From positions 1 through 64,000 of the forward strand of contig NZ_JAUFPN010000107.1 of the NCBI RefSeq assembly GCF_030409335.1: a stretch of DNA of 64,000 nucleotides. Direction: 5' to 3'. Under the pieces are notes generated by a model. That model was not told where the DNA came from, did not search any database, and was given only the letters and a program-made list of their open reading frames with translations. This document shows, piece by piece, positions 1 through 64,000 of this stretch. The first letter of the stretch is position 1. The number at the start of each line of letters is the position of its first letter. Made by a program: the position numbers and the translations under genes. The DNA comes from Paeniroseomonas aquatica. Its GTDB lineage: Bacteria > Pseudomonadota > Alphaproteobacteria > Acetobacterales > Acetobacteraceae.

Positions 1-122
1 TCAACTTGCGCATCGCTGAGTCCGGTCACAGACCCTAGGGGCCGGGCCCGGGGCGGACAAGGCCGGGCGGCTTGCATGGCCGGGAGGCTGCGGACATGCT
101 CGGCCACCAGCAGGAGGAAACC

Positions 123-1457
123 ATGGCCGCAGGGCTGACCGAGCGCGTGTGCGACCTGGTCGCGGCGCCGCCACCGCTCTCGGCCGGGGACCGGCAGGAC
201 GTGCTGCTGGCCTTCGCCGATACCCTGGCCTGTGCCCATGCCGGCTGGTTCGAGCCGGTGGCGCGGGCGGTGGCCGGCGCCTGGCGCGGCGGCACGGCAC
301 CGCTGCTGGATGGCGGCTTCGCCCCTTCGGCCGAGCATGCGGCGCTGATCACCGCGACAGCGGGCCATGCGCTCGACTACGACGACGTGCACCTCGACAG
401 CACCTCGCATCCCTCCGTCGTGCTGGTGCCGGCGCTGCTGGCGATGCAGGCGGAGGGCCGGCTGCCCGCCGCGCGGCTGGCGCCGGCCTTCGCCATCGGC
501 ATCGCGGTGAATGCCGCGCTCGGCCGCGCGCTGGGCTTCGCGCATTACCGGCGCGGCTGGCACGCCACCTCGACCATCGGCCCGCTGGCCGGGGCGGCGG
601 CGCTGGCGCATCTGCTGGCGCTGGACCGGCTGGCGACGCGGCAGGCGCTGGCGCTGGCCGCGGCGCAGTCCGGCGGGCTGCAGCGGAATTTCGGCGCCAT
701 GGCGAAGCCCGCCCAGGCCGGCTTCGCCGCCGCGGCGGCGGTGCGGGCGGCGACCCTGGCCCAGGCCGGGCTGACCGCGGATGCGGATGTCTTCGCGGTG
801 GGCGGCTTCCTCGACCTCTACGGCGGCGATGCCGGGGCGACAGCGCGGGGCGCCGCGGTGGCGCTGGACGCGCGCCCGGGCAGCATCGCCCGCAAGCTCT
901 ATCCCTGCTGCTACGCGACCCACCGGCTGGTCGCCGCGGCGCTCGACGCCCGGGCGCCGCTGAACGCACCGCCGCCGGCCGAGGCCGCGCTGACCCTGTT
1001 CGTCCCGGCCGGCGGCCTGCAGCCCCTGCGCGACAGCCTGCCGCGCACCGGGCTGGAGGCGAAATTCTCCGCCGAGTACACCGTCGCGGTGGCGTTCTGG
1101 CAGGGCAGCCTCGGCCTGGCGGATTTCGAGGATGCGGCGGTGGCCCGGCCGGAGGCGGCGGCGCGCATGGCCCGGGTGCGGGTGATCGAGGAGCCGGTGC
1201 CGGCGGATGGGGCACAGGGGCTGGAGCACGGCACGGCGCGGCTGGCGGTGACGCTCGAGGGCCGGGAGATCGCGCGGGGCGAGGCGGGGCCGATCCCCGG
1301 CTCCCCGGCGCGGCCGGCGACCCAGGCGGAGATGCAGGCGAAGATCGCGGATTGCCTGGCCCGCCATGCGGCGGCCGGCGGCAGGCCGCTGGCGCCCGCG
1401 GCCTTCCTGGCGCGGCTCGAGGCCATGCTGGCGCCCGCCGCGGCGCAAGCGGCCTGA
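123..1457 (+). CDS. MmgE/PrpD family protein
   Basis: The 444-residue protein belongs to the MmgE/PrpD family (2-methylcitrate dehydratase, cis-aconitate decarboxylase and relatives), probably cytoplasmic. Family signs are the LDYDD acidic motif (about residues 84-88) after a helical N-terminus, the conserved WHAT segment (about 146-149), and the usual family length. ATG 123 is chosen because AGGAGG at 112-117 sits 5 bases before it; upstream ATGs at 72 and 96 lack a good ribosome site. A cupin gene follows after 42 bp on the same strand. No methylcitrate-cycle gene (prpB, prpC) is nearby, so a role in propionate metabolism is not supported. The substrate is unknown. Confidence 0.85.
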   Translation: MAAGLTERVCDLVAAPPPLSAGDRQDVLLAFADTLACAHAGWFEPVARAVAGAWRGGTAPLLDGGFAPSAEHAALITATAGHALDYDDVHLDSTSHPSVVLVPALLAMQAEGRLPAARLAPAFAIGIAVNAALGRALGFAHYRRGWHATSTIGPLAGAAALAHLLALDRLATRQALALAAAQSGGLQRNFGAMAKPAQAGFAAAAAVRAATLAQAGLTADADVFAVGGFLDLYGGDAGATARGAAVALDARPGSIARKLYPCCYATHRLVAAALDARAPLNAPPPAEAALTLFVPAGGLQPLRDSLPRTGLEAKFSAEYTVAVAFWQGSLGLADFEDAAVARPEAAARMARVRVIEEPVPADGAQGLEHGTARLAVTLEGREIARGEAGPIPGSPARPATQAEMQAKIADCLARHAAAGGRPLAPAAFLARLEAMLAPAAAQAA

Positions 1458-1499
1458 CGGGGCCGCCGATCCGGCAGCAGGGGTAGGGGAGGAACAGGC

Positions 1500-2246
1500 A
1501 TGGCGATACTGGCACCGGTCGAGGTCGCGCGCGAAAGCCGCCGGCCCATCGTCTCGAACGGCGTGGCGGCGCATCTCACCACCTTCATCGGCGCCAACCG
1601 CTACAACCCGGCGGCGGTCTATCCGATGGCCTTCCTGGTGGAGCAGCCGCCTGGCTCGGTCGTGGCGACGCATTTCCACGAGGCCAACCAGTTTCAGATC
1701 GTGGTGGCCGGCGACGGCCGGCTCGGCAGCCATCCGGTCGAGCCGGTCGCGGTGCACTACAGCAACGCCTTCAGCGCCTATGGCCCGATCACCGCCGGCG
1801 CGGCGGGGCTGCAGTACTTCACCCTGCGCAACGGCTACGACCGCGGCGCCCGCTACCTGCCGGCGGCGCGGGAGGAGCTGCGCGGCGTGCGGCGCCGCTT
1901 CCGCGACGCCTTCGCCGAGCCGGCGGCGCCGCTGGCGTCAGTGCCCGACGCGGCGGCGGCCGAGGCGCTGATCCCCGCCGCACCCGATGGCATGGGCGCC
2001 TGGCGGCACCGGCTGCCGCCGGGCGCGGCGCTGGAGGGGCCCGACCCCGCCGGCGGCGACGGCCAGTTCTGGGTGGTGACGGCGGGCAGCCTGCGGACGC
2101 CGGCGGGCGAGGCTTTGCCGCCGCTGTCCTGCGCCTTCGTCGCCCCGGACGAGCCGCCCTTCGCGGCGGTGGCCGGCGAGGCCGGGCTGGAGGTGGTGGT
2201 GGTGCAATTCCCGCGCGGCCGCGACCACGTAGCGGCGGGGAGCTGA
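1500..2246 (+). CDS. cupin-domain protein, probable bicupin
   Basis: A 248-residue protein with a cupin-like N-terminal half. A THFHEANQFQ stretch gives His58, His60 and Gln64 in the place where cupins bind metal. The second half (residues about 165-240, around a GGDGQFWVV segment) looks like a degenerate second barrel. No signal peptide is seen. It lies 42 bp behind the MmgE/PrpD gene and probably shares its transcript. Cupins include dioxygenases, isomerases and sugar-binding proteins, so the reaction cannot be assigned. An IS481 transposase fragment on the other strand begins just after its stop. Confidence 0.7.
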   Translation: MAILAPVEVARESRRPIVSNGVAAHLTTFIGANRYNPAAVYPMAFLVEQPPGSVVATHFHEANQFQIVVAGDGRLGSHPVEPVAVHYSNAFSAYGPITAGAAGLQYFTLRNGYDRGARYLPAAREELRGVRRRFRDAFAEPAAPLASVPDAAAAEALIPAAPDGMGAWRHRLPPGAALEGPDPAGGDGQFWVVTAGSLRTPAGEALPPLSCAFVAPDEPPFAAVAGEAGLEVVVVQFPRGRDHVAAGS

Positions 2247-2255
2247 TGCGGCATG

Positions 2256-2425
2256 GCCCGCTGTGCGGTCCCGGGATGAGGTGACGCGGGTTGATCCTGA
2301 AGCCCGGCGGCTTTTCGGTCCAGGCGTCGCGGATGGCCCGGAACGGCGTTCGCCATCGCCGCGCCTTCAGGTGCCCGGCGACGTCGTAGGCATGGACGAA
2401 CGCACCACCCCACTCCGGGACGGCA
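2256..2425 (-). pseudogene. IS481-type transposase C-terminal fragment
   Basis: Read on the minus strand, this stretch encodes residues resembling the extreme C-terminus of IS481-family transposases: a YDVAGHLKARRWRTPF segment, then AWTEKPPGFRINPRHLIPGP. Only the last 50 or so residues of the roughly 300-residue family protein remain. There is no catalytic core and no start. It fills the gap between the cupin gene and a glycosyltransferase-like gene and marks the left edge of an IS-rich island. Identification rests on remembered family motifs, so the limits are approximate. Confidence 0.6.
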
Positions 2426-2443
2426 GACCTGGAACAGCGATGG

Positions 2444-3409
2444 TCAGTTCGTGCCCTGCGGCCGGGTTGAGGTGGGCGCCTTTGGCTTGGGCGCCGAGAA
2501 ACTGCCCGGCATGCGCCAGCGGGCCGGCAGCAAGGCCGGAGCACGTTCCCGGAGGACCGACGCCGCCCGCGAACGCCAGATCAACAGGGTCTGCCGGACC
2601 TCGATCCAGAGCCAGAATGGCTTGACCGGGTGCCACAGCATGTCCGGCGTGGACCCGGTCCGAAAGAGCGTTGGCTTGAAGGCCATGCTGCCGGGCCAGA
2701 GATACATGTCGAATGGGGTGCTGAAGTAGAAGCGCTTGCGGTTGTGCGCCGCGGTGAACTCGCCCTCCGCGCCGATGTCGGCCACGGTCAGTCCGCGCAT
2801 CGACGCGATCGTGGCCCAGGTGCATTCCAGATGTCCGCCCCAACCCTTCTGGTAGGCGGCATCCATCGCGCGCACGAGAGCGCCGGAGGCACGGAAGATC
2901 GGCATGAAGCTGCGCAGGGCTTGGCTGTCGTCCGGAGTCTCGTCCGTCGTGACCAGCGAATCCCAGAACAGCCATTCCTTGTGATCGCGGCGGCGATAGA
3001 CAACGGTGGCCAGCAGGTCGCTGGGGTCATCTTCGAAGGCCGCAAAGAAACGATGCCAGCTGCTGCTGAAGGCGACATCGTACTCGACCTGCCAGTAGAA
3101 ATCGTAATCCGGATGGGCCCGGCAGAAATGCATGAGAATGAGGTCAGTATGGCCATCGTGCCAGAGGTTCCAGCCCGGCGTTGCGACCGCTTTCTGCGGA
3201 TAAGGCAGGGCGTGCAGATCCGGTGTCCGGACGATGTGATGCGGCACGCGGCGCAGTCGTTCAGGGACCGGCGCGTCGGCATCAAGCCGGATCAGGACAA
3301 AGAACGTGCAACCCGGTGCGGCCTGCTTCCGCAATCGAGCAAAAGCCCTTTCCGCCCACTTGTCGAAGAAATGGGTCTGGAAAAGTACCGCCGTGGTTCG
3401 TGCAGGCAT
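2444..3409 (-). CDS. glycosyltransferase-like protein of unknown specificity
   Basis: A 321-residue soluble protein starting FQTHFFDKW. It has a central QVEYDVAF stretch that resembles the acidic metal/nucleotide-sugar site of GT-A type glycosyltransferases, and aromatic-rich segments (FWDSLVTTDE, FDMYLWPGSM). It recalls the DUF3405-like family, a tentative assignment. No signal peptide or membrane span is seen. Its upstream region is unusually AT-rich and shares the 11-mer TAGTATCTGAT with the region before the TupA-like gene at 52237. The setting, with IS remnants and a CDP-sugar locus 1.2 kb away, suggests surface polysaccharide synthesis. Confidence 0.6.
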   Translation of the reverse strand: MPARTTAVLFQTHFFDKWAERAFARLRKQAAPGCTFFVLIRLDADAPVPERLRRVPHHIVRTPDLHALPYPQKAVATPGWNLWHDGHTDLILMHFCRAHPDYDFYWQVEYDVAFSSSWHRFFAAFEDDPSDLLATVVYRRRDHKEWLFWDSLVTTDETPDDSQALRSFMPIFRASGALVRAMDAAYQKGWGGHLECTWATIASMRGLTVADIGAEGEFTAAHNRKRFYFSTPFDMYLWPGSMAFKPTLFRTGSTPDMLWHPVKPFWLWIEVRQTLLIWRSRAASVLRERAPALLPARWRMPGSFSAPKPKAPTSTRPQGTN

Positions 3410-3593
3410 TTTGCAGATCTCGTGTGAATTCGTAACTTATATCAGATACTAGACTTGGCCATGCAACGATCCTCAACCGTGCGTGAGGCGTGAATGCATA
3501 ACGGCTTGTGACTGGTTGATTCCGGAATTGGGAGTGTCGAAAAGTCCATGTTTAGCGGGCCCGCTGAAGCGGGCCGGACTCCAGGCGTCACGC

Positions 3594-4201
3594 GGTCACC
3601 GCCAGCAGCTTCGGCAGCCCGACCAGCTTCTAGGCCGCCATGGCGAGGGTGAGCTTCCAGTCGACCTTGGGCAGCCCGGCCACCGTCCTGGCTCAGCCGA
3701 ATGCCTCCTCGATCCGCGTCCGGATGCGCAGGCTGATGTCATAGGCGGGGTGACGTTGATGTCGCGGAGTTCAGCGACGAAGCCTTGCTCGCCGTTGCCC
3801 ACCGCGTCGGTCGCGGGGCGGAGCCGTCCTTCGGCTGGACGCACCTGGGGCTGGCCCAGGCTTCCTGCAGCGTGCCGTCCACCGAGCCGTGCGCGGTCGA
3901 GAGCAGCGCTTTGACCCGAGGCTGTGCCAGCACCCTGGCCAGGACCTTCAAGGCCAGGTCGCCCTCGAGCGGTTGGTCGCGGTTCATGGTGAAGGTCGTG
4001 GTGTCCCACACCGGGTGATCCACGCCGAGCCCGACGGACCAGCGGAACAGCATGCCGAACTCGGTCCGCTCGATCGATTGCCGCTCCGGCGGGATCGAGT
4101 CCCGCCGGCCTGGCATTCATCACGTCTCGGATCACCCGAAGCGGATGGTCGGCACGCACCCGCTTCGCACGGTCGACATGGGTGAACAAGGAGCCAGCCA
4201 C
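3594..4201 (-). pseudogene. degenerate IS5-family transposase
   Basis: The minus strand starts with MAGSLFTHVDRAKRVRADHP, the typical opening of an IS5-group transposase. After a frame change it continues with FGMLFRWSVGLGVDHPVWD and LLSTAHGSVDGTLQEAWAS, which holds the expected DG catalytic segment. Near 3594-3650 it reads VDWKLTLAMAA, a stop, then KLVGLPKLLAVTA, the usual C-terminal tail interrupted by a TAG. At least one frameshift and one nonsense codon make it inactive. It lies just upstream of the CDP-sugar locus and is the best-preserved of the three dead IS elements here. Clear terminal inverted repeats could not be fixed. Confidence 0.85.
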
Positions 4202-4648
4202 CGCTGCATTCCCACCCCATCCGACTGCGTTAATAGCGAATCACGGATGGGGGATTCAGGCTACGAATTGCAACAACCCGCTAATGCTCTTTCCGCCCAC
4301 TCAATCAAGCAAAGCTCAACGAAGTCAGCGGGTTGGATTGACGTCTACAACGGTCCTTAAAAATGGCATCGTTTCTGCTTCACGGCATCGTGGGCAGGAC
4401 ACGACATTGTCGGTGACGGGGCGGCATATCACCAGGAGCTTTTGTCTTTATGAAATGCAATCAGTAATTGCACGGAAACGCTACTTATCCCCTGTCGTGG
4501 GCGATGTTACCGTGCTTTCAGACAAGGCAGCGGCAGTCGGGCAACGTGTCGAAGGAGCAGTTTCAGCCAAATGACAGCAGAGTATGGCGAAACCGTACCG
4601 TCCGATGATTTCCCGAACATGTCGCATCAACAATTCTGAGAACTAACG
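4202..4648 (+). other. intergenic region, AT-richer, no gene supported
   Basis: These 447 bp separate the IS5 remnant from the CDP-sugar locus and are visibly more AT-rich than the surrounding coding DNA. The left part (to about 4270) is probably the outer end of the IS5 element. An open frame at 4182-4574 on the plus strand has no recognisable protein features and is not called. The right part must hold the promoter of the sugar locus, but no convincing -35/-10 pair stands out. Confidence 0.5.
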
Positions 4649-5689
4649 ATGAAAATACTTATCACCGGTAACATGGGATACGTCGGCCCCGCCGTCGTCC
4701 GGCGGCTTCGGACTCGGTTTCCTGATGCTCATATCCACGGGCACGACAATGCTTACTTCGGGCATTGCCTGACCGGCAGTGCGATATTGCCGGAATCGTT
4801 GCTCGACAGGCAGACTTTCGGAGATGTCCGCGAGCTCGATATGGAGATGCTGCGGGGGCAGGACGCCGTGGTCCACCTCGCCGCCGTATCGAACGACCCG
4901 ATGGGCAACCGCTTCGCCGCCGTCACCAAGGCCATCAACCAGGACGCCTCCGCCCGCATCGGTCATGCCGCCGCTGCGGCCGGCGTCCGCAACTTCGTCT
5001 TCGCGTCGAGCTGCAGCGTCTATGGCGTGGCCACGGGCGGTCCACGGCGCGAGGAGGACCCGCTGAACCCGGTCACCGCCTATGCGGCGTCCAAGATCGG
5101 CACGGAGCAGGCCCTGGCGCAGGTGGAGGGCGACATGGCCATCACCTGCCTGCGCTTCGCCACCGCCTGCGGCATGTCCGACCGGCTGCGGCTGGACCTG
5201 GTGCTGAACGACTTCGTCGCCTGCGCCCTGACGCGCGGCGAGATCAGCGTGCTGAGCGACGGTACGCCGTGGAGGCCGCTGATCGATGTCGCGGACATGG
5301 CGCGCGCCATCGAATGGGCGGTGATCCGCAAGGTCGAGGACGGCAATCGCTTCCTGACGGTCAATGCCGGCTCGGACGACCGGAACTACCAGGTCAAGGA
5401 TCTGGCGAATGCCGTCGCGACCGCGGTGCCCGGCACCACGGTCGAGATCAACACCTCCGCACCGGCCGACAGCCGATCCTACAAGGTGGATTTTGCCCGC
5501 TTCGCCGCCCTCGCGCCGGACCACCAGCCGCAGGTCACGCTGGCCGAATCGATCCGCCAGCTGGTCGAGGGCTTGCGGTCGATGCGCTTCGCCGACGCGG
5601 AATTCCGACAGTCGCCCCTCATGCGGCTGCAGGTACTGCAGGAGCATATTGCGGCCGGCCGCCTGTCGCAAAGCCTCTCCTGGCAATGA
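4649..5689 (+). CDS. NAD-dependent epimerase/dehydratase (extended SDR)
   Basis: A 346-residue extended short-chain dehydrogenase acting on nucleotide sugars. The Rossmann motif is GNMGYVG (Gly7, Gly10, Gly13), the serine-bearing loop is SSCSVYG (120-126), and the catalytic pair is Tyr145/Lys149 in YAASK. NDP-sugar epimerases, dehydratases and reductases share this layout. As the first gene of the locus, 40 bp ahead of the rfbF cytidylyltransferase, it probably acts on a CDP- or related sugar. It is not a clear match to CDP-glucose 4,6-dehydratase (RfbG), so the exact reaction is open. Confidence 0.8.
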   Translation: MKILITGNMGYVGPAVVRRLRTRFPDAHIHGHDNAYFGHCLTGSAILPESLLDRQTFGDVRELDMEMLRGQDAVVHLAAVSNDPMGNRFAAVTKAINQDASARIGHAAAAAGVRNFVFASSCSVYGVATGGPRREEDPLNPVTAYAASKIGTEQALAQVEGDMAITCLRFATACGMSDRLRLDLVLNDFVACALTRGEISVLSDGTPWRPLIDVADMARAIEWAVIRKVEDGNRFLTVNAGSDDRNYQVKDLANAVATAVPGTTVEINTSAPADSRSYKVDFARFAALAPDHQPQVTLAESIRQLVEGLRSMRFADAEFRQSPLMRLQVLQEHIAAGRLSQSLSWQ

Positions 5690-5729
5690 GCCCGCAGCCC
5701 TCCCGTTTTCGGCGAAGGAGTAGCCACCC

Positions 5730-6500
5730 GTGAAAGTCGCTCTGCTCTCTGGCGGTTTTGGAACGCGCCTCAGCGAGGAAACATCCATTCGCCCCAAGCC
5801 GATGGTTGAGATCGGTGGCCGCCCGATCATGTGGCACATCATGAAGATGTATGCGCACTACGGCCTCAAGGACTTCGTCGTCCTGGGTGGGTACAAGGTC
5901 GAGTACATCCGTGAGTACTTCCTGCGCTATCAAAGCTCTCATTGCGACTTCTCGATAGACCTGAAGACCGGCAATGTGGAGTGGCTGCAGTCCGTCGATG
6001 AGGATTGGCGCGTCACCGTCCTCAACACCGGGGCCGATTCGATGACCGGCGGCCGGCTCCGCCGCGCCCGCCACGTGCTGGGCGAGGAGCGTTTCTGTCT
6101 CACCTATGGCGATGGCGTCTGCGACGTGAACATCGCCGAACTCATCAAGGCCCATGCGGCCAGCGATGCCTGGTGCACGCTGACCGCGGTGACCCAGCCC
6201 GGCCGTTACGGCGCGCTGCGGGTGAGCGACTGCAGCAAGCAGGTCCTCGGGTTCCGCGAGAAGGGCTCGACGGATGGCGGCCTGATCAATGGCGGCTTCT
6301 TCGTGTGCGAGCCGCAGGTCTTCGACCTGATCGACAACGATCAGACTGTCTTCGAAGCGGAACCCATGGAGCGCATGGTGAAGGCCAACCGGCTGGGCAG
6401 CTACACGCACACCGGTTACTGGCAGAGCATGGACTCGCTGCGCGACAAGCAGGTTCTCGAAGCCCAGTGGGCTGCTGGCGCACCATGGAAGGTCTGGTAA
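5730..6500 (+). CDS. rfbF: glucose-1-phosphate cytidylyltransferase
   Basis: A 256-residue enzyme that joins CTP and glucose-1-phosphate to give CDP-glucose and diphosphate, the entry step to CDP-linked deoxy and branched sugars. The signature is at the N-terminus: GGFGTRL (8-14) and RPKPM (21-25). YGDGVCDV (126-133) supplies the metal-binding aspartates, and INGGFFV follows near residue 186. Length matches the RfbF family (about 257). It sits second in a four-gene sugar locus. The usual partner RfbG (4,6-dehydratase) is not in the window. Confidence 0.93.
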   Translation: MKVALLSGGFGTRLSEETSIRPKPMVEIGGRPIMWHIMKMYAHYGLKDFVVLGGYKVEYIREYFLRYQSSHCDFSIDLKTGNVEWLQSVDEDWRVTVLNTGADSMTGGRLRRARHVLGEERFCLTYGDGVCDVNIAELIKAHAASDAWCTLTAVTQPGRYGALRVSDCSKQVLGFREKGSTDGGLINGGFFVCEPQVFDLIDNDQTVFEAEPMERMVKANRLGSYTHTGYWQSMDSLRDKQVLEAQWAAGAPWKVW

Positions 6501-6542
6501 AATGGCCTGGGCTGGGCTGACGAGAGTGAGAGGGACTGTCGC

Positions 6543-7883
6543 TTGATCATCGTTGATACGGCACTGGCGCGACGGCATTCGGAGGGACGCCCGATCCGGG
6601 TGGGTATCGTCGGTGCGGGCTTCCAGGGTGCTGCAATCGTCCGGCAGATCGTCACCGCCACGCCGGGCATGGAAGTCGTCGCCCTTGCCAATCGGCACAT
6701 CGCCAAGGCGATCGAGGCCTTCACCGTGCTCGGCATCACGCCGCAGCGCTGCGACAGCCGCATCGCCATCGAGACGGCCATCGCCCTGCGGCAGCCGGTG
6801 GTGACCGAGGATGCGACTGGGCTCGCCAGCGCCGACGGCATCGATGTTGTGGTCGAGGTCACCGGTTCGATCGAGTATGCGGCGCAGGTCGTCCTCGCCG
6901 CGATCGAGGCCGGCAAGCATGTCATCCAGATGAACGCCGAGCTGGATGGTACCGTCGGCCCGATCCTGAAGGCGCGTGCCGATGCGGCAGGCGTCATCTA
7001 CAGCTTCGCCGATGGCGACCAGCCCGGCGTTCAGATGAACCTCTACCGTTTCGTCAAGAGCCTCGGCGTGACGCCGGTGCTGTGCGGCAACATCAAGGGC
7101 CTGCACGACCCCTACCGCAACCCGACGACGCAGCGAGGCTTCGCCGAGAAGTGGGGCCAAAAGCCGGCCATGGTCGCCTCCTTCGCGGATGGCACCAAGA
7201 TCTCCTATGAACAGGCGATCGTGGCCAATGGCACCGGCTTCAAGGTCGCGCGACGCGGCATGCTCGGGCCGGATTTCTCCGGTGGCGATCCCGGCGCGCC
7301 TTTGACCCCAGTCGAGGACACCGTTGCCGCCTTCGCCGAGCACCTCGACCGCGGCGGGCCAGGCTTGGTGGATTACGTCGTTGGCGCACGCCCTGGCCCT
7401 GGCGTCTTCGTGCTCGGCACGCATGACGACCCGCGCCAGCGGCATTTCCTCAATCTCTATAAGCTCGGCACCGGCCCGTATTTCTGTTTCACCACGCCCT
7501 ATCACCTGTGCCACTTCGAGGTCCCGACCTCCATCGCGCGCGCCGTGCTTTTCGGCGATGCGGTGCTGGCGCCGCGGGCAGGGCCCGAGGTGGGGGTGAT
7601 CGCAGTCGCCAAGACCGACCTCGCGCCGGGCGAGGAGATCACCGAATTCGGCGGCTACCATGTCTACGGCGTCGCCGAAAATGCCGAGATCATCACGCAG
7701 GACCGCCTGTTGCCTCTCGGCCTCGCTCTCGGTTGTCGGGTGGCGCGGCCGGTGGCGAAGGATGCCGTGCTGACCTTCGCCGATGTCGAGATCCCGCCCG
7801 GCCGCCTGGTCGATGCGCTCTATGCCGAGCAGGAGACTCACTTCGCCCGTCAACCGGCTTCCATGATGCAGGTTGCTACATGA
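6543..7883 (+). CDS. NAD(P)-binding oxidoreductase with C-terminal SAF domain
   Basis: A 446-residue protein with an N-terminal Rossmann fold (GIVGAGFQG near residue 21) of the homoserine-dehydrogenase/Gfo-Idh-MocA type, followed by a catalytic-type domain and a C-terminal SAF-like domain from about residue 345 (VIAVAKTDLAPGEEI). The start is a TTG preceded by GAGAGGGA about 8 bases upstream. The stop overlaps the rfbC start in an ATGA. SAF domains also occur in sialic acid synthases and antifreeze-like proteins. Its position between rfbF and rfbC argues for a step in making or branching an unusual nucleotide sugar. The specific reaction is not known to me. Confidence 0.75.
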   Translation: MIIVDTALARRHSEGRPIRVGIVGAGFQGAAIVRQIVTATPGMEVVALANRHIAKAIEAFTVLGITPQRCDSRIAIETAIALRQPVVTEDATGLASADGIDVVVEVTGSIEYAAQVVLAAIEAGKHVIQMNAELDGTVGPILKARADAAGVIYSFADGDQPGVQMNLYRFVKSLGVTPVLCGNIKGLHDPYRNPTTQRGFAEKWGQKPAMVASFADGTKISYEQAIVANGTGFKVARRGMLGPDFSGGDPGAPLTPVEDTVAAFAEHLDRGGPGLVDYVVGARPGPGVFVLGTHDDPRQRHFLNLYKLGTGPYFCFTTPYHLCHFEVPTSIARAVLFGDAVLAPRAGPEVGVIAVAKTDLAPGEEITEFGGYHVYGVAENAEIITQDRLLPLGLALGCRVARPVAKDAVLTFADVEIPPGRLVDALYAEQETHFARQPASMMQVAT

Positions 7884-8428
7884 TCTTCCATTCGACCACA
7901 CTCAAGGATGCCTGGCTCATCGCGCTCGAGCCGCGGGGCGACGAGCGCGGCCATTTCGCCCGGACGATGTGCCAGACGGAATTCGCCAAGCATGGCTTGG
8001 CGACCGAGTACGTGCAGCAGAACATGTCCGCCTCCGCCAAGGCCGGCACCCTGCGTGGCCTGCATTTCCAGCGGGCGCCGCACGCCGAGGCGAAGCTGGT
8101 CCGCTGCATCCGCGGGGCCATCTTCGATGTGATCGTGGACTTGCGCGGCGATTCCCCGAGCTACCTGCGGCACGAAGGTTTCGAGCTGAGTGCGGTCAAC
8201 CAGCGCCAGTTGTATGTCCCACCCGGCTTCGCCCATTCCTTCCTCACCCTGACCGATGATGCTGAGGTGACCTATCTTGTGTCATCCTTCTATGCGCCGG
8301 GGGCGGAGGGTGGGCTTCGCTACGACGATCCGGCGCTCGGCATCGAATGGCCGTTGCCGGTCAGTACCATCTCCGAGAAGGATGCCAACTGGCCGCTGCT
8401 CCGGCACGGTGATCCGGCGATTTTTTAG
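7880..8428 (+). CDS. rfbC: dTDP-4-dehydrorhamnose 3,5-epimerase family protein
   Basis: A 182-residue RmlC-type cupin epimerase. Visible hallmarks are FARTMC, the substrate loop TLRGLHFQ with the catalytic base histidine, VPPGFAHSFL, and the C-terminal LRYDDPALGIEWPL. Length agrees with RmlC (about 180). The ATG overlaps the preceding TGA (ATGA), which implies translational coupling. No rmlA, rmlB or rmlD is present, so the substrate here is probably a 4-keto CDP-sugar made by its neighbours, not dTDP-4-keto-rhamnose. Confidence 0.9.
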   Translation: MIFHSTTLKDAWLIALEPRGDERGHFARTMCQTEFAKHGLATEYVQQNMSASAKAGTLRGLHFQRAPHAEAKLVRCIRGAIFDVIVDLRGDSPSYLRHEGFELSAVNQRQLYVPPGFAHSFLTLTDDAEVTYLVSSFYAPGAEGGLRYDDPALGIEWPLPVSTISEKDANWPLLRHGDPAIF

Positions 8429-8439
8429 GCTGTCACAGA

Positions 8440-9430
8440 ACCAACCCATTTGTGGTCGTACCGACCTGGACGCCGAAGCTCGTAGAGAAATCGAGCAGCT
8501 GGTGGGCGGGTTGCGGGCGGCCCTGGTGATCGATGACACGGCGCCGCCGAAGGAAGGCACGCTCTTGGTCGGGGGGGCGAGCGACAGAGCTGCGGCAGCT
8601 CAGAAGCTCGGCCCATTTGGCTGGAGCGATGGTGTCGATGACGTGCCGATGGTAGCCCGGAGCCCGTCGAGGCTGCGCTCGGCTGCCGCTCTGAGCGCGG
8701 CTTCCAGTTGGCGGAAGCCGGCTCGGCTGGGTTGAAGTCGGGGCTATGGGTTGAAAGGCAGAGCAGGCTTGCGCCTGCGGACTCGATGGCTGGACCTGAG
8801 GCCTTGTGGCTACCGAGGTTGTCCATCACGACGATGTCGCCAAGGCGGAGTTCGGGCACCAGCGCCTGCTCCACGTAGTCCTGGAAGAAGAAGCTGTTGA
8901 TCGGCCCTTCGAAGCACCATCGGTGCGACCATGCCGGTGTTGCGCAGGCCGGCGACGAAGGTGGTGGTCAGCCAATGGCCATTTGGAATGGCGGCCCGCA
9001 GCCGCTTGCCCCGGGGCGCCCGGCCATGTTGGTCAAGGCCCCGTACAAGGCGGAGCCCTAACCATCGATAACACCAAGCGGTCCTGGTCGAGGTAAGGCT
9101 GGGCTTCGACTCAGGCCCAGCGCCGCTTCAGGACGTCCGGGCGATCCCGCTCGGCGGCGTGGGCGATCTTTTTGCGCGTCATCTGCCGCTGGTCGAAGAA
9201 GCGCCACAGCGTGCCGCGCCGATGCCGGCCGAAACACCAAGCTGAGCCAACTCAGCCTCGATCCCCCATAGCATCATGTCAGACTTCGCGTCGACGAGGC
9301 GGAGGATCAGCGCCGCATGTGCCTCGATCTGCGCCAAGCACTCCTGGCCCGACCGAACCTGCCTCCCGCACCGGTGCTACCCATCGGACTGCACCGGCTG
9401 AACTCACCCCACAGCGAGGAGGTGGAGGCG
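8440..9430 (-). pseudogene. degenerate IS630-family transposase
   Basis: The minus strand carries scattered IS630-type transposase pieces in different frames: a KKIAHAAERDRPDVLKRRWA segment near 9180-9110, then LVPELRLGDIVVMDNLGSHK near 8870-8800 with the second catalytic aspartate, then SPDFNPAEPA near 8740, which corresponds to the SPDFNPIE motif holding the final glutamate. Frameshifts, stops and substitutions break it throughout. It lies just behind rfbC and closes the right side of the sugar locus. The boundaries are estimates; no clean inverted repeats were identified. Confidence 0.8.
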
Positions 9431-9754
9431 GTCACCCGACAAGCGACATTGTGTCTATCTTTTCACACGTCTTGCTGCCAGTCTGCGAGGGCATGACGCC
9501 ACCATAGTTCACCGCTGAAACAGGCCGACCCCAGGTTGGTTCTGAACGCCCAAAAACTTTCTCCTTGGAGAGAGTGGGTGAACGCGTGTGAACTCCGTCA
9601 TGCTCGGTGCCATTCAGTTATGGAAATTCGTCTGCTCAGCGCTTGTCTGCTGGGTCTGGTCTGCGCTGAGAGCGTGGACGAGGCCCTGTCTGCCGTAAGC
9701 GCGACACCACCCTTGCCGCTGTCCGTATTCCAGTCGGGCAAGGTCTGAACGCCC
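9431..9754 (+). other. intergenic region, nothing recognised
   Basis: About 320 bp between the IS630 remnant and the acyltransferase gene. A 70-codon open frame at 9536-9748 shows no domain, signal sequence or convincing ribosome site and is not called. The region presumably holds the acyltransferase promoter and the outer end of the IS element. Confidence 0.45.
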
Positions 9755-10945
9755 ATGGCAAACACCCTGAACCACGCCGCCGCGGTCCATGGATCGCGGC
9801 TGCCAGAGCTTGATGCGCTCCGTGGCGTCGCCGCTCTCGTGGTGGTGGTGCATCATGCCTTGGAGATGCTCCGACCGTTCGAGTTGACCGATGGCACGGT
9901 GACAGGTCGCGCCATCCACATCCTCCTCAACTTCTCCCCGTTCCGGGTTCTGGAGTTCGGACGGGGTCCGGTGCTCTTCTTCTTTGTCCTGAGCGGCTAC
10001 GTGCTGACGCGGGCGCTCCTGAAAAGCGGTTCGCCGGGCCTGCTGGCCTTCGCGGCACAGCGCTGCGTGCGTCTTCTGATACCGGTCACCGCCTCGGTCG
10101 TGCTGTCCTGCTCGCTCTATTATCTGGTCGCCGACCCGGCGCTGCTGCAGGGACCGCTCCTCAACCGCTCGCTGACGATCTGGAGCAAGCCACCGGATGT
10201 CGCCGCCGTTCTGCGCGAAGTGGCCTTGCTGCAAACCAACCAGGACCCCACACGGCTGAACAATGTTCTCTGGTCCTTGGCCCATGAGTGGCGGCTGACG
10301 TTGCTGCTGCCGCTGGTGCTGCTGTTCCGTCATCGGATATCGCTGTTGCTGGCCCTGGCGACGGCCGCGACGGGGTTCGGGGCGATGTTCAGCGCCGGTG
10401 AAAATTTCATCATGCTGGGCCCCGAGCTGCACGGCTCCATTGTCGCCACCGTCTATTTCTCGCTCAGCATCGCGAGTGGTGCGGCGCTAGCACTGGCAGG
10501 ACAGGTGCCCGTGCTCTCGCGCGAGCAGCGTATCGCAACTGGAATCGGAATCGTCATGCTGGTCGGCATGACCTCTGACCTGGCCGTCTACCTGGCATCG
10601 GTGCTGTTGATTGTCCTGGCGCAGCAGCCAGGGCGCCTCCAGCAAGTCCTGCGCTGGCGTCCCCTGCTGTGGCTTGGGCAGGTTTCCTTCAGCCTCTACC
10701 TCATCCATTCGTTGATCATGGTCGCTTGGATGTGCCTGCTTTATGGAAGGTTGCCAGACTGGGCCATCGTGGTCAGTGGCGCCCTGCTGGCTGTTCTCGC
10801 AACGCCGCTTTTCTTCCACTGCGTTGAGCGTCCGTCCCGCCACCTGGCGAGGCTTGCCGAACGACGTTTGGTGCGAGACTTGCCGGATAAACTCGAGGCA
10901 GTGCCCGCGCCGTTGAAGCCATCTCTCCATACCAAACTTGAATGA
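9755..10945 (+). CDS. acyltransferase 3 family membrane protein (OafA-like)
   Basis: A 396-residue integral membrane acyltransferase of the type that adds acetyl or other acyl groups to surface polysaccharides or lipids. The N-terminus has the family signature LPELDALRGVAAL followed by VVVHH. About ten hydrophobic segments follow (for example GPVLFFFVLSGYVL, ISLLLALATAATG, LGQVSFSLYLIHSLIMV). It stands downstream of the CDP-sugar locus and may decorate its product. It is convergent with an MFS pump gene, 38 bp from stop to stop. Confidence 0.87.
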   Translation: MANTLNHAAAVHGSRLPELDALRGVAALVVVVHHALEMLRPFELTDGTVTGRAIHILLNFSPFRVLEFGRGPVLFFFVLSGYVLTRALLKSGSPGLLAFAAQRCVRLLIPVTASVVLSCSLYYLVADPALLQGPLLNRSLTIWSKPPDVAAVLREVALLQTNQDPTRLNNVLWSLAHEWRLTLLLPLVLLFRHRISLLLALATAATGFGAMFSAGENFIMLGPELHGSIVATVYFSLSIASGAALALAGQVPVLSREQRIATGIGIVMLVGMTSDLAVYLASVLLIVLAQQPGRLQQVLRWRPLLWLGQVSFSLYLIHSLIMVAWMCLLYGRLPDWAIVVSGALLAVLATPLFFHCVERPSRHLARLAERRLVRDLPDKLEAVPAPLKPSLHTKLE

Positions 10946-10983
10946 CAATAGGCCTGGCCGGACAGGGCGGCGCCCGTTCCCGA

Positions 10984-12498
10984 TCAAGCCGGGCGCGGCC
11001 GGCGGCGGGCCAGCAGCACCAGCAGGATCGCGGCGGCGGAGGCCAGGGTGTACATGCCGAAGGCGTTGACATAGCCGATCATGGCGGCCTGCCGGTTGAT
11101 CTCCCGGCTGAGCGCGGCGAGGCCGGGCAGCGTCTCGATCGTCCAGCCGCCCATCAGGCCAGGTGTCGTCAGCACCCGGTTGTAGGGCGTGACCAGCTCC
11201 GTCATGCGACTGTAGTTCATCGTCGTGGCCTGGATGATTTCGGCGACGCTGAGCGAAATGAACAGGCTGGAGCCGATGTTGCGCAGCAGGTGGAACAGCG
11301 CCATGGCCTCGGCCATGTGGCGGCTCTCGAGGCTGCGGAAGGTCATCACCGTCAGCGGCACCCAGATGATGCCGACCGCGACACCCTGCAGCACGGCGTT
11401 CAGCAGCAGCACCTCCACCCCGACGTTGAGGTCGAGGCTGGCGAGCCAGAGGCCGGAGACCACCAGCAGGCCGAAGCCGATCCCCATGCCGAGCCGCGGG
11501 TCCCAGCGGCCGATCAGCAGGGTGCTGGCGAAGCCGATGATGCCGCCGATGCCGCGGTAGCCGACGATCACGCCGATGATGCTGTCGGGATAGCCGGCAT
11601 GCTGCTGCAGCAGCGAGGGCAGCAGCACGATCGGGGTGAAATTCACCATCCCGTAAATGAAGACCAGCACCATCCCCAGCGCGTAGTCCCGGTTCAGCAG
11701 CAGGCCGAGGTTCAGGAAGGGCCGCGCCGTGGTCAGGCTATGGGCGAGGAAGACGTAGAAGGCCAGCACGGCGAGGCAGGTCTCGAGGATGATCTCGGGG
11801 CTGTCGTACCAGTCCAGCCGCTGGCCGCGGGACAGCACGAGCTGCACGCAGGCGATGGCGGTGGCGAGTGCCAGGAAGCCGGTCCAGTCGAGCGGGATGC
11901 GGATGCCGGGCCGGTCCGCCGGCAGGGTGAGGCGGAGCGCGACGGCGGCGAGCACCCCGGCCGGGACGATCATGTAGAAGGCCCAGCGCCAGTTGTAGGC
12001 CTCGGCCAGCATGCCGCCGAAGACCGGGCCGATGGCCGGGCCGAGCACCACCGTCATCCCGAAGATGGAGCTCACCAGCCCGGCCTGCCGGCGCGGGAAG
12101 CTGTCGAGCACGATGGCATTGGCCAGCGGGATCACCGGGGCGCCGATGCCGCCCTGCAGGATGCGCCACAGCACCACGGTCTCCAGGGAATCCGCCTGGC
12201 CGCACAGCCATGTGGCGAGGGTGAAGCCGCTGACGCAGACCAGCATCACCCGGCGGCGGCCGAAGCGCGTCACCAGGTAGCCGGTCATCGGGGTGACGAT
12301 GGCGGTGGCCAGGATGTTGAAGGTGGTCGTCCAGGCGATCTCGTCCGCCGTCGCCGCCATGGTGCCCTGCATCTGCGGCAGCAGGGTGGAGGCGACCAGC
12401 AGGGTGGTGGCATAGAGCGTCGAGCCGAGCACGACCGAGGCCAGGATCAGGATCCGGCGAGTCAGCGACAGGTCGAGCAGCGTTGCGCTTTCGGACAT
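10984..12498 (-). CDS. MFS drug efflux transporter, DHA2 (EmrB-like)
   Basis: A 504-residue major facilitator protein with about 14 membrane segments, the DHA2 layout. The DHA2 opening is visible (LLVASTLLPQMQGTMAATADEIAW), with GYLVTRFGRRRVML as motif A and LGPAIGPVFGGML as motif C. It probably pumps toxic compounds out across the inner membrane by proton antiport. It is transcribed divergently from the marR-hlyD-MFS operon, with 90 bp between start codons. That gap contains a tandem repeat and a palindrome suited to MarR control. The adaptor encoded across the gap could serve either pump. Confidence 0.9.
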   Translation of the reverse strand: MSESATLLDLSLTRRILILASVVLGSTLYATTLLVASTLLPQMQGTMAATADEIAWTTTFNILATAIVTPMTGYLVTRFGRRRVMLVCVSGFTLATWLCGQADSLETVVLWRILQGGIGAPVIPLANAIVLDSFPRRQAGLVSSIFGMTVVLGPAIGPVFGGMLAEAYNWRWAFYMIVPAGVLAAVALRLTLPADRPGIRIPLDWTGFLALATAIACVQLVLSRGQRLDWYDSPEIILETCLAVLAFYVFLAHSLTTARPFLNLGLLLNRDYALGMVLVFIYGMVNFTPIVLLPSLLQQHAGYPDSIIGVIVGYRGIGGIIGFASTLLIGRWDPRLGMGIGFGLLVVSGLWLASLDLNVGVEVLLLNAVLQGVAVGIIWVPLTVMTFRSLESRHMAEAMALFHLLRNIGSSLFISLSVAEIIQATTMNYSRMTELVTPYNRVLTTPGLMGGWTIETLPGLAALSREINRQAAMIGYVNAFGMYTLASAAAILLVLLARRRPRPA

Positions 12499-12522
12499 GC
12501 GACCGGTTCGGTGCCTTGACGA

Positions 12523-12555
12523 ATAGTGCCTGGGTGATAGTGACCTGGGTACCCA
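12523..12555. promoter_or_regulatory. candidate MarR operator: tandem repeat plus palindrome
   Basis: In the 90-bp gap between the divergent pump and marR genes, ATAGTGCCTGGGTG (12523-12536) is followed at once by ATAGTGACCTGGGT (12537-12550), a near-perfect direct repeat. The second copy runs into the 10-bp palindrome TGGGTACCCA (12546-12555). A possible -35 box for marR, TTGACG, lies at 12516-12521, so a bound repressor would cover the promoter. MarR proteins usually bind such repeats and repress their own and adjacent pump genes. Binding is inferred. Confidence 0.5.
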
Positions 12556-12588
12556 ATTTCGGCGGGACCTTCACCGTGTCGCTCCCCC

Positions 12589-13029
12589 ATGCCGCTCGAT
12601 GACCGCCGCAGCATCGGCTTCCTGATCTCGGACGTGGCGCGGATGATGCGGGCCGCCTTCGACCGCCGGGTGCAGCGGATCGGGCTGACGCGGTCGCAAT
12701 GGCTGGTGCTCAGCCTGCTCTATCGCCGGCCGGGGGTGAGCCAGTCCGAGCTGGCCGAGATGCTGGAGGTGGAGCGGCCGACCGCCGGCCGCATGATCGA
12801 CCGGCTGGAGCGGAAGAACTGGGTGGTGCGGCGGCCGGATGCGGCCGACCGGCGGGTCAAGCGGCTGTTCCTGACCCCCGAGGCCGAGGATGTGCAGGCC
12901 GAGATGGGCCGCATCGCCGAGACGCTGCTGGAGGATGCCATGGCCTCCCTCGCACCGGGCGAGCGGCTGGCGCTGACCGACATGCTAGGGCGGGTGAAGG
13001 GGAGCCTCACCGCGATGGCCCCCGCATGA
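12589..13029 (+). CDS. MarR family transcriptional regulator
   Basis: A 146-residue winged-helix regulator. The helix-turn-helix region is SQSELAEMLEVERPTAGRMI, followed by the wing VVRRPDAADRRVKRLFLT with the DRR motif typical of MarR proteins. It is the first gene of an operon with an HlyD-type adaptor (ATGA overlap) and an MFS pump, and divergent from a DHA2 pump. This arrangement is typical of an autorepressor relieved by a toxic ligand. The tandem repeat at 12523-12555 is a plausible operator. Confidence 0.93.
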   Translation: MPLDDRRSIGFLISDVARMMRAAFDRRVQRIGLTRSQWLVLSLLYRRPGVSQSELAEMLEVERPTAGRMIDRLERKNWVVRRPDAADRRVKRLFLTPEAEDVQAEMGRIAETLLEDAMASLAPGERLALTDMLGRVKGSLTAMAPA

Positions 13030-14114
13030 TCCCGTCCCGCCGCCGGGGGTTGCTGCGCCTGCTGCTGCTGATGGTGGTGCCGGCCCTGGCGGTGGTCGGG
13101 GCGGCCTTCGTCTGGCAGGCCGGGGGGCGGACCATCACCACCGAGAATGCCTATGTCCGCGCCGATATCGTGCAGATCGCGCCCGAGGTCGCCGGCCGCG
13201 TCGCCGAAGTCGCGGTCCGCGACCACAGCCGGGTCGAGGCCGGCGGCCTGCTGCTGCGGATCGACCCCGCGCCCTTCGCGCTGGCGCTGGAGAAGGCGGA
13301 GGCGGAGCTGGATACCGCCCGCGTGCTGGTCGAGACGGCGCGCGCCACCTACCACGAGACCCGCAGCGAGCTGGGCGAGCTCGAGAGCCGGGCGGACTAC
13401 CTCCACCGCCAGGCGCGCCGGCAGCAGGACCTGGCGCTCCGCGGCGTGGCGCCGGCGACCCGGGTGGAGGAGACCAGCAGCGACGCGCAGGTCGCGCGGG
13501 AGCGGATCAACGTGCTGCGCCAGCGCATGCTGCGGCTGCTGACCACCCTGAAGGGCGACCCGGCGCTGGCGGTGGACGAACACCCCTCGGTGCGGGAGAA
13601 GCTGGCGGAACGCGACCGCGCCGCGCTCGACCTGGCGCGCACCACCATCACCGCGCCGATCGGCGGCACCGTCGTGAACATGCGGCTGCAGCGCGGCGAG
13701 CAGGTGCGGGCGGCGGTGCCGGTCTTCGCCCTGGTCTCCGACCGGCGGCCCTGGGTGGAGGCCAACCTCAAGGAGACCACGCTGACCCATGTGGCGGTGG
13801 GCCAGAGGGTCGAGGTGGTGCTGGACATCTACCCCGAGGTCACCTGGGTGGGGGAGGTCGAGAGCATCAGCCCGGCCACGGGGGCGGAATTCGCCATCCT
13901 GCCGCCGCAGAATGCCTCGGGGAATTGGGTGAAGGTGGTGCAGCGGCTGCCGGTCCGGGTGCGGCTGCAGCCCTTCGCCGGGGAGCCGCCGCTGCGGGCC
14001 GGGGTGACGGCGACCGTCTCGATCGACACCGGGCGGCGGCGCAGCCTGGCCGACGTGCTGGACAATCTGGCGAAGCTGGTGCGGCGCGATGCCAGCGCGG
14101 CGGGCGCCCCCTGA
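13026..14114 (+). CDS. HlyD/EmrA-type efflux periplasmic adaptor
   Basis: A 362-residue membrane fusion protein. The parts, in order, are one N-terminal membrane anchor (LLRLLLLMVVPALAVVGAAF), a biotinyl-lipoyl-like half (ENAYVRADIVQIAPEVAGRV), an alpha-helical hairpin (about residues 80-200), the second lipoyl half (TTITAPIGGTVVNM) and beta-barrel domains. It bridges an inner-membrane MFS pump to an outer-membrane channel. The start overlaps the marR stop (ATGA) and the following MFS gene overlaps or directly abuts its end, so the three genes form one operon. No TolC-like channel gene is in the window. Confidence 0.92.
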   Translation: MIPSRRRGLLRLLLLMVVPALAVVGAAFVWQAGGRTITTENAYVRADIVQIAPEVAGRVAEVAVRDHSRVEAGGLLLRIDPAPFALALEKAEAELDTARVLVETARATYHETRSELGELESRADYLHRQARRQQDLALRGVAPATRVEETSSDAQVARERINVLRQRMLRLLTTLKGDPALAVDEHPSVREKLAERDRAALDLARTTITAPIGGTVVNMRLQRGEQVRAAVPVFALVSDRRPWVEANLKETTLTHVAVGQRVEVVLDIYPEVTWVGEVESISPATGAEFAILPPQNASGNWVKVVQRLPVRVRLQPFAGEPPLRAGVTATVSIDTGRRRSLADVLDNLAKLVRRDASAAGAP

Positions 14115-14143
14115 GGGGCGCGGCGCTCGGGCGGCTGCTGCTG

Positions 14144-15469
14144 GTGGGGCTCGGCACCATGGTGGTGCCGCTCGACAGCGCGCTGAACATCGCCTTCCCC
14201 GCCATCACCGCGCATTTCGGCCTGGCGCTGCCGGAGATCCAGTGGATCGTCATCTGCTACGTGCTGACCTACGGCAGCCTCATGCTCGGCATCGGCCGGC
14301 TGGGCGACATCTTCGGCCATCTGCGGGTCTTCCGCGCCGGGCTGGCCTGGAGCGCGGTGGCCTACCTGGCCTGCGCCTGGGCGCCGGACTACGGCTGGCT
14401 GCTGGCCTGCCGCGTGCTGCAGGGCATCGGCGCGGCGCTGGTGATCAGCTGCGGGCCGGCGCTGGTGACCGGTTGGTTCCCCGAGCCGCTGCGGCCCCGG
14501 GTGCTCGGCCTCTATACGCTGATGTTCGCCGCCGGCTCGGTGCTGGGCCCCTCGCTCGGCGGGCTGCTGGTGGCCTGGTTCGGCTGGGAGGCGGTGTTCT
14601 GGTTCCGCTCGCCCATCGCGCTGCTCGCCCTGCTGCTGCTGCGCGGCGGCGAGGCGGCGCGACCCGCCGGGCCACGCGAGCCCTTCGACCTGGCCGGCGC
14701 GGTGCTGCTGGCGCTGGCCATCGGCAGCCTGCTGCTGGCGATCAACCGGCTGGGCGGCGGCGGGCTCGCGGCCCTGCCGCTGGCGGCGCTGTTCCTGGCC
14801 GCCCTGCTCGGCTTCCTGCGGCAGAGCCGGCGCAGCCCGCGGCCCTTGATCGCGCTGGGCTATTTCCGGCTGCCGGGCTTCGCCGCGCTGAACATCGCCA
14901 ATGCCCTGGTCAACCTGGCCGGCTTCGCGGTGCTACTCTTCGTGCCCTACTACCTCACCCGCATCGCCGGGCTGCCGGTGGCCCTGGCGGGGCTGGTGCT
15001 GGCGGCGTCGCCGGCCGGGGCGATGCTGGTTTCGGCGCCGGGCGGCTGGTTGCTCGGGCGGGTGCCGGCGCGGCGGATGGCCGGGATCGGCATCGGGCTG
15101 GTGGCGGCGGGGCTGGGGCTGATGGCGCTGTGGGGGGCGGCCACGCCGCTGGCGCTGCTGGTCCTGGCGCTGCTGCTGCATGGCGCCGGGCTGGGGCTGC
15201 TGCAGGTCAGCTACACCGACAGCGTCACCGCCACCCTGCCGCGGCAGGACCGCGGCGTGGCCGGCAGCCTGGCGATGATGACCCGCACCCTCGGCGTGGT
15301 GACCGCGGCCTCGCTCCTGACGCTGGTCTTCGCCGCCCTGGAGGCCGCGGCGCTGGCCGGCGGCGCGGCGCCGGGCGAGGCCTTCCTCCGGGCCTTCCGG
15401 CTCAGCTTCCTGCTGGCCGCGGCGATCCCGGCGGCGGTGCTGCTGCTCGCCGTTATTCGCCGGGGCTGA
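14144..15469 (+). CDS. MFS transporter, drug efflux type
   Basis: A major facilitator protein of about 441 residues with roughly 14 hydrophobic segments. Motif A-like GRLGDIFGHLRVF and motif C-like VLGPSLGGLL are visible. The start is uncertain. GTG 14144 keeps most of the first membrane helix. ATG 14159 would truncate it. A rare CTG at 14111 overlapping the hlyD stop is also possible. It partners the HlyD-type adaptor upstream in an EmrAB-like system. Its last 17 bp overlap the end of the RND pump gene on the other strand. Confidence 0.82.
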   Translation: MGLGTMVVPLDSALNIAFPAITAHFGLALPEIQWIVICYVLTYGSLMLGIGRLGDIFGHLRVFRAGLAWSAVAYLACAWAPDYGWLLACRVLQGIGAALVISCGPALVTGWFPEPLRPRVLGLYTLMFAAGSVLGPSLGGLLVAWFGWEAVFWFRSPIALLALLLLRGGEAARPAGPREPFDLAGAVLLALAIGSLLLAINRLGGGGLAALPLAALFLAALLGFLRQSRRSPRPLIALGYFRLPGFAALNIANALVNLAGFAVLLFVPYYLTRIAGLPVALAGLVLAASPAGAMLVSAPGGWLLGRVPARRMAGIGIGLVAAGLGLMALWGAATPLALLVLALLLHGAGLGLLQVSYTDSVTATLPRQDRGVAGSLAMMTRTLGVVTAASLLTLVFAALEAAALAGGAAPGEAFLRAFRLSFLLAAAIPAAVLLLAVIRRG

Positions 15470-18400
15470 GCGCCGGGGCGGCCACCGGGTCGGCTGGCCG
15501 GCGGCGCCAGAGCCGCAGGGCCCATGCGCCGAAGTCGTCCACCACCGTATAGACCACCGGCACCACCACCAGGCTGAGCAGGGTGGAGGTGATGAGCCCG
15601 CCGATCACCACCAGCGCCATCGGCGCCCGGAACTCGGCATCGGCGCCGATACCGGCGGCGATATGGGCCATGCCCGCGGTCATCGCGATGGTGGTCATCA
15701 CGATGGGCCGGGCCCGCTTGCGGGCGGCCTCCACCAGCGCGGCGCCGCGGTCGAAGCCGGCGCGGCGGGCCTCCACCGCGTATTCCACCAGCAGGATGGA
15801 GTTCTTGGCGACGATGCCCATCAGCATCAGCACGCCGATCACCGCCGAGACGCCGAGCGCCTTCTGCGCCAGCAGCAGCGCCATCAGCGCCCCGCCGAGC
15901 GACAGCGGCAGCGCCGACATGATGGTCAGCGGCTGCAGGAAGCCGCCGAACAGCAGCACCAGCACGAGATAGACCAGCAGCACCCCGGCGCCGAGCGCCA
16001 TGATGAAGCCGCCGAAGAGCTCGCCCATCACCTCCTTGTCGCCGACCTCGCGTTCCCGCACGCCGGCCGGCAGCGCCTGCATGATCGGCAGGGCGGCGAT
16101 CAGCTTGGTCGCCTCGCCCAGCGGCATGCCGTTGGTCTCGGCCTCGATCGTCGCCTTGCGGACCCGGTCGAGCCGGTCGATCTGGGCGGGGCCGGCGCCG
16201 TGGCGGATCTCGGCCACGGCATCGAGCGGCACCGCGAGGTCGAGCCGGCCGGTGACGCGGAGCGCGCGGAGCGCGTCGAGGTCGTCGCGGGCCTGCTCGG
16301 CCAGCATCACCCGGATCGGGATCTGCCGGTCCGGCAGGTTGAAGCGGGCCAGCGCCTGATCAACGTCGCCGATGGTGGCGATGCGGGCGGTGGCGCCGAT
16401 GGCGGCGGCGGAGACGCCGAGTTCCGCGGCGCGGGCATCGCGCAGCACGATCAGCAACTCGGGCCGCTCGAGGCTGGCGACCGAGCGCGCACCGGACAGC
16501 GACGGGATGCCGCGCATCTGACTTTCCAGCTCCCGCGCCGCGGCGGCCAGCCGGCCGGCGTCGTCGCCGATTAGGGTGATGGAGGCCTTGGCGCCGCTCA
16601 TGCCATCGGCGCCGAAGCGGATGCGGGTGCCGGGGATGGCCTCCAGCGCCGGGCGGATGGCGGTCTCGAATTGCTGCTGGGTCAAAGCGCGCTCGGCGCG
16701 GGGGACCAGGGTGATGATGAGGTTGGCGTTGCGCGGGTCGCCCTGGGTGGTGGTGCTGCCCATGCCGGGCCCCCCGCCGGCGATGCTGGCGGTGCCGAGC
16801 GAGGCGAAGACCGAGGCGACCTCGGGCCGGTCGCGCAGGATGGCCGTCGCGCGGCGGACCGCCGCATCGGTATCGGCCAGGGTGGCACCGGGGGCCAGCT
16901 CCAGCGCCATGGCCGAGCGGCCGCGGTCCGCGGCGGGGATGAAGTCGGAGGGGATCAGCGGCACCAGCGCGACCGAGAGGAGGAAGAAGCCGGTGGCCCC
17001 CGCCAGCGTGGTCTTGCGATGCCCGAGGCACCAGCCGAGCAGCGCCAGGTAGCGGCGGCCGATGCGGCCGTCGCCCACCTCCTCGGACCCCGCCCGCGTC
17101 GTCGGCTTCAGCAGGTAGGCGCCCATCAGCGGCGTGAGCATCCGGGCGACGATGAGGGAGAAGGTGACCGCGGCGGCGACGGTCAGGCCGAACTGGCGGA
17201 AGAACTGCCCGGGGATGCCCGGCATGAAGGCGACCGGGACAAACACCGCCAGGATCGCCCCGGTGGTCGCCATGACCGCGAGGCCGATCTCCTCGGAGGC
17301 ATCCATCGCCGCCCGCCAGGCGCCGCGCTCGGGATGGGTCCGCAGATGGCGGACGATGTTCTCGATCTCGACGATCGCATCATCCACCAGCACGCCGACC
17401 ACCAGGGTCAGGCCGAGCAGGGTGATGTTGCTCAGGGCATAGCCGAGCCAGCTCAGGATCAGGAAGGTCGGGATGAGCGAGAGCGGCATGGCGATGCAGG
17501 TCACCGCCGTCGCCCGCCAGTCCCGCAGGAACAGCCAGACCACGAAGACCGCAAGGGCGGAGCCGACCAGCAGGGCATCGATGGCGGCCCAGAAGCCGGC
17601 CTCGACGAAGGCGACGGTGGAGGTGACCTTGCGGACCTCAACGCCAGGGTGCTGCACCTCCAGCAGGGCGGCGCGCTCGGCGACCGCGCGGGCGACCTTC
17701 ACCTCGGAGGAACCCCGCGTCCGCAGCACCTCGAAGGCGACCACCGGCAGGCCGTTCAGCCGGGCGGCGGTGCGGATCTCGGCGGTGCTGTCCGTCACAT
17801 CCGCCAGGTCGCCCAGCCGGGCGGTGCGGCCGCCGGGCAGGATGATGGGCCGGGCGGCCAGCGCCTCGACCGAATTGGCCGAGCCGAGGGTGCGGATCGA
17901 TTGCTCGCTGGCGCCGAGCGTGCCGCGGCCGCCGGGCAGGTTGATGTTGGCGTCGCGCAGCTGCTGGTTCACCTGCACCGCGGTGATGCCGAGCGCCAGC
18001 AGCCGGTCCGGCCGCAGCGCCACGCGGATTTCGCGTTCCACCCCGCCGATGCGGTTCACCTGCGCCACGCCCGAGATCGACAGCAGCGACTTCGCCACCG
18101 TGTCGGTGACGAACCAGGAGAGCCGTTCGGTGCTCATCGCCGGGGCGGCGACGGTATAGGTCAGGATGGCGCCGCCGGTGATCTCGATGCGGCTGATGAT
18201 CGGGTCGCGGATGGCCGCCGGCAGGTCGGCGCGGATCTGCGAGATCTTGTCGCGCACGTCGTTGGTGGCGCGGTCGACGTCCTTGCCGAGGGCGAATTCG
18301 ATGACGGTGGTCGAGGTGCCGTCCTGCACGATGGAGGTGATGTGCTTGACGTCGCCCAGGCCGGCGACCGCATCCTCCACCCGCCGGGTGACCTGGGTCT

Positions 18401-18623
18401 CCAGCTCGGAGGGGGCGGCGCCCGGCTGCAGGATGCTGACGACCACCGCCGGCAGGTCGATGTCGGGCGTGTTGTTGATCCGCAGCCCGGGGAAGGCGAC
18501 GATCCCGCCGAGGGTGAGCAGCAGGAACAGCACCGCGGTCGGGATCGGGTTGCGGATGGCCCAGGCCGAGATGTTGCGGTAGCCGGGGTCGATCCGCGCC
18601 GGCGGGGTGGGCGGGAGTGCCAT
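15453..18623 (-). CDS. RND efflux transporter, inner-membrane pump subunit
   Basis: A 1056-residue hydrophobe/amphiphile efflux RND protein, the standard family length. It begins with a short cytoplasmic stretch and the first helix (NPIPTAVLFLLLTLGGIV). Two large periplasmic domains follow, and the helix with the proton-relay aspartates reads VVGVLVDDAIVEIEN. The C-terminal half repeats this layout (MLMGIVAKNSILLVEYAVE). It uses the proton gradient to expel drugs, solvents or metabolites from the periplasm and inner membrane. It starts 1 bp after the stop of its adaptor gene, so the two form an operon. Confidence 0.95.
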   Translation of the reverse strand: MALPPTPPARIDPGYRNISAWAIRNPIPTAVLFLLLTLGGIVAFPGLRINNTPDIDLPAVVVSILQPGAAPSELETQVTRRVEDAVAGLGDVKHITSIVQDGTSTTVIEFALGKDVDRATNDVRDKISQIRADLPAAIRDPIISRIEITGGAILTYTVAAPAMSTERLSWFVTDTVAKSLLSISGVAQVNRIGGVEREIRVALRPDRLLALGITAVQVNQQLRDANINLPGGRGTLGASEQSIRTLGSANSVEALAARPIILPGGRTARLGDLADVTDSTAEIRTAARLNGLPVVAFEVLRTRGSSEVKVARAVAERAALLEVQHPGVEVRKVTSTVAFVEAGFWAAIDALLVGSALAVFVVWLFLRDWRATAVTCIAMPLSLIPTFLILSWLGYALSNITLLGLTLVVGVLVDDAIVEIENIVRHLRTHPERGAWRAAMDASEEIGLAVMATTGAILAVFVPVAFMPGIPGQFFRQFGLTVAAAVTFSLIVARMLTPLMGAYLLKPTTRAGSEEVGDGRIGRRYLALLGWCLGHRKTTLAGATGFFLLSVALVPLIPSDFIPAADRGRSAMALELAPGATLADTDAAVRRATAILRDRPEVASVFASLGTASIAGGGPGMGSTTTQGDPRNANLIITLVPRAERALTQQQFETAIRPALEAIPGTRIRFGADGMSGAKASITLIGDDAGRLAAAARELESQMRGIPSLSGARSVASLERPELLIVLRDARAAELGVSAAAIGATARIATIGDVDQALARFNLPDRQIPIRVMLAEQARDDLDALRALRVTGRLDLAVPLDAVAEIRHGAGPAQIDRLDRVRKATIEAETNGMPLGEATKLIAALPIMQALPAGVREREVGDKEVMGELFGGFIMALGAGVLLVYLVLVLLFGGFLQPLTIMSALPLSLGGALMALLLAQKALGVSAVIGVLMLMGIVAKNSILLVEYAVEARRAGFDRGAALVEAARKRARPIVMTTIAMTAGMAHIAAGIGADAEFRAPMALVVIGGLITSTLLSLVVVPVVYTVVDDFGAWALRLWRRRPADPVAAPALSPGE

Positions 18624-18624
18624 C

Positions 18625-19788
18625 TCAGGGCGCGAGGCGGACGCGGTCGCCGTCCGACAGGAAGCCGGCGCCGGTGATGACCACCCGCTCCCCCTCGGCG
18701 AGGCCGCGGGTCACGTCCACCACCCCGCCGCGGCGCAGCCCGGTGGTGAGGGGGCGGAGCGCGGCGCGATCGGAGCCGGCGGGCACCACGAAGGCGAAGG
18801 GGCGGCCCTCGCGGAAGACCACGGCTTCCTGCGGCACGATGAGGCCGGGCTGCGCCTCCGGCCGGAATTCGGCCTGGGCGAACATGCCGGGGCGGAGCCC
18901 GCTGTCGGCCGGCAGGGCGACATGGACGATGCCGAGCCTGGTATCGCTGCCGACCACCGGGGCCAGGGCGCGCACCTGAGCCATGATCTCGCGGCTGCCG
19001 TGGCGCACCAGCACCGGCTGGCCGGGGCGGAGGGCGGCGAGGTCCAGCTCCGGCACCCTGGCGTCCAGCTCCAGCCGGCTGTCGCGGATGAGGCGGAGGG
19101 CCTCTTGGCCCGGGATGGTCACCGCGCCGGGCAGGATGCTGCGGCGGGCGATGGTGCCGTCGGTCGGCGCCAGGATGCGGGTCTGGCCGAGCCGCGCCGC
19201 GGCCTCGTCGCGCCGGGCGCGGGCGGCGAGCAGCCGGGCCTCGGCCTGCAGCGCGGCGGACTGGCGCTGTTCCAGAATTTGCCTGGCGACGCTTTCGCTG
19301 CGGGCCAGCTCGGTGGAGCGGCGGAGGTCGGATTGGGCGATGGCCAGCGCCGCCTCGGCCTCCCGCACCGCCGCCTCGGCCTGGGCGGCCTGGGCCGCGG
19401 GCAGGGCATCGTCCAGCCGCGCCAGCAGCTGGCCGCGGCGGACGCCGTCGCCCTCCTCGACCGGGACCTCGAGGATCCGGAGGCCGCCGGTCTCGATGCC
19501 CACCACCAGCTCCTGCCAGGCGACGACCGAGCCGTCGCCGAAGACCGGCCGGGCGAGCGACTGGGCGGTGACCGTGGCCAGCGCGACGGTCAGGGCGGGC
19601 GGGGCCGCCTGTGGGCCGGGAGACGGCGCCGTAAGGACGGGCCGGGCGGGCCACAGCAGCCAGGCGGCGGCGCCGGCGGCCAGCAGCAGGACCAGCAGGA
19701 CCGCCCCGCCCCAACGGACCCGCCGCCGCGACACGGGCGTTGCGGCCGGTGCCAGGGCCGTCTGGGCGGTGAAACCGTGGTCCGGCAT
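18625..19788 (-). CDS. RND efflux periplasmic adaptor subunit
   Basis: A 387-residue membrane fusion protein for the RND pump that follows. It has an N-terminal membrane anchor (GGAVLLVLLLAAGAAAWLLW), a lipoyl-like half (VPVEEGDGVRRGQLLARLD), a coiled-coil hairpin rich in Ala, Glu and Arg (about residues 120-190), the second lipoyl half (RILAPTDGTIARRSILPGAV) and barrel domains (TGAGFLSDGDRVRL at the end). It is the first gene of a two-gene operon with the pump. No outer-membrane factor is encoded next to it. Confidence 0.93.
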   Translation of the reverse strand: MPDHGFTAQTALAPAATPVSRRRVRWGGAVLLVLLLAAGAAAWLLWPARPVLTAPSPGPQAAPPALTVALATVTAQSLARPVFGDGSVVAWQELVVGIETGGLRILEVPVEEGDGVRRGQLLARLDDALPAAQAAQAEAAVREAEAALAIAQSDLRRSTELARSESVARQILEQRQSAALQAEARLLAARARRDEAAARLGQTRILAPTDGTIARRSILPGAVTIPGQEALRLIRDSRLELDARVPELDLAALRPGQPVLVRHGSREIMAQVRALAPVVGSDTRLGIVHVALPADSGLRPGMFAQAEFRPEAQPGLIVPQEAVVFREGRPFAFVVPAGSDRAALRPLTTGLRRGGVVDVTRGLAEGERVVITGAGFLSDGDRVRLAP

Positions 19789-19959
19789 CGGGCGATCCCT
19801 GGGGCGACCTGCATGTCACCCGTCGCGGCGGACCATGGGGCCAGCCGCAGCGTTCCTCATCTGCCCCTGTCTAGCCGAAGATCAATGCCGGCAGCAGGGG
19901 GCGCGGCCGGTCGTGGCCGCATTGTTACGGTTTGAACCATGGCGCGGCGGCCGCCCCGG

Positions 19960-20514
19960 TCAGGCCGGGGCGATGCAGGCCGCGACATAGGGCATGAAGT
20001 GGCTGACCGGCGGCGTCGCCAGGTCCTTCACCTTGGCGTCCTCGTCGAAGCGGCGGAGCTGCACCGCCGCCGCGGCCTGCGGCAGGGCGCGGAAGGCGGC
20101 CACTTCCGCGGCCGACATCGGGCCGCCCTGCAGCGCCAGGCTGCGCACCGAATCCGGCGAGAGCCTGCCGAAGTAGTCGGCCTCGGTCGCGCAGAGGTAG
20201 CGCTTGGCCGCGACATGCAGGCGCACCGGCTCCGTCACCTCCGGCCCGAACCACTTGGCGAGGAAGGCAGTGCCGAGATCCTCGTGCTGGTCGTCGACGC
20301 CCCGGGCGGCGGGATCCTCGCCCAGGTCATGCACCAGATGGCCGATGTCATGCATCAGGGAGGCGGCGATCAGGGCCGGCGGGCAGCCCTGCCGCTCGGC
20401 CAGCCAGGCGGATTGCAGCGCATGCTGCCGCTGGTTGATGGCGTGCAGGCCGTATTGGCCGTCGGCCTTCAATTCCAGTAGATCGGCAATAAGGACGAGC
20501 CGCTCGTCTGTCAT
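19960..20514 (-). CDS. HD-domain oxygenase, PhnZ-like, phosphonate-associated
   Basis: A 184-residue HD-domain protein resembling PhnZ, the di-iron enzyme that cleaves 1-hydroxyphosphonates with oxygen. All six metal ligands align by spacing: His31, His55-Asp56, His77, His100 and Asp157 correspond to PhnZ His34, His58-Asp59, His80, His104 and Asp161. The substrate-gating Tyr is kept (Tyr21), but the position of PhnZ Glu27 is His24. That suggests a substrate other than the aminoethyl type. It is divergent from a phosphonate monoester hydrolase gene, which supports a phosphonate role. No PhnY-like hydroxylase is in the window. Confidence 0.8.
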   Translation of the reverse strand: MTDERLVLIADLLELKADGQYGLHAINQRQHALQSAWLAERQGCPPALIAASLMHDIGHLVHDLGEDPAARGVDDQHEDLGTAFLAKWFGPEVTEPVRLHVAAKRYLCATEADYFGRLSPDSVRSLALQGGPMSAAEVAAFRALPQAAAAVQLRRFDEDAKVKDLATPPVSHFMPYVAACIAPA

Positions 20515-20581
20515 CGTTCTGTCATCCGGCGTGGTTGTTCATGCCAAGGCTAGTATCGGCCGCAGGAGGAGTCCAACACGC

Positions 20582-22090
20582 ATGGTCAGGAACGTGCTGC
20601 TCATCATCGCCGACCAGTGGCGGGGGGATTGCCTCGGGGCGCTGGGGCATCCGGCGGTGCGAACGCCGAACCTGGACGCGCTGGCGGCGGAAGCGACGGT
20701 CTTCACCCGGCACTTCGGCCAGAGCGCGCCCTGCGGGCCGGCGCGGGCCTCGATGCTGACCGGGCTCTACGTGATGAACCACCGGGTGGTGGCGAACGGC
20801 GTGCCGCTGGATGCGCGGCATCCGAACCTGGCGCTGGAGCTGCGCCGGGCCGGGCTCGACCCGAACCTGGTCGGCTATACCACGACCGCCCCCGACCCGC
20901 GCGGCACCACCGCCGCCGACCCGCGCTTCCGCGTCTGGGGCGACGTGCAGGAGGGCTGGCGGGTCTTCGCCCATTTCGACGAGGTGGAATTCCACAACTA
21001 CTTCGCCTGGGCCGCGGCCAAGGGCATCGCCCTGCCGGCGGATCCCATGGCGCTGCTCGGGCCGGAGGGCACGCCGGGGCCCAGCGCCGCGCCGATGCGC
21101 ATGCCGGCCTGGGCCTCGGACACCGCCTGGGCGGCGGAGAAGGCCATCGAATTCCTCCGCACCACCCGGCGCGACCGGCCCTGGGTGCTGCATGCCGGCT
21201 TCTTCCGGCCGCACCCGCCCTTCGCCGCCGCGGCGCCCTGGCACGAGGCGGTGGCGGTGGACCGGATCCCGGCGCCGCTGGGCGATGCGGCGGAGGCCGA
21301 GCAGCATCCGCTGCTGCGGCATTGGCTCGGCAGCCAGAAGCGGTCCAGCTTCTACCAGGGCGCGACCGGCACGGTGCAGCCGCTTGCCGCCGAGGAGGTG
21401 CGGGCGACGCGGCAGGCCTATTACGGGCTGATCGCCGAGGTCGACGACGCAATCGGCCGGGTGCTGACGGCGCTGCGGGAGACCGGGCAGGCCGAGGAGA
21501 CGCTGGTCATCGTCACCGCCGACCACGGCGAGCAACTCGGCGACCATGGGCTGCTCGGCAAGCTCGGCTGGTTCGACCAGAGCTACCACCTGCCGCTGAT
21601 CATCCGCGATCCGGCGGCGCCGGGCCCACGCCGGGTCGCGGCCTTCACCGAGGCGGTGGACCTGATGCCGACCATCCTGGACCGGGTCGGCGCCCCGGTC
21701 CCCCGCGCCTGCGACGGCGTCTCCCTGGCGCCCTGGCTGCGCGGGGAGACGCCGGCGGCCTGGCGCGACGCGGTGCATTTCGAATACGACCTGCGGGGCG
21801 GCTGGCCCGACCCGCGCCGGCCGCCCTTCGGCCTGGACGTCGATGCGGCGGCGATGGCGGCGATCCGGACCGAGCGGTTCAAGTATGTGCATTTCACCGG
21901 CCTGCCGCCGGTGCTCTACGACCTGGCGGCCGACCCCGGCGAGAGCCGCAACTTGGCCGCCGCGCCGGCCGCGGCCGGGCTGCTGAGCGAGGCGCGGAAC
22001 CGCATGCTGTCCTGGCGGCTGCGCCATGCCGACCGGACGCTGACCCACCTGTGTGCGACGCCGGAGGGGCTGGTCGACCGCCGTGGTTGA
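20582..22090 (+). CDS. phosphonate monoester hydrolase / arylsulfatase-type enzyme
   Basis: A 502-residue alkaline-phosphatase-superfamily enzyme that closely recalls the characterised rhizobial and Burkholderia phosphonate monoester hydrolases. The metal-site opening is LLIIADQWRGD. The nucleophile motif is CGPAR (C-x-P-x-R), whose cysteine is normally converted to formylglycine. SLLTGLYLMNHR-like, TADHGEQLGDHGLLGK and the C-terminal SWRLRHADRTLTH also match that family. The start ATG 20582 follows AGGAGGA at 20564-20570. It hydrolyses phosphonate or phosphate or sulfate mono/diesters; the natural substrate is unknown. It is divergent from a PhnZ-like gene. No formylglycine-generating enzyme is in the window. 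Confidence 0.9.
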   Translation: MVRNVLLIIADQWRGDCLGALGHPAVRTPNLDALAAEATVFTRHFGQSAPCGPARASMLTGLYVMNHRVVANGVPLDARHPNLALELRRAGLDPNLVGYTTTAPDPRGTTAADPRFRVWGDVQEGWRVFAHFDEVEFHNYFAWAAAKGIALPADPMALLGPEGTPGPSAAPMRMPAWASDTAWAAEKAIEFLRTTRRDRPWVLHAGFFRPHPPFAAAAPWHEAVAVDRIPAPLGDAAEAEQHPLLRHWLGSQKRSSFYQGATGTVQPLAAEEVRATRQAYYGLIAEVDDAIGRVLTALRETGQAEETLVIVTADHGEQLGDHGLLGKLGWFDQSYHLPLIIRDPAAPGPRRVAAFTEAVDLMPTILDRVGAPVPRACDGVSLAPWLRGETPAAWRDAVHFEYDLRGGWPDPRRPPFGLDVDAAAMAAIRTERFKYVHFTGLPPVLYDLAADPGESRNLAAAPAAAGLLSEARNRMLSWRLRHADRTLTHLCATPEGLVDRRG

Positions 22091-22145
22091 CACCATCCGC
22101 CGCGGGATTAGCGTCCTCGCCAACAACCACCAGGAGGCCAGGCCG

Positions 22146-22664
22146 ATGGGCATGACGCTCGAGCAATTCGCCGCCCAGTGCAAGACCGCGCTGACGGCCC
22201 ACCCCGGGACCGAAGGCCGCGTCGCCGTGACCGAGCTGGTCCAGGAAATCCTGAAGGACAAGGATTTCGTCGAGACATACATCCCGGCCGGCGGGCCGGA
22301 GCGGCATGTGCTCTACGAGGACCCCGATCTCGGCTTCACCATCCTGGCGCATGCCTATGAGGGCGCCAAGAACAGCAAGCCGCACGACCACGGGCCGGCC
22401 TGGGCGATCTATGGCCAGGCGACCGGCGAAACCATCATGACCGACTACGACTGCCTGGCCCGCCCGACCGAGGATGCCCCGGGCAAGGCGCGGCCGACCC
22501 GCGACTACTCGCTGCAGCCGGGCGATGCCTACCTGTACGAGCCGGGCGTGCTGCATTCCCCGCGCCGCGACGGCTCGACCCGCCTGCTGCGGATCGAGGG
22601 GCTGAACATGGATCGGGTGAAGCGGCAGCCCTATGTCGCGGTGAACGAGGCCGTGGGCGCCTGA
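22146..22664 (+). CDS. cupin protein, cysteine-dioxygenase-like
   Basis: A 172-residue protein with a small helical N-terminus and a cupin core. The metal-binding stretch is KPHDHGPAWAIYGQ and the second motif is YLYEPGVLHSPRR. The arrangement resembles thiol dioxygenases (cysteine or 3-mercaptopropionate type) and similar single-domain cupins. AGGAGG at 22132-22137 fixes ATG 22146. The gene follows the phosphonate monoester hydrolase after 55 bp on the same strand and may be co-transcribed with it. The substrate is not established. Confidence 0.75.
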   Translation: MGMTLEQFAAQCKTALTAHPGTEGRVAVTELVQEILKDKDFVETYIPAGGPERHVLYEDPDLGFTILAHAYEGAKNSKPHDHGPAWAIYGQATGETIMTDYDCLARPTEDAPGKARPTRDYSLQPGDAYLYEPGVLHSPRRDGSTRLLRIEGLNMDRVKRQPYVAVNEAVGA

Positions 22665-22755
22665 TATTGGCCTGTCACGTCATCGATTGTAACTTGTTGG
22701 ACCGTCGCCACCTCCCTCACTAAGCTGGCTGCAAAGCCGAGTGTGGGGGTGTGGG

Positions 22756-23232
22756 ATGGCCAAGCTCAACGTCAACGGACGCGTCGTCGAGGTCCAGGCC
22801 GAGGACGACACGCCGCTGCTCTGGGTGATCCGGGAGCAGCTGGGCATGACCGGGACGAAATACGGCTGCGGCGTCGCGCAATGCGGCGCCTGCACCGTGC
22901 ACCTGGACGGCGTGGCGACGCGGTCCTGCGCCCTGCCCCTCTCGGCGGTGACCGAGGCGCAGAAGATCGTCACCATCGAGGGCCTCTCGCCCAACAACGA
23001 CCACCCCCTGCAGAAGGCCTGGGTGGCGCTGGACGTGCCGCAATGCGGCTACTGCCAGTCCGGCATGCTGATGGCCGCGGCCGCGCTGCTGGCGGAGAAC
23101 CCGAAGCCCTCCGAGGCGGATATCCGCGGCACCGTCACCAACATCTGCCGCTGCGGCACCTACAACCGGGTGCTCGCCGGCATCCAGCAGGCGGCCGGCA
23201 CCAATGCCACCTCCCCTGGCGCGCGCGGCTGA
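22756..23232 (+). CDS. (2Fe-2S) subunit of a molybdenum hydroxylase (IorA-like)
   Basis: A 158-residue electron-transfer subunit of the xanthine-oxidase family, small isoquinoline/aldehyde-oxidoreductase type. The plant-type cluster is bound by Cys38, Cys43, Cys46 and Cys58. The second [2Fe-2S] site uses Cys97, Cys100, Cys131 and Cys133 (QCGYC and CRCGT). ATG 22756 gives the normal N-terminus; a GTG at 22741 is less likely. The catalytic subunit gene starts 13 bp after its stop. There is no FAD subunit, as expected for the IorAB-type two-subunit enzymes. Confidence 0.93.
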   Translation: MAKLNVNGRVVEVQAEDDTPLLWVIREQLGMTGTKYGCGVAQCGACTVHLDGVATRSCALPLSAVTEAQKIVTIEGLSPNNDHPLQKAWVALDVPQCGYCQSGMLMAAAALLAENPKPSEADIRGTVTNICRCGTYNRVLAGIQQAAGTNATSPGARG

Positions 23233-23245
23233 GGGGGCACCGATC

Positions 23246-25423
23246 ATGAACGCCATCGCCAAGCTCTCCCGCCGCGGCTTCCTTAGCGTCTCGGCCGTGG
23301 CCGGCGCCTTCACCCTCGGCATCCGCGCGCCCATGGCCCAAGGCCAGAACATTGCGGCCGCCGGTGCCGCCACGCCCGAGGTCAATGCCTGGGTCGTCAT
23401 CAAGCCGGACGACACCGTCGTCATCCGCATCGCCCGCTCCGAGATGGGCCAGGGCACGCTGACCGGCCTCGCTCAGCTCGTCGCCGAGGAGCTGGACTGC
23501 GACTGGGCCAAGGTCACCACCGAATACCCGACGCCGGGGCAGAACCTCGCCCGCAGCCGGGTCTGGGGCGATTTCTCGACCGGCGGCAGCCGCGGCATCC
23601 GGGAATCCAACGAATATGTCCGCAAGGGCGGCGCCGCCGCGCGGATGATGCTGGTGCAGGCCGCGGCCACCGGCTGGAATGTCCCGGTCAGTGAGTGCAA
23701 GGCGGCCGCCTCGGTCGTCACCCATCAGCCCTCCGGCCGGACCATGCGCTACGGCCAGCTGGCCGAGGCCGCGGCGAAGCTGACGCCGCCGACCGACATC
23801 CCGCTGCGCAACCCGGCGGAATGGCACCTGGCCGGTAAGCCGGTGCCGCGGCTCGATACGATCGCCAAGACCAACGGCAGCCAGGTCTACGGCATCGACC
23901 TGACCATGCCGGGGATGCTGAATGCCTCGATCCGGGACTGCCCGGTCTTCGGCGGCAAGGTGAAGTCCTTCGATGCCGCCGCCGCCCTGGCGCGGCCGGG
24001 CGTGAGGAAGGTGGTGCAGGTCGGCGACAGCGCCCTCGCCGTCGTCGCCGAGACCTGGTGGCAGGCGAACTCCGCCCTCGATGCGCTCTCGATCGTCTGG
24101 GACGAGGGGCCGAATGCCTCGCTGTCCTCGGAGACCATCGCGGCCATGCTGACCGAGGGGCTGGGTGCCGCCGAGGCCTTCATCGGCAACAAGGCGGGCG
24201 ATGCCAGGGCAGCGCTCGGCCGCGCCGCCAAGACGGTGGAGGCGGTCTACAACTTCCCCTTCCAGAACCACGCCACCATGGAGCCGATGAACGCCACGGC
24301 GATCTGGAAGGCCGACCGCTGCGAGGTCTGGTGCCCGACCCAGAACGGCGAGGCCTCGCTCGCCGCCTGCGCCGAGGCCGCCGGCCTGCGGCCGCAGCAA
24401 TGCGAGGTGCACAAGGTGCATCTCGGCGGCGGCTTCGGCCGGCGCGGCTGGCAGGACTACGTCCGCCAGGCCGTGGCCATCGCCAAGGAAATGCCGGGCA
24501 CGCCGGTGAAGCTGGTGTGGTCGCGCGAGGAGGACATGCTGCATGGCCGCTACCACCCGATCACCGCCTGCAAGCTGACCGCTGGGCTGGATGCCGAAGG
24601 CAGGCTCGAGGCGCTGCACATGCGCATCTCCGGCCAGTCCATCATCGCCGGCATCGCGCCGCAGATGCTGCAGGGCGGCGTCGACAGCCGGGTCTTCCAG
24701 GGCCTGGCGCAGGGTGGCGCGGAGGGCGCCTTCGGCTATGGCATCCCGAACCTGCTGATCGACCACGCCATGCGCAACACCCATGTGCCGCCGGGCTTCT
24801 GGCGCGGGGTGAACGTTAACCAGAACGCCGTCTACCTCGAGTGCTTCATCGACGAGGTGGCACTCGCCGCCGGCAAGGACCCGCTGGAGTTCCGCCGCGC
24901 CATGCTGCGGGGGGCGCCGAAGCACCTCGCGGTGCTGAACGCGGTCGCCGAGAAGGGCGGCTGGGGCACTCCGGCGCCGGCCGGGCGGCACCGCGGGCTG
25001 GCGGCGATCATGGGCTATGGCAGCTATGTCGCCGCCTGCGCCGAGGTCTCGGTCGCGGCGGATGGCGAGGTGACGGTGCACCGCATCGTCGCCGCCACCG
25101 ACCCGGGCCATGCGGTGAACCCGCAGCAGATCGCGGCGCAGATCGAGGGCAGCTTCGCCTATGGCCTGACCGCGGCGCTGCATGGCGAGATCACCATCAA
25201 GGGCGGCCGGGTCGAGCAGGAGAATTTCGACACCTACCCGATGATGCGGCTGGCCGAGATGCCGGCGGTCGAGAGCATCGTCATGCCCTCCGGCGGCTTC
25301 TGGGGCGGGGTCGGTGAGCCGACGATCGCCGTGGCGGCGCCGGCGGTGCTGAACGCGGTCTTCGCGGCGACGGGCAAGCGGGTGCGGTCCTTGCCGCTGA
25401 AGGCGGCGGATCTGAAGACGTGA
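23246..25423 (+). CDS. molybdopterin-binding catalytic subunit (IorB-like)
   Basis: A 725-residue catalytic subunit of a xanthine-dehydrogenase-family hydroxylase of the isoquinoline 1-oxidoreductase beta type. The N-terminus has a twin-arginine signal (SRRGFLSVSAVAGAF), so the folded cofactor enzyme is probably exported to the periplasm. Molybdenum cofactor segments include GGGFGRRGWQDYV, GFWRGVNVNQNAVYLECFID and, near the end, GGFWGGVGEPT with the conserved glutamate. It forms an operon with the iron-sulfur subunit. The substrate may be an N-heterocycle or aldehyde and cannot be read from sequence. An intergenic repeat begins right after its stop. Confidence 0.93.
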   Translation: MNAIAKLSRRGFLSVSAVAGAFTLGIRAPMAQGQNIAAAGAATPEVNAWVVIKPDDTVVIRIARSEMGQGTLTGLAQLVAEELDCDWAKVTTEYPTPGQNLARSRVWGDFSTGGSRGIRESNEYVRKGGAAARMMLVQAAATGWNVPVSECKAAASVVTHQPSGRTMRYGQLAEAAAKLTPPTDIPLRNPAEWHLAGKPVPRLDTIAKTNGSQVYGIDLTMPGMLNASIRDCPVFGGKVKSFDAAAALARPGVRKVVQVGDSALAVVAETWWQANSALDALSIVWDEGPNASLSSETIAAMLTEGLGAAEAFIGNKAGDARAALGRAAKTVEAVYNFPFQNHATMEPMNATAIWKADRCEVWCPTQNGEASLAACAEAAGLRPQQCEVHKVHLGGGFGRRGWQDYVRQAVAIAKEMPGTPVKLVWSREEDMLHGRYHPITACKLTAGLDAEGRLEALHMRISGQSIIAGIAPQMLQGGVDSRVFQGLAQGGAEGAFGYGIPNLLIDHAMRNTHVPPGFWRGVNVNQNAVYLECFIDEVALAAGKDPLEFRRAMLRGAPKHLAVLNAVAEKGGWGTPAPAGRHRGLAAIMGYGSYVAACAEVSVAADGEVTVHRIVAATDPGHAVNPQQIAAQIEGSFAYGLTAALHGEITIKGGRVEQENFDTYPMMRLAEMPAVESIVMPSGGFWGGVGEPTIAVAAPAVLNAVFAATGKRVRSLPLKAADLKT

Positions 25424-25568
25424 GGAAGGAAGGTTGGGGGGCGCGGCACTGCCGCGACGGTATTCTCCCCAAACCCCTCATCCATTTTTGTTCTGTTTTT
25501 AAAAAGAACAGAAAGGAAGGGTGGGGTTGGACGCATGCTTCCAACGGGAGGGAATACTTTTCCCTCCC
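25424..25568 (+). repeat. dispersed intergenic repeat, copy A
   Basis: About 145 bp directly behind the stop of the molybdenum hydroxylase gene. It shares with 44561-44670 the blocks GGAAGGTTGGGG, GACGGTATTCTCCCC, CCCCTCATC, and a GAAGG...GGGGTT...GCTTCC end. Copy A has a 16-bp GC-rich insert after the first block. It holds two hairpins: TTCTGTT (25491-25497) with AACAGAA (25507-25513), and GGGAGGGAA (25546-25554) with TTCCCTCCC (25560-25568). It overlaps the extended 5' frame of the next cytochrome gene. Confidence 0.65.
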
Positions 25569-25578
25569 TGACCTTGCC

Positions 25579-25821
25579 TTGCTTTCCTTTTTGATCGCTG
25601 TGCCAGCCGCAGCGTCGCCCCCTGGCGCTTCCTCCTGCGCCGGCTGCCACGGTGGCGGCGCCCTGCCGGCGCTGGCGGGCCAGCCTGCCGAGGCGGTAAC
25701 GGCGGCAATGCTGGCCTATCAGGCCGGCGAGCGCGCCCCGACCGTGATGGACCGCATCGCCCGCGGCTTCACCGAGGCGGAAATCCGGGCCATCGCCGCC
25801 TGGGTCTCGGCACCGCCATGA
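25579..25821 (+). CDS. c-type cytochrome, sulfide dehydrogenase cytochrome-subunit-like
   Basis: A small c-type cytochrome. One haem site, CAGCH, is followed by a short domain ending VMDRIARGFTEAEIRAIAAWV, which resembles the haem subunit of flavocytochrome c sulfide dehydrogenase. It precedes the flavoprotein gene with an ATGA overlap, the expected pairing. The start is uncertain. TTG 25579 or TTG 25591 gives a short signal peptide (SFLIAVPAAAS). The frame stays open to GTG 25420, but that would translate the intergenic repeat. At about 80 residues it is shorter than typical cytochrome subunits. Confidence 0.7.
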   Translation: MLSFLIAVPAAASPPGASSCAGCHGGGALPALAGQPAEAVTAAMLAYQAGERAPTVMDRIARGFTEAEIRAIAAWVSAPP

Positions 25822-27053
25822 AGCGGCGTGCCCTGCTCGCCGCCTCGCTGCTGGCCGCGCCGGCGCTGGCCCAGGCGGCGCCGAAGCTGGTGGTCATCGG
25901 CGGTGGCTTCGGCGGGGCGACAGCGGCGCGGGCGCTGCATCGGGCCGGGCTGGCGGTGACGCTGGTGGAACCGGCGGAGGTCTATGTCTCCTGCCCCTTC
26001 AGCAATGCCGTCATCGCCGGGCTGCGGGAGATGGACCAGCAGCGCTTCGGCTATGCCGGGCTGCGCCGCGACGGCATCGCGGTGGTGCATCAGGCGGCGA
26101 CCGCGGTGGATGCGGCGGCGCGACGGGTGACCCTCGCCGATGGGACGGTGCTGCCCTACGACCGGCTGGTCATGGCGCCGGGGATCGACCTGCGGTTCGA
26201 CGCGCTGCCGGGCTACGACCAGGCCGCGACCGAGGCCATGCCGCATGCCTGGAAGGCCGGCGCCCAGACCCTGCTGCTGCGCCGCCAACTCGAGGCGATG
26301 GAGGATGGCAGGCTGGTGGTGATGGCGGTGCCCGCCAACCCCTTTCGCTGCCCGCCCGGCCCCTATGAGCGCGCCAGCCTGATCGCGCATTACCTGAAGA
26401 CGCATAAGCCACGCTCCAAGCTGATGGTGCTGGATGCGAAGGATGTCTTCTCCAAGCAGAAGCTCTTCGAGCAGGCCTGGGCGGCGCTTTATCCCGAACT
26501 GCTGGAATACGTCCCGCTCTCGGCCGGCGGCAAGGTGACCGAGGTCGATGTCGCGGGCCGGGTGCTGCGGACGGAGTTCGGCGACCATGAGGCGGCGGTG
26601 GCCAATGTCATCCCGCCGCAGCGGGCCGGGCGCATCGCCGCACTCGCGGGGGTGGCGGATCGCAGCGGCTGGTGCCCGGTCGATCCCGTCAGCTTCGAAT
26701 CGACGCTGCGCCCCGGCATCCATGTGATCGGCGATGCGATCATCGCCGGGGCCATGCCGAAATCCGCCTTCGCCGCCAATGCCCAGGCGCGGGTCTGTGC
26801 CGAGGCGGTGGCGGGACTGCTGCGGGGCGAGGCGCCGGCGGCGCCGAAGCTGATCAACACCTGCTACAGCATCGTCGCGCCGGACTATGGCATCTCCATC
26901 GCCGGGGTCTACCAGCCCGCGAACGGGCTGCTGACGGATGTGCCGGGCGCCGGCGGCACCAGCCCGCTGGAGGCCCCGGCCAGCACCCGCCGCGCCGAGG
27001 CCGGCTATGCCGAGGGCTGGTACCGCACCATCACGGCGGACGTGTTTGGCTAG
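25818..27053 (+). CDS. soxF: FAD-dependent sulfide dehydrogenase flavoprotein (FccB/SoxF-like)
   Basis: A 411-residue flavoprotein that oxidises sulfide and passes electrons to the small cytochrome encoded just upstream. It has an N-terminal export signal (MKRRALLAASLLAAPALAQA), the FAD-binding motif VVIGGGFGGATAAR, a redox cysteine in VSCPFSN, a second cysteine in INTCYSIVAP, and the FAD-site VIGDAIIAGAMPKSAFAANAQ typical of FccB/SoxF. The start overlaps the cytochrome stop. The soxX start overlaps its TAG. It probably works in the periplasm. Confidence 0.9.
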   Translation: MKRRALLAASLLAAPALAQAAPKLVVIGGGFGGATAARALHRAGLAVTLVEPAEVYVSCPFSNAVIAGLREMDQQRFGYAGLRRDGIAVVHQAATAVDAAARRVTLADGTVLPYDRLVMAPGIDLRFDALPGYDQAATEAMPHAWKAGAQTLLLRRQLEAMEDGRLVVMAVPANPFRCPPGPYERASLIAHYLKTHKPRSKLMVLDAKDVFSKQKLFEQAWAALYPELLEYVPLSAGGKVTEVDVAGRVLRTEFGDHEAAVANVIPPQRAGRIAALAGVADRSGWCPVDPVSFESTLRPGIHVIGDAIIAGAMPKSAFAANAQARVCAEAVAGLLRGEAPAAPKLINTCYSIVAPDYGISIAGVYQPANGLLTDVPGAGGTSPLEAPASTRRAEAGYAEGWYRTITADVFG

Positions 27054-27453
27054 GTGGCCCTGGGTCCTGCTCCTGCTGGCCGGCGGCGCCGCGGCGCAGG
27101 AGGACAGCCTGCCCTCGCTCACCGGCACGCCGGGGGATGCGGTGCGCGGCCGGGCCATCGTCACCACGCGGCAGCGCGGGCTCTGCCTGCTCTGCCATTC
27201 GGGGCCCTTCCCGGAGGAGCGCTTCCAGGGCGACCTGGCGCCGGGCCTCGCCGGGGCCGGGTCCCGGCTGAGCGAGGGCCAGCTGCGGCTGCGGCTGGTC
27301 GATGGCCGGCGGTTGAACCCGCAGACCATCATGCCTTCCTATTACCGCAGCGAGGGCCTGCACCAGGTCGGCCCGGCCTGGCAGGGCCGCACCATACTCA
27401 CCGCCGAGGAGATCGAGGATGTCGTCGCGTTTCTCCTCACCCTGCGTGATTAG
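27046..27453 (+). CDS. soxX: SoxX, monohaem cytochrome of the SoxAX complex
   Basis: A 135-residue c-type cytochrome. The start is a TTG overlapping the soxF stop, which gives a signal peptide (RWPWVLLLLAGGAAAQ). The haem motif is CLLCH, and the distal methionine lies in TIMPSYYR, a SoxX hallmark. With SoxA it forms the enzyme that attaches thiosulfate or other sulfur species to the carrier SoxYZ in the periplasm. Its 3' end overlaps soxY by 35 bp. Confidence 0.9.
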   Translation: MARWPWVLLLLAGGAAAQEDSLPSLTGTPGDAVRGRAIVTTRQRGLCLLCHSGPFPEERFQGDLAPGLAGAGSRLSEGQLRLRLVDGRRLNPQTIMPSYYRSEGLHQVGPAWQGRTILTAEEIEDVVAFLLTLRD

Positions 27454-27883
27454 CCGGCGCAGCCTGACCGGCGGGCTGCTGGCAGTGGCGCTGGTGTGGC
27501 CGGTGCGGGCCGCCGAGCGGGAGGGCCTGCAGCAGGTCATCCTCGGCTTCACCGGCGGGGCGCGGCCGCGCCCGGGGCGGGTCACGCTCGACATCCCCTC
27601 GCTGGTCGAGAACGGCAATACCGTGCCGGTCACCATCGCGGTCGAGAGCCCGATGAGCGAGGCCGATCATGTCCGCGGCATTGCCCTCTTCAACGAGAAG
27701 AACCCGCAGCCCCATGTCGTCACCGCCCGCTTCGGGCCACGTTCCGGCCGCGCCCGGCTGGCGACGCGCATCCGGCTCGCCACCTCGCAGACCCTGGTCG
27801 CGGTGGCGGAGATGAGCGACGGGACCTACTGGTCCGACAGCGCCGAGGTCATCGTGACCCTCGCCGCCTGCGTCGAGTTCTGA
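27419..27883 (+). CDS. soxY: SoxY sulfur carrier subunit, atypical C-terminus
   Basis: A 154-residue thiosulfate-oxidation carrier. The N-terminus has an arginine-rich export signal (SRRSLTGGLLAVALVW), followed by the SoxY domain with DIPSLVENGNTVPV and EKNPQPHVVTARF. The carrier cysteine is present, but the normal swinging arm GGCGG is replaced by LAACVEF, so glycines are lost and the cysteine is not next to the terminus. ATG 27419 lies inside soxX. SoxZ is encoded 3 bp downstream. Confidence 0.88.
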   Translation: MSSRFSSPCVISRRSLTGGLLAVALVWPVRAAEREGLQQVILGFTGGARPRPGRVTLDIPSLVENGNTVPVTIAVESPMSEADHVRGIALFNEKNPQPHVVTARFGPRSGRARLATRIRLATSQTLVAVAEMSDGTYWSDSAEVIVTLAACVEF

Positions 27884-27886
27884 GCC

Positions 27887-28207
27887 ATGGCCCGCACCCT
27901 GATCAACCTGCCGCGCAACCCGAAGCGGGGCGAAGTCATCGAGATCCGCACGCTGATCCAGCACGGGATGGAGACCGGCTACCGCCCCGGCCCGAACGGC
28001 GTGACCCAGCAGCGCGACATCATCCGCAGCTTCACCTGCCTGTTCAACAACGAGGAGGTCTTCCGCGCCGAGCTGCACCAGGCGATCGCCGCCAACCCCT
28101 TCCTCGAATTCTCCATGCTGGTGACCGAGAGCGGCATCCTCGCCTTCACCTGGAGCGGCGACAACGGCTTCGAGCAGACCGAGACCCGGGCGCTGACGGT
28201 GGCATGA
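27887..28207 (+). CDS. soxZ: SoxZ sulfur carrier partner
   Basis: A 106-residue protein matching SoxZ in length and in its motifs (KRGEVIEIRTLIQHGMETGYR near the start, FSMLVTESGILAFTWSGDNG near the end). It pairs with SoxY to form the periplasmic carrier on which sulfur intermediates are processed. It has no signal sequence of its own and is probably exported with SoxY, as usual. It lies 3 bp after soxY and 10 bp before soxA. Confidence 0.95.
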   Translation: MARTLINLPRNPKRGEVIEIRTLIQHGMETGYRPGPNGVTQQRDIIRSFTCLFNNEEVFRAELHQAIAANPFLEFSMLVTESGILAFTWSGDNGFEQTETRALTVA

Positions 28208-28217
28208 GGGTTGGGGC

Positions 28218-28958
28218 ATGAGGCGCGCCGCGCTGGCGCTGCTGCTGGCGCCCCTGATTGCACTGGCCGCGGCGGCGCAGCCGCAATCCGGCTTCGAGCT
28301 GATGGCGCCGGAAACCCAGGCGATGCAGCGGGACGATACCGCCAACCCCGGCATGCTCTGGGTCCAGGAGGGCGAGGCGCTGTGGCAGCAATCCGGCTGC
28401 GCCGGCTGCCATGGCGATGCCGCCGCCAGCATGCGCGGCGCCGCCGCCCGCTACCCCGTGTACGATGAAGCGCGGGCCGGGCCGATCGACCTCGCCGGAC
28501 GGATCAACCAATGCCGGGTGGAACGCCAGGGCGCGCCGGCCCTGGCGCTGGAGGGCGAGCCGCTGCTGGCGCTGGGCAGCTTCGTCGCCCACCAGTCGCG
28601 CGGCCTGCCGGTCGCGCCGCCCGCGGACCCGCGCCTGGCCCCGGCCCGGGCGCAGGGCGAGGCGCTGTTCCGCGAACGCCGCGGCCAGCTCAACCTCAGC
28701 TGCGCCCAATGCCACGACGACAACGCGGGACGGCGGCTGGCGGGCAGCCCGATCCCGCAGGGGCACCCCAACGGCTATCCGCTCTATCGGCTGGAATGGC
28801 AGGGCATGGGGTCGCTGCAGCGCCGGCTGCGCAACTGCATGGCCGGCGTGCGGTCCGAGCCCTTCGCCTATGGCGCGCCGGAGTATATCGCCATCGAGAC
28901 CTTCCTGATGTCCCGCGCCGCCGGCCTGTTGCTGGAGACGCCCGCCGTCCGGCCCTGA
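28218..28958 (+). CDS. soxA: SoxA, dihaem cytochrome subunit of SoxAX
   Basis: A 246-residue dihaem c-type cytochrome with a signal peptide (LALLLAPLIALAAAAQP). Its two haem motifs are CAGCH in the N-terminal half and CAQCH in the C-terminal half. The active-site cysteine that carries a persulfide ligand in SoxA is in RNCMAGVRSEPF. Both haems are kept, unlike some monohaem SoxA proteins. It closes the operon; soxB and soxCD are not found after it, and the next gene is on the opposite strand. Confidence 0.92.
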   Translation: MRRAALALLLAPLIALAAAAQPQSGFELMAPETQAMQRDDTANPGMLWVQEGEALWQQSGCAGCHGDAAASMRGAAARYPVYDEARAGPIDLAGRINQCRVERQGAPALALEGEPLLALGSFVAHQSRGLPVAPPADPRLAPARAQGEALFRERRGQLNLSCAQCHDDNAGRRLAGSPIPQGHPNGYPLYRLEWQGMGSLQRRLRNCMAGVRSEPFAYGAPEYIAIETFLMSRAAGLLLETPAVRP

Positions 28959-28980
28959 GGCCGTGGCGGAGGGTGCCGTC

Positions 28981-30240
28981 CTAGCCCCCGCGGGCGCGGC
29001 CGATCAGCGCCAGGCCTTCCGCGACGGAGACGAACTCGCCGCCGCCGGCCAGCTTGGCGGCGCCGAAGCGCTCCTCGAACAGCCGCCGCACCGCCGGGAC
29101 CAGCGAGGTGCCGCCGGTGAGGAAGACCCGGTCCACCCGCTCGGGCGGCAGGCCGGCCTCGGCCAGGGCCTCATCCACCGCGGTGCCGAGCTTCGCCAGG
29201 TCCGGCGCGATCCAGGATTCGAAATCCGCGCGGTCGATGGCGGCCTCGACGCGGAAGCCCTCGTGGCGGAATTCCAGCGTGGCGCGGGGCGCCCGCGACA
29301 GCGCGGCCTTCACGCCGGAGACGGCGCGGTACAGGGAATAGCCGGCCTCCTCCTCGATCAGGCCGATCAGGTGGCGCAGCCGCTCCGGATGGTCGGCGGT
29401 GCGGGCGACCTCGGCGATGTCGCTGAGGATGCGCGGGGCGCGCATCAGCGACAGCCGGTGCCAGCGGGCGAAGCCGGTGAACCAGGCGGGCGGGATCGGC
29501 AGCGGCTTGCCCATCACCGTATAATTGTCGTTCTTGCCGAGCAGGGGCGAGACCACGCGGTCGATGATCCGGTAGTCGAAATTGTCGCCGGCGATGCCGA
29601 CGCCGGCATGGCCGAGGGCGGTGACGCCATGGGCGGCGCCGGGCTCGAAGCGCAGCACCGAGAAATCGCTGGTGCCGCCGCCGAAGTCGCCGACCAGGAC
29701 GGTGGCGGCACCGTCCAGCGTGCTGGCGAAGCGGTAGCCGGCGGCCTCGGGCTCCAGGGCGAAGCCGATCTCCGGCCAGCCGGCCCGGGCATAGGCGGCG
29801 CGCAGCCGGGTCTCGGCCAGGGCGTCATCCGGCGCATCCCCGGCGAAGCGGACCGGGCGGCCGGCGACGAGGCGGGCGCCGGCCAGCGCCGCGGCGCCGT
29901 CCCCGAACAGGTCCCGCAGCAGCAGGGCGATGAGCGCCTCGAGGTTGAAGGACCGGCCGAAGATGCGGGTCTCGCCGAAGGAGCGCTGCGCCAGGTAGGA
30001 TTTCATCGACATGATGAGGCGGCTGGCCAGCGGGTCCTCGAGATAGGCATCGATCGCCAGCGGCCCGCCGGCATGCCGGACGGCGCCCCGCTCGGCCGCC
30101 CAGAAGCAGAGCACCGAGCGGAAGACGTCGAACTCGGCCTGGCCGACGGCGAAGCGGGCGGTCTCGACCCGGCCATCCGGCTGCAGGATGGCCACCACGC
30201 TGTTGGTGGTGCCGAAGTCGACACCGATGACCGCTGCCAT
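28981..30240 (-). CDS. Hsp70 family protein, YegD-like
   Basis: A 419-residue protein with the actin/Hsp70 nucleotide-binding fold: phosphate-1 motif VIGVDFGTTNSVV, phosphate-2 motif VLVGDFGGGTSDFSVL, and adenosine motif VFLTGGTSLVPAVRRLF. The C-terminal substrate-binding domain of DnaK is missing, and the length matches YegD-type proteins. ATG 30240 puts the family signature at the N-terminus; a longer frame upstream has no support. It is convergent with soxA. Its client is unknown. Confidence 0.88.
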   Translation of the reverse strand: MAAVIGVDFGTTNSVVAILQPDGRVETARFAVGQAEFDVFRSVLCFWAAERGAVRHAGGPLAIDAYLEDPLASRLIMSMKSYLAQRSFGETRIFGRSFNLEALIALLLRDLFGDGAAALAGARLVAGRPVRFAGDAPDDALAETRLRAAYARAGWPEIGFALEPEAAGYRFASTLDGAATVLVGDFGGGTSDFSVLRFEPGAAHGVTALGHAGVGIAGDNFDYRIIDRVVSPLLGKNDNYTVMGKPLPIPPAWFTGFARWHRLSLMRAPRILSDIAEVARTADHPERLRHLIGLIEEEAGYSLYRAVSGVKAALSRAPRATLEFRHEGFRVEAAIDRADFESWIAPDLAKLGTAVDEALAEAGLPPERVDRVFLTGGTSLVPAVRRLFEERFGAAKLAGGGEFVSVAEGLALIGRARGG

Positions 30241-30331
30241 GAAAGCTACCCGCGCCGCGAAGGGGCGGCGGGTTAGACCCGAAGCGGGGCTGCGGGGCAA
30301 GGGGGCCGTGCCGCGTCGGGCCGGCCCAGGT

Positions 30332-31294
30332 TCATTCCGGGCGGATGCCGGCACCGCTGAGGACCGGGCCCAGCCGGGCGATGTCCTCGCGGAAGAAGCG
30401 GGTCACCTGCTCCGGCGTCGCCACCTCGGGCACCGGCTGCAGGCCGATCCCGGCGAGGCGGGCGGCGCCGCGCCGCGCCGCCTCGGTGAAGAGGGCATTG
30501 AGCCGGGCGACGCGCGCCGCCGGGGTGCGGGCCGGCGCGAGGACGGCGATCCAGGCCTCGGCCCGGAAGGCCGGCAGGCCGGCCTCGGCCGCGGTCGGCA
30601 CCTCCGGCAGGATCGGGCTGCGAGTTGCGGCGCCGATGACCAGCGCCCGCACCGTGCCGTTGCGGATATGCGGCGCCGAGGAGGCCACCGGGTCGATCAT
30701 CATGCTGGTCTCGCCGGTGATGACCGATTGCATCGCCGGCCCGCCGCCGCGATAGGGCACGTGCAGCATCTCGGTCCCGGTCGCGGCGAGGAAGTTGATG
30801 CTGCCGAGGTGGATGGCGCTGCCGATGCCGCCGCTGGCATAGGCGTACTTGCCCGGGTTTGCCTGCAGCAGGGCGATGAAGCCGCGCAGGTCCGGCGCCG
30901 GCAGCGCCGCCGTCACCACGACCACCTGCGGCAGGGTGCCGGCCAGGAAGACGCCGGTGAAGTCGCCGGCGGGGTCGAAGGGCAGCCGCGCCATGAGCGA
31001 CGGCACGATCGCATGGGAATTGGAGGTGACCAGCAGGGTATGGCCATCCGGCTCGGCCTTGGCCGCGGCCTCGGTGCCGACGACGATGCCGGCGCCGGTC
31101 CGGTTCTCCACCAGCACCGGGGTGCCGAGCAGGTTGCCCAGGGCCTCCGCCAGCACCCGCGCGGTGACATCCGTGCTGCCGCCGGCGGCGAAGGGGACGA
31201 TGACCCGCAGCTGGCGATCCGGGAAGGGCTGCGCGGCGGCAGGGCTCGGCAGCGCCAGGCAGACCAGCGCGGCGAGCAGGTGGCGGACGGGCAT
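30332..31294 (-). CDS. Bug/TctC family tripartite tricarboxylate receptor
   Basis: A 320-residue periplasmic binding protein of the Bug family, with a signal peptide (HLLAALVCLALPSPAAAQP), then PFAAGGSTDVTARVLAEAL, VENRTGAG and PDGHTLLV, all standard for this family. Such proteins bind carboxylates, amides or aromatic acids. No TctA or TctB membrane gene is near, which is common for Bug receptors. It lies 60 bp downstream of the Hsp70-like start region on the same strand and behind a Baeyer-Villiger monooxygenase gene, and may capture the substrate of that pathway. Confidence 0.88.
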   Translation of the reverse strand: MPVRHLLAALVCLALPSPAAAQPFPDRQLRVIVPFAAGGSTDVTARVLAEALGNLLGTPVLVENRTGAGIVVGTEAAAKAEPDGHTLLVTSNSHAIVPSLMARLPFDPAGDFTGVFLAGTLPQVVVVTAALPAPDLRGFIALLQANPGKYAYASGGIGSAIHLGSINFLAATGTEMLHVPYRGGGPAMQSVITGETSMMIDPVASSAPHIRNGTVRALVIGAATRSPILPEVPTAAEAGLPAFRAEAWIAVLAPARTPAARVARLNALFTEAARRGAARLAGIGLQPVPEVATPEQVTRFFREDIARLGPVLSGAGIRPE

Positions 31295-31355
31295 GGGCGT
31301 TTCCTCGGCGATGGTTCGCCGCAGTATGGCTCAGGCCGGCGCCCCCGCTACGGCC

Positions 31356-32990
31356 TCAGTCGCTCAGCACGAAGCCTTCGTAGCCCTTCTCGGTGACCGC
31401 GTCGCAGATGGCGCGGTAGCGCGCCATGCCGCCGGCGTAGGGCATGAAGACCCGCGGCTTGCCCGGCACGTTGGCGCCGAGGTACCAGGAATGGTGCGCC
31501 TGCGGCAGCAGCGTCACGTTGGCGGCCTCGTTCACCTTGGCGACCCACTCCGCCATCGCCGCCTCGGTGGTCTCCACCCGCGCCAGCCCCCGGTCGCGCA
31601 GATGCGCGATGCAGCCGGTGATCCACTCGGCATGCTGCTCGATGGCGACCGGCATGTTGCAGAGCACCGAGGGGCTGCCCGGCCCGGTGATAGTGAAGAG
31701 GTTGGGGAAGCCGGCCACCTGCAGCCCGAGGTAGTTGCGCGGCCCGGCCTCCCAGGCCTTGGCCAGCGGCTGGCCGCCGCGGCCCAGGATGTTCAGCTTC
31801 AGCAGCGGGCCGGTCATCGCATCGTAGCCGGTGGCGAAGACGATGATGTCGAGCGGGTATTCCGCATCCTTGGTCCGCAGGCCGGTCGGGGTGATGGCCT
31901 CGATCGGCGCCGCCCGCACGTTCACCAGCGAGACGTTGTCGCGGTTGAAGGTGGCGAAGTAGTCGGTGTCGATCGGCGGGCGCTTGGCGGCATAGGGATG
32001 GTCGATATCGGCCAGCAGCGCCGCGGTCGCCGGGTCCTTCACGATGGCGCGGATCTTGGCCTTCAGGAACTCGGCCGCGGTGTCGTTCACCGACTTGTCC
32101 AGCAGCATGTCGCGGAAGACGCCGCGGAACTGCAGGCCGCCCTTGGCCCAGGCGGCCTCGTACAGCGCCTGGCGCTGCTCCGGCGTCACCTCATGGCCCG
32201 AGCGGTCCTCGATGAAGAAGGCCTGGCCATTGGTGTTGGTATGCATGATCCGGCGGATCTCGGCGTGGTTCTCCTTCACCCAGGCCTTGAATTCCGGCGT
32301 CAGCGGCGCGTTGTGCGCCGGCACGCTGTAATTCGCGGTGCGCTGGAAGACGGTGAGGTGCGCCGCCGTTTGGGCGATGACCGGCGTCGCCTGGATGCCG
32401 GTGGAGCCGGTGCCGATCAGCCCGACGCGCTTGCCGGTGAAATCCACCCCCTCCTGCGGCCATTGGCCGGTGTGGTACCACTGGCCCTGGAAGCTCTCGA
32501 GGCCGGGGAATTTCGGCACGTTGGCGGTGGAGAGGCAGCCGACGGCGGTGATGAGGAATTGCGCGGTCAGCGTCTCGCCGGCCTCGGTCGTCACCGACCA
32601 GCGGTTGGCCGCCTCGTCGTAGCGCGCGCCGACCACGCGGGTGCCGAAGCGGATGTCCTTCCGGAGGTCGAAGCGGTCGGCCACGTGGTCGAGGTAGCGG
32701 CGGATCTCCGCGTGGTCGGGGTAGCGCTCGGACCATTCCCACTCCTCGAACAGCTCCTTCGAGAAGGTGTAGTTGTAGGCGTGGCTCTCGGAATCGCAGC
32801 GGGCCCCGGGGTAGCGGTTCCAGTACCAGGTGCCGCCCACGCCGTCCCCGGCCTCGAGCACCTGGACCTTCAGGCCCAGCCGGTCGCGCAGGCAGAGCAG
32901 CTGGTAAAGCCCGGCGAAGCCGGCGCCGACGATGAGCGCGTCGAGGTCACGGCCGGCGGGGGCGGGGGTCATGTCGGGCATGGCAGCCAA
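31356..32990 (-). CDS. Baeyer-Villiger-type flavin monooxygenase
   Basis: A 544-residue class B flavoprotein monooxygenase of the cyclohexanone/phenylacetone monooxygenase type, inserting oxygen next to a ketone with NADPH and O2. Visible motifs are the FAD site LIVGAGFAGLYQL, GGTWYWNRYPG, the Baeyer-Villiger fingerprint FQGQWYHTGQW (FxGxxxHxxxW), the NADPH site GLIGTGSTGIQ, and FATGYDAMTG. It is divergent from an esterase gene and paralogous to the monooxygenase at 34377. A later in-frame ATG (32978) is a possible alternative start. Confidence 0.92.
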   Translation of the reverse strand: MAAMPDMTPAPAGRDLDALIVGAGFAGLYQLLCLRDRLGLKVQVLEAGDGVGGTWYWNRYPGARCDSESHAYNYTFSKELFEEWEWSERYPDHAEIRRYLDHVADRFDLRKDIRFGTRVVGARYDEAANRWSVTTEAGETLTAQFLITAVGCLSTANVPKFPGLESFQGQWYHTGQWPQEGVDFTGKRVGLIGTGSTGIQATPVIAQTAAHLTVFQRTANYSVPAHNAPLTPEFKAWVKENHAEIRRIMHTNTNGQAFFIEDRSGHEVTPEQRQALYEAAWAKGGLQFRGVFRDMLLDKSVNDTAAEFLKAKIRAIVKDPATAALLADIDHPYAAKRPPIDTDYFATFNRDNVSLVNVRAAPIEAITPTGLRTKDAEYPLDIIVFATGYDAMTGPLLKLNILGRGGQPLAKAWEAGPRNYLGLQVAGFPNLFTITGPGSPSVLCNMPVAIEQHAEWITGCIAHLRDRGLARVETTEAAMAEWVAKVNEAANVTLLPQAHHSWYLGANVPGKPRVFMPYAGGMARYRAICDAVTEKGYEGFVLSD

Positions 32991-33266
32991 TCCTTCTCGG
33001 GACGATGATCAGGCCGGCGGGCGGCGTGGCACGGCCGGCAGGCAGCCGCCGGACGTGCCGGGCGCCTGGCCATCCCGGCGCCAGGTGGCCCCGGTGCCGC
33101 CGCAGCCGGTGGCATCCGCCTCGCGGACAGAGCGCCGCAGGCCCCGGAGCCGTTCCATCCCATGCCCGCCCTTGCGGTTCGTGCCGGGATGGTATCCGCC
33201 GGGTGGTGCTTGGCAAGGGCGGCCGGCGGGCGGCCAGGCTGGCCGCACGCACGGAGGAATGCCGCC

Positions 33267-34232
33267 ATGAGCCTGAACCGCGACGTCGCCGAGGTCCTCA
33301 AGGTCATCCATGCCCCGGACCGGCCGGCCTGGGACACGCTGAGCCCGGAGGGGGCGCGGGCCTCCTACATGGCCGGGCGGGCCGCCACCGCGCCGGAGCC
33401 GATGCCGGTGGCCGAGGTGCGGGACCTCTCGATCCCCGGACCGGGCGGGCCGATCCCGCTGCGGCTCTACCGGCCCGCCGCGGCGCCGGCCTCGGGCAGC
33501 CCGGCGCTGGCCTTCTTCCACGGCGGCGGCTGGGTGCTGGGCAACCTCAACTCGCATGACGGCGTCTGCCGGCACCTGGCGGCGCGGGCCGGCTGCGTCG
33601 TGCTGGCGGTGGACTACCGCCTGGCGCCGGAGCACAAATTCCCCGCCGCCCTGGAGGATGCCTTCACCGCGACGCGATGGCTCGCCGCCGAGGCCGCCGG
33701 GCTGGGGGTGGACCCGGCCAGGATCGCGGTGGGCGGGGACAGCGCCGGGGGGAACCTGGCGGCCTCGGTCTGCCTGCTGGCGCGGGAGGCGGGCGGCCCG
33801 GCCATCGCCTTCCAGCTGCTGCTGTACCCGGCCACCGACTTCGCGATGGATACGCCCTCCCACGCCGACTTCGGGGAGGGCCACCTGCTGACCCGCGCCA
33901 GCATGGCCTGGTTCCGCGACCACTACCTGAACCATGCGGGGGAGGTCGCGGACTGGCGCGCCTCCCCCTTGCTGGCGGCCTCGGTCGCGGGGCTGCCGCC
34001 GGCCTATGTCCTCACCGCCAGCCATGACCCACTGCGCGACGAGGGCGAGGCCTATGCGCGGCGGCTGGTCGAGGCGGGCATCCCGGTCACGCTCTGACGG
34101 GCGCCGGGGCTGATCCATGGCTTCCTGCCCATGGGCAAGGCCATCGCCGCCTCCGGCCCGGCGCTGGACCGGCTGGCGGCGGCGCTGCAGGCGGGGCTGG
34201 CCCGGCCGGAGCCGGCCGGGCCGCCGCAATAG
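33267..34232 (+). pseudogene. HSL-family alpha/beta-hydrolase split by in-frame TGA
   Basis: An esterase of the hormone-sensitive-lipase family, with oxyanion loop HGGGW, nucleophile GDSAGG and acid residue in HDPLRDEG. Translation from ATG 33267 (GGAGGA 8 bases upstream) meets TGA at 34095-34097 after 276 codons. The same frame then stays open for 44 codons to TAG 34230 and encodes APGLIHGFLPMGKA, which contains the catalytic histidine. Homologues normally have an arginine or similar before this point, so a CGA-to-TGA change is likely. The product made up to the TGA would lack the catalytic histidine. It lies between two Baeyer-Villiger monooxygenase genes, where an ester hydrolase is expected. 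A sequencing error is possible. Confidence 0.8.
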
Positions 34233-34376
34233 GCGCCGGGGCAGGCGGGCTTTGCATCCCCTGTCCCTCCGCGGATACCCTCGCCGCCCGTCCAGGCGCC
34301 CCCGCGGTCCCGGCCCGGCATGCCTGCGCCCGCAGCGCCCGATGGTCCGGCACCGCGCAAGAAGGAACGAGATCAC

Positions 34377-36017
34377 ATGGCCGAAGCACCCCAGGCAGTG
34401 GCAGCCGCCGCACCCGACCCGAGGCTGGACTACGACGCCGTCATCATCGGGGCGGGCATGTCCGGCATGTACCAGCTGCTCCGCCTGCGGGAGCTCGGGC
34501 TGCGGGTCCTGGTGCTGGAGGCCGGCTCCGGCGTCGGCGGCACCTGGTACTGGAACCGCTACCCCGGCGCGCGCTTCGATTCCGAGAGCTATTCCTACGG
34601 CTATTCCTTCTCCCGCGACCTACTGCAGGAATGGAGCTGGTCCGAGCATTTCGCCCCGCAGGCGGAGACGCTGCGCTACCTCAACCACGTCGCCGACAAA
34701 TTCGAGCTGCGGCGGGACATGCGCTTCCACAGCCGGGTCGCCGCGGCGCATTACCGGGAGGAGGAGCGCGCCTGGGAGGTGACCCTCGAGGATGGCGCCC
34801 GGTACCGCTCCCGCTTCCTGGTCACCGCCGTCGGGCCGCTGTCGGCGCCGACCCTGCCGCGCATCGAGGGCATCGGGGATTTCCGCGGCCAGGCCTTCCA
34901 CACCTCCCGCTGGCCGCACGAGCCGGTGGACTTCGCCGGCAAGCGGGTGGCGGTGATCGGCACCGGCGCCACCGGCGTGCAGACCATCCAGGAGGTGGCG
35001 AAGACCGCGGGGCAGCTGACCATCTTCCAGCGCACGCCGAACTGGTGCGCGCCGCTGCACAACCGGCCGATCACCGCCGAGGAGCAGCGCGCCATCAAGG
35101 CCAACTACCCCGCCATGTTCCAGCGCTGCCAGGAGACCTTCTCCTGCTTCCTGCATACGCCCGACCCCCGCGGCACCTTCGAGGTGACGCCGGAGGAGCG
35201 CGAGGCCTTCCTCGAGAAGCTGTACGGCGAGCCGGGCTTCGGCATCTGGGTCGGCAATTTCCGCGACTACCTGGTGGACCCGGCCGCCAATGCCGTGGTC
35301 TCCGACTTCGTCGCCCGCAAGATCCGCCAGCGGGTGAAAGACCCGGCGGTGGCCGAGAAGCTGATCCCGAAGAACCACGGCTTCGGCACCCGCCGCGTGC
35401 CGATGGAGACCCGCTACTACGAGGTCTACAACCAGCCGAACGTCCGGCTCGTGGACCTCCAGGACACCCCGATCGAGCGGATCACGCCGCAAGGCATCCG
35501 CACCCGCGAGGCCGAGTTCGAGTTCGACATCATCGTCTATGCCACCGGCTTCGACGCCATCACCGGCAGCTTCGACCGCATCGATATCCGCGGTACGGAA
35601 GGGCGGCGGCTGAAGGACGCATGGGCGCAGGGCCCGCAGACCTTCCTCGGCGTGCAGGTCGAGGGCTTCCCCAACATGTTCATGCTGATGGGGCCGCACA
35701 CCGCGTTGGGCAACATCCCCCGCAGCATCGAATACAACGTGGACTGGGTGACCGGCCTGATCCGCACCATGCGGGACCGGGGCCTGACCCGGGCCGACGC
35801 CACGGCCGCCGCGGTGGCGGCCTGGACCGAGCACGTGAAGGCGATGGGCGCCGGGCTGCTCTCGAACGAGGTCAATTCCTGGTTCACCGGCTACAACAGC
35901 AACGTCGAGGGCAAGCAGACCCGCGTCATCGCCCGCTACAGCGGCAGCGCCCCGGACTACCGCGCCTGGTGCGACGCGGTGGCGGCGAAGGGCTACCGGG
36001 AGATCGCGTTGAGCTGA
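34377..36017 (+). CDS. Baeyer-Villiger-type flavin monooxygenase
   Basis: A 546-residue class B flavin monooxygenase, paralogous to the one at 31356-32990. Motifs are VIIGAGMSGMYQL (FAD), GGTWYWNRYPG, the fingerprint FRGQAFHTSRW, VIGTGATGVQ (NADPH) and YATGFDAITG. ATG 34377 follows a weak AAGGA; the frame upstream adds unlikely residues. It is downstream of the interrupted esterase on the same strand. The enzyme probably converts a ketone to an ester or lactone; the substrate is unknown. Confidence 0.92.
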   Translation: MAEAPQAVAAAAPDPRLDYDAVIIGAGMSGMYQLLRLRELGLRVLVLEAGSGVGGTWYWNRYPGARFDSESYSYGYSFSRDLLQEWSWSEHFAPQAETLRYLNHVADKFELRRDMRFHSRVAAAHYREEERAWEVTLEDGARYRSRFLVTAVGPLSAPTLPRIEGIGDFRGQAFHTSRWPHEPVDFAGKRVAVIGTGATGVQTIQEVAKTAGQLTIFQRTPNWCAPLHNRPITAEEQRAIKANYPAMFQRCQETFSCFLHTPDPRGTFEVTPEEREAFLEKLYGEPGFGIWVGNFRDYLVDPAANAVVSDFVARKIRQRVKDPAVAEKLIPKNHGFGTRRVPMETRYYEVYNQPNVRLVDLQDTPIERITPQGIRTREAEFEFDIIVYATGFDAITGSFDRIDIRGTEGRRLKDAWAQGPQTFLGVQVEGFPNMFMLMGPHTALGNIPRSIEYNVDWVTGLIRTMRDRGLTRADATAAAVAAWTEHVKAMGAGLLSNEVNSWFTGYNSNVEGKQTRVIARYSGSAPDYRAWCDAVAAKGYREIALS

Positions 36018-36063
36018 GGGGCCGCAGTCCGGGCCGCGCGGCCGGTGCGCCGTCTGCGGCGCG

Positions 36064-37026
36064 TCAGTCCGCGCGGATGCCGGTCTGCTCCACGATCTGC
36101 CGCACCACCGGCCGCTCCCGTCGGATGCGGGCGGCGAAGGCGGCGGCGCTCTCGGTCACCGCCTCGTTCCCGGTGAGCGCCAGCCGCTGCCGGGTCTCGG
36201 CATCGCCGGTCGCATGGGCCAGCGCGGCTTCCAGCCGGGCCAGCACCGGGGCCGGCGTGCCGGACGGCGCGAAGAGCCCGTTCCAGCTGGTGATATCGAA
36301 GCCGGGAAAGCCGCTTTCGGCGATGGTGGGCAGGCCGGACAGGCTGCCGCGCCGCTCCGCGCTGGTCAGCGCGATGCCGCGGATCCGGCCGTCCTGCACG
36401 AGCGGGCCGAAGGTATTGGCGGTGCCGATGGCCGCGTCAATGCTGCCGGCCGCCAGGTCCCGCGCCGATTCCGCGCCGCCCCGGTAGGGCACGTGCTCCA
36501 GCCTGATTCCCGCCCGGCTCTCGAGCAGTGCCCCGGCGAGGTGGCCCGGCGTGCCGATCCCCGGGGTGCCGTAGCTGACGCCTGGATGCGCCCTGGCATG
36601 GGCGACGAAGCCGGCGAGATCGCTGGCCGGGAAGTCCTTCCGCACCACCAGCACGTAGGGCAGCGCCACTGCCTGGCCGACCGGGGCGAAGGCGGTCTCG
36701 TAGCTGAAGGTCAGGCCCTTCACGATGAAGGGCACCACCAGGAAGGCGAAGCTCTCGAACAGCAGCGTGTAGCCATCGGGCGGCGCCTGCGCGACGACGC
36801 CGGCGCCGATCGAGCCGCCGGCCCCGGTGCGGTTCTCGATCACCAGGGGCTGGCCGAGGAACTCGGACATCTTCGGCGCCAGCAGGCGGATGACGGTGTC
36901 GGACTGCCCGCCCGCGGCATAGGGCGCGACGATGCGGATGGGGCGGTCGGGGAAGGCCTGCGCGGCGGCGCGGCCGGCCAGCAGCGTGCCCCCCAGCGCC
37001 GCCAAGGTGGCGCGGCGTCCCGGCAT
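36064..37026 (-). CDS. Bug/TctC family tripartite tricarboxylate receptor
   Basis: A 320-residue periplasmic receptor. It has an arginine-bearing signal sequence (MPGRRATLAALGGTLLAGRAAAQ), then APYAAGGQSDTVIRLLAPK, VIENRTGAGGSIGAG and PPDGYTLL. It is convergent with the second Baeyer-Villiger monooxygenase, 46 bp between stops, so this four-gene block is bounded on each side by a Bug receptor. The ligand is unknown. No cognate permease is present. Confidence 0.9.
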   Translation of the reverse strand: MPGRRATLAALGGTLLAGRAAAQAFPDRPIRIVAPYAAGGQSDTVIRLLAPKMSEFLGQPLVIENRTGAGGSIGAGVVAQAPPDGYTLLFESFAFLVVPFIVKGLTFSYETAFAPVGQAVALPYVLVVRKDFPASDLAGFVAHARAHPGVSYGTPGIGTPGHLAGALLESRAGIRLEHVPYRGGAESARDLAAGSIDAAIGTANTFGPLVQDGRIRGIALTSAERRGSLSGLPTIAESGFPGFDITSWNGLFAPSGTPAPVLARLEAALAHATGDAETRQRLALTGNEAVTESAAAFAARIRRERPVVRQIVEQTGIRAD

Positions 37027-37077
37027 GATGGTTTCCTCCCGGCTTTCGGCCGAGGCTGGCGGCGGCGGGCAGCGCGG

Positions 37078-38148
37078 TCAAGCGGCGCGTGCCTCGCTGA
37101 TCTCCAGCCGGGATTGCGGCAGCGCCTTCGGGTAGCGCTCCGCCAGGAAGGCGATCAGCGTCTCCCGCATCTGGCAGCGCAGGTCGAACATCGACCCGGC
37201 ATCGGCCGCGCTCATCAGCACGCGGATCTCGACGCTGCGTTCCTTCAGGTCGGTCACCTGCACCGCGAAGACCCGGCGGTCCCACTGCGGGCTGGCCTCG
37301 AGCAGGCGCTGCGCCTCGGCCCGGATAGCGGCGACCGGCACGGTATAGTCCACATAGATGAAGATCGTGTCCAGCAACCGCGAGGTGGTTTTGGTCCAGT
37401 TACGGATCGGCCGTTCGGTGAAATAGACCAGCGGCACCACCAGGGATCGCTGGTCCCAGGTGGCGATGGTCACGTAGGTGGAGGTGATCTCGGCCACATG
37501 GCCCCATTCGCCCTCGACCACCACCGTGTCGCCAAGCCGGATCGGCTGGGTCAGCGCGAGCTGGATGCCGGCGATGAGGTTGGAGACCGCCGGCCGCGCC
37601 GCGAGGCCGGCGACGATGCCGGCAACTCCGGCCGAGGCGAAGAGGCTGAGCCCCACCGTGCGCACCGCGGGAATGGAGGTGAGCACCAGCCCGGCGGTCA
37701 GCGCCACCCCGGCCGAGACCGCCAGCCGGCGGAAGACGATCAGCTGGGTGCGGCGCCGGCGTTGCAGCCAGTCGGCGTTCTCGCCCAGCTCGCCCTCCAT
37801 GTAGGCATCGAAGACCGCGGCCACCTTGCGGGTCAGCGCCCAGCCGAGCGCCACGACCAGCCCGAGCGCCGCCATCCGGGAGATGGCGGCGGCAGCCTGG
37901 CGCGGCAGCTCCACCGCTGGCAGGGCCGCCTGCATCGCCACCAGCGCGACGGCTGCCAGCACCGCGCCCCGGCCATAAATCAGCACCCGGCCCAGCACCG
38001 GAGCCGACCGGCCGCGCAGCACATGGTCGGCCAGCGCATAAACCGCCCGCGCCAGGGCCAGGGCCGAGCCCGGTGCTGCGACCAGGACGATCAGCAGGGA
38101 GAACCAGAGCGGCATCGCCTGCCCGCCCGGCAGCATATCGCTCAACAT
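37078..38148 (-). CDS. MscS-family mechanosensitive channel
   Basis: A 356-residue membrane protein with about four or five hydrophobic segments, then the MscS pore helix and beta-domain: GVAGIVAGLAARPAVSNLIAGIQ, RLGDTVVVEGEWGHVAEIT and the characteristic VPLVYFTERPIRNWT. It probably opens under membrane tension to release solutes during osmotic downshock. ATG 38148 is chosen because GGAGG lies about 9 bases upstream on the minus strand; a longer frame begins at 38295 without support. The start region is divergent from a small acidic protein gene. Confidence 0.9.
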   Translation of the reverse strand: MLSDMLPGGQAMPLWFSLLIVLVAAPGSALALARAVYALADHVLRGRSAPVLGRVLIYGRGAVLAAVALVAMQAALPAVELPRQAAAAISRMAALGLVVALGWALTRKVAAVFDAYMEGELGENADWLQRRRRTQLIVFRRLAVSAGVALTAGLVLTSIPAVRTVGLSLFASAGVAGIVAGLAARPAVSNLIAGIQLALTQPIRLGDTVVVEGEWGHVAEITSTYVTIATWDQRSLVVPLVYFTERPIRNWTKTTSRLLDTIFIYVDYTVPVAAIRAEAQRLLEASPQWDRRVFAVQVTDLKERSVEIRVLMSAADAGSMFDLRCQMRETLIAFLAERYPKALPQSRLEISEARAA

Positions 38149-38260
38149 TCGGCACGGCCTCCATCGGCATCGCGCAGCAACGCGACGAATGGCGGGAAGG
38201 CACCACACGGGAACTGCATCCCTCGGGCCGCGCTGGAGGCTCGATACGGAGGAGGCCTGA

Positions 38261-38476
38261 ATGACCGAGACCAAGCCGCAACCGGCCGACAGCAAGCCCG
38301 CCCAGGGTCACCCCGTTCAGGGTACGGGCGAGAAACCCTGGACCGAGGAGGAGAAGTCCCGCGGCGCCGCCAAGCCGGCGACGGAAGGCGAAGCCGGTGC
38401 CGGCGGCCGCCCGAACGACGACCGGGCAGCGACCGAATCTGCCGCGGCGAACATCGACCCCAAGCCCCAGCCTTAA
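38261..38476 (+). CDS. small hydrophilic protein of unknown function
   Basis: A 71-residue protein rich in Lys, Glu, Pro, Ala and Gly with almost no hydrophobic residues, so it is probably intrinsically disordered. No domain is recognised. ATG 38261 has a strong ribosome site, GGAGGAGG, about 6 bases upstream, which is the main reason to call it. It lies between the divergent MscS-type channel and a PaiB-like gene. A stress-related role is conceivable from its composition but unsupported. Confidence 0.55.
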   Translation: MTETKPQPADSKPAQGHPVQGTGEKPWTEEEKSRGAAKPATEGEAGAGGRPNDDRAATESAAANIDPKPQP

Positions 38477-38540
38477 CCGCAGGCCTGCTCCACCGGGGGC
38501 ACATTGGACAGCGGGGGCCGCGGCCCGGCATGCTGCGGCC

Positions 38541-39176
38541 ATGTACAACCCCGCCGCCTTCCGGGAGGACCGCCCGGAGATCCTGCATGGGCTGATCCGT
38601 CAGGCCCGTCTCGCGCTGCTGGTCTCGAACGGCGCCGGCGGCGTGCCGGACGTCACCCACCTGCCGCTGACCCTGGATGCCGGGGCCGGCGCGCTGATCG
38701 GCCATGTCGCCCGGGCCAACCCGCATTGGCAGGCCTTGCGCGGCGCCGGCCGGGCCGTGGCGATCTTCCGCGGGGCGGAGGCCTATGTCTCCCCCAACTG
38801 GTATCCCGCCAAGGCGGAGCACCACCGGGTGGTCCCGACCTGGAACTACGAGGCGGTGCATGCCGAGGGTCCGGTCGAGATCATCGAGGACAGCGCGCGG
38901 CTGCATGCCATCGTCACCCGGCTGACCGCGGAGAAGGAAGCCGCGCAGCCGCGGCCCTGGGCGGTGGCGGATGCGCCGGAGGCCTTCGTCGCCGGGCAGC
39001 TCAAGGGCATCGTCGGGCTGGTGCTGCGGATCGAGGCGCTGGTCGGCAAGCGCAAGATGAGCCAGAACCGCGCCGCCGCGGACCGGGATGGCGCGGCGGC
39101 CGGGCTGGCTGCCAGCGAGGACCCGCGCGACCGCGATGCGGCGGCGGCGATCCGGCGGGTGGCCGAGGGCGCCTAG
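38541..39176 (+). CDS. PaiB-like FMN-binding protein
   Basis: A 211-residue protein of the PaiB family, named after a Bacillus negative regulator and built on an FMN-binding split barrel. The opening MYNPAAFREDRPEILHGLIR, the central YVSPNWYPAKAEHHRVVPTWNYEAVHAEG and the GIVGLVLRIEALVGKRKMSQNR stretch are family hallmarks. The true function in proteobacteria is unclear; it may be a flavin-dependent enzyme and not a regulator. Its last 4 bp overlap the end of an ABC permease gene on the other strand. Confidence 0.88.
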   Translation: MYNPAAFREDRPEILHGLIRQARLALLVSNGAGGVPDVTHLPLTLDAGAGALIGHVARANPHWQALRGAGRAVAIFRGAEAYVSPNWYPAKAEHHRVVPTWNYEAVHAEGPVEIIEDSARLHAIVTRLTAEKEAAQPRPWAVADAPEAFVAGQLKGIVGLVLRIEALVGKRKMSQNRAAADRDGAAAGLAASEDPRDRDAAAAIRRVAEGA

Positions 39177-39862
39177 CGCCGGTCGGCGGCCTCCCCGCCG
39201 TAGCCGCGGCCGTAGCGCGCCTCCAGCCGGCGCTGCACGAGGTCCCAGAGCGTGGTCATCGCGAGGTAGTAGAGCGCCGCGACCAGGAACAGCTCCAGCA
39301 CCAGGAAGCGTTCCTGGATCAGGATCTGGGTCCGCCGCAGCAGCTCGTCCACCGAGATCACGCTGGCGACAGAGGTGGTCTTCAGCAGCCCGTTCACGCT
39401 GTTGCCGAGCGGCGGGATGATGAGGCGGAGCGCCTGCGGCCAGGTCACCAGCCGGAAGACCTGGCGGCGGCGCAAGCCGAGCGCCAAGGCTGCCTCCCGC
39501 TGGCCGCGGGCGACGGAGATGATGCCGGCGCGGACGATCTCCGAGAGGTAGGCGCCCTCGTTGAGCGATAGGCCGATCAGCGCCGCCTCCCAGACCGAGA
39601 AGCGGATGCCAAACAGCGGCAGGCCGGTATAGATGATCAGCAGCTGCACCAGCAGCGGCGTGCCGCGGAAGATCCAGCAGTAGAACAGGGCGAAGCCGCG
39701 CAGCAGCCGGCTCGGCGCCAGCCGCATGATGGCGATGCCGACGCCGATCAGCAGCCCGAAGACCAGGGCGCCGAGGGTGAGCGCGACGGAGATCGCCGCG
39801 CCCTCCAGCAGGTAGGCGTTGAAGAGGTAGTCGAAGAACCCGTCCCAGCGCCAGATGGTCAC
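39173..39862 (-). CDS. polar amino acid ABC transporter permease (HisM/GlnP type)
   Basis: A 229-residue inner-membrane permease with about five membrane segments and the EAA loop EAALALGLRRRQVFRLVTWPQALR, which contacts the ATPase. Length and the FRGTPLLVQLLIIYTGLPL segment are typical of the polar amino acid family. It follows the binding-protein gene by 1 bp in an operon with a DapA-family enzyme. No second permease or ATPase gene is adjacent, so the importer must use a subunit encoded elsewhere. Confidence 0.9.
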   Translation of the reverse strand: MTIWRWDGFFDYLFNAYLLEGAAISVALTLGALVFGLLIGVGIAIMRLAPSRLLRGFALFYCWIFRGTPLLVQLLIIYTGLPLFGIRFSVWEAALIGLSLNEGAYLSEIVRAGIISVARGQREAALALGLRRRQVFRLVTWPQALRLIIPPLGNSVNGLLKTTSVASVISVDELLRRTQILIQERFLVLELFLVAALYYLAMTTLWDLVQRRLEARYGRGYGGEAADRR

Positions 39863-39863
39863 C

Positions 39864-40682
39864 CTAGTTGGGCCCGACCACCTCGAAGGCGCCGGCGTAT
39901 TCCTTGACCCCGAAGCGGTCGAGCATCGCCTTCAGCGAGCCGTCGGCGCGCATCTCGGTCAAGACCGTCGCCACCGCCTGGGCCAGCACCTTGCTGCGGA
40001 AGCCGAAGTTGATCGGCGTGCCGAAGAGGCCGGAGATGGCGCGGGTGAAGTCGCCGCGGTCGTCGTATTCCTTGGCGGTGCTGTCGATGGAGACGGCGGC
40101 ATCGAGCTGGCCGACGCGGAGCGACTGGAAGGAGACGGCGAAATTGTCGAAGGGCCGGATGGTGATGGGGCGCAGGTTCTTGCCGGTGAGTTCGGTGGCG
40201 ATGTCCTGGGTGCGGCGGAACTCGAAGCCGCCCTGCTCGACGCCGACGGTCAGCCCGGCGAGGTCCTCCAGCCGGCGGATGGCGCGCGGGTTGCCGCGCG
40301 GGACGCTGATGCTGATCGCCTGTTCCTCGTAGCGGACCAGGTACATCAGCTTCGCGCGTTCCTCGGTGTAGAACATGCCGGTGTTGATCATGTCCCAGCG
40401 CCGGGCGGCGAGGCCGGGGATCATGGCGGCGAATTCGATGCGGACGTTCTCGACCGCGAGGCAGAGGCGCTTGGCGATCTCGGCGCCGAGCTCGACCCGC
40501 ATGCCGACGAGCTGGCCCTGGGCATTGACGAATTGCATCGGCGGCAGGGTCGGGTTGGTCGAGAGCACCAGGGTGCGGGGCTTGGAGAGCTCGCTGTCCG
40601 GCACCTTCGGGGTGCAGGTCTGGGCCAAGGCCGGGAGGGCGGCGGCCACGAAGGCGGCACCGAGCAGCAGGCGGCGGAACAT
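39864..40682 (-). CDS. family 3 solute-binding protein of an amino acid ABC transporter
   Basis: A 272-residue periplasmic binding protein. It has a signal peptide (LLLGAAFVAAALPALAQT), then the family 3 opening LVLSTNPTLPPMQFVNAQGQLVGM, the middle motif MINTGMFYTEERAKLMYLVRY, and LAGLTVGVEQGGFE. It delivers a small polar compound to the permease encoded next. Synteny with a DapA-family deaminase-like enzyme and a divergent amine dehydrogenase fusion suggests hydroxyproline, a D-amino acid or an opine as ligand. Confidence 0.88.
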   Translation of the reverse strand: MFRRLLLGAAFVAAALPALAQTCTPKVPDSELSKPRTLVLSTNPTLPPMQFVNAQGQLVGMRVELGAEIAKRLCLAVENVRIEFAAMIPGLAARRWDMINTGMFYTEERAKLMYLVRYEEQAISISVPRGNPRAIRRLEDLAGLTVGVEQGGFEFRRTQDIATELTGKNLRPITIRPFDNFAVSFQSLRVGQLDAAVSIDSTAKEYDDRGDFTRAISGLFGTPINFGFRSKVLAQAVATVLTEMRADGSLKAMLDRFGVKEYAGAFEVVGPN

Positions 40683-40697
40683 GGTCGTCGGTTTCCC

Positions 40698-41630
40698 CTA
40701 TTCGGCCGCGGCACGGGCGGCGATGGTCACGCCCATCTCCTGCAAGACCCGCGCCAGGGCCGGAACGTCGCGTTCAAGCAGCGGCAGGCGAGGCGGGCGC
40801 GGCGCGCCCATGTCCATGCCCATCAGCCGGAAGGCGGCCTTGGTGCCGGAGACGTAGCGGGGGCCGCCGACCCAGGGCAGCAGCGGGGCGAGGCGGCGGT
40901 AGAGCGCGAGCGACTTCTCCCGGTCCGCCTCGAAGGCGGCGGCAGCGAACATCTCGGTGGACAGGCGCGGCGCCACGTTGCTGCAGACCGCCACCCAGCC
41001 CACCGCGCCGAGCCAGGCGCTCTCGTAGCCGAGGACACCGGCAAAGACCTCCATCCGGTCGCCGCAGAGCGCGACGATGTCCCGTACCCGGGTCACCTCC
41101 AGCGTGCTCTCCTTGACGTAGCGGCAGTTGGGGATGGTCGAGAGCCGGGCGAGCGTCGCCGGCAGCAGGTCGACGTTGGCGGTCGCCGGGTTGTTGTAGA
41201 CCATGATGGGGATGCCGATGGCATCGGCGACCGTCTTGTAGTGGTGGAAGAGCTCGTCCTCGGTCGGCACCGAGTAGTAGGGCGGGATGATCATGACGCC
41301 GTCGGCGCCCAGCGCCTCGGCTTCCTTGGACAGCGCCACCACCTCCCGCGTGTCCTCGGCGCCGGTGCCCATCAGGACGGGGACGCGGCCGGCGCCCGTG
41401 CGCCCCGCGCACTCGCGTGCGACGCGCACCACCGTCTCGGTGATGGCGGTGCGCTCCTCTCGGCTGACCGAGAGGAATTCCCCGGTGGAGCCGAGCGGGA
41501 TGAGGCCCTGGATGCCCTCGGCGATCTGGAATTCGACCAGCCGCTCCAGCGCCTTCAGGTCGACCGCGGCGCCATCGGCGGTGAAGGGGGTGATGAGGAC
41601 GGTATAGGTTCCGCGGAACGGCTCGGCCAC
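40698..41630 (-). CDS. DapA-family lyase/deaminase, possibly hydroxyproline pathway
   Basis: A 310-residue TIM-barrel enzyme of the dihydrodipicolinate synthase/N-acetylneuraminate lyase family. The Schiff-base lysine is in RYVKESTLEV, the catalytic tyrosine in IMVYNNP, and the GxxGE loop is PLGSTGEF. DapA itself is usually elsewhere. Here the gene heads an amino acid transporter operon and is divergent from a flavin/iron-sulfur amine dehydrogenase, the setting of 1-pyrroline-4-hydroxy-2-carboxylate deaminase (LhpC/HypD type). That assignment is inferred from context. Confidence 0.8.
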   Translation of the reverse strand: MAEPFRGTYTVLITPFTADGAAVDLKALERLVEFQIAEGIQGLIPLGSTGEFLSVSREERTAITETVVRVARECAGRTGAGRVPVLMGTGAEDTREVVALSKEAEALGADGVMIIPPYYSVPTEDELFHHYKTVADAIGIPIMVYNNPATANVDLLPATLARLSTIPNCRYVKESTLEVTRVRDIVALCGDRMEVFAGVLGYESAWLGAVGWVAVCSNVAPRLSTEMFAAAAFEADREKSLALYRRLAPLLPWVGGPRYVSGTKAAFRLMGMDMGAPRPPRLPLLERDVPALARVLQEMGVTIAARAAAE

Positions 41631-41701
41631 GTCGCTTGCCCCTTCGGTGATGCGTGCGATGATGCGGGACTGAACAGGAAGTGGCGGAAGCCGGCAAGCG
41701 C

Positions 41702-44560
41702 ATGCGTCTGACCCATCCCGACATCCGCCCCGCCGCCGCCCCCATCCGCATCCGCTTCGACGGCCGGGCGCTGGAGGCGCTGCCGGGGGAGACCCTGGCC
41801 GCGACGCTTTCGGCCGCCGGGATCCTCGCCTACCGCACCACCACGGGCGGCGCGCCGCGCGGCCTCTACTGCGGCATGGGCGCCTGCTTCGACTGCCTGG
41901 TGACGGTGGACGGCAAGGCCGGCCAGCGCGCCTGCCTGACCAAGGTGCGGGACGGGATGGAGGCGGCCAGCGCCGCGCCGGAGGTCCCGGCCCCCCTGGC
42001 GGCGGCGCCGGCGGCGATCCCCGAGCGGGCCTGCGACGTGCTGGTGGTGGGCGCCGGCCCCGCCGGGCTCTCCGCCGCCCGGGCCGCGGCCGAGGCCGGG
42101 GCGGGCGTCGTGGTGCTCGACGAGCGCGGCGAGGCCGGCGGGCAGTACCTGAAGCCGCTCGCCGCCGGCCATGCCCATGCCGCCCCGGACGCCCAGTTCC
42201 GCCACGGCGACGCGCTGCGCGCCGCGACCCTGGCGGCGGGCGCCGAGATCCTCACCGGCGCCACCGTCTGGGGCGGCTTCGCCCCGGAGGAGATCGGCGC
42301 CCTGCTCGGCGAGGCGGCCGTCACCTTCCGCCCCCGCCGGCTGATCCTCGCCGCCGGGGCGCATGAGCGGCCGGTGCCGGTGCCGGGCTGGACCCTGCCC
42401 GGGGTGATGACGACCGGGGCGATGCAGACCCTGGCGCGGGCCAACCGGGTCTCCCCGGGGGAGAGCGTGGTCATCGCCGGCAACGGCCCGCTGAACCTGC
42501 AGCTCGCCTGCGAATTGCTCGAGGGCGGGGTGCGGGTGGCGGCGGTGGCGGAAGCGGCGCCGCGGCCCGGCCCGGGCCAGTGGCGGCATGCGCTGGGCCT
42601 GCTGCGGGCCTCGCCCGACCTCGCCTGGGACGGCCTCCGCTACCTGCGGCGGCTGCGCCGCGCCGGGGTGCCGGTGCTCTGGGGCGCCACGATCCTGGGC
42701 TGCGAGGGGGAGGGGCGCTTCGCCGCCCTGCGGCTGGCGACGCCGGCCGGCGAGCGGCGCATCGCGGCCGATGCCTGCGCGCTGAACCTGGGCTTCCAGC
42801 CGGAGACCGGCCTCGCCCGTGCCCTGGGCGCGGAGCACCGCTTCGTCGAGGCCGGGCTCGGCCGGCTGGAGACGGTCGCCGCCGAGGATGGCCGCACCAG
42901 CCTGCCGTCGGTCTTCGCCGTCGGCGACGGCGCGGCGATCGGCGGGGCGCGGATCGCCCTGGCGCGCGGCCGGCTGGCCGGGCTGGCGGCGGCGGCGGAT
43001 CTCGGCTTCGCCGCGGCGGATGCGGCCCCGGCGCGGGCCGGGCTGCGCCGGGCGCTGGCCTTCCAGGACGGGCTCTGGCGGCTGTTCGCCGCGCCGCCCT
43101 TCGATGTTTCCGCCATCCCCGACGCCACCGTGGTCTGCCGCTGCGAGGAGGTGACCGCCGGCACCCTGCGGCTGGAACGCGCCCGCGGCGCGGGCAGCCT
43201 TGGCAGCCTGAAGAAGGCGACCCGGGCCGGGATGGGACGGTGCCAGGGGCGGATGTGCGGCGCGACCGTCGCCCGGCTCTGCGGCGTGGCCGAGGAGGCG
43301 GGCTTCGCCGCGCCGCGCGCGCCGGTGAAGCCGGTGCCGGTCGCCGCGCTGATGCTGGAGGTGGCGGAGGGCGGCGACTGGCCGCTGTTCCCGGCGCCCG
43401 CCTACAACGGCTGGACCGCCCGGCCTGGCGCGAGCCGCGCCGATGCCTGCGACGTGCTGGTCGTCGGCGGCGGCGCGGTCGGGCTCTCGACCGCGCTCTA
43501 CCTCGCCCGCGACGGCGCCGACGTGCTGCTGGTGGAGCGCGGCGAGGCCGGCATGGCCGCCAGCACCGCCAATGCCGGCAGCCTGCATGTCCAGCTCCTC
43601 ACCTACGACTTCGACGGGCAGCAGCGGACCGGCCCGGCGCTGGACCGGCTGCCGCTCGGGCCGCGCAGCATCGCGCTGTGGCGGGAGATCGCCGCCGAGG
43701 CCGGCGAATCCCTCGGCCTCCGCACCGAGGGCGGGCTGATGCTGGCCGAGACCGAGGCGCAATTCGCCTGGCTGCGGGCCAAGGTGGCGGCGGAGCGAGC
43801 GCGGGGGATCGAGAGCCATGTGCTCGGCGCCAACGAGCTCCGCAGCCTGGCGCCCTATCTCGGCCCGCATTTCCTCGGCGCCGGCTTCGCCCCGGGGGAG
43901 GGGCAGATCGACCCGCTGCGCGGCACCGCCAGCCTGCGCCGGCTGGCGGTGCAGGCCGGGGCCCGGCTGCGCGAGGGGGTGGAGGTGCGCGCCATCGCCC
44001 GCGCCGCGGCGGGCTTCACGGTCGAGACCGGGGCGGGACCGATCCGGGCGGGGAAGCTGGTCAATTGCGGCGGCGCCTTCGCCGGGCGGATCGGGGCCAT
44101 GCTGGGGCTTACCCTGCCGGTGGTGGGCGCGGTGCAGCAGGTGATCGCCACCGAGGGCGTGGCGCCGGTCCTGCGGCACCTGGTCGCCCATGCCGGGCGG
44201 CACCTGTCGCTGAAGCAGGGCGACGGCGGGCATGTGCTGGTCGGCGGCGGCTGGCCGGGGACGCTGGATGCCAAGGGCTCGCCGCGCAACCTGCGGCGGT
44301 CGATCGAGGGCAACCTCTGGGTCGCCGGGCGCGTATTGCCCGCGCTGGCGGGGATGCAGGCGATCCGCGCCTGGACCGGGCTGGCGGTGGAGGTGGACCG
44401 GGCGCCGCTGCTGGGCGAGGCGCCGGGTATTCCCGGGCTGTTCCATGCGGTGACCAGCAACGGCTATACCCTGGCGCCGGTGGCGGGGCGGATTACGGCG
44501 GATGCGGTGCTGGGGCGGGAGCGGGTGGCGCCCGAGTTCACGCTGGCAAGGTTCGGGTAG
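41702..44560 (+). CDS. fused Fer2 / FAD-NAD(P) oxidoreductase / D-amino-acid-oxidase-like dehydrogenase
   Basis: A 952-residue single chain that joins three normally separate subunits. First is a [2Fe-2S] domain with Cys57, Cys62, Cys65 and Cys78 (CGMGACFDC). Second is a pyridine-nucleotide-disulfide-type FAD domain (CDVLVVGAGPAGLSAAR, from about 110) with a BFD-like cysteine cluster (VVCRCEEV and GRCQGRMCG, about 478-515). Third is a DAO-fold flavin domain (CDVLVVGGGAVGLSTA, from about 580) ending TSNGYTLAPVAGR. The separate subunits are known from D-hydroxyproline dehydrogenase (LhpBEF), octopine/nopaline oxidase (OoxAB) and hydrogen cyanide synthase (HcnABC). The DapA-family and transporter genes across the divergent gap favour hydroxyproline. 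GTG 41681 is an alternative start. An intergenic repeat follows the stop. Confidence 0.88.
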   Translation: MRLTHPDIRPAAAPIRIRFDGRALEALPGETLAATLSAAGILAYRTTTGGAPRGLYCGMGACFDCLVTVDGKAGQRACLTKVRDGMEAASAAPEVPAPLAAAPAAIPERACDVLVVGAGPAGLSAARAAAEAGAGVVVLDERGEAGGQYLKPLAAGHAHAAPDAQFRHGDALRAATLAAGAEILTGATVWGGFAPEEIGALLGEAAVTFRPRRLILAAGAHERPVPVPGWTLPGVMTTGAMQTLARANRVSPGESVVIAGNGPLNLQLACELLEGGVRVAAVAEAAPRPGPGQWRHALGLLRASPDLAWDGLRYLRRLRRAGVPVLWGATILGCEGEGRFAALRLATPAGERRIAADACALNLGFQPETGLARALGAEHRFVEAGLGRLETVAAEDGRTSLPSVFAVGDGAAIGGARIALARGRLAGLAAAADLGFAAADAAPARAGLRRALAFQDGLWRLFAAPPFDVSAIPDATVVCRCEEVTAGTLRLERARGAGSLGSLKKATRAGMGRCQGRMCGATVARLCGVAEEAGFAAPRAPVKPVPVAALMLEVAEGGDWPLFPAPAYNGWTARPGASRADACDVLVVGGGAVGLSTALYLARDGADVLLVERGEAGMAASTANAGSLHVQLLTYDFDGQQRTGPALDRLPLGPRSIALWREIAAEAGESLGLRTEGGLMLAETEAQFAWLRAKVAAERARGIESHVLGANELRSLAPYLGPHFLGAGFAPGEGQIDPLRGTASLRRLAVQAGARLREGVEVRAIARAAAGFTVETGAGPIRAGKLVNCGGAFAGRIGAMLGLTLPVVGAVQQVIATEGVAPVLRHLVAHAGRHLSLKQGDGGHVLVGGGWPGTLDAKGSPRNLRRSIEGNLWVAGRVLPALAGMQAIRAWTGLAVEVDRAPLLGEAPGIPGLFHAVTSNGYTLAPVAGRITADAVLGRERVAPEFTLARFG

Positions 44561-44670
44561 GGAAGGTTGGGGAGACGGTATTCTCCCCAGGCCCCTCATC
44601 TATTTCTACTAGTTCGAAAACTCAGAGAAAACGAAGGGGGTTCGGGGAAGTGCCTTCCCCCGAGGCTTCC
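44561..44670 (+). repeat. dispersed intergenic repeat, copy B
   Basis: About 110 bp that start directly after the stop of the fused dehydrogenase and match copy A at 25424-25568 in block order: GGAAGGTTGGGG, GACGGTATTCTCCCC, CCCCTCATC, and a GAAGG...GGGTT...CCTTCC end. It forms a hairpin, TGGGGAGA (44568-44575) with TCTCCCCA (44582-44589), and a second imperfect one at about 44641-44662 (CGGGGAAG with CTTCCCC). It may act as a transcription terminator or a processing site between genes. Confidence 0.65.
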
Positions 44671-44692
44671 TGTCTCAAGGGATACGCAAGCG

Positions 44693-45682
44693 ATGCAACT
44701 CGGCATGGTCGGCCTCGGTCGGATGGGCGGCAACATCGTGCGGCGGCTGCTGCGCGCCGGGCACCACTGCGTCGCCTTCGACCGCGACCCGGCCCCCGGC
44801 GCCGCCCTGGCCGCGGAGGGCGCCCAGGCGGTCGCCGACCTGCCGGCCATGGTCGCCGCCCTCGAGGCGCCGCGCGCCATCTGGGTCATGCTGCCGAACG
44901 GCGCTCCGACCGAGGAGGCGCTGGCGACGCTGGCCGGGATGCTCTCGCCCGGCGACGTGCTGATCGACGGCGGCAATTCCATGTGGAAGGACAGCGTCCG
45001 CCGCGGCGCCATGCTGCGCGAGAAGGGGCTGCATTTCCTCGACATCGGCACCTCCGGCGGGGTCTGGGGCCTGGAGCGGGGCTATGCGCTGATGATCGGC
45101 GGCGAGGATGCGGTGGTCCGCCGGCTCGACCCGATCTTTGCCGCGCTGGTCCCGGGCAAGGCGGCGGCCAGCCCGACACCGGGCTATGCCGGCGACCCCC
45201 GCGCCGAGCAGGGCTACGTCCATGCCGGACCGAACGGTGCCGGGCATTTCACGAAAATGATCCACAACGGGATCGAATACGGCATGATGCAGGCCTTCGC
45301 CGAGGGCCTCGACATCCTCCACCACGCCGACAGCCCCGCCCTGCCGGAGGAGCACCGGCTGAGCCTCAACCTGCCGGACATCACCGAATCCTGGCGGCGT
45401 GGCAGCGTGGTCGCCTCCTGGCTGCTCGACCTCACCGCCCAGGCGCTGGCGCAGGACCCGAAGTTGGAGAGCTTCTCCGGCCATGTCTCGGACAGCGGGG
45501 AGGGGCGCTGGACGGTGCAGGCGGCGGTCGAGACCGCGGTCTCCGCCCCGGTGCTCTCGGCCGCGCTGTTCGCCCGCTTCGCCAGCCGGGACGAGGACCG
45601 CTTCGGGGCGAAGGTGCTCTCGGCCCAGCGCAAGGGCTTCGGCGGGCATCTGGAGGCGCCCAAGGACACCACCAAGGCATGA
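44693..45682 (+). CDS. gnd: 6-phosphogluconate dehydrogenase, decarboxylating (short NAD type)
   Basis: A 329-residue enzyme converting 6-phosphogluconate to ribulose 5-phosphate with release of CO2. The nucleotide site is GMVGLGRMGGNIVRR, the substrate loops are VLIDGGNSMWKDS and FLDIGTSGGVWG, and the catalytic stretch is HAGPNGAGHFTKMIHNGIEYGMM. It belongs to the short, probably NAD-linked YqeC/GntZ group (about 300-330 residues, versus 470 for classical Gnd). The stop overlaps the gluconokinase start (ATGA), so the pair channels gluconate into the pentose phosphate pathway. Confidence 0.92.
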   Translation: MQLGMVGLGRMGGNIVRRLLRAGHHCVAFDRDPAPGAALAAEGAQAVADLPAMVAALEAPRAIWVMLPNGAPTEEALATLAGMLSPGDVLIDGGNSMWKDSVRRGAMLREKGLHFLDIGTSGGVWGLERGYALMIGGEDAVVRRLDPIFAALVPGKAAASPTPGYAGDPRAEQGYVHAGPNGAGHFTKMIHNGIEYGMMQAFAEGLDILHHADSPALPEEHRLSLNLPDITESWRRGSVVASWLLDLTAQALAQDPKLESFSGHVSDSGEGRWTVQAAVETAVSAPVLSAALFARFASRDEDRFGAKVLSAQRKGFGGHLEAPKDTTKA

Positions 45683-46173
45683 GCCATCTGGTCCTGGTGA
45701 TGGGCGTCTCGGGGGCCGGGAAGAGCACCATCGGCACCCTGCTGGCGGCGCGGCTCGGCGTGCCCTTCGCCGATGCGGATGATTTCCACCCGGCCGCCAA
45801 CGTGGCGAAGATGAGCGCCGGCCAGCCGCTGACGGATGAGGATCGCTGGCCCTGGCTGGAGGCGATCGGCGCCTGGATGGATCGCCAGGCGGCCGGCGGC
45901 ATCGTCACCTGCTCCGCCCTGAAGCGCGGCTACCGGGACCGGCTGCGGGCGGGCCGGCCGCGGGTCCGGCTGCTACATCTGGCGGGCGATGCGTCGCTGA
46001 TCGGCGCCCGCCAGGCCGCCCGGCCCGACCACTTCATGCCGCCCAGCCTGATGGCCAGCCAATTCGCCACGCTGGAGCCGCCGGGGCCGGAGGAGCGCGC
46101 CATCATCCTCTCGGTCGCGCCGCGGCCCGAGGTCATTGTCGCCGCCGCGCTGGCGGCGCTCGCGCGTGGCTGA
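45679..46173 (+). CDS. gntK: gluconokinase
   Basis: A 164-residue kinase phosphorylating gluconate to 6-phosphogluconate, the substrate of the enzyme encoded just upstream. P-loop GVSGAGKST (9-17), FADADDFHPAANVAKM with the substrate-contacting aspartates, and VTCSALKRGYRDRLR match the GntK family, as does the length. ATG overlaps the gnd stop. Its own end overlaps the GTG start of the next gene. Confidence 0.95.
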   Translation: MSHLVLVMGVSGAGKSTIGTLLAARLGVPFADADDFHPAANVAKMSAGQPLTDEDRWPWLEAIGAWMDRQAAGGIVTCSALKRGYRDRLRAGRPRVRLLHLAGDASLIGARQAARPDHFMPPSLMASQFATLEPPGPEERAIILSVAPRPEVIVAAALAALARG

Positions 46174-46999
46174 CCTGCCCGTCGTCTTCATGGCCGACGA
46201 TGCCTATGCCGGCTGGGCGCGCAGCTTCCTTGCCAGCCTGCGGGACCAGGCGCCGGGGATGCCGGTGTACTGCATCCCCTATTCCGACCAGCTGTCCGCC
46301 ATCGCCGCCCTGCGGGCCGAGTTCGGCTTCCGCATGGTCGATGCCGACTACGCCGCCATCGACGCCTTCGCCGCCGAATGCTTCCCGACCGGCCAGCGGC
46401 GCCGGCGCAACCTCCGGAAGCTGGCCGCCCTGGAGGCGCCGGGGGCGCCCTTCCTCTACCTCGACTGCGACCTGCTGGTGACGGCGCCGCTGGCCGAGGT
46501 CGCCGCCCTGCTCGCCGCCGCCCCCGCCGACCTGGTCTATTGGGCGACCAGCGCCGACTGGGTCTATGCCGCCGAGGCCCGGGCCGAGATGGCCGCCCGC
46601 TTCCCGCGCGCCCCGCTGTTCTCGGCCGGCAATTATGCGATGCTGGCGCCCGGCTTCGACGCCGCCGCCGTCATGCGGCTGATCCGGGCGGAGGATGCCC
46701 TGTACCGCCGGGTCCGCGCCCCGACCGGCTTCGACCAGCCGCTGATGAACCTGGCCTGCCATCTGGCCGGGCTGCGGCTGCTGCCGCTGCACGAGGCCGC
46801 GCCGGGCTTCACCGGGGAGGGCTTCTACCTCGACCCGGCGATCACGGCCGAGCCGGATGGCCGGCTGCTGCGGCAGGGGGCGCGGGTTGTCTCGGTGCAT
46901 TGGGCCGGGGCGGATAAATCCGCCACGCCGCCGGCGCTGGCGCCGCTGGTGGCCCGCTATGCGCCGCCCCCCCTGGTCGGCCGACCGATGGGGGGGTAA
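46166..46999 (+). CDS. glycosyltransferase-like protein (GT8-type fold)
   Basis: A protein of about 277 residues starting at a GTG that overlaps the gluconokinase stop. An earlier ATG at 46136 lies inside that gene. It opens PVVFMADDAYAGWARSFLASL and carries the YLDCDLLV motif, a DxD metal/nucleotide-sugar site of the GT-A fold. SAGNYAMLAPGF and TGFDQPLMN are also compatible with GT8-like enzymes. It has no membrane anchor. Acceptor and donor are unknown, and no polysaccharide genes are adjacent. Confidence 0.7.
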   Translation: MADLPVVFMADDAYAGWARSFLASLRDQAPGMPVYCIPYSDQLSAIAALRAEFGFRMVDADYAAIDAFAAECFPTGQRRRRNLRKLAALEAPGAPFLYLDCDLLVTAPLAEVAALLAAAPADLVYWATSADWVYAAEARAEMAARFPRAPLFSAGNYAMLAPGFDAAAVMRLIRAEDALYRRVRAPTGFDQPLMNLACHLAGLRLLPLHEAAPGFTGEGFYLDPAITAEPDGRLLRQGARVVSVHWAGADKSATPPALAPLVARYAPPPLVGRPMGG

Positions 47000-47029
47000 T
47001 CCCGTCGCAGCAATGCAAGGACGCAGGCC

Positions 47030-47731
47030 ATGGCCCTGGACCCCGCCACCAAGGCGAAGCTCGAGACGATCACCACCGCAACCCTGACCACGGTGCTGCT
47101 GAAGAAGGGGCTGCGCAACGTCTGGATGCGCGGGCCGCAGCCCTTCTCCCCCGCCGCCCGCGGCAAGCGGCTGGTGGGCGAGGCCTTCACCCTCCGCTTC
47201 GTCCCGGCGCGCGAGGATCTGGCGACCCCGGCCTCCTGGTCCTCCCCCATCTCCACCCGGGCGGCGATCGAGGCGATGCCCGAGGGCTGCATCGCCGTCG
47301 CCGATGCCATGGGCCTGACCGATGCCGGCATCTTCGGCGACATCCTCTGCGCCCGGCTGGCGAAACGCGGCGTGACCGCGCTGGTGACGGATGGCGCCGT
47401 GCGCGACGTCGCCGGGGTGAACGGCACCGGCCTGCCGGTCTGGTGCGCCGGCGGCGCGGCCCCGCCCTCCGTCGCCTCGCTGACCTTCGTCTCCTGGCAG
47501 GAGCCGATCGGCTGCGGCGGCGTCGCGGTCTTCCCGGGCGACGTGGTGGTGGTGGACGACGACGGCGCGGTGCTGATCCCGGCGGCGCTGGTCGAGGCGG
47601 TGACCGCCGAGAGCGTCGAGCAGGAGAGGCTCGAGGCCTGGATCATGACCAAGGTCGAGGCCGGGGAGGCGCTGCCCGGCCTCTATCCGCCCAACGCCGA
47701 GAACAAGGCGCGCTACGAGGCCGAGAAGTAG
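47030..47731 (+). CDS. RraA/HMG-aldolase family protein
   Basis: A 233-residue protein of the RraA family, which includes 4-hydroxy-4-methyl-2-oxoglutarate aldolases and oxaloacetate decarboxylases, as well as the RNase E inhibitor fold. The substrate/metal motif is GDILCARLAKRG followed by LVTDGAVRD, containing the conserved Arg-Asp. GDVVVVDDDGAVLIP is typical near the C-terminus. It precedes a thioesterase gene by 11 bp and a Bug receptor gene, a grouping that suggests catabolism of a carboxylated compound. Confidence 0.87.
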   Translation: MALDPATKAKLETITTATLTTVLLKKGLRNVWMRGPQPFSPAARGKRLVGEAFTLRFVPAREDLATPASWSSPISTRAAIEAMPEGCIAVADAMGLTDAGIFGDILCARLAKRGVTALVTDGAVRDVAGVNGTGLPVWCAGGAAPPSVASLTFVSWQEPIGCGGVAVFPGDVVVVDDDGAVLIPAALVEAVTAESVEQERLEAWIMTKVEAGEALPGLYPPNAENKARYEAEK

Positions 47732-47742
47732 GGCCTTCCCCG

Positions 47743-48171
47743 ATGCCGCAACCGGCCCCGCCGCCCGCCCGCTTCCCCTTCTGGACGGAGGAGAAGCTGC
47801 GCATCGCCGATACCGATATGAACGGCCATATCAACAACGGCGCCATCGGGGCCTTCTGCGAGGCCGGGCGGGCGGAGGTGCTGCACGAGATCGCCGGCCC
47901 GCCGCCGGGCCGGGCCGTCGCCATGGCGGTCGCCCGGGTGGAGATCGACTACCTGCGGGAGCTGCACTACCCCGGCCGGGTCCGCATCGGCACCGCGGCG
48001 GTGCGCATCGGCAGCAGCAGCTTCACCCTGGAACAGGGGCTCTACTCGGGCGAGGCCTGCTTCGCCGCCGCCCGGTCCGTCATGGTGGTGATGGACCACG
48101 CGACCCGCCGCCCCGTCCCCATCCCGGCCGCTCTGCGCGAGGCCCTGGCCCGATTGGAGCCGATCGCATGA
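47743..48171 (+). CDS. hotdog-fold acyl-CoA thioesterase
   Basis: A 142-residue hotdog-fold protein of the 4-hydroxybenzoyl-CoA thioesterase/YbgC type. The motif RIADTDMNGHINNGA provides the catalytic aspartate and the GHxNN signature. RVEIDYLRELHYPGRV follows as in relatives. It probably releases CoA from an acyl or aroyl thioester. It lies 11 bp behind the RraA-family gene, and its stop overlaps the start of a Bug receptor (ATGA). Confidence 0.87.
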   Translation: MPQPAPPPARFPFWTEEKLRIADTDMNGHINNGAIGAFCEAGRAEVLHEIAGPPPGRAVAMAVARVEIDYLRELHYPGRVRIGTAAVRIGSSSFTLEQGLYSGEACFAAARSVMVVMDHATRRPVPIPAALREALARLEPIA

Positions 48172-49124
48172 TCCGCCGCGGCATCCTGGCCGGCCTGGCC
48201 GCCGCCTCCCTCGGCCGCCCGGCCCTCGCCGAGACCTGGCCGGCCCGGCCGGTGCGGATCGTGGTGCCCTTCCCGCCGGGTGGCACCGTGGACATCCTCG
48301 GCCGGCTGACCGCGGCCTGGCTGACCGAGGCGACCGGACAGAGTTTCATCGTCGAGAACCGCTCCGGCGCCGGCGGCAACATCGGCGCCGCCGCGGTCGC
48401 CCGGGCCATGCCCGATGGCTACACCCTGCTGATGGGCTCGCCCGGGACCCAGGCGATCAACGCGCATCTCTATCCGAACCCAGGCTACGACGGGATCGCG
48501 GATTTCGCGCCGATCTCGCTGGTGGCCGAGGTGCCGAACCTGCTGGCGGTGCATCCCTCGCTGGGCATCCGCACGGTGCCTGAGCTGATCGCCGCCGCGA
48601 AGGCGTCGCGGCTGGCCTATGGCGAGACCAGCATCGGCGGCAGCACCCATCTCTCGGCCGAGCTGTTCCGGCTGCAGGCGGGGATCGAGGGCGAGCACGT
48701 TACCTACCGCGGCAGCGCGCCGATGCTGGGCGACCTGCTGCCGGGGCGGATCGCCTGGGGCGTCGACAACCTGCCCTCCATCCTGCCGCATGTCCGCAGC
48801 GGGGCGCTGGTGGCGGTGGGCGTCACCAGCCGGGCGCGCTGGTCCGGGGCGCCGGAGATCCCGGCCATCGCCGAGAGCCTGCCGGGCTACGAGGTGACCG
48901 CCTGGTTCGGCCTGCTGGCGCCGAAGGGCACGCCCGGCGAGGTCGTCGCCACCGCCAACGCCGCCCTGGCGAAGATGCTGGCGACGCCGGCCGCGGTGCG
49001 GCGGCTGGCCGACCTCGGCGCGACGCCCATTCCCGGCACGCCGGAGGCCTACCGCGACCATATCGCCGCCGAGTTCCGGAAATGGGGCGAGGTGGTGAAG
49101 CGGGCCGGCATCCGGCTGGAGTAG
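48168..49124 (+). CDS. Bug/TctC family tripartite tricarboxylate receptor
   Basis: A 318-residue periplasmic receptor with a short signal sequence (GILAGLAAASLGRPALAE). Motifs are VVPFPPGGTVDILGRL, IVENRSGAGGNIGAAAV and MPDGYTLLMG. It is translationally coupled to the upstream thioesterase and is the third member of this family in the window. The operon RraA-thioesterase-receptor suggests uptake and breakdown of one carboxylic substrate. A GC-rich hairpin follows at 49146-49173. Confidence 0.9.
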   Translation: MIRRGILAGLAAASLGRPALAETWPARPVRIVVPFPPGGTVDILGRLTAAWLTEATGQSFIVENRSGAGGNIGAAAVARAMPDGYTLLMGSPGTQAINAHLYPNPGYDGIADFAPISLVAEVPNLLAVHPSLGIRTVPELIAAAKASRLAYGETSIGGSTHLSAELFRLQAGIEGEHVTYRGSAPMLGDLLPGRIAWGVDNLPSILPHVRSGALVAVGVTSRARWSGAPEIPAIAESLPGYEVTAWFGLLAPKGTPGEVVATANAALAKMLATPAAVRRLADLGATPIPGTPEAYRDHIAAEFRKWGEVVKRAGIRLE

Positions 49125-49145
49125 CGGCCGGGCAGGCCGCGGGCA

Positions 49146-49173
49146 CCCGCCCGGCAGCGATGCCGGTGGCGGG
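49146..49173 (+). terminator. GC-rich hairpin behind the Bug receptor gene
   Basis: CCGGCA (49151-49156) and TGCCGG (49161-49166) form a perfect stem over a GCGA loop. Outer pairing of CCCGC (49146-49150) with GCGGG (49169-49173) lengthens it with a small bulge. It begins 22 bp after the stop of the receptor gene and has no T-run. It may end the upstream transcript, or be a binding site for a regulator of the sigma-54 promoter 11 bp further on. Confidence 0.4.
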
Positions 49174-49183
49174 CCGGTCCTGC

Positions 49184-49199
49184 TGGCACGGGCATTGCA
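49184..49199 (+). promoter_or_regulatory. sigma-54 promoter of the cyanase gene
   Basis: TGGCACG (49184-49190), 4 bases, then TTGCA (49195-49199) matches the -24/-12 sigma-54 consensus TGGCACG-N4-TTGCA exactly. Transcription would begin near 49210, leaving a leader of about 110 bases before cynS. Sigma-54 promoters need an activator such as NtrC, so cyanase is probably induced under nitrogen limitation. The same consensus occurs before the ureide operon at 59344-59358. Confidence 0.75.
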
Positions 49200-49321
49200 G
49201 CGCCGCCGGGCCGCGGGGCAATCGGCCCCTCGACCGTCAGGATGCGGCGGACCGGCACCGCCCGGCGCGCCGGCCGGCATGCGAGGGGCCGTCCGACATC
49301 CGCCCCGCAGGAGAGGCCCGC

Positions 49322-49768
49322 ATGAACGACGCCAAGACCGAGCTCGGCCGCAAGATCCTGCGCATCAAGAAGGCCAAGGGGCTCAAATGGGGCGATATCG
49401 CCGCCCGCATCACCATGTCCCCGGTCTGGACCTGCGCCCTCTGCATGGGCCAGATGAGCGCCGAGCCGCAGCATGCCCGTGGCATCGCCGAGATGCTGGA
49501 GCTCGACGAGGAGGAGGAGGCGACGCTCTGCGAGATCCCCTATCGCGGCGCCCAGCCGATGCCACCGACCGACCCGCTGATCTACCGCTTCTACGAGCTG
49601 GTGCTGGTCTATGGCACGAGCTGGAAGGAGATGATCCACGAGGAATTCGGCGACGGCATCATGTCCGCCATCGACTACGACATGCTGCTGGAACGGCTGC
49701 CGGACCAGAAGGGCGACCGGGTGAAGATCACCATGACCGGCAAATTCCTCTCCTATAAGCGCTACTGA
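49322..49768 (+). CDS. cynS: cyanate hydratase (cyanase)
   Basis: A 148-residue enzyme that converts cyanate and bicarbonate to ammonia and CO2. An N-terminal helical domain is followed by the catalytic domain DPLIYRFYELVLVYGTSWKE and IHEEFGDGIMSAIDYD. The catalytic residues are Arg89, Glu92 and Ser115, equivalent to Arg96, Glu99 and Ser122 of the E. coli enzyme at a constant offset of 7. ATG 49322 gives the normal length; the frame remains open upstream but without family sequence. No carbonic anhydrase (cynT) or transporter (cynX) is adjacent. A sigma-54 promoter lies upstream. Confidence 0.96.
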   Translation: MNDAKTELGRKILRIKKAKGLKWGDIAARITMSPVWTCALCMGQMSAEPQHARGIAEMLELDEEEEATLCEIPYRGAQPMPPTDPLIYRFYELVLVYGTSWKEMIHEEFGDGIMSAIDYDMLLERLPDQKGDRVKITMTGKFLSYKRY

Positions 49769-49829
49769 GGCGCTTAATTTGCGGCTTCGGTGCTGGCGGT
49801 GCGGCCCGGACATCGCCAGATTGCCGCGG

Positions 49830-50753
49830 ATGACCACGCTCCTCGCCGATATCGGCGGCACCAATGCCCGCTTCGCCCTGGCCGAGGGCGATGCCCATAC
49901 GCCGCCGGTCAGTGTCCGGCTCGATGCCTTCCCCGGCATCGCGGCGGCGATCGCCGCCTACCTGGGCGACGCCGCCCCGCCCCGCGCCGCGGTCCTGGCC
50001 GTGGCCGGGCCGGTGGAGGCCAATGCCGTCCGCCTGACCAACCGCGGCTGGCTGGTGGATGGCGCCGAGCTGGCCGCCACCCTCGGCATTTCCCGGGTCC
50101 GGGTGGTGAATGATTTCGCCGCCCTCTCCCGGTCGCTGCCGCAGCTGCGTGGCGCCGACCTGCATCCCCTCGGCGGCTCCCGGGCGGAGCCGGGCGCGCC
50201 GCTGGCGGTGCTCGGCCCGGGCACCGGCCTCGGGGTCGGCGCCTTCCTGCCGCCCGACCGGGTGCTGGTGACCGAGGGCGGCCATGCCAGCGTCGCGGCC
50301 CATACCGCGCGGGAAGCGGCGGTGGTCGAATTCCTGCGCGGGCGGCATGGCCATGTCTCGGCCGAGCGGCTGATCTCCGGCCAGGGGATCGAGAATCTCC
50401 ATGCCGGGCTCGCCGCCGTCGACGGCCAGGCCGTGGCGCCCCTGCCGGCGGCCGAGGTCACCGCCCGGGCGCTGGCCGGCCGCGACCCGCGCTGCGCCGA
50501 GGCACTGGACATGTTCTGCGCCCTGCTCGGCAGCGTCGCCGGCGACCTGGCGCTGCTCTACGGCGCCCGCGGCGGGGTCTTCGTCGGCGGCGGCATCTGT
50601 CCCCGCTTCCCGGAGTTCCTCGCCGCCTCCGCCTTCCGGGCGCGGTTCGAGGCCAAGGGCCGCCTCAGCGGCTGGCTCGCGCCGGTGCCGGCCTGGCTCA
50701 TCCTGCGGCCGGATGCGGCGATGCTGGGGCTGGCGGCGCTGGCCCGGGACTGA
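49830..50753 (+). CDS. glk: glucokinase
   Basis: A 307-residue ROK-independent Glk-type kinase making glucose 6-phosphate. The ATP site is LLADIGGTNARFAL, the catalytic aspartate is in VVNDFAALS, LGPGTGLGVGAF and the substrate-binding TEGGHASVA follow, and GGVFVGGGICPRF is the adenosine-side motif. ATG 49830 puts the family signature at the N-terminus. It follows cynS by 61 bp on the same strand but has no evident functional link to it. Confidence 0.92.
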   Translation: MTTLLADIGGTNARFALAEGDAHTPPVSVRLDAFPGIAAAIAAYLGDAAPPRAAVLAVAGPVEANAVRLTNRGWLVDGAELAATLGISRVRVVNDFAALSRSLPQLRGADLHPLGGSRAEPGAPLAVLGPGTGLGVGAFLPPDRVLVTEGGHASVAAHTAREAAVVEFLRGRHGHVSAERLISGQGIENLHAGLAAVDGQAVAPLPAAEVTARALAGRDPRCAEALDMFCALLGSVAGDLALLYGARGGVFVGGGICPRFPEFLAASAFRARFEAKGRLSGWLAPVPAWLILRPDAAMLGLAALARD

Positions 50754-50807
50754 CGGCCGCCGCCGCCGCTCTTGCCTCAGGTCCGCGCATGGCCTATCTG
50801 CCCGGCC

Positions 50808-51939
50808 ATGCGCGCAGATGCCGAAACCCTGAATGAGCAGATCACCGCTTCGGTGTCCCTGCTGAGGAGGCATCTTTGACTGGGATGTCGCCCTACGCCG
50901 TCTCGATGAGCTGAACGCCAAGGCCGAGGACCCCGGCCTCTGGAACAACGCCGACCTGGCGAACAAACTCATGCGGGAACGCTCCCGCCTCGCCGACCAG
51001 ACCGAGGGCGTGCTGCGGATGGAGCAATCCGTGCGCGATGCCCTGGAATTGGTCGAGCTGGCCGAGGCCGAGGGCGATGCCGATACCGCCGATGCGGCGG
51101 TCGCCGACCTCAAGACCCTGGCGGTCGAGGCCAAGCGGCGCGAGATCGAGAGCCTGCTCTCCGGCGAGGCCGACCAGAACGATGCCTATGTCGAGGTCAA
51201 CGCCGGCGTCGGCGGCACCGAGGCGCAGGACTGGGCCGAGATGCTGCTGCGCATGTACCAGCGCTGGGCCGAGCAGCACGGCTACAAGGTGGCGCTGACC
51301 GAGCAGTCCGACGGCGAGGAGGCCGGCATCAAGTCGGCCACCCTGCAGGTCACGGGCCCGGCCGCCTATGGCTGGATGAAGACCGAGACCGGCGTGCACC
51401 GGCTGGTCCGGATCAGCCCCTTCGGCGGCAACGACAAGCGGCAGACCAGCTTCGCCAGCGTCTATGTCTACCCGGTGGTGGACGACAAGATCGAGATCGA
51501 GATCAACCCGGCCGACCTGCGGACCGATACCTTCCGCGCCTCCGGCGCCGGCGGCCAGCACGTGAACAAGACCGAATCGGGGGTGCGCTTCACCCATATC
51601 CCGACCGGGATCGTCGCGGCCTCCACCCAGGACCGCAGCCAGCACAAGAACCGCGCGATTGCGATGAACATGCTGAAGGCCCGGCTCTATGAGTTGGAGC
51701 TGAGCAAGCGCGAGGCGGTGAGTGCGGGTATCGAGGCCGGCAAGACCGACATCGGCTGGGGCCACCAGATCCGCAACTACGTGCTGCAGCCCTACCAGCT
51801 GGTGAAGGACCTGCGGACCGGCCTCGAGAAGGGCAATCCGGCGGCCGTGCTGGACGGCGACCTGGACGAGTTCATGGCCGCGGCGCTGGCGGCCCGGGTC
51901 GGCGCGACGCGGTCCGAGGCATCGGCCTCGGCGCGCTGA
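50808..51939 (+). CDS. prfB: peptide chain release factor 2, with programmed +1 frameshift
   Basis: RF2 reads UGA and UAA stop codons. The gene is in two frames. Codons from ATG 50808 run 23 residues to CTT (50874-50876) and an in-frame TGA (50877-50879). After a +1 shift, reading resumes at GAC 50878 and gives DWDVALRRLDELNAKAEDP and onward, a total of about 376 residues. The SPF codon-recognition motif (RISPFGG) and the catalytic GGQ loop (SGAGGQHVNKTES) are present. This is the conserved autoregulatory RF2 frameshift, not a mutation. Confidence 0.96.
50865..50880 (+). promoter_or_regulatory. prfB programmed frameshift site
   Basis: AGGAGG (50865-50870) acts as an internal Shine-Dalgarno-like stimulator three bases before the slippery CTT, followed by TGA and C (CTT-TGA-C). 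This reproduces the classical RF2 cassette. When RF2 is scarce, slow decoding of the TGA lets the ribosome slip forward one base and make more RF2. Confidence 0.95.
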
Positions 51940-52177
51940 CGCCGCCGCCCTGCCAGTGGTTTGGCCGGGCGGGTCGAAAAAGGCGCCGAATCAACGGGCT
52001 GGACCGCTTGCCGTGAGCCTGTGACGAATGGCAGCCGATCCAGCTATTGGCGCGGCCAAGCGCAAGCGGCGACTGATGAAACCGCTCCAGGTACTTAACT
52101 CGTTGCGAATCTTAAAATAGTATCTGATGTTCCGCGATGCGAATTGTAATTTCATTGTCTACTTTGTTACATGCTAT

Positions 52178-52205
52178 TTGATTCGTGTAGAAAATACCTT
52201 ATATA
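52178..52205 (+). promoter_or_regulatory. possible sigma-70-type promoter of the TupA-like gene
   Basis: TTGATT (52178-52183), a 16-base spacer and TATATA (52200-52205) stand in an AT-rich 297-bp gap after prfB. The ATG of the TupA-like gene is 31 bases downstream of the -10 box. The whole gap (51940-52236) is strikingly AT-rich compared with its surroundings, and no gene is seen in it. Confidence 0.45.
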
Positions 52206-52236
52206 AGACAGATGATTAACTTCCGGCTGAGCTGAG

Positions 52237-53211
52237 ATGCCAACGGCAAGTCACCTGACACAGCGGCGCATCGCGTCGTCCAGTCTCCGGACGCAGCTCG
52301 GTTCTGCCATCCGGCCCTTCTTCTACAAATTGCCGAATCAGATCGTTTCGCCGCTCCGCACCGTGAAGAAGTATTTCTTCACCTTCGGCTCGCTGCCGAA
52401 CGTGCTTGCGCCGCGGACCTTCAATGAGAAGGTCAATGCGCGGAAGTTCTTTGACCACCGCCGCATCTTCCAGACCTGGGTGGACAAGCTGGCGGTCCGC
52501 GACTGGGTGGCCGGGGTCAAGCCGGGCTACGACCAGCTGCTGCCGGTCCTGCACCATGTCACCTCCGATCCCGCTGACATCCCCTTCGACCAGCTGCCCG
52601 ACCGCTTCGTCATCAAGGCGTCGCATGGCAGCGGCTGGCTGCGGATCGTGAAGGACAAGGCCACCATTGACCGGAAGGCGATCATCGCCGAATGCCGGAA
52701 GTGGCTGGCCCTGAACTACTACGACGTCAATCTCGAAGGCGCCTACAAGAACATCCCGCCCCGCATTTTGATCGAGGAGTTCCTCGACAACGGCTCCGGC
52801 GAGGCGCCCGAGGACTACAAGCTCTACGTCTTCCACGGTCGGGTCGAGATCATCCAGGTGGATGTCGCCCGCTTCGGCCAGCACCGGCGGAAGATCTACG
52901 ACCGGAACTGGCAGGAACAGCAGGTCGAGCTCTCGGTCACGACCTATGCCGGCACCCTGCCGCCGCCGCCGCAGCTGGCACGGCTGATCGAGGTGGCGGA
53001 AACCCTCGCCGGCGACATCGACTTCGTGCGGGCGGACCTCTACCTCGTCGGCGACCGGATCTACTTCGGCGAGATGACCCCATCCTCCGGCAACGGCTTC
53101 AACCGCTTCACGCCGGCCTCTTTCGATGCGGTCATGGGCGCCTTTTGGAAGCTCGAATCCCCGCCGCGCCTGCTGCTGAATTCGCTGCGGCGGCCGCGGG
53201 ACAAGGCCTGA
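52237..53211 (+). CDS. TupA-like ATP-grasp protein
   Basis: A 324-residue protein resembling the TupA-like ATP-grasp family, found in polysaccharide and teichuronopeptide-type clusters. Family features are RTFNEKVNARKFFDHR near the start, FVIKASHGSGW as the ATP-binding loop, LIEEFLDNGSGEAPEDYKLYVFHGR, and FVRADLYLVGDRIYFGEMTPSSGNGF with the metal-binding acidic residues. It probably ligates or modifies a surface glycan component. It stands alone between prfB and a convergent NHL-repeat gene. Confidence 0.82.
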   Translation: MPTASHLTQRRIASSSLRTQLGSAIRPFFYKLPNQIVSPLRTVKKYFFTFGSLPNVLAPRTFNEKVNARKFFDHRRIFQTWVDKLAVRDWVAGVKPGYDQLLPVLHHVTSDPADIPFDQLPDRFVIKASHGSGWLRIVKDKATIDRKAIIAECRKWLALNYYDVNLEGAYKNIPPRILIEEFLDNGSGEAPEDYKLYVFHGRVEIIQVDVARFGQHRRKIYDRNWQEQQVELSVTTYAGTLPPPPQLARLIEVAETLAGDIDFVRADLYLVGDRIYFGEMTPSSGNGFNRFTPASFDAVMGAFWKLESPPRLLLNSLRRPRDKA

Positions 53212-53214
53212 GGG

Positions 53215-54069
53215 CTAGACCGGGACCAGCCGGGTGAGCCGGTTGGGGTTCTGCTCGCTCTGGTAGATCACCCCGCTCGCCGGGTCCCGCCACATGCCGT
53301 GCGCCCCGTTCAGCACCGGCCGGCAGCGGCCGATCAGCCGACCCTTGGCATCGAAGTGGCTGAGCCGCGGCACCTGATCGGTGACGTAGAAGCTGCCATC
53401 CGGCCCGCCGTGGACGTCCATCGGCTTATGGACGTCGCGGATGTCCTGCAGGTGGGTGCCTTCGGGGGTGAAGACCTGGACCCGGCTGTTGTCGCGGTCG
53501 GCCACCAGCACCCGCCCGTCCTCCAGCACCCAGACCGAATGCGGGGTGATGAACTCGCCCGCCCGGTCCCCCGGCCGGCCCCAGGCGCCGAGGTAGGTGC
53601 CATCGGCCGCGAAGCGATGCACCCTGGCATTGGCATAGCCGTCGGCCACGACCATCGTCCCATCCGGGGCGAAGGCGATGTCGCAGGGCGCGTTGAAGGG
53701 CTGCCCCGGCCCGTGCCGGGTGCCGAGGCCGCCGATCCGCGCGCCGGCGGCCGAGAAAATGATGATCTCATGCGCATCGCGGTCGACGACGAAGACCCGG
53801 CCATCGGGATGGACGGTCGCCATGTGCCCGTCCATGACCACCCCGCCGCCCCAGGCCGCCAGGCGTTCGCCGGCCGGGGACAGCACGACGATCGCCGGCG
53901 CCTCCGGGTCGGTATAGGGGTCCACCCGGAACTGCACATAGACCCGGCCGGCGGCATCGCAGGCGACGTCGCTGATGCGGCCGGGACCATCGACCGGCAG
54001 GTCGCCCCAGGGCCGCTCGATGCGGTAGCGCTGCGGCCCGAGGGCGACCCTGTAGCTTTCCCGCGTCAT
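53215..54069 (-). CDS. NHL-repeat beta-propeller protein, peptidyl-hydroxyglycine-lyase-like
   Basis: A 284-residue six-bladed beta-propeller of the NHL type, with repeating blades such as ATVHPDGRVFVVDRDAHEI, DIAFAPDGTMVVADGYANARV and HSVWVLEDGRVLVADRDNSRV. The blade sequence recalls the lyase half (PAL) of peptide-amidating enzymes. It has no signal peptide. ATG 54069 overlaps the stop of the PuuE-like gene (ATGA) and it is the last gene of the ureide operon. PAL releases glyoxylate from an N-acyl-alpha-hydroxyglycine, a reaction chemically analogous to ureidoglycolate cleavage, so it may act on a ureide. This role is an inference. Confidence 0.8.
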   Translation of the reverse strand: MTRESYRVALGPQRYRIERPWGDLPVDGPGRISDVACDAAGRVYVQFRVDPYTDPEAPAIVVLSPAGERLAAWGGGVVMDGHMATVHPDGRVFVVDRDAHEIIIFSAAGARIGGLGTRHGPGQPFNAPCDIAFAPDGTMVVADGYANARVHRFAADGTYLGAWGRPGDRAGEFITPHSVWVLEDGRVLVADRDNSRVQVFTPEGTHLQDIRDVHKPMDVHGGPDGSFYVTDQVPRLSHFDAKGRLIGRCRPVLNGAHGMWRDPASGVIYQSEQNPNRLTRLVPV

Positions 54070-54992
54070 TCGTTGAGGCCCTTGCCGGGATAGGGGTGCG
54101 TCGCCACCCAGTGCCGGGCGATATCGACCCGGCGGGTGATCCAGACATCCTGCTGCTGCAGCATGTGGTCGAGCACCCGCTGCAGCCCGACCGCCCGCGC
54201 GGGATGGCCGATGAGGCGCTGGTGCAGCCCGACCGACATCATCTTCGGCCGCCCCGCCCTTCCCTCGGCGAGAAGCATGTCGAAGGCATCGCAGATGTAG
54301 CTGAACCACTGGTCGCTGGTGCCCATCCAGCCCGCGTATTTCCCATCGTTGTTGGTGATGGAATAGGGCACGACCAGCTGCGGCTTGCCGTCGACCGTCA
54401 GCCAGAAGGGCAGCTCCTCGCCGTAGTAGTCGCTGTCGTAGAGGAAGCCGCCGTGTTCCATCACCAGCCGGCGGGTGTTCACGCTGGGTCCGTAGCGGCA
54501 GTACCAGCCCTCCGGCTTGTGGCCGATGGTCTTCTCCAGGCTGGCGACGGCGCGGGCGATGTGGTCGCGCTCCTCCGCCTCGGACAGCTCGAAATGCTTC
54601 ACCCAGCGCCAGCCGTGGGAGCAGACGTCGTAGCCGGCGGCGCGGATGGCGGCGGCGGCCTCGGGGTTGCGCTCCAGCGCCATGGCGCAGCCGAAGATGG
54701 TCAGCGGCAGGCCGCGTTCGGCGAACAGCCGGGTCAGTCGCCAGAAGCCGACGCGGCTGCCGTATTCGAACATGCCCTCGGCGGCGAGGTCGCGGCCGGA
54801 CTTGAGCTGGTTCAGCCCATGCGATTCGGTCAGCCCGTTCTCGGTATAGCCGTCGCCCAGCTCGATCGAGGGCTCCGAGCCCTCCTCGTAGTTGATGACG
54901 AAATTGACCGCGATCTTGGCCCCGTTCGGCCATTGCGGGTCGGGCGGATTGGCGCCGTAGCCGATGAAGTCGCGTTTCACCTCATAGGACAT
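54066..54992 (-). CDS. puuE: PuuE-type allantoinase, polysaccharide-deacetylase fold
   Basis: A 308-residue NodB/polysaccharide-deacetylase-fold protein of the PuuE group, which hydrolyses allantoin to allantoate. The opening RDFIGYGANPPDPQWPNGAKIAVNF, with INYEEGSEPS, SRVGFWRLTRLF, SHGWRWVKH and GWYCRYGPSVNTRRL, follows this family. It sits between the ureidoglycolate lyase gene (1-bp overlap with its end) and an NHL-repeat gene. Allantoate amidohydrolase or allantoicase, the next step, is not in the window. A related deacetylase on another ureide cannot be excluded. Confidence 0.85.
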   Translation of the reverse strand: MSYEVKRDFIGYGANPPDPQWPNGAKIAVNFVINYEEGSEPSIELGDGYTENGLTESHGLNQLKSGRDLAAEGMFEYGSRVGFWRLTRLFAERGLPLTIFGCAMALERNPEAAAAIRAAGYDVCSHGWRWVKHFELSEAEERDHIARAVASLEKTIGHKPEGWYCRYGPSVNTRRLVMEHGGFLYDSDYYGEELPFWLTVDGKPQLVVPYSITNNDGKYAGWMGTSDQWFSYICDAFDMLLAEGRAGRPKMMSVGLHQRLIGHPARAVGLQRVLDHMLQQQDVWITRRVDIARHWVATHPYPGKGLNE

Positions 54993-55465
54993 CAGGGCAG
55001 CTCCACGCTAAACTCGGGCACCTCGACGAATTCCTCGTCGGTCTTGCTGCCGTCCCGCCACATGACGATGACGAAGCGGGCCGGGCCGTCGAGGATGGTG
55101 AAGGGGTGGTGCCAGACATTGGCGCCGAAGGTGACGCCCTGCATCGGCCCGGCGAGGAAGGCGCGGGCGCGGGCCATGTCCGGCCCGCCGTCCTTGTCAT
55201 GCGGGGCGACGATGACCAGCCAGCGCCCGGCTTCCTGCGGGATGAAGGACTGGGAGCTGAACTCGTGCCGTTCCATGGTGGTGGAGCGCAGCGGCATCTC
55301 GGCCACGGCATGCTTCACGGTCAGCGAGATGCTCGGCCGCGCATTGGGCCGCAGGTTCGCCAGCGCATCCTCGAAATAGGTCCGCCCCGGGATGGCGGGG
55401 CATTCGATCACCTCGCCATAGGCCAGGAAGGCGGCGGAGGTGAGCGGTTCGGCCTTGAGAAACAT
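54992..55465 (-). CDS. allA: ureidoglycolate lyase
   Basis: A 157-residue AllA-family enzyme cleaving ureidoglycolate to glyoxylate and urea. It begins LKAEPLTSAAFLAYGEVIE and carries ERHEFSSQSFIPQEAGRWLVIVA, GVTFGANVWHHPFTIL and FVIVMWRDGS, all typical, with a matching length. ATG 55465 follows the upstream permease stop by 2 bp. The urea formed could feed the urease encoded by the divergent operon. Confidence 0.9.
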   Translation of the reverse strand: MFLKAEPLTSAAFLAYGEVIECPAIPGRTYFEDALANLRPNARPSISLTVKHAVAEMPLRSTTMERHEFSSQSFIPQEAGRWLVIVAPHDKDGGPDMARARAFLAGPMQGVTFGANVWHHPFTILDGPARFVIVMWRDGSKTDEEFVEVPEFSVELP

Positions 55466-55467
55466 GT

Positions 55468-56310
55468 CTATCCCCGCATGCGGCGCGTCAGGCCGGTGAA
55501 CCGTTCCATGACCAGCATCAGGACGAAGACCGTCAGGATGAGCAGGCCGGAAACGGCGGCAACCCGGACGTCGAGCGTGCTCTCCATCATGCCCCACATC
55601 CGGATCGGCAGCATGTCCGTCCGCGCCGAGGAGAGGAAGAGGGAGACCGGCACATTGTCGACCGAGGCCATGAAGGCGAGGAAGGCCCCGGCGGCGATCC
55701 CCGGCGCGATCAGCGGCAGCACCACCCGGCGGAAGGTCATCACCGGCCCGGCGCCGAGGCTGCGCGAGGCATCCAGCAGGGAGGGATCGAGCTGCGAGAG
55801 CGAGGCGCCCACCGTCCGCAGCACGAAGGGCGCCACGACGATGAGGTGGCCGGCCACCAGCATCTCCAGCGAGGGCCGGAAGCCCAGCAGCGAGAAGTAC
55901 ATCAGCGCCGCCAGGCCGAAGGCGAGGCCGGGCAGCACCAGCGGCGCCATGAAGAAGGCATCCGCCAGCCGCCCCGCGCGGCCCGCCGCCCGCGCCATGG
56001 CGACGGCGGCCGCGGTGCCCAGCACCGTCGCCAGCCCGGCCGCCCAGGCGGCAACGGTCAGGGTATTGCCCACCGCGCGATGGATCTGCCGCGACCGCAC
56101 CTCGTCCAGCAGCAGCTCGTACCAGCGCAGCGAGAAGCCGGTGGGCGGGAAGCGGATGGAGCGGCTGTCGGTGAAGGAGGTCGCCAGCACCACCAGGATC
56201 GGCCCGACCAGGATCAGCAGCGCCAGCGCCGCCAGGAACCCGATGATCCCGACATAGGCGATCTCGCCCATGCTGCGGCGCCGCGCCCCCGCCGTGCGAA
56301 GTCTAGCCAT
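55468..56310 (-). CDS. ABC transporter permease (PotC-like)
   Basis: A 280-residue inner-membrane permease with about six membrane helices and the ATPase-contact loop LLDASRSLGAGPVMTFRRVVLPLIAPG. It resembles the second permease of spermidine/putrescine-type importers. It overlaps the first permease gene by 8 bp and is followed by allA after 2 bp, so the importer and the ureide enzymes form one operon. The probable ligand is a ureide (allantoin, allantoate or ureidoglycolate), inferred from the operon. Confidence 0.9.
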   Translation of the reverse strand: MARLRTAGARRRSMGEIAYVGIIGFLAALALLILVGPILVVLATSFTDSRSIRFPPTGFSLRWYELLLDEVRSRQIHRAVGNTLTVAAWAAGLATVLGTAAAVAMARAAGRAGRLADAFFMAPLVLPGLAFGLAALMYFSLLGFRPSLEMLVAGHLIVVAPFVLRTVGASLSQLDPSLLDASRSLGAGPVMTFRRVVLPLIAPGIAAGAFLAFMASVDNVPVSLFLSSARTDMLPIRMWGMMESTLDVRVAAVSGLLILTVFVLMLVMERFTGLTRRMRG

Positions 56311-57148
56311 GGATGCGTCCCCCCGCGATGCGCCCGGCCGTGGCGATGACGGCGATGACCGCCGAGACCGAGACCAGCAGGGCGATCGCCGCCGTCGCCG
56401 CGAAGGGCCAGTTCGCCACCACCATGGCCTGCTGCCAGACCATCGCCGGCAGGTAGACCAGCCGCTCGCCGCCTATGACGGACTGGCTGATGAAGGCGGT
56501 CGTCGATGAGGCGAAGACCAGCAGGCAGCCGGCGGCGATGCCGGGCGCGGCCAGCGGCAGGATCACCCGGAACAGCGTCCGCCAGGGCGAGGCGCCGAGC
56601 GAGGCGCTGGCATCCATCAGGTTCGGGTCGATCCGCGCCATGACCGAGAGCAGCGGCAGCAGCAGCAGCGGCATCTCGATCTGGGTCAGCGAGATCACCA
56701 GCCCGAGCTCGGTCTGCAGCAGCCGCAGCGGGTCGGCGGCCAGGCCCAGCCCCATGACCATTTGGTTGACCACGCCCTCCCGCCCCAGGATCACGATCCA
56801 GGCGAAGGTGCGCACCACCACGCTGGTCAGCAGCGGCATCACCACCACGAACAGCAACACCCGCTGCCAGCCCGGCGAGGCCGCGCGATAGGCCAGCGCC
56901 AGCGGCAGGCCCAGCAGCAGCGTCGCCGCCACCGTCTTCAGCCCGAGCAGCACCGTGTTGCCGATGACCTTCCAGTGGAAGGCATCGCCGAGGAAGCGCT
57001 GCCACTGGCCGAGGCCCAGCACCGTCATGCGGTCGTCCGCGTAGAAGGATACCGCAAACAGCATCAGCAGCGGCGCCACGAAGAAGGCGGCGTAGGCCAG
57101 CCCCAGGGGCGCGACGAGTGGCGCGGCGAGCCCCCAGGTGGATCTCAT
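56303..57148 (-). CDS. ABC transporter permease (PotB-like)
   Basis: A 281-residue permease with six predicted membrane helices. It starts MRSTWGLAAPLVAPLGLAYA and has the EAA loop LMDASASLGASPWRTLFRVILPLAAPG. ATG 57148 overlaps the stop of the binding-protein gene (ATGA), and its end overlaps the second permease gene. It forms the heteromeric channel of the ureide-linked importer. Confidence 0.92.
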   Translation of the reverse strand: MRSTWGLAAPLVAPLGLAYAAFFVAPLLMLFAVSFYADDRMTVLGLGQWQRFLGDAFHWKVIGNTVLLGLKTVAATLLLGLPLALAYRAASPGWQRVLLFVVVMPLLTSVVVRTFAWIVILGREGVVNQMVMGLGLAADPLRLLQTELGLVISLTQIEMPLLLLPLLSVMARIDPNLMDASASLGASPWRTLFRVILPLAAPGIAAGCLLVFASSTTAFISQSVIGGERLVYLPAMVWQQAMVVANWPFAATAAIALLVSVSAVIAVIATAGRIAGGRIHG

Positions 57149-58173
57149 TTCGCCATCTCGCGGTTGAAGCGCTCGATCCAGCCGCCGCGCAGCGGGTTGA
57201 TCTTCGACCAGTCGTGGGTGTTGAAGCTGGACATCTCGGCCAGGCTCTTCATCGGCAGCCCGGCGCCGAGCGGCACCCCGGTATTCACCGGCACGAAGTT
57301 GTAGGGCGCCTTCTGCAGCGCGTCCTGCACCGCCCGGCCCACGACGATATCGATGTACTTGTAGGCATTCTCGATATTCTCGCAGCCCTTGGCGATATGC
57401 AGCGTGGTGAAGAAGGCGGTCGCGCCGGTCGAGGGCACCGCGAATTCGATATCGACGCCGCGGTCCTTCAGGGTCGTGACCGTCTGGGTATTGGTATAGA
57501 TGACGTCGCACTGGCCCTGCTGGAACAGCCCGGGCAACGCTGCCGGCGAGCTGACGGCGGCGATCTTCGGCAGCACCTTCTTCAGCTCGGCCAGCGCCGG
57601 CTCGATATTCGTCTCCGAGCCGCCGAAGACCTTGGCCAGCTCGATCAGGCTGACGGTGCCGAAGGTGGTGCCGAAGCCGGTGAGGCCGAGGCGGGAGACC
57701 CAGGGGTCCTTCAGCAGGTCGGCATAGCCGGTCGGCTTCGGCAGCTTCTTCGGGTTGTAGGCGACGCCGACGACCTGGGCGTTGCAGCCGACGCCCCAGT
57801 CATCGACCAGCATCCCCGGCAGCGCGGCGCGGCTGGTCAGCTTCGAGACCTCGAATTTCTCGAACATGCCACGGTCGATGGCGGTGATGCGGGGCCCCGG
57901 GTCGAGCACGAAGCAGTCGAAGGGCGGGGCGCCGCGGCTGGCGGCGAATTTGGCGATCTGGTCGACCGCGAAGAGCCCCTGCATCTCCAGCTCGATGTTG
58001 TGCTGGCGCTTCAGCGGCGGCGCCACCAGCTCGCGGAAGGCCTCCTCCCAGGCGCCGGGATAGATGGCGGTGGTGACGCTGCCGGCGCGCTGGGCGCGGG
58101 CGAGCGACGGCGCGAAGGCCGGCGCGGCCAGCCCGGCGAGCAGCGCGGCGCGGCGGGTGAGGGTGATGGACAT
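57145..58173 (-). CDS. extracellular solute-binding protein (PotD-like)
   Basis: A 342-residue periplasmic binding protein. The signal sequence has a twin arginine (LTRRAALLAGLAAPAFAPSLARA). The mature part begins VTTAIYPGAWEEAFRELV and includes YNPKKLPKPTGYADLLKDPW and LFQQGQCDVIYTNTQTV, as in polyamine/opine-type family 1 binding proteins. Two ATGs compete: 58173 has GAGGAGG 7 bases upstream, while 58179 overlaps the ATPase stop but has the ribosome site only 1 base away, so 58173 is preferred. It probably delivers a ureide. Confidence 0.9.
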   Translation of the reverse strand: MSITLTRRAALLAGLAAPAFAPSLARAQRAGSVTTAIYPGAWEEAFRELVAPPLKRQHNIELEMQGLFAVDQIAKFAASRGAPPFDCFVLDPGPRITAIDRGMFEKFEVSKLTSRAALPGMLVDDWGVGCNAQVVGVAYNPKKLPKPTGYADLLKDPWVSRLGLTGFGTTFGTVSLIELAKVFGGSETNIEPALAELKKVLPKIAAVSSPAALPGLFQQGQCDVIYTNTQTVTTLKDRGVDIEFAVPSTGATAFFTTLHIAKGCENIENAYKYIDIVVGRAVQDALQKAPYNFVPVNTGVPLGAGLPMKSLAEMSSFNTHDWSKINPLRGGWIERFNREMAK

Positions 58174-58175
58174 GG

Positions 58176-59315
58176 TCATTCCTCCTCGGTGTCGGGATGG
58201 GGAAACACGGCCGGGCGGGCGCCCGGAACCAGGCCGCACCAGGCCCGCGGGCCGCGGTCGGCGATGCCGCCCAGCCGCGGCTCGACCAGCCGCAGCGGCG
58301 CGCCGCCCTCGGTGGTCGCCTCGCGGATGGTCTGCCCGCCGATCGGCAGGGCCAGGCCGAGTGCGACCGGGAAGCGGTCGTCTGCCGCCTCGTCGTGCAG
58401 CATCAGCTGCTCGGGCCGCACCGCCAGCACCGCCGGCCCCGGCGGCAGCGGCGCGGCGCTGCCGAGCGGCGCCGCGAGATGGGCGCCATCCGGCAGGCGG
58501 ATGCGGGCCATGCCGGCCTCCGCCCCCAGCATCAGGCAGGGCAGCAGGTTGGTGCTGCCGATGAAGCCGGAGACGAAGCGGGTGCGCGGCTGGTCGTAGA
58601 CCTCGACCGGGGTGCCGAGCTGCTCGATCCGGCCGCCGCGCATCACCGCGATCCGGTCGGCGACGCTCATCGCCTCGTCCTGGTCGTGGGTCACCAGGAT
58701 GGCGGTCAGGCCGAGCTGGCGCTGCAGCCGCTTGATCTCGATCTGCATGTCGAGCCGGAGCGAGCGGTCGAGCGCGGCGAAGGGCTCGTCCAGCAGCAGG
58801 ATGCTCGGCTCGATCGCCAGCGCCCGGGCCAGCGCGACGCGCTGCTGCTGGCCGCCCGAGAGCTGCCGCGGGGCGCGGTCCCGCAGCGGGCCGAGCTGCA
58901 CCATCTCGAGCAGCTCGGCCACCCGCGCCGCGATGCGCGGCTTCGCCCAGCGCCGCGCCTGCAGCCCGTAGGCGACGTTGTCGGCGACGCTCATGTGCGG
59001 GAAGAGCGCGTAATTCTGGAAGACGATGCCGACCTGCCGGCGGTTCGGCGGCAGGTCGTCGATGCTGGCGCCGTCGATCAGCACCTGACCCTCGGCCTGC
59101 CGGGTGAAGCCGGCGACGGTGCGCAGCAGCGTGGTCTTGCCGCAGCCGGAGGGCCCGAGCAGCGCCAGGATCTCCCCGGGCTGCACCGCCAGGTCCACGG
59201 CATCCAGCGCGGTGAAGCCGCCGTAGCGCACGGTCAGCCCGAGCACGTCGAGCGTGTGGCCCTGGAGCGAAGGCGAAGGGGACGCCGCGGGGTCGGTTGC
59301 GGGAGCAGTGGGCAC
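58176..59315 (-). CDS. ABC transporter ATP-binding protein (PotA-like)
   Basis: A 379-residue ATPase driving the importer. Walker A is GPSGCGKTT, the signature is LSGGQQQRV, Walker B is ILLLDEPFAALD, the switch histidine is in LVTHDQDE, and a TOBE-type regulatory domain follows at the C-terminus (about residues 270-379). GTG 59315 is chosen because GGAGA lies about 6 bases upstream and a sigma-54 promoter at 59344-59358 would start transcription near 59332. The longer frame back to 59477 would begin upstream of that promoter. It is the first gene of the seven-gene ureide operon. Confidence 0.92.
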   Translation of the reverse strand: MPTAPATDPAASPSPSLQGHTLDVLGLTVRYGGFTALDAVDLAVQPGEILALLGPSGCGKTTLLRTVAGFTRQAEGQVLIDGASIDDLPPNRRQVGIVFQNYALFPHMSVADNVAYGLQARRWAKPRIAARVAELLEMVQLGPLRDRAPRQLSGGQQQRVALARALAIEPSILLLDEPFAALDRSLRLDMQIEIKRLQRQLGLTAILVTHDQDEAMSVADRIAVMRGGRIEQLGTPVEVYDQPRTRFVSGFIGSTNLLPCLMLGAEAGMARIRLPDGAHLAAPLGSAAPLPPGPAVLAVRPEQLMLHDEAADDRFPVALGLALPIGGQTIREATTEGGAPLRLVEPRLGGIADRGPRAWCGLVPGARPAVFPHPDTEEE

Positions 59316-59343
59316 GGGATTCTCCGGGAGCGGGGCGCAGGAC

Positions 59344-59358
59344 GCAACCTTCGTGCCA
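59344..59358 (-). promoter_or_regulatory. sigma-54 promoter of the ureide operon
   Basis: On the minus strand, TGGCACG (59358-59352), 4 bases and TTGC (59347-59344) match the sigma-54 -24/-12 consensus. The predicted start is near 59332, 17 bases before the GTG of the ATPase gene, which also fixes that start. Control by NtrC or a similar activator under nitrogen limitation is expected. The urease operon on the other strand starts 135 bp away and may share the activator. Confidence 0.75.
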
Positions 59359-59429
59359 GCTTCCCTCCACCGCCGATCCCCCGCCTCGATCCCCTGTCGT
59401 GTCCCGTGCTGTTTGGGTTCGCGCCATGC

Positions 59430-59446
59430 TGCCGAGATTTTCGGCA
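59430..59446. promoter_or_regulatory. inverted repeat in the ureide/urease divergent region
   Basis: TGCCGA (59430-59435) and TCGGCA (59441-59446) flank a 5-base spacer. The repeat lies about 87 bp upstream of the sigma-54 promoter, a usual distance for an activator site, and 47 bp before ureD. It does not match the NtrC consensus well, so another regulator (for example LysR-type) is possible. Confidence 0.4.
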
Positions 59447-59492
59447 TCTGTCCCGCCTTGCCACGGGCGGGGCGCATGTCATCCTGCGGCCG

Positions 59493-60326
<834 letters not shown>

Positions 60327-60368
60327 GCCGGGCCGGGCCATGATCGGCGCGAGAGACGAGGGACTGGC

Positions 60369-60671
60369 ATGAACCTGACGCCGCGCGAGAAGGACAAGCT
60401 GCTGATCGCCATGGCGGCGGCGGTGGCCCGCCGGCGGCTGGACCGCGGCGTGAAGCTGAACCATCCGGAGGCGGTGGCGCTGATCACCGACTTCGTGGTC
60501 GAGGGCGCCCGCGACGGCCGCAGCGTGGCGGAGCTGATGCGCGACGGCGCCACGGTGATCACCCGCGACCAGGTGATGGAGGGGATCGCCGAGATGATCC
60601 ATGAAATCCAGGTGGAAGCGACCTTCCCCGACGGCACCAAGTTGGTGACCGTGCACGAGCCGATCCGATGA
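60369..60671 (+). CDS. ureA: urease subunit gamma
   Basis: The 100-residue gamma subunit of urease. [39 protein letters not shown] is the family start, and [28 protein letters not shown] the end. Urease splits urea to ammonia and carbamate in the cytoplasm. It has GAGGGA upstream and its stop overlaps the ureB start (ATGA). Confidence 0.98.
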
Positions 60672-60972
60672 TCCCCGGCGAGCTGTTCCCGGCCGTGGGC
60701 GAGATCGAGCTGAACGCCGGCGCCGACAGCATCGAGTTGGAGGTCGGCAATACCGGCGACCGGCCGATCCAGGTCGGCAGCCACTACCACTTCGCCGAGA
60801 CCAATCCGGCGCTGGCCTTCGACCGTGCCGCGGCACGCGGCCGCCGGCTCGATATCGCCGCCGGCACCGCGGTGCGGTTCGAGCCGGGGCAGACCCGGAC
60901 GGTGCAACTCATCCCCTTCGGCGGCAGGCGGCTGGTGCACGGGTTCCGCGGCGAGACGGAGGGACAGGTCTG

Positions 60973-60973
<1 letters not shown>
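60668..60973 (+). CDS. ureB: urease subunit beta
   Basis: The 101-residue beta subunit. Typical sequence is [17 protein letters not shown], then [21 protein letters not shown] and [23 protein letters not shown]. It is translationally coupled to ureA (ATGA) and to ureC (TGATG, one base shared). Confidence 0.98.
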
Positions 60974-62684
<1,711 letters not shown>

Positions 62685-62685
<1 letters not shown>

Positions 62686-63191
62686 TGGCCGAGGCACTCC
62701 CCCGCGCCACCCAGGTCCTGCCCGCCGGCGGCTGGATCGCCCGCACCGCGCGCCATGCCGTGACGCTCGACTTCGACGATCGCTTCCGCCGCCGCAGGCG
62801 CATCGTGGCGGAGGATGGCTTCGCCTTCCTGCTGGACCTCGAGGAGGCGACCGCGCTCCGCGACGGCGACGGGCTGCTGCTGGAAGGCGGCGGCGTCGTC
62901 CTGGTGCGCGCCGCGCCCGAGCCGCTGGTCGAGATTCGCGCCGAGAGCCCGGGCAGGCTGATGCGCCTCGCCTGGCACCTCGGCAACCGCCACCTGCCGA
63001 CCGAGATCCAGGCCGAGTACCTGCTGATCCGCGACGACCACGTGATCCTCGCCATGCTGCGCGGGCTCGGCGCCGAGGTGCGGCAGGTGAATGCGCCCTT
63101 CAACCCCGAGGGCGGCGCCTATGGCGAGCACAACCGCCAGCCGGGGCATCACCACCACCACGATGGCCATGACCACGACCATCACCACTGA
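62685..63191 (+). CDS. ureE: urease nickel metallochaperone UreE
   Basis: A 168-residue nickel carrier. The peptide-binding domain is followed by the metal-binding domain (LAWHLGNRHLPTEIQAEYLLIRDDHVI) with the conserved histidine. The C-terminus ends in a histidine-rich tail, [15 protein letters not shown], which adds nickel-storage capacity. The start shares one base with the ureC stop (TGATG). The tail-coding DNA overlaps the ureF start by 29 bp. Confidence 0.95.
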
Positions 63192-63879
63192 GGGCACCAC
63201 TCACGGCGCCGCGCTGTACCGGTTGCTGGCATGGCTCTCCCCGGCCTATCCGGTCGGCGCCTATACCTATAGCCACGGCCTCGAGACCGCGGTGGAGGAT
63301 GCCAGCATCACCACCCGCGCGGTGCTGGTGGACTACGTCGAGACGGTGCTGCTGGCCGGTGCCGGTCGCATCGATGGCGCGCTGCTGGCCGCCGCCTGGC
63401 GCGCCGCCGAGGCCGGCGACGATGCGGCCCTGGACGCGGCGGCGCTGCTCGCCGCCGCCTGGCGCGGCACGGCGGAGACGGCGCTTGAATCCATGGCGCA
63501 GGGGACGGCCTTCACCAGCGTGACCCAATCCGCCTGGCCGGAGCCGCGCTTCGCCGCCTTCGCCGCGCGGCATCCGCGGCGGCTGGCGCATCCGGTCGCC
63601 TTCGGGGCCGCCGCCGGCTTCCAGGGCATTCCGCTGCGCCCGGCGCTGGCCGGCTGGCTGGCCGCCTTCGCCGCCAACCTGGTATCGGCCGGGGTCCGGC
63701 TGGTCCCGCTGGGCCAGACCGATGGGCAGATCGCCACCGCCGCGCTGCACCCGGTGGTGGAGGCCGCGGCCGATGCGGCGCTCGCCGCCGACCTCGACCG
63801 CATCGGCACCGCGGCGCCGATGCTCGACCTGCTCTCGATGCGCCACGAAACCCAGTACACGAGGCTCTTCCGCTCATGA
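63163..63879 (+). CDS. ureF: urease accessory protein UreF
   Basis: A 238-residue helical accessory protein that links UreD and UreG during nickel delivery. [21 protein letters not shown] is the family start, and the C-terminus has [13 protein letters not shown] 63163 and 63169 are both possible; both lie inside the histidine-tail codons of ureE, so the N-terminal MAMTTTITT is encoded by the same bases in another frame. The stop overlaps the ureG start (ATGA). Confidence 0.93.
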
Positions 63880-64000
63880 GCAATGGTCCCTTCCGCGTCG
63901 GCATCGGCGGCCCTGTCGGCTCCGGCAAGACGGCGCTGACCGAACGGCTCTGCCGCCACCTGCGCGATACCCATGACATCGCCGTCATCACCAACGACAT
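63876..64000 (+). CDS. ureG: urease accessory GTPase UreG, cut off by window end
   Basis: The first 41 codons of UreG, a SIMIBI-class GTPase that powers nickel insertion. The P-loop is [13 protein letters not shown], followed by [21 protein letters not shown], the UreG signature. ATG 63876 overlaps the ureF stop. The rest of the gene lies beyond the window. Confidence 0.96.

Follow-up and report, generated by a model that had tools for sequence, protein, structure and literature searches.

A probable, conserved sigma-54 promoter ahead of a nitrogen-scavenging importer operon in Paeniroseomonas aquatica

An element that precedes an importer operon in Paeniroseomonas aquatica is very probably a real sigma-54 promoter, conserved among relatives, that serves a nitrogen-scavenging operon. 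It lies in the window, the whole stretch of 64,000 nucleotides of contig NZ_JAUFPN010000107.1 that was analyzed, and sequence comparison gives us good confidence that an NtrC/sigma-54 promoter drives the genes for an ATPase, a solute-binding protein, two permeases, and AllA, PuuE, and NHL-repeat proteins under nitrogen limitation. Nitrogen limitation would place phosphorylated NtrC on a TGCC-N9-GGCA dyad ~90 nt upstream; the dyad-bound NtrC would contact sigma-54 RNA polymerase waiting at the box and open it through ATP hydrolysis, and the outcome would be a high-affinity importer made together with ureide-cleaving enzymes. This kind of gene switch is well known, and what is new is this instance and its family-specific operator. 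The arrangement would link purine-derived nitrogen salvage to the general nitrogen-starvation switch in Acetobacteraceae, and it supplies an operator and promoter pattern that predicts a regulon.

The -24/-12 element, a pattern match that is kept in related loci, is TGGCACG-AAGG-TTGC-G on the minus strand at 59343 to 59358, and within it the 15-mer TGGCACGAAGGTTGC occupies 59344 to 59358. The GG at -24, the GC at -12 (59345 to 59344), and the TGGCAC-N5-TTGC spacing are all present. From 59358 to 59343 the minus strand reads TGGCACGAAGGTTGCG, and the GTG at 59315 comes 27 nt on, with GGAG in the gap. By the standard spacing of sigma-54 promoters, transcription starts ~12 nt past the GC of the -12 box, which predicts a start at 59332 (+/- 2 nt, minus strand), 17 nt from the GTG. 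The preliminary description, made from the sequence alone, had placed TGGCACG-N4-TTGC on the minus strand at 59344 to 59358, with a predicted start ~17 nt ahead of the operon's first gene, and in this it was correct. A scan for sigma-70-like sites between 59250 and 59560 found none and says little, because shuffled sequences gave none either. An Rfam scan of 48900 to 60000 gave no match.

The first gene of the operon (58176 to 59315, minus strand, as are those that follow) has a GTG start and encodes a PotA-like ABC transporter ATPase. Packed tightly after it are genes for a PotD-like extracellular solute-binding protein (SBP; 57145 to 58179), PotB-like and PotC-like ABC permeases (56303 to 57148 and 55468 to 56310), an AllA-family protein (ureidoglycolate lyase; 54992 to 55465), a PuuE-like protein (54066 to 54992), and an NHL-repeat protein at the end of the coupled string (53215 to 54069), the transporter and NHL-repeat genes being assigned by family matches. 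The names AllA and PuuE apply at family level: PF04115 and PF01522 score over their cut-offs and the NCBIfam models below theirs, with TIGR03212 at 379 bits versus a cut-off of 424.6 for the PuuE-like protein. The divergent urease cluster begins with ureD (59493 to 60326, plus strand), which has a 177-nt intergenic region in common with the importer operon. Most of the named relatives of the SBP with solved structures bind polyamines; one binds agropine and one pyridoxal phosphate. Among the matches listed, the closest relative of the SBP, at 94%, belongs to a MAG named Belnapia. We infer a ureide substrate from the gene neighbors AllA and PuuE only; of the "ureide importer" proposed earlier, these neighbors are present as described, and the substrate is a prediction from gene context.

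As far as sequence can tell, the site is set apart from chance by its conservation and not by clustering. The SBP was found in 11 of 120 family genomes, its own included, and in all 10 of the others the box, at no more than two mismatches, lies on the coding strand ahead of the ATPase gene; in two of these genomes the SBP is just 39% identical and the box is still present. A wider scan took the best 80 of 125 loci, from which three without an ATPase hit and three with the start off the contig were removed to leave 74 usable ones; these loci are not independent of one another, and the 120-genome search probably covered several of the same genomes. Within 300 nt ahead of the ATPase gene, on the coding strand, the box at no more than one mismatch is present in 67 of the 74 usable loci (best 80 of 125). 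On the opposite strand, these stretches reached one mismatch in a single locus and two in 20, the remainder being worse, and stretches inside the ATPase gene reached two or fewer in 0 of 74. By number of mismatches to TGGCAYR-N4-TTGCW, the best matches divide into 15 loci with none, 52 with one, 2 with two (L106 and L125, the match in L125 being misplaced and probably due to chance), 1 with three (L097), and 4 with four (all four Rokubacteria). A recognizable box was not found in the 300 nt upstream in the four Rokubacteria loci, L097, and L125.

In 69 aligned promoters the GG, CA, and GC are invariant, and the N4 and flanks hold 0.01 to 0.47 bits, with 0.69 at one position past the -12 box; this table of column bits is biased on its own because each box had been selected for being the best match, and it is the control stretches that carry weight. 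Gene content on the operon strand was also compared over the best 80 of 125 loci, several of them clipped by contig ends: an AllA-family gene is present in 59, a PuuE-like gene in 64, both in 55, and neither in 12, and a divergent ureD neighbor occurs in 8 of these best 80. The Rokubacteria loci (L099, L101, L103, and L104) have the same operon without a recognizable sigma-54 box, which suggests that there the operon is under different regulation.

The second exact sigma-54 box of the window (49184 to 49199, plus strand) lies 138 nt ahead of cynS, a cyanase gene by family match (49322 to 49768, plus strand). A sigma-54 box ahead of cynS recurs in the family. The gene was found in 46 of 120 genomes, and in 30 loci inspected, with starts located by tblastn, the 341 nt ahead of cynS hold the box at no more than one mismatch in 10 cases; the two controls, the reverse strand and the stretch in or after the gene, have it in none of the 30. 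A dyad at no more than one mismatch accompanies the box in 1 of the 11 cynS loci that have the box at up to two mismatches. This is the locus of the same-genus genome G036, where the box TGGCACGGGCATTGC stands 45 nt ahead of cynS and a perfect dyad lies 59 nt farther upstream. In the window, by comparison, no dyad at two or fewer mismatches was found upstream of the cynS box. The dyad thus marks cynS as a regulon member in one species only, and the sequence argues just weakly for membership in this genome.

The preliminary description had read two matches in one 64-kb window, both directly before nitrogen genes, as unlikely by chance and as the sign of a shared regulon. The exact pattern indeed occurs twice in the window versus 0.02 times expected from shuffles. 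With a final W and up to two mismatches, 7 matches compare with 10.5 expected, and therefore only the strict form is informative. The clustering of the two sites is only suggestive, because the probability is 0.003 that at least two of nine random places fall in one preset 64-kb window and 0.076 that another exact copy falls within 64 kb, one being given. The wording "directly before nitrogen genes" holds for the importer box, and the cynS box is the weaker of the two. There is a considerable chance, although we lean the other way, that the importer box is real and that cynS stands outside a shared regulon here, its box displaced and its activator site lost. The 138-nt distance and the lack of a dyad, set beside the compact arrangement in G036, speak for such a loss; against it, the core of the window's cynS box, N4 included, is identical to that of G036, and boxes ahead of cynS far exceed their controls.

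Upstream of the importer promoter we found a candidate NtrC site, A-TGCC-GAAAATCTC-GGCA-G, at 59429 to 59447 on the minus strand, with its start 89 nt ahead of the -24 box. This dyad, ATGCCGAAAATCTCGGCAG, has the same TGC-N11-GCA geometry as NtrC sites. Expectation maximization, used to search 37 upstream regions for palindromic motifs, returned GC-rich noise only and was rejected. In a directed scan of gaps 3 to 13, the 9-base gap was the most prominent for CTGCC, with 21 of 37 regions versus 9.8 expected at 8 of 10 letters and 6 versus 0.9 at 9 of 10. When dyads were counted without bias in 43 non-redundant upstream regions, the palindrome AATGTGCACATT gave the strongest ones, and second came TGCC-N9-GGCA and CTGC-N11-GCAG, each in 7 of 43 regions, where shuffles gave 0.3 and 0.6. 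In several relatives the dyad occurs twice, ~20 bp apart. A weight matrix trained on 12 sites that lie outside the importer set gave the window site a score that none of 500 shuffles matched, and it reached p < 0.05 in 13 of 37 non-redundant importer upstream regions, so that the dyad convinces in just a part of the importer loci. This test is not independent, because the training sites were picked by likeness to the dyad.

By itself the dyad occurs often in this GC-rich genome (1328 places at no more than one mismatch versus 866 for the reversed pattern), and it is associated with the box. At no more than one mismatch it lies 20 to 200 nt upstream of four of nine exact boxes (P = 2e-4), or of three of eight when the window's own is excluded (P = 0.002), and a perfect dyad occurs at two of the nine (P = 4e-5, given 38 exact dyads in the genome). 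We also scanned 299 family genomes for the composite TGCC-N9-GGCA-N40-70-TGGCAYR-N4-TTGC, which matched 70 times in 51 genomes versus no match for the reversed pattern; a dyad gap of 10 gave 12 matches in 12 genomes versus 2 reversed.

Downstream genes were read at 30 of the 70 composite places, and at 18 of the 30 these are nitrogen import or metabolism genes by family likeness, most of the assignments scoring below curated cut-offs. They comprise the importer ATPase (L189, L192, and L205, all by reading), UrtA-type proteins (L182, over the cut-off, and L202, below it), peptide-type solute-binding proteins (L190, L191, and L203, by reading, and L206), NirB (L193 and, by reading, L194), a glutamine synthetase family protein (L183), cynS (L186, by reading), a PuuE-like protein (L188), a Dpp-type ATPase in the window's own genome (L185), a taurine/nitrate-type ATPase (L199), a branched-chain amino-acid type binding protein (L208), and a cytosine-deaminase-like protein (L209). 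Two places lie ahead of flagellar genes (FlgF-like in L195, by reading only, and FlgI in L201), others precede an ATP-grasp gene (L200) and an ABC ATPase gene with a TOBE_2 domain (L197), and no gene could be assigned behind 8 of the 30 (L180, L181, L184, L187, L196, L198, L204, and L207). Sigma-54 boxes stand straight ahead of flagellar rod and ring genes in L004 (FlgE/F/G family), L195, and L201, the latter two with the dyad.

The glnK loci offer a further comparison. A sigma-54-like box lies ahead of the PII gene in 9 of 10 amtB loci, and upstream of five of these nine boxes (L170, L171, L172, L174, and L178) a dyad at no more than two mismatches is found at 42 to 97 nt, three of the five being within one mismatch. 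The genome's own glnK (L173) has no dyad at two or fewer mismatches within 200 nt ahead of its box. Eight of the nine glnK boxes (L170 to L178) read TTGA or TTGG at -12, not TTGC, and TGGCACG is kept (CGGCACG in L170). On balance, we think it probable that Acetobacteraceae have a family-specific NtrC operator, CTGCC-N9-GGCAG, ~60 to 95 nt upstream of the -24 box and in several loci tandem 20 bp apart. Together with the box it would define a nitrogen-scavenging regulon readable from sequence, with ureide, urea, and peptide importers, NirB, PuuE-like and cytosine-deaminase-like enzymes, and, in one species, cyanase.

The genome encodes the factors that such a promoter would need. RpoN is present in one copy (PF04552, E 2.2e-69, over the cut-off), and the genome's own NtrC scores 693 bits versus a cut-off of 558.6 and has the sigma-54-contacting GAFTGA loop. 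NtrX (L166), on the same contig as NtrC, reads GLEAGTDALA and is unlikely to act on sigma-54 because the GAFTGA loop is missing. The activator at the importer promoter is most likely NtrC, since the E. coli NtrC site has the same TGC-N11-GCA geometry and nitrogen genes lie behind the dyad. The proposal that a sigma-54 promoter drives the operon accordingly gained support on several sides, from conservation in 67 of 74 loci, the rpoN gene, the GAFTGA-bearing NtrC, and the upstream NtrC-like dyad.

It is improbable, though worth weighing, that the box is real and its activator is not NtrC but one of the FlbD-like proteins L163, L164, and L165 or a substrate-specific regulator. These three additional proteins of the genome have a GAFTGA or GAFSGA loop, the dyad also occurs ahead of the flagellar genes of L195 and L201, and 14 importer loci have a different upstream palindrome, AATGTGCACATT. 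On the other hand, a search for a local activator by GAFTGA-type motifs other than GAFSGA found none in the best 80 of 125 importer loci with flanks of up to 7 kb, and the dyad with NtrC geometry lies ahead of urtA, nirB, a glutamine-synthetase-like gene, one cynS, and some glnK genes. The palindrome, possibly the site of a different regulator, lies 80 to 91 nt ahead of the importer box in 14 of the 69 aligned rows (L065, L069, L074, L078, L080, L082, L084, L086, L087, L088, L090, L091, L100, and L107), many of them labeled Reyranella, and in the rows read a second TGTGCAC motif follows ~20 nt past it.

Control by NtrC with sigma-54 would place the importer promoter beside those of glnK-amtB, urtA, nas/nir, and glnA, which have the same -24/-12 box, an upstream TGC-N11-GCA dyad, and nitrogen genes downstream. 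Comparative genomics, in the part of the article available, assigns urease and urea transporter genes (in Rhizobiales and Rhodobacterales) and nitrite reductase genes to NtrC regulons (PMC5343134). The E. coli NtrC site is given as TGCACCAnnnTGGTGCA in the excerpt of PMC8743547; the half-site is TGCC here versus TGCACC there, and the TGC-N11-GCA geometry is common to both. For Bradyrhizobium sp. DOA9, the accessible text reports the RpoN consensus YTGGCACGrNNNTTGCW and TGGCACGGACCTTGC at -40 of a YdcT-type ABC ATPase gene (PMC13207237), so that the window box resembles the consensus and likewise has an ABC ATPase gene behind it, in a different organism. In Burkholderia cenocepacia, mutation of ntrC impairs the use of allantoin and of urea, and two allantoicase genes are down in the mutant; this is NtrC-dependent allantoin use, but through other genes than here, and the available portion of PMC5491218 maps no promoter. 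Caulobacter NtrC binds ahead of glnBA and glnK, according to the section of PMC10274813 at hand. In the same section, the NtrC proteins of Caulobacter and Rhodobacter, alphaproteobacterial too, are without GAFTGA and act with sigma-70, which is why the GAFTGA of the genome's own NtrC matters. In the openly licensed PubMed Central literature we found no paper on this promoter and none on Acetobacteraceae that names NtrC and RpoN.

Genome-wide counts bear on how specific the box is. The 6.5-Mb genome has 9 exact matches, and the reversed pattern has 2. When up to one mismatch is allowed, with a final W, the count is 54 versus 42 for the reversed control, and that scan was dropped as evidence because it barely exceeds its control. 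Seven of the nine exact copies lie ahead of a gene start in the same direction, and the genes behind them encode a Dpp-type ABC ATPase, CynS, the importer, a flagellar FlgE/F/G-family protein, two peptide-type solute-binding proteins, and a PuuE-like protein. The PuuE name (L008) is by reading, and one of the solute-binding proteins (L005) matches NikA/DppA-type models below cut-offs. At L007, another of the nine, the 3-kb locus showed no gene start in the same direction. Many equally good matches inside unrelated coding regions had been named as evidence against the promoter; of the nine copies, one lies inside a coding region, in a gene that is hyuA-like by reading (L006). That the importer box is a chance match and that sigma-70 or read-through drives the operon is very improbable: the one-mismatch count and the P of 0.076 would allow it, but place and strand are kept in 67 of 74 operons versus 0 of 74 and 1 of 74 in the controls.

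Two further arrangements were seen among the importer loci. L131 has a second importer-like operon, divergent and located upstream, as well as an exact minus-strand sigma-54 box 307 nt before the anchor of the first copy. In L049 and L051, by reading, no more than a few nucleotides separate the predicted start from the first ATG in the ATPase frame, which suggests leaderless or very short-leader transcripts.
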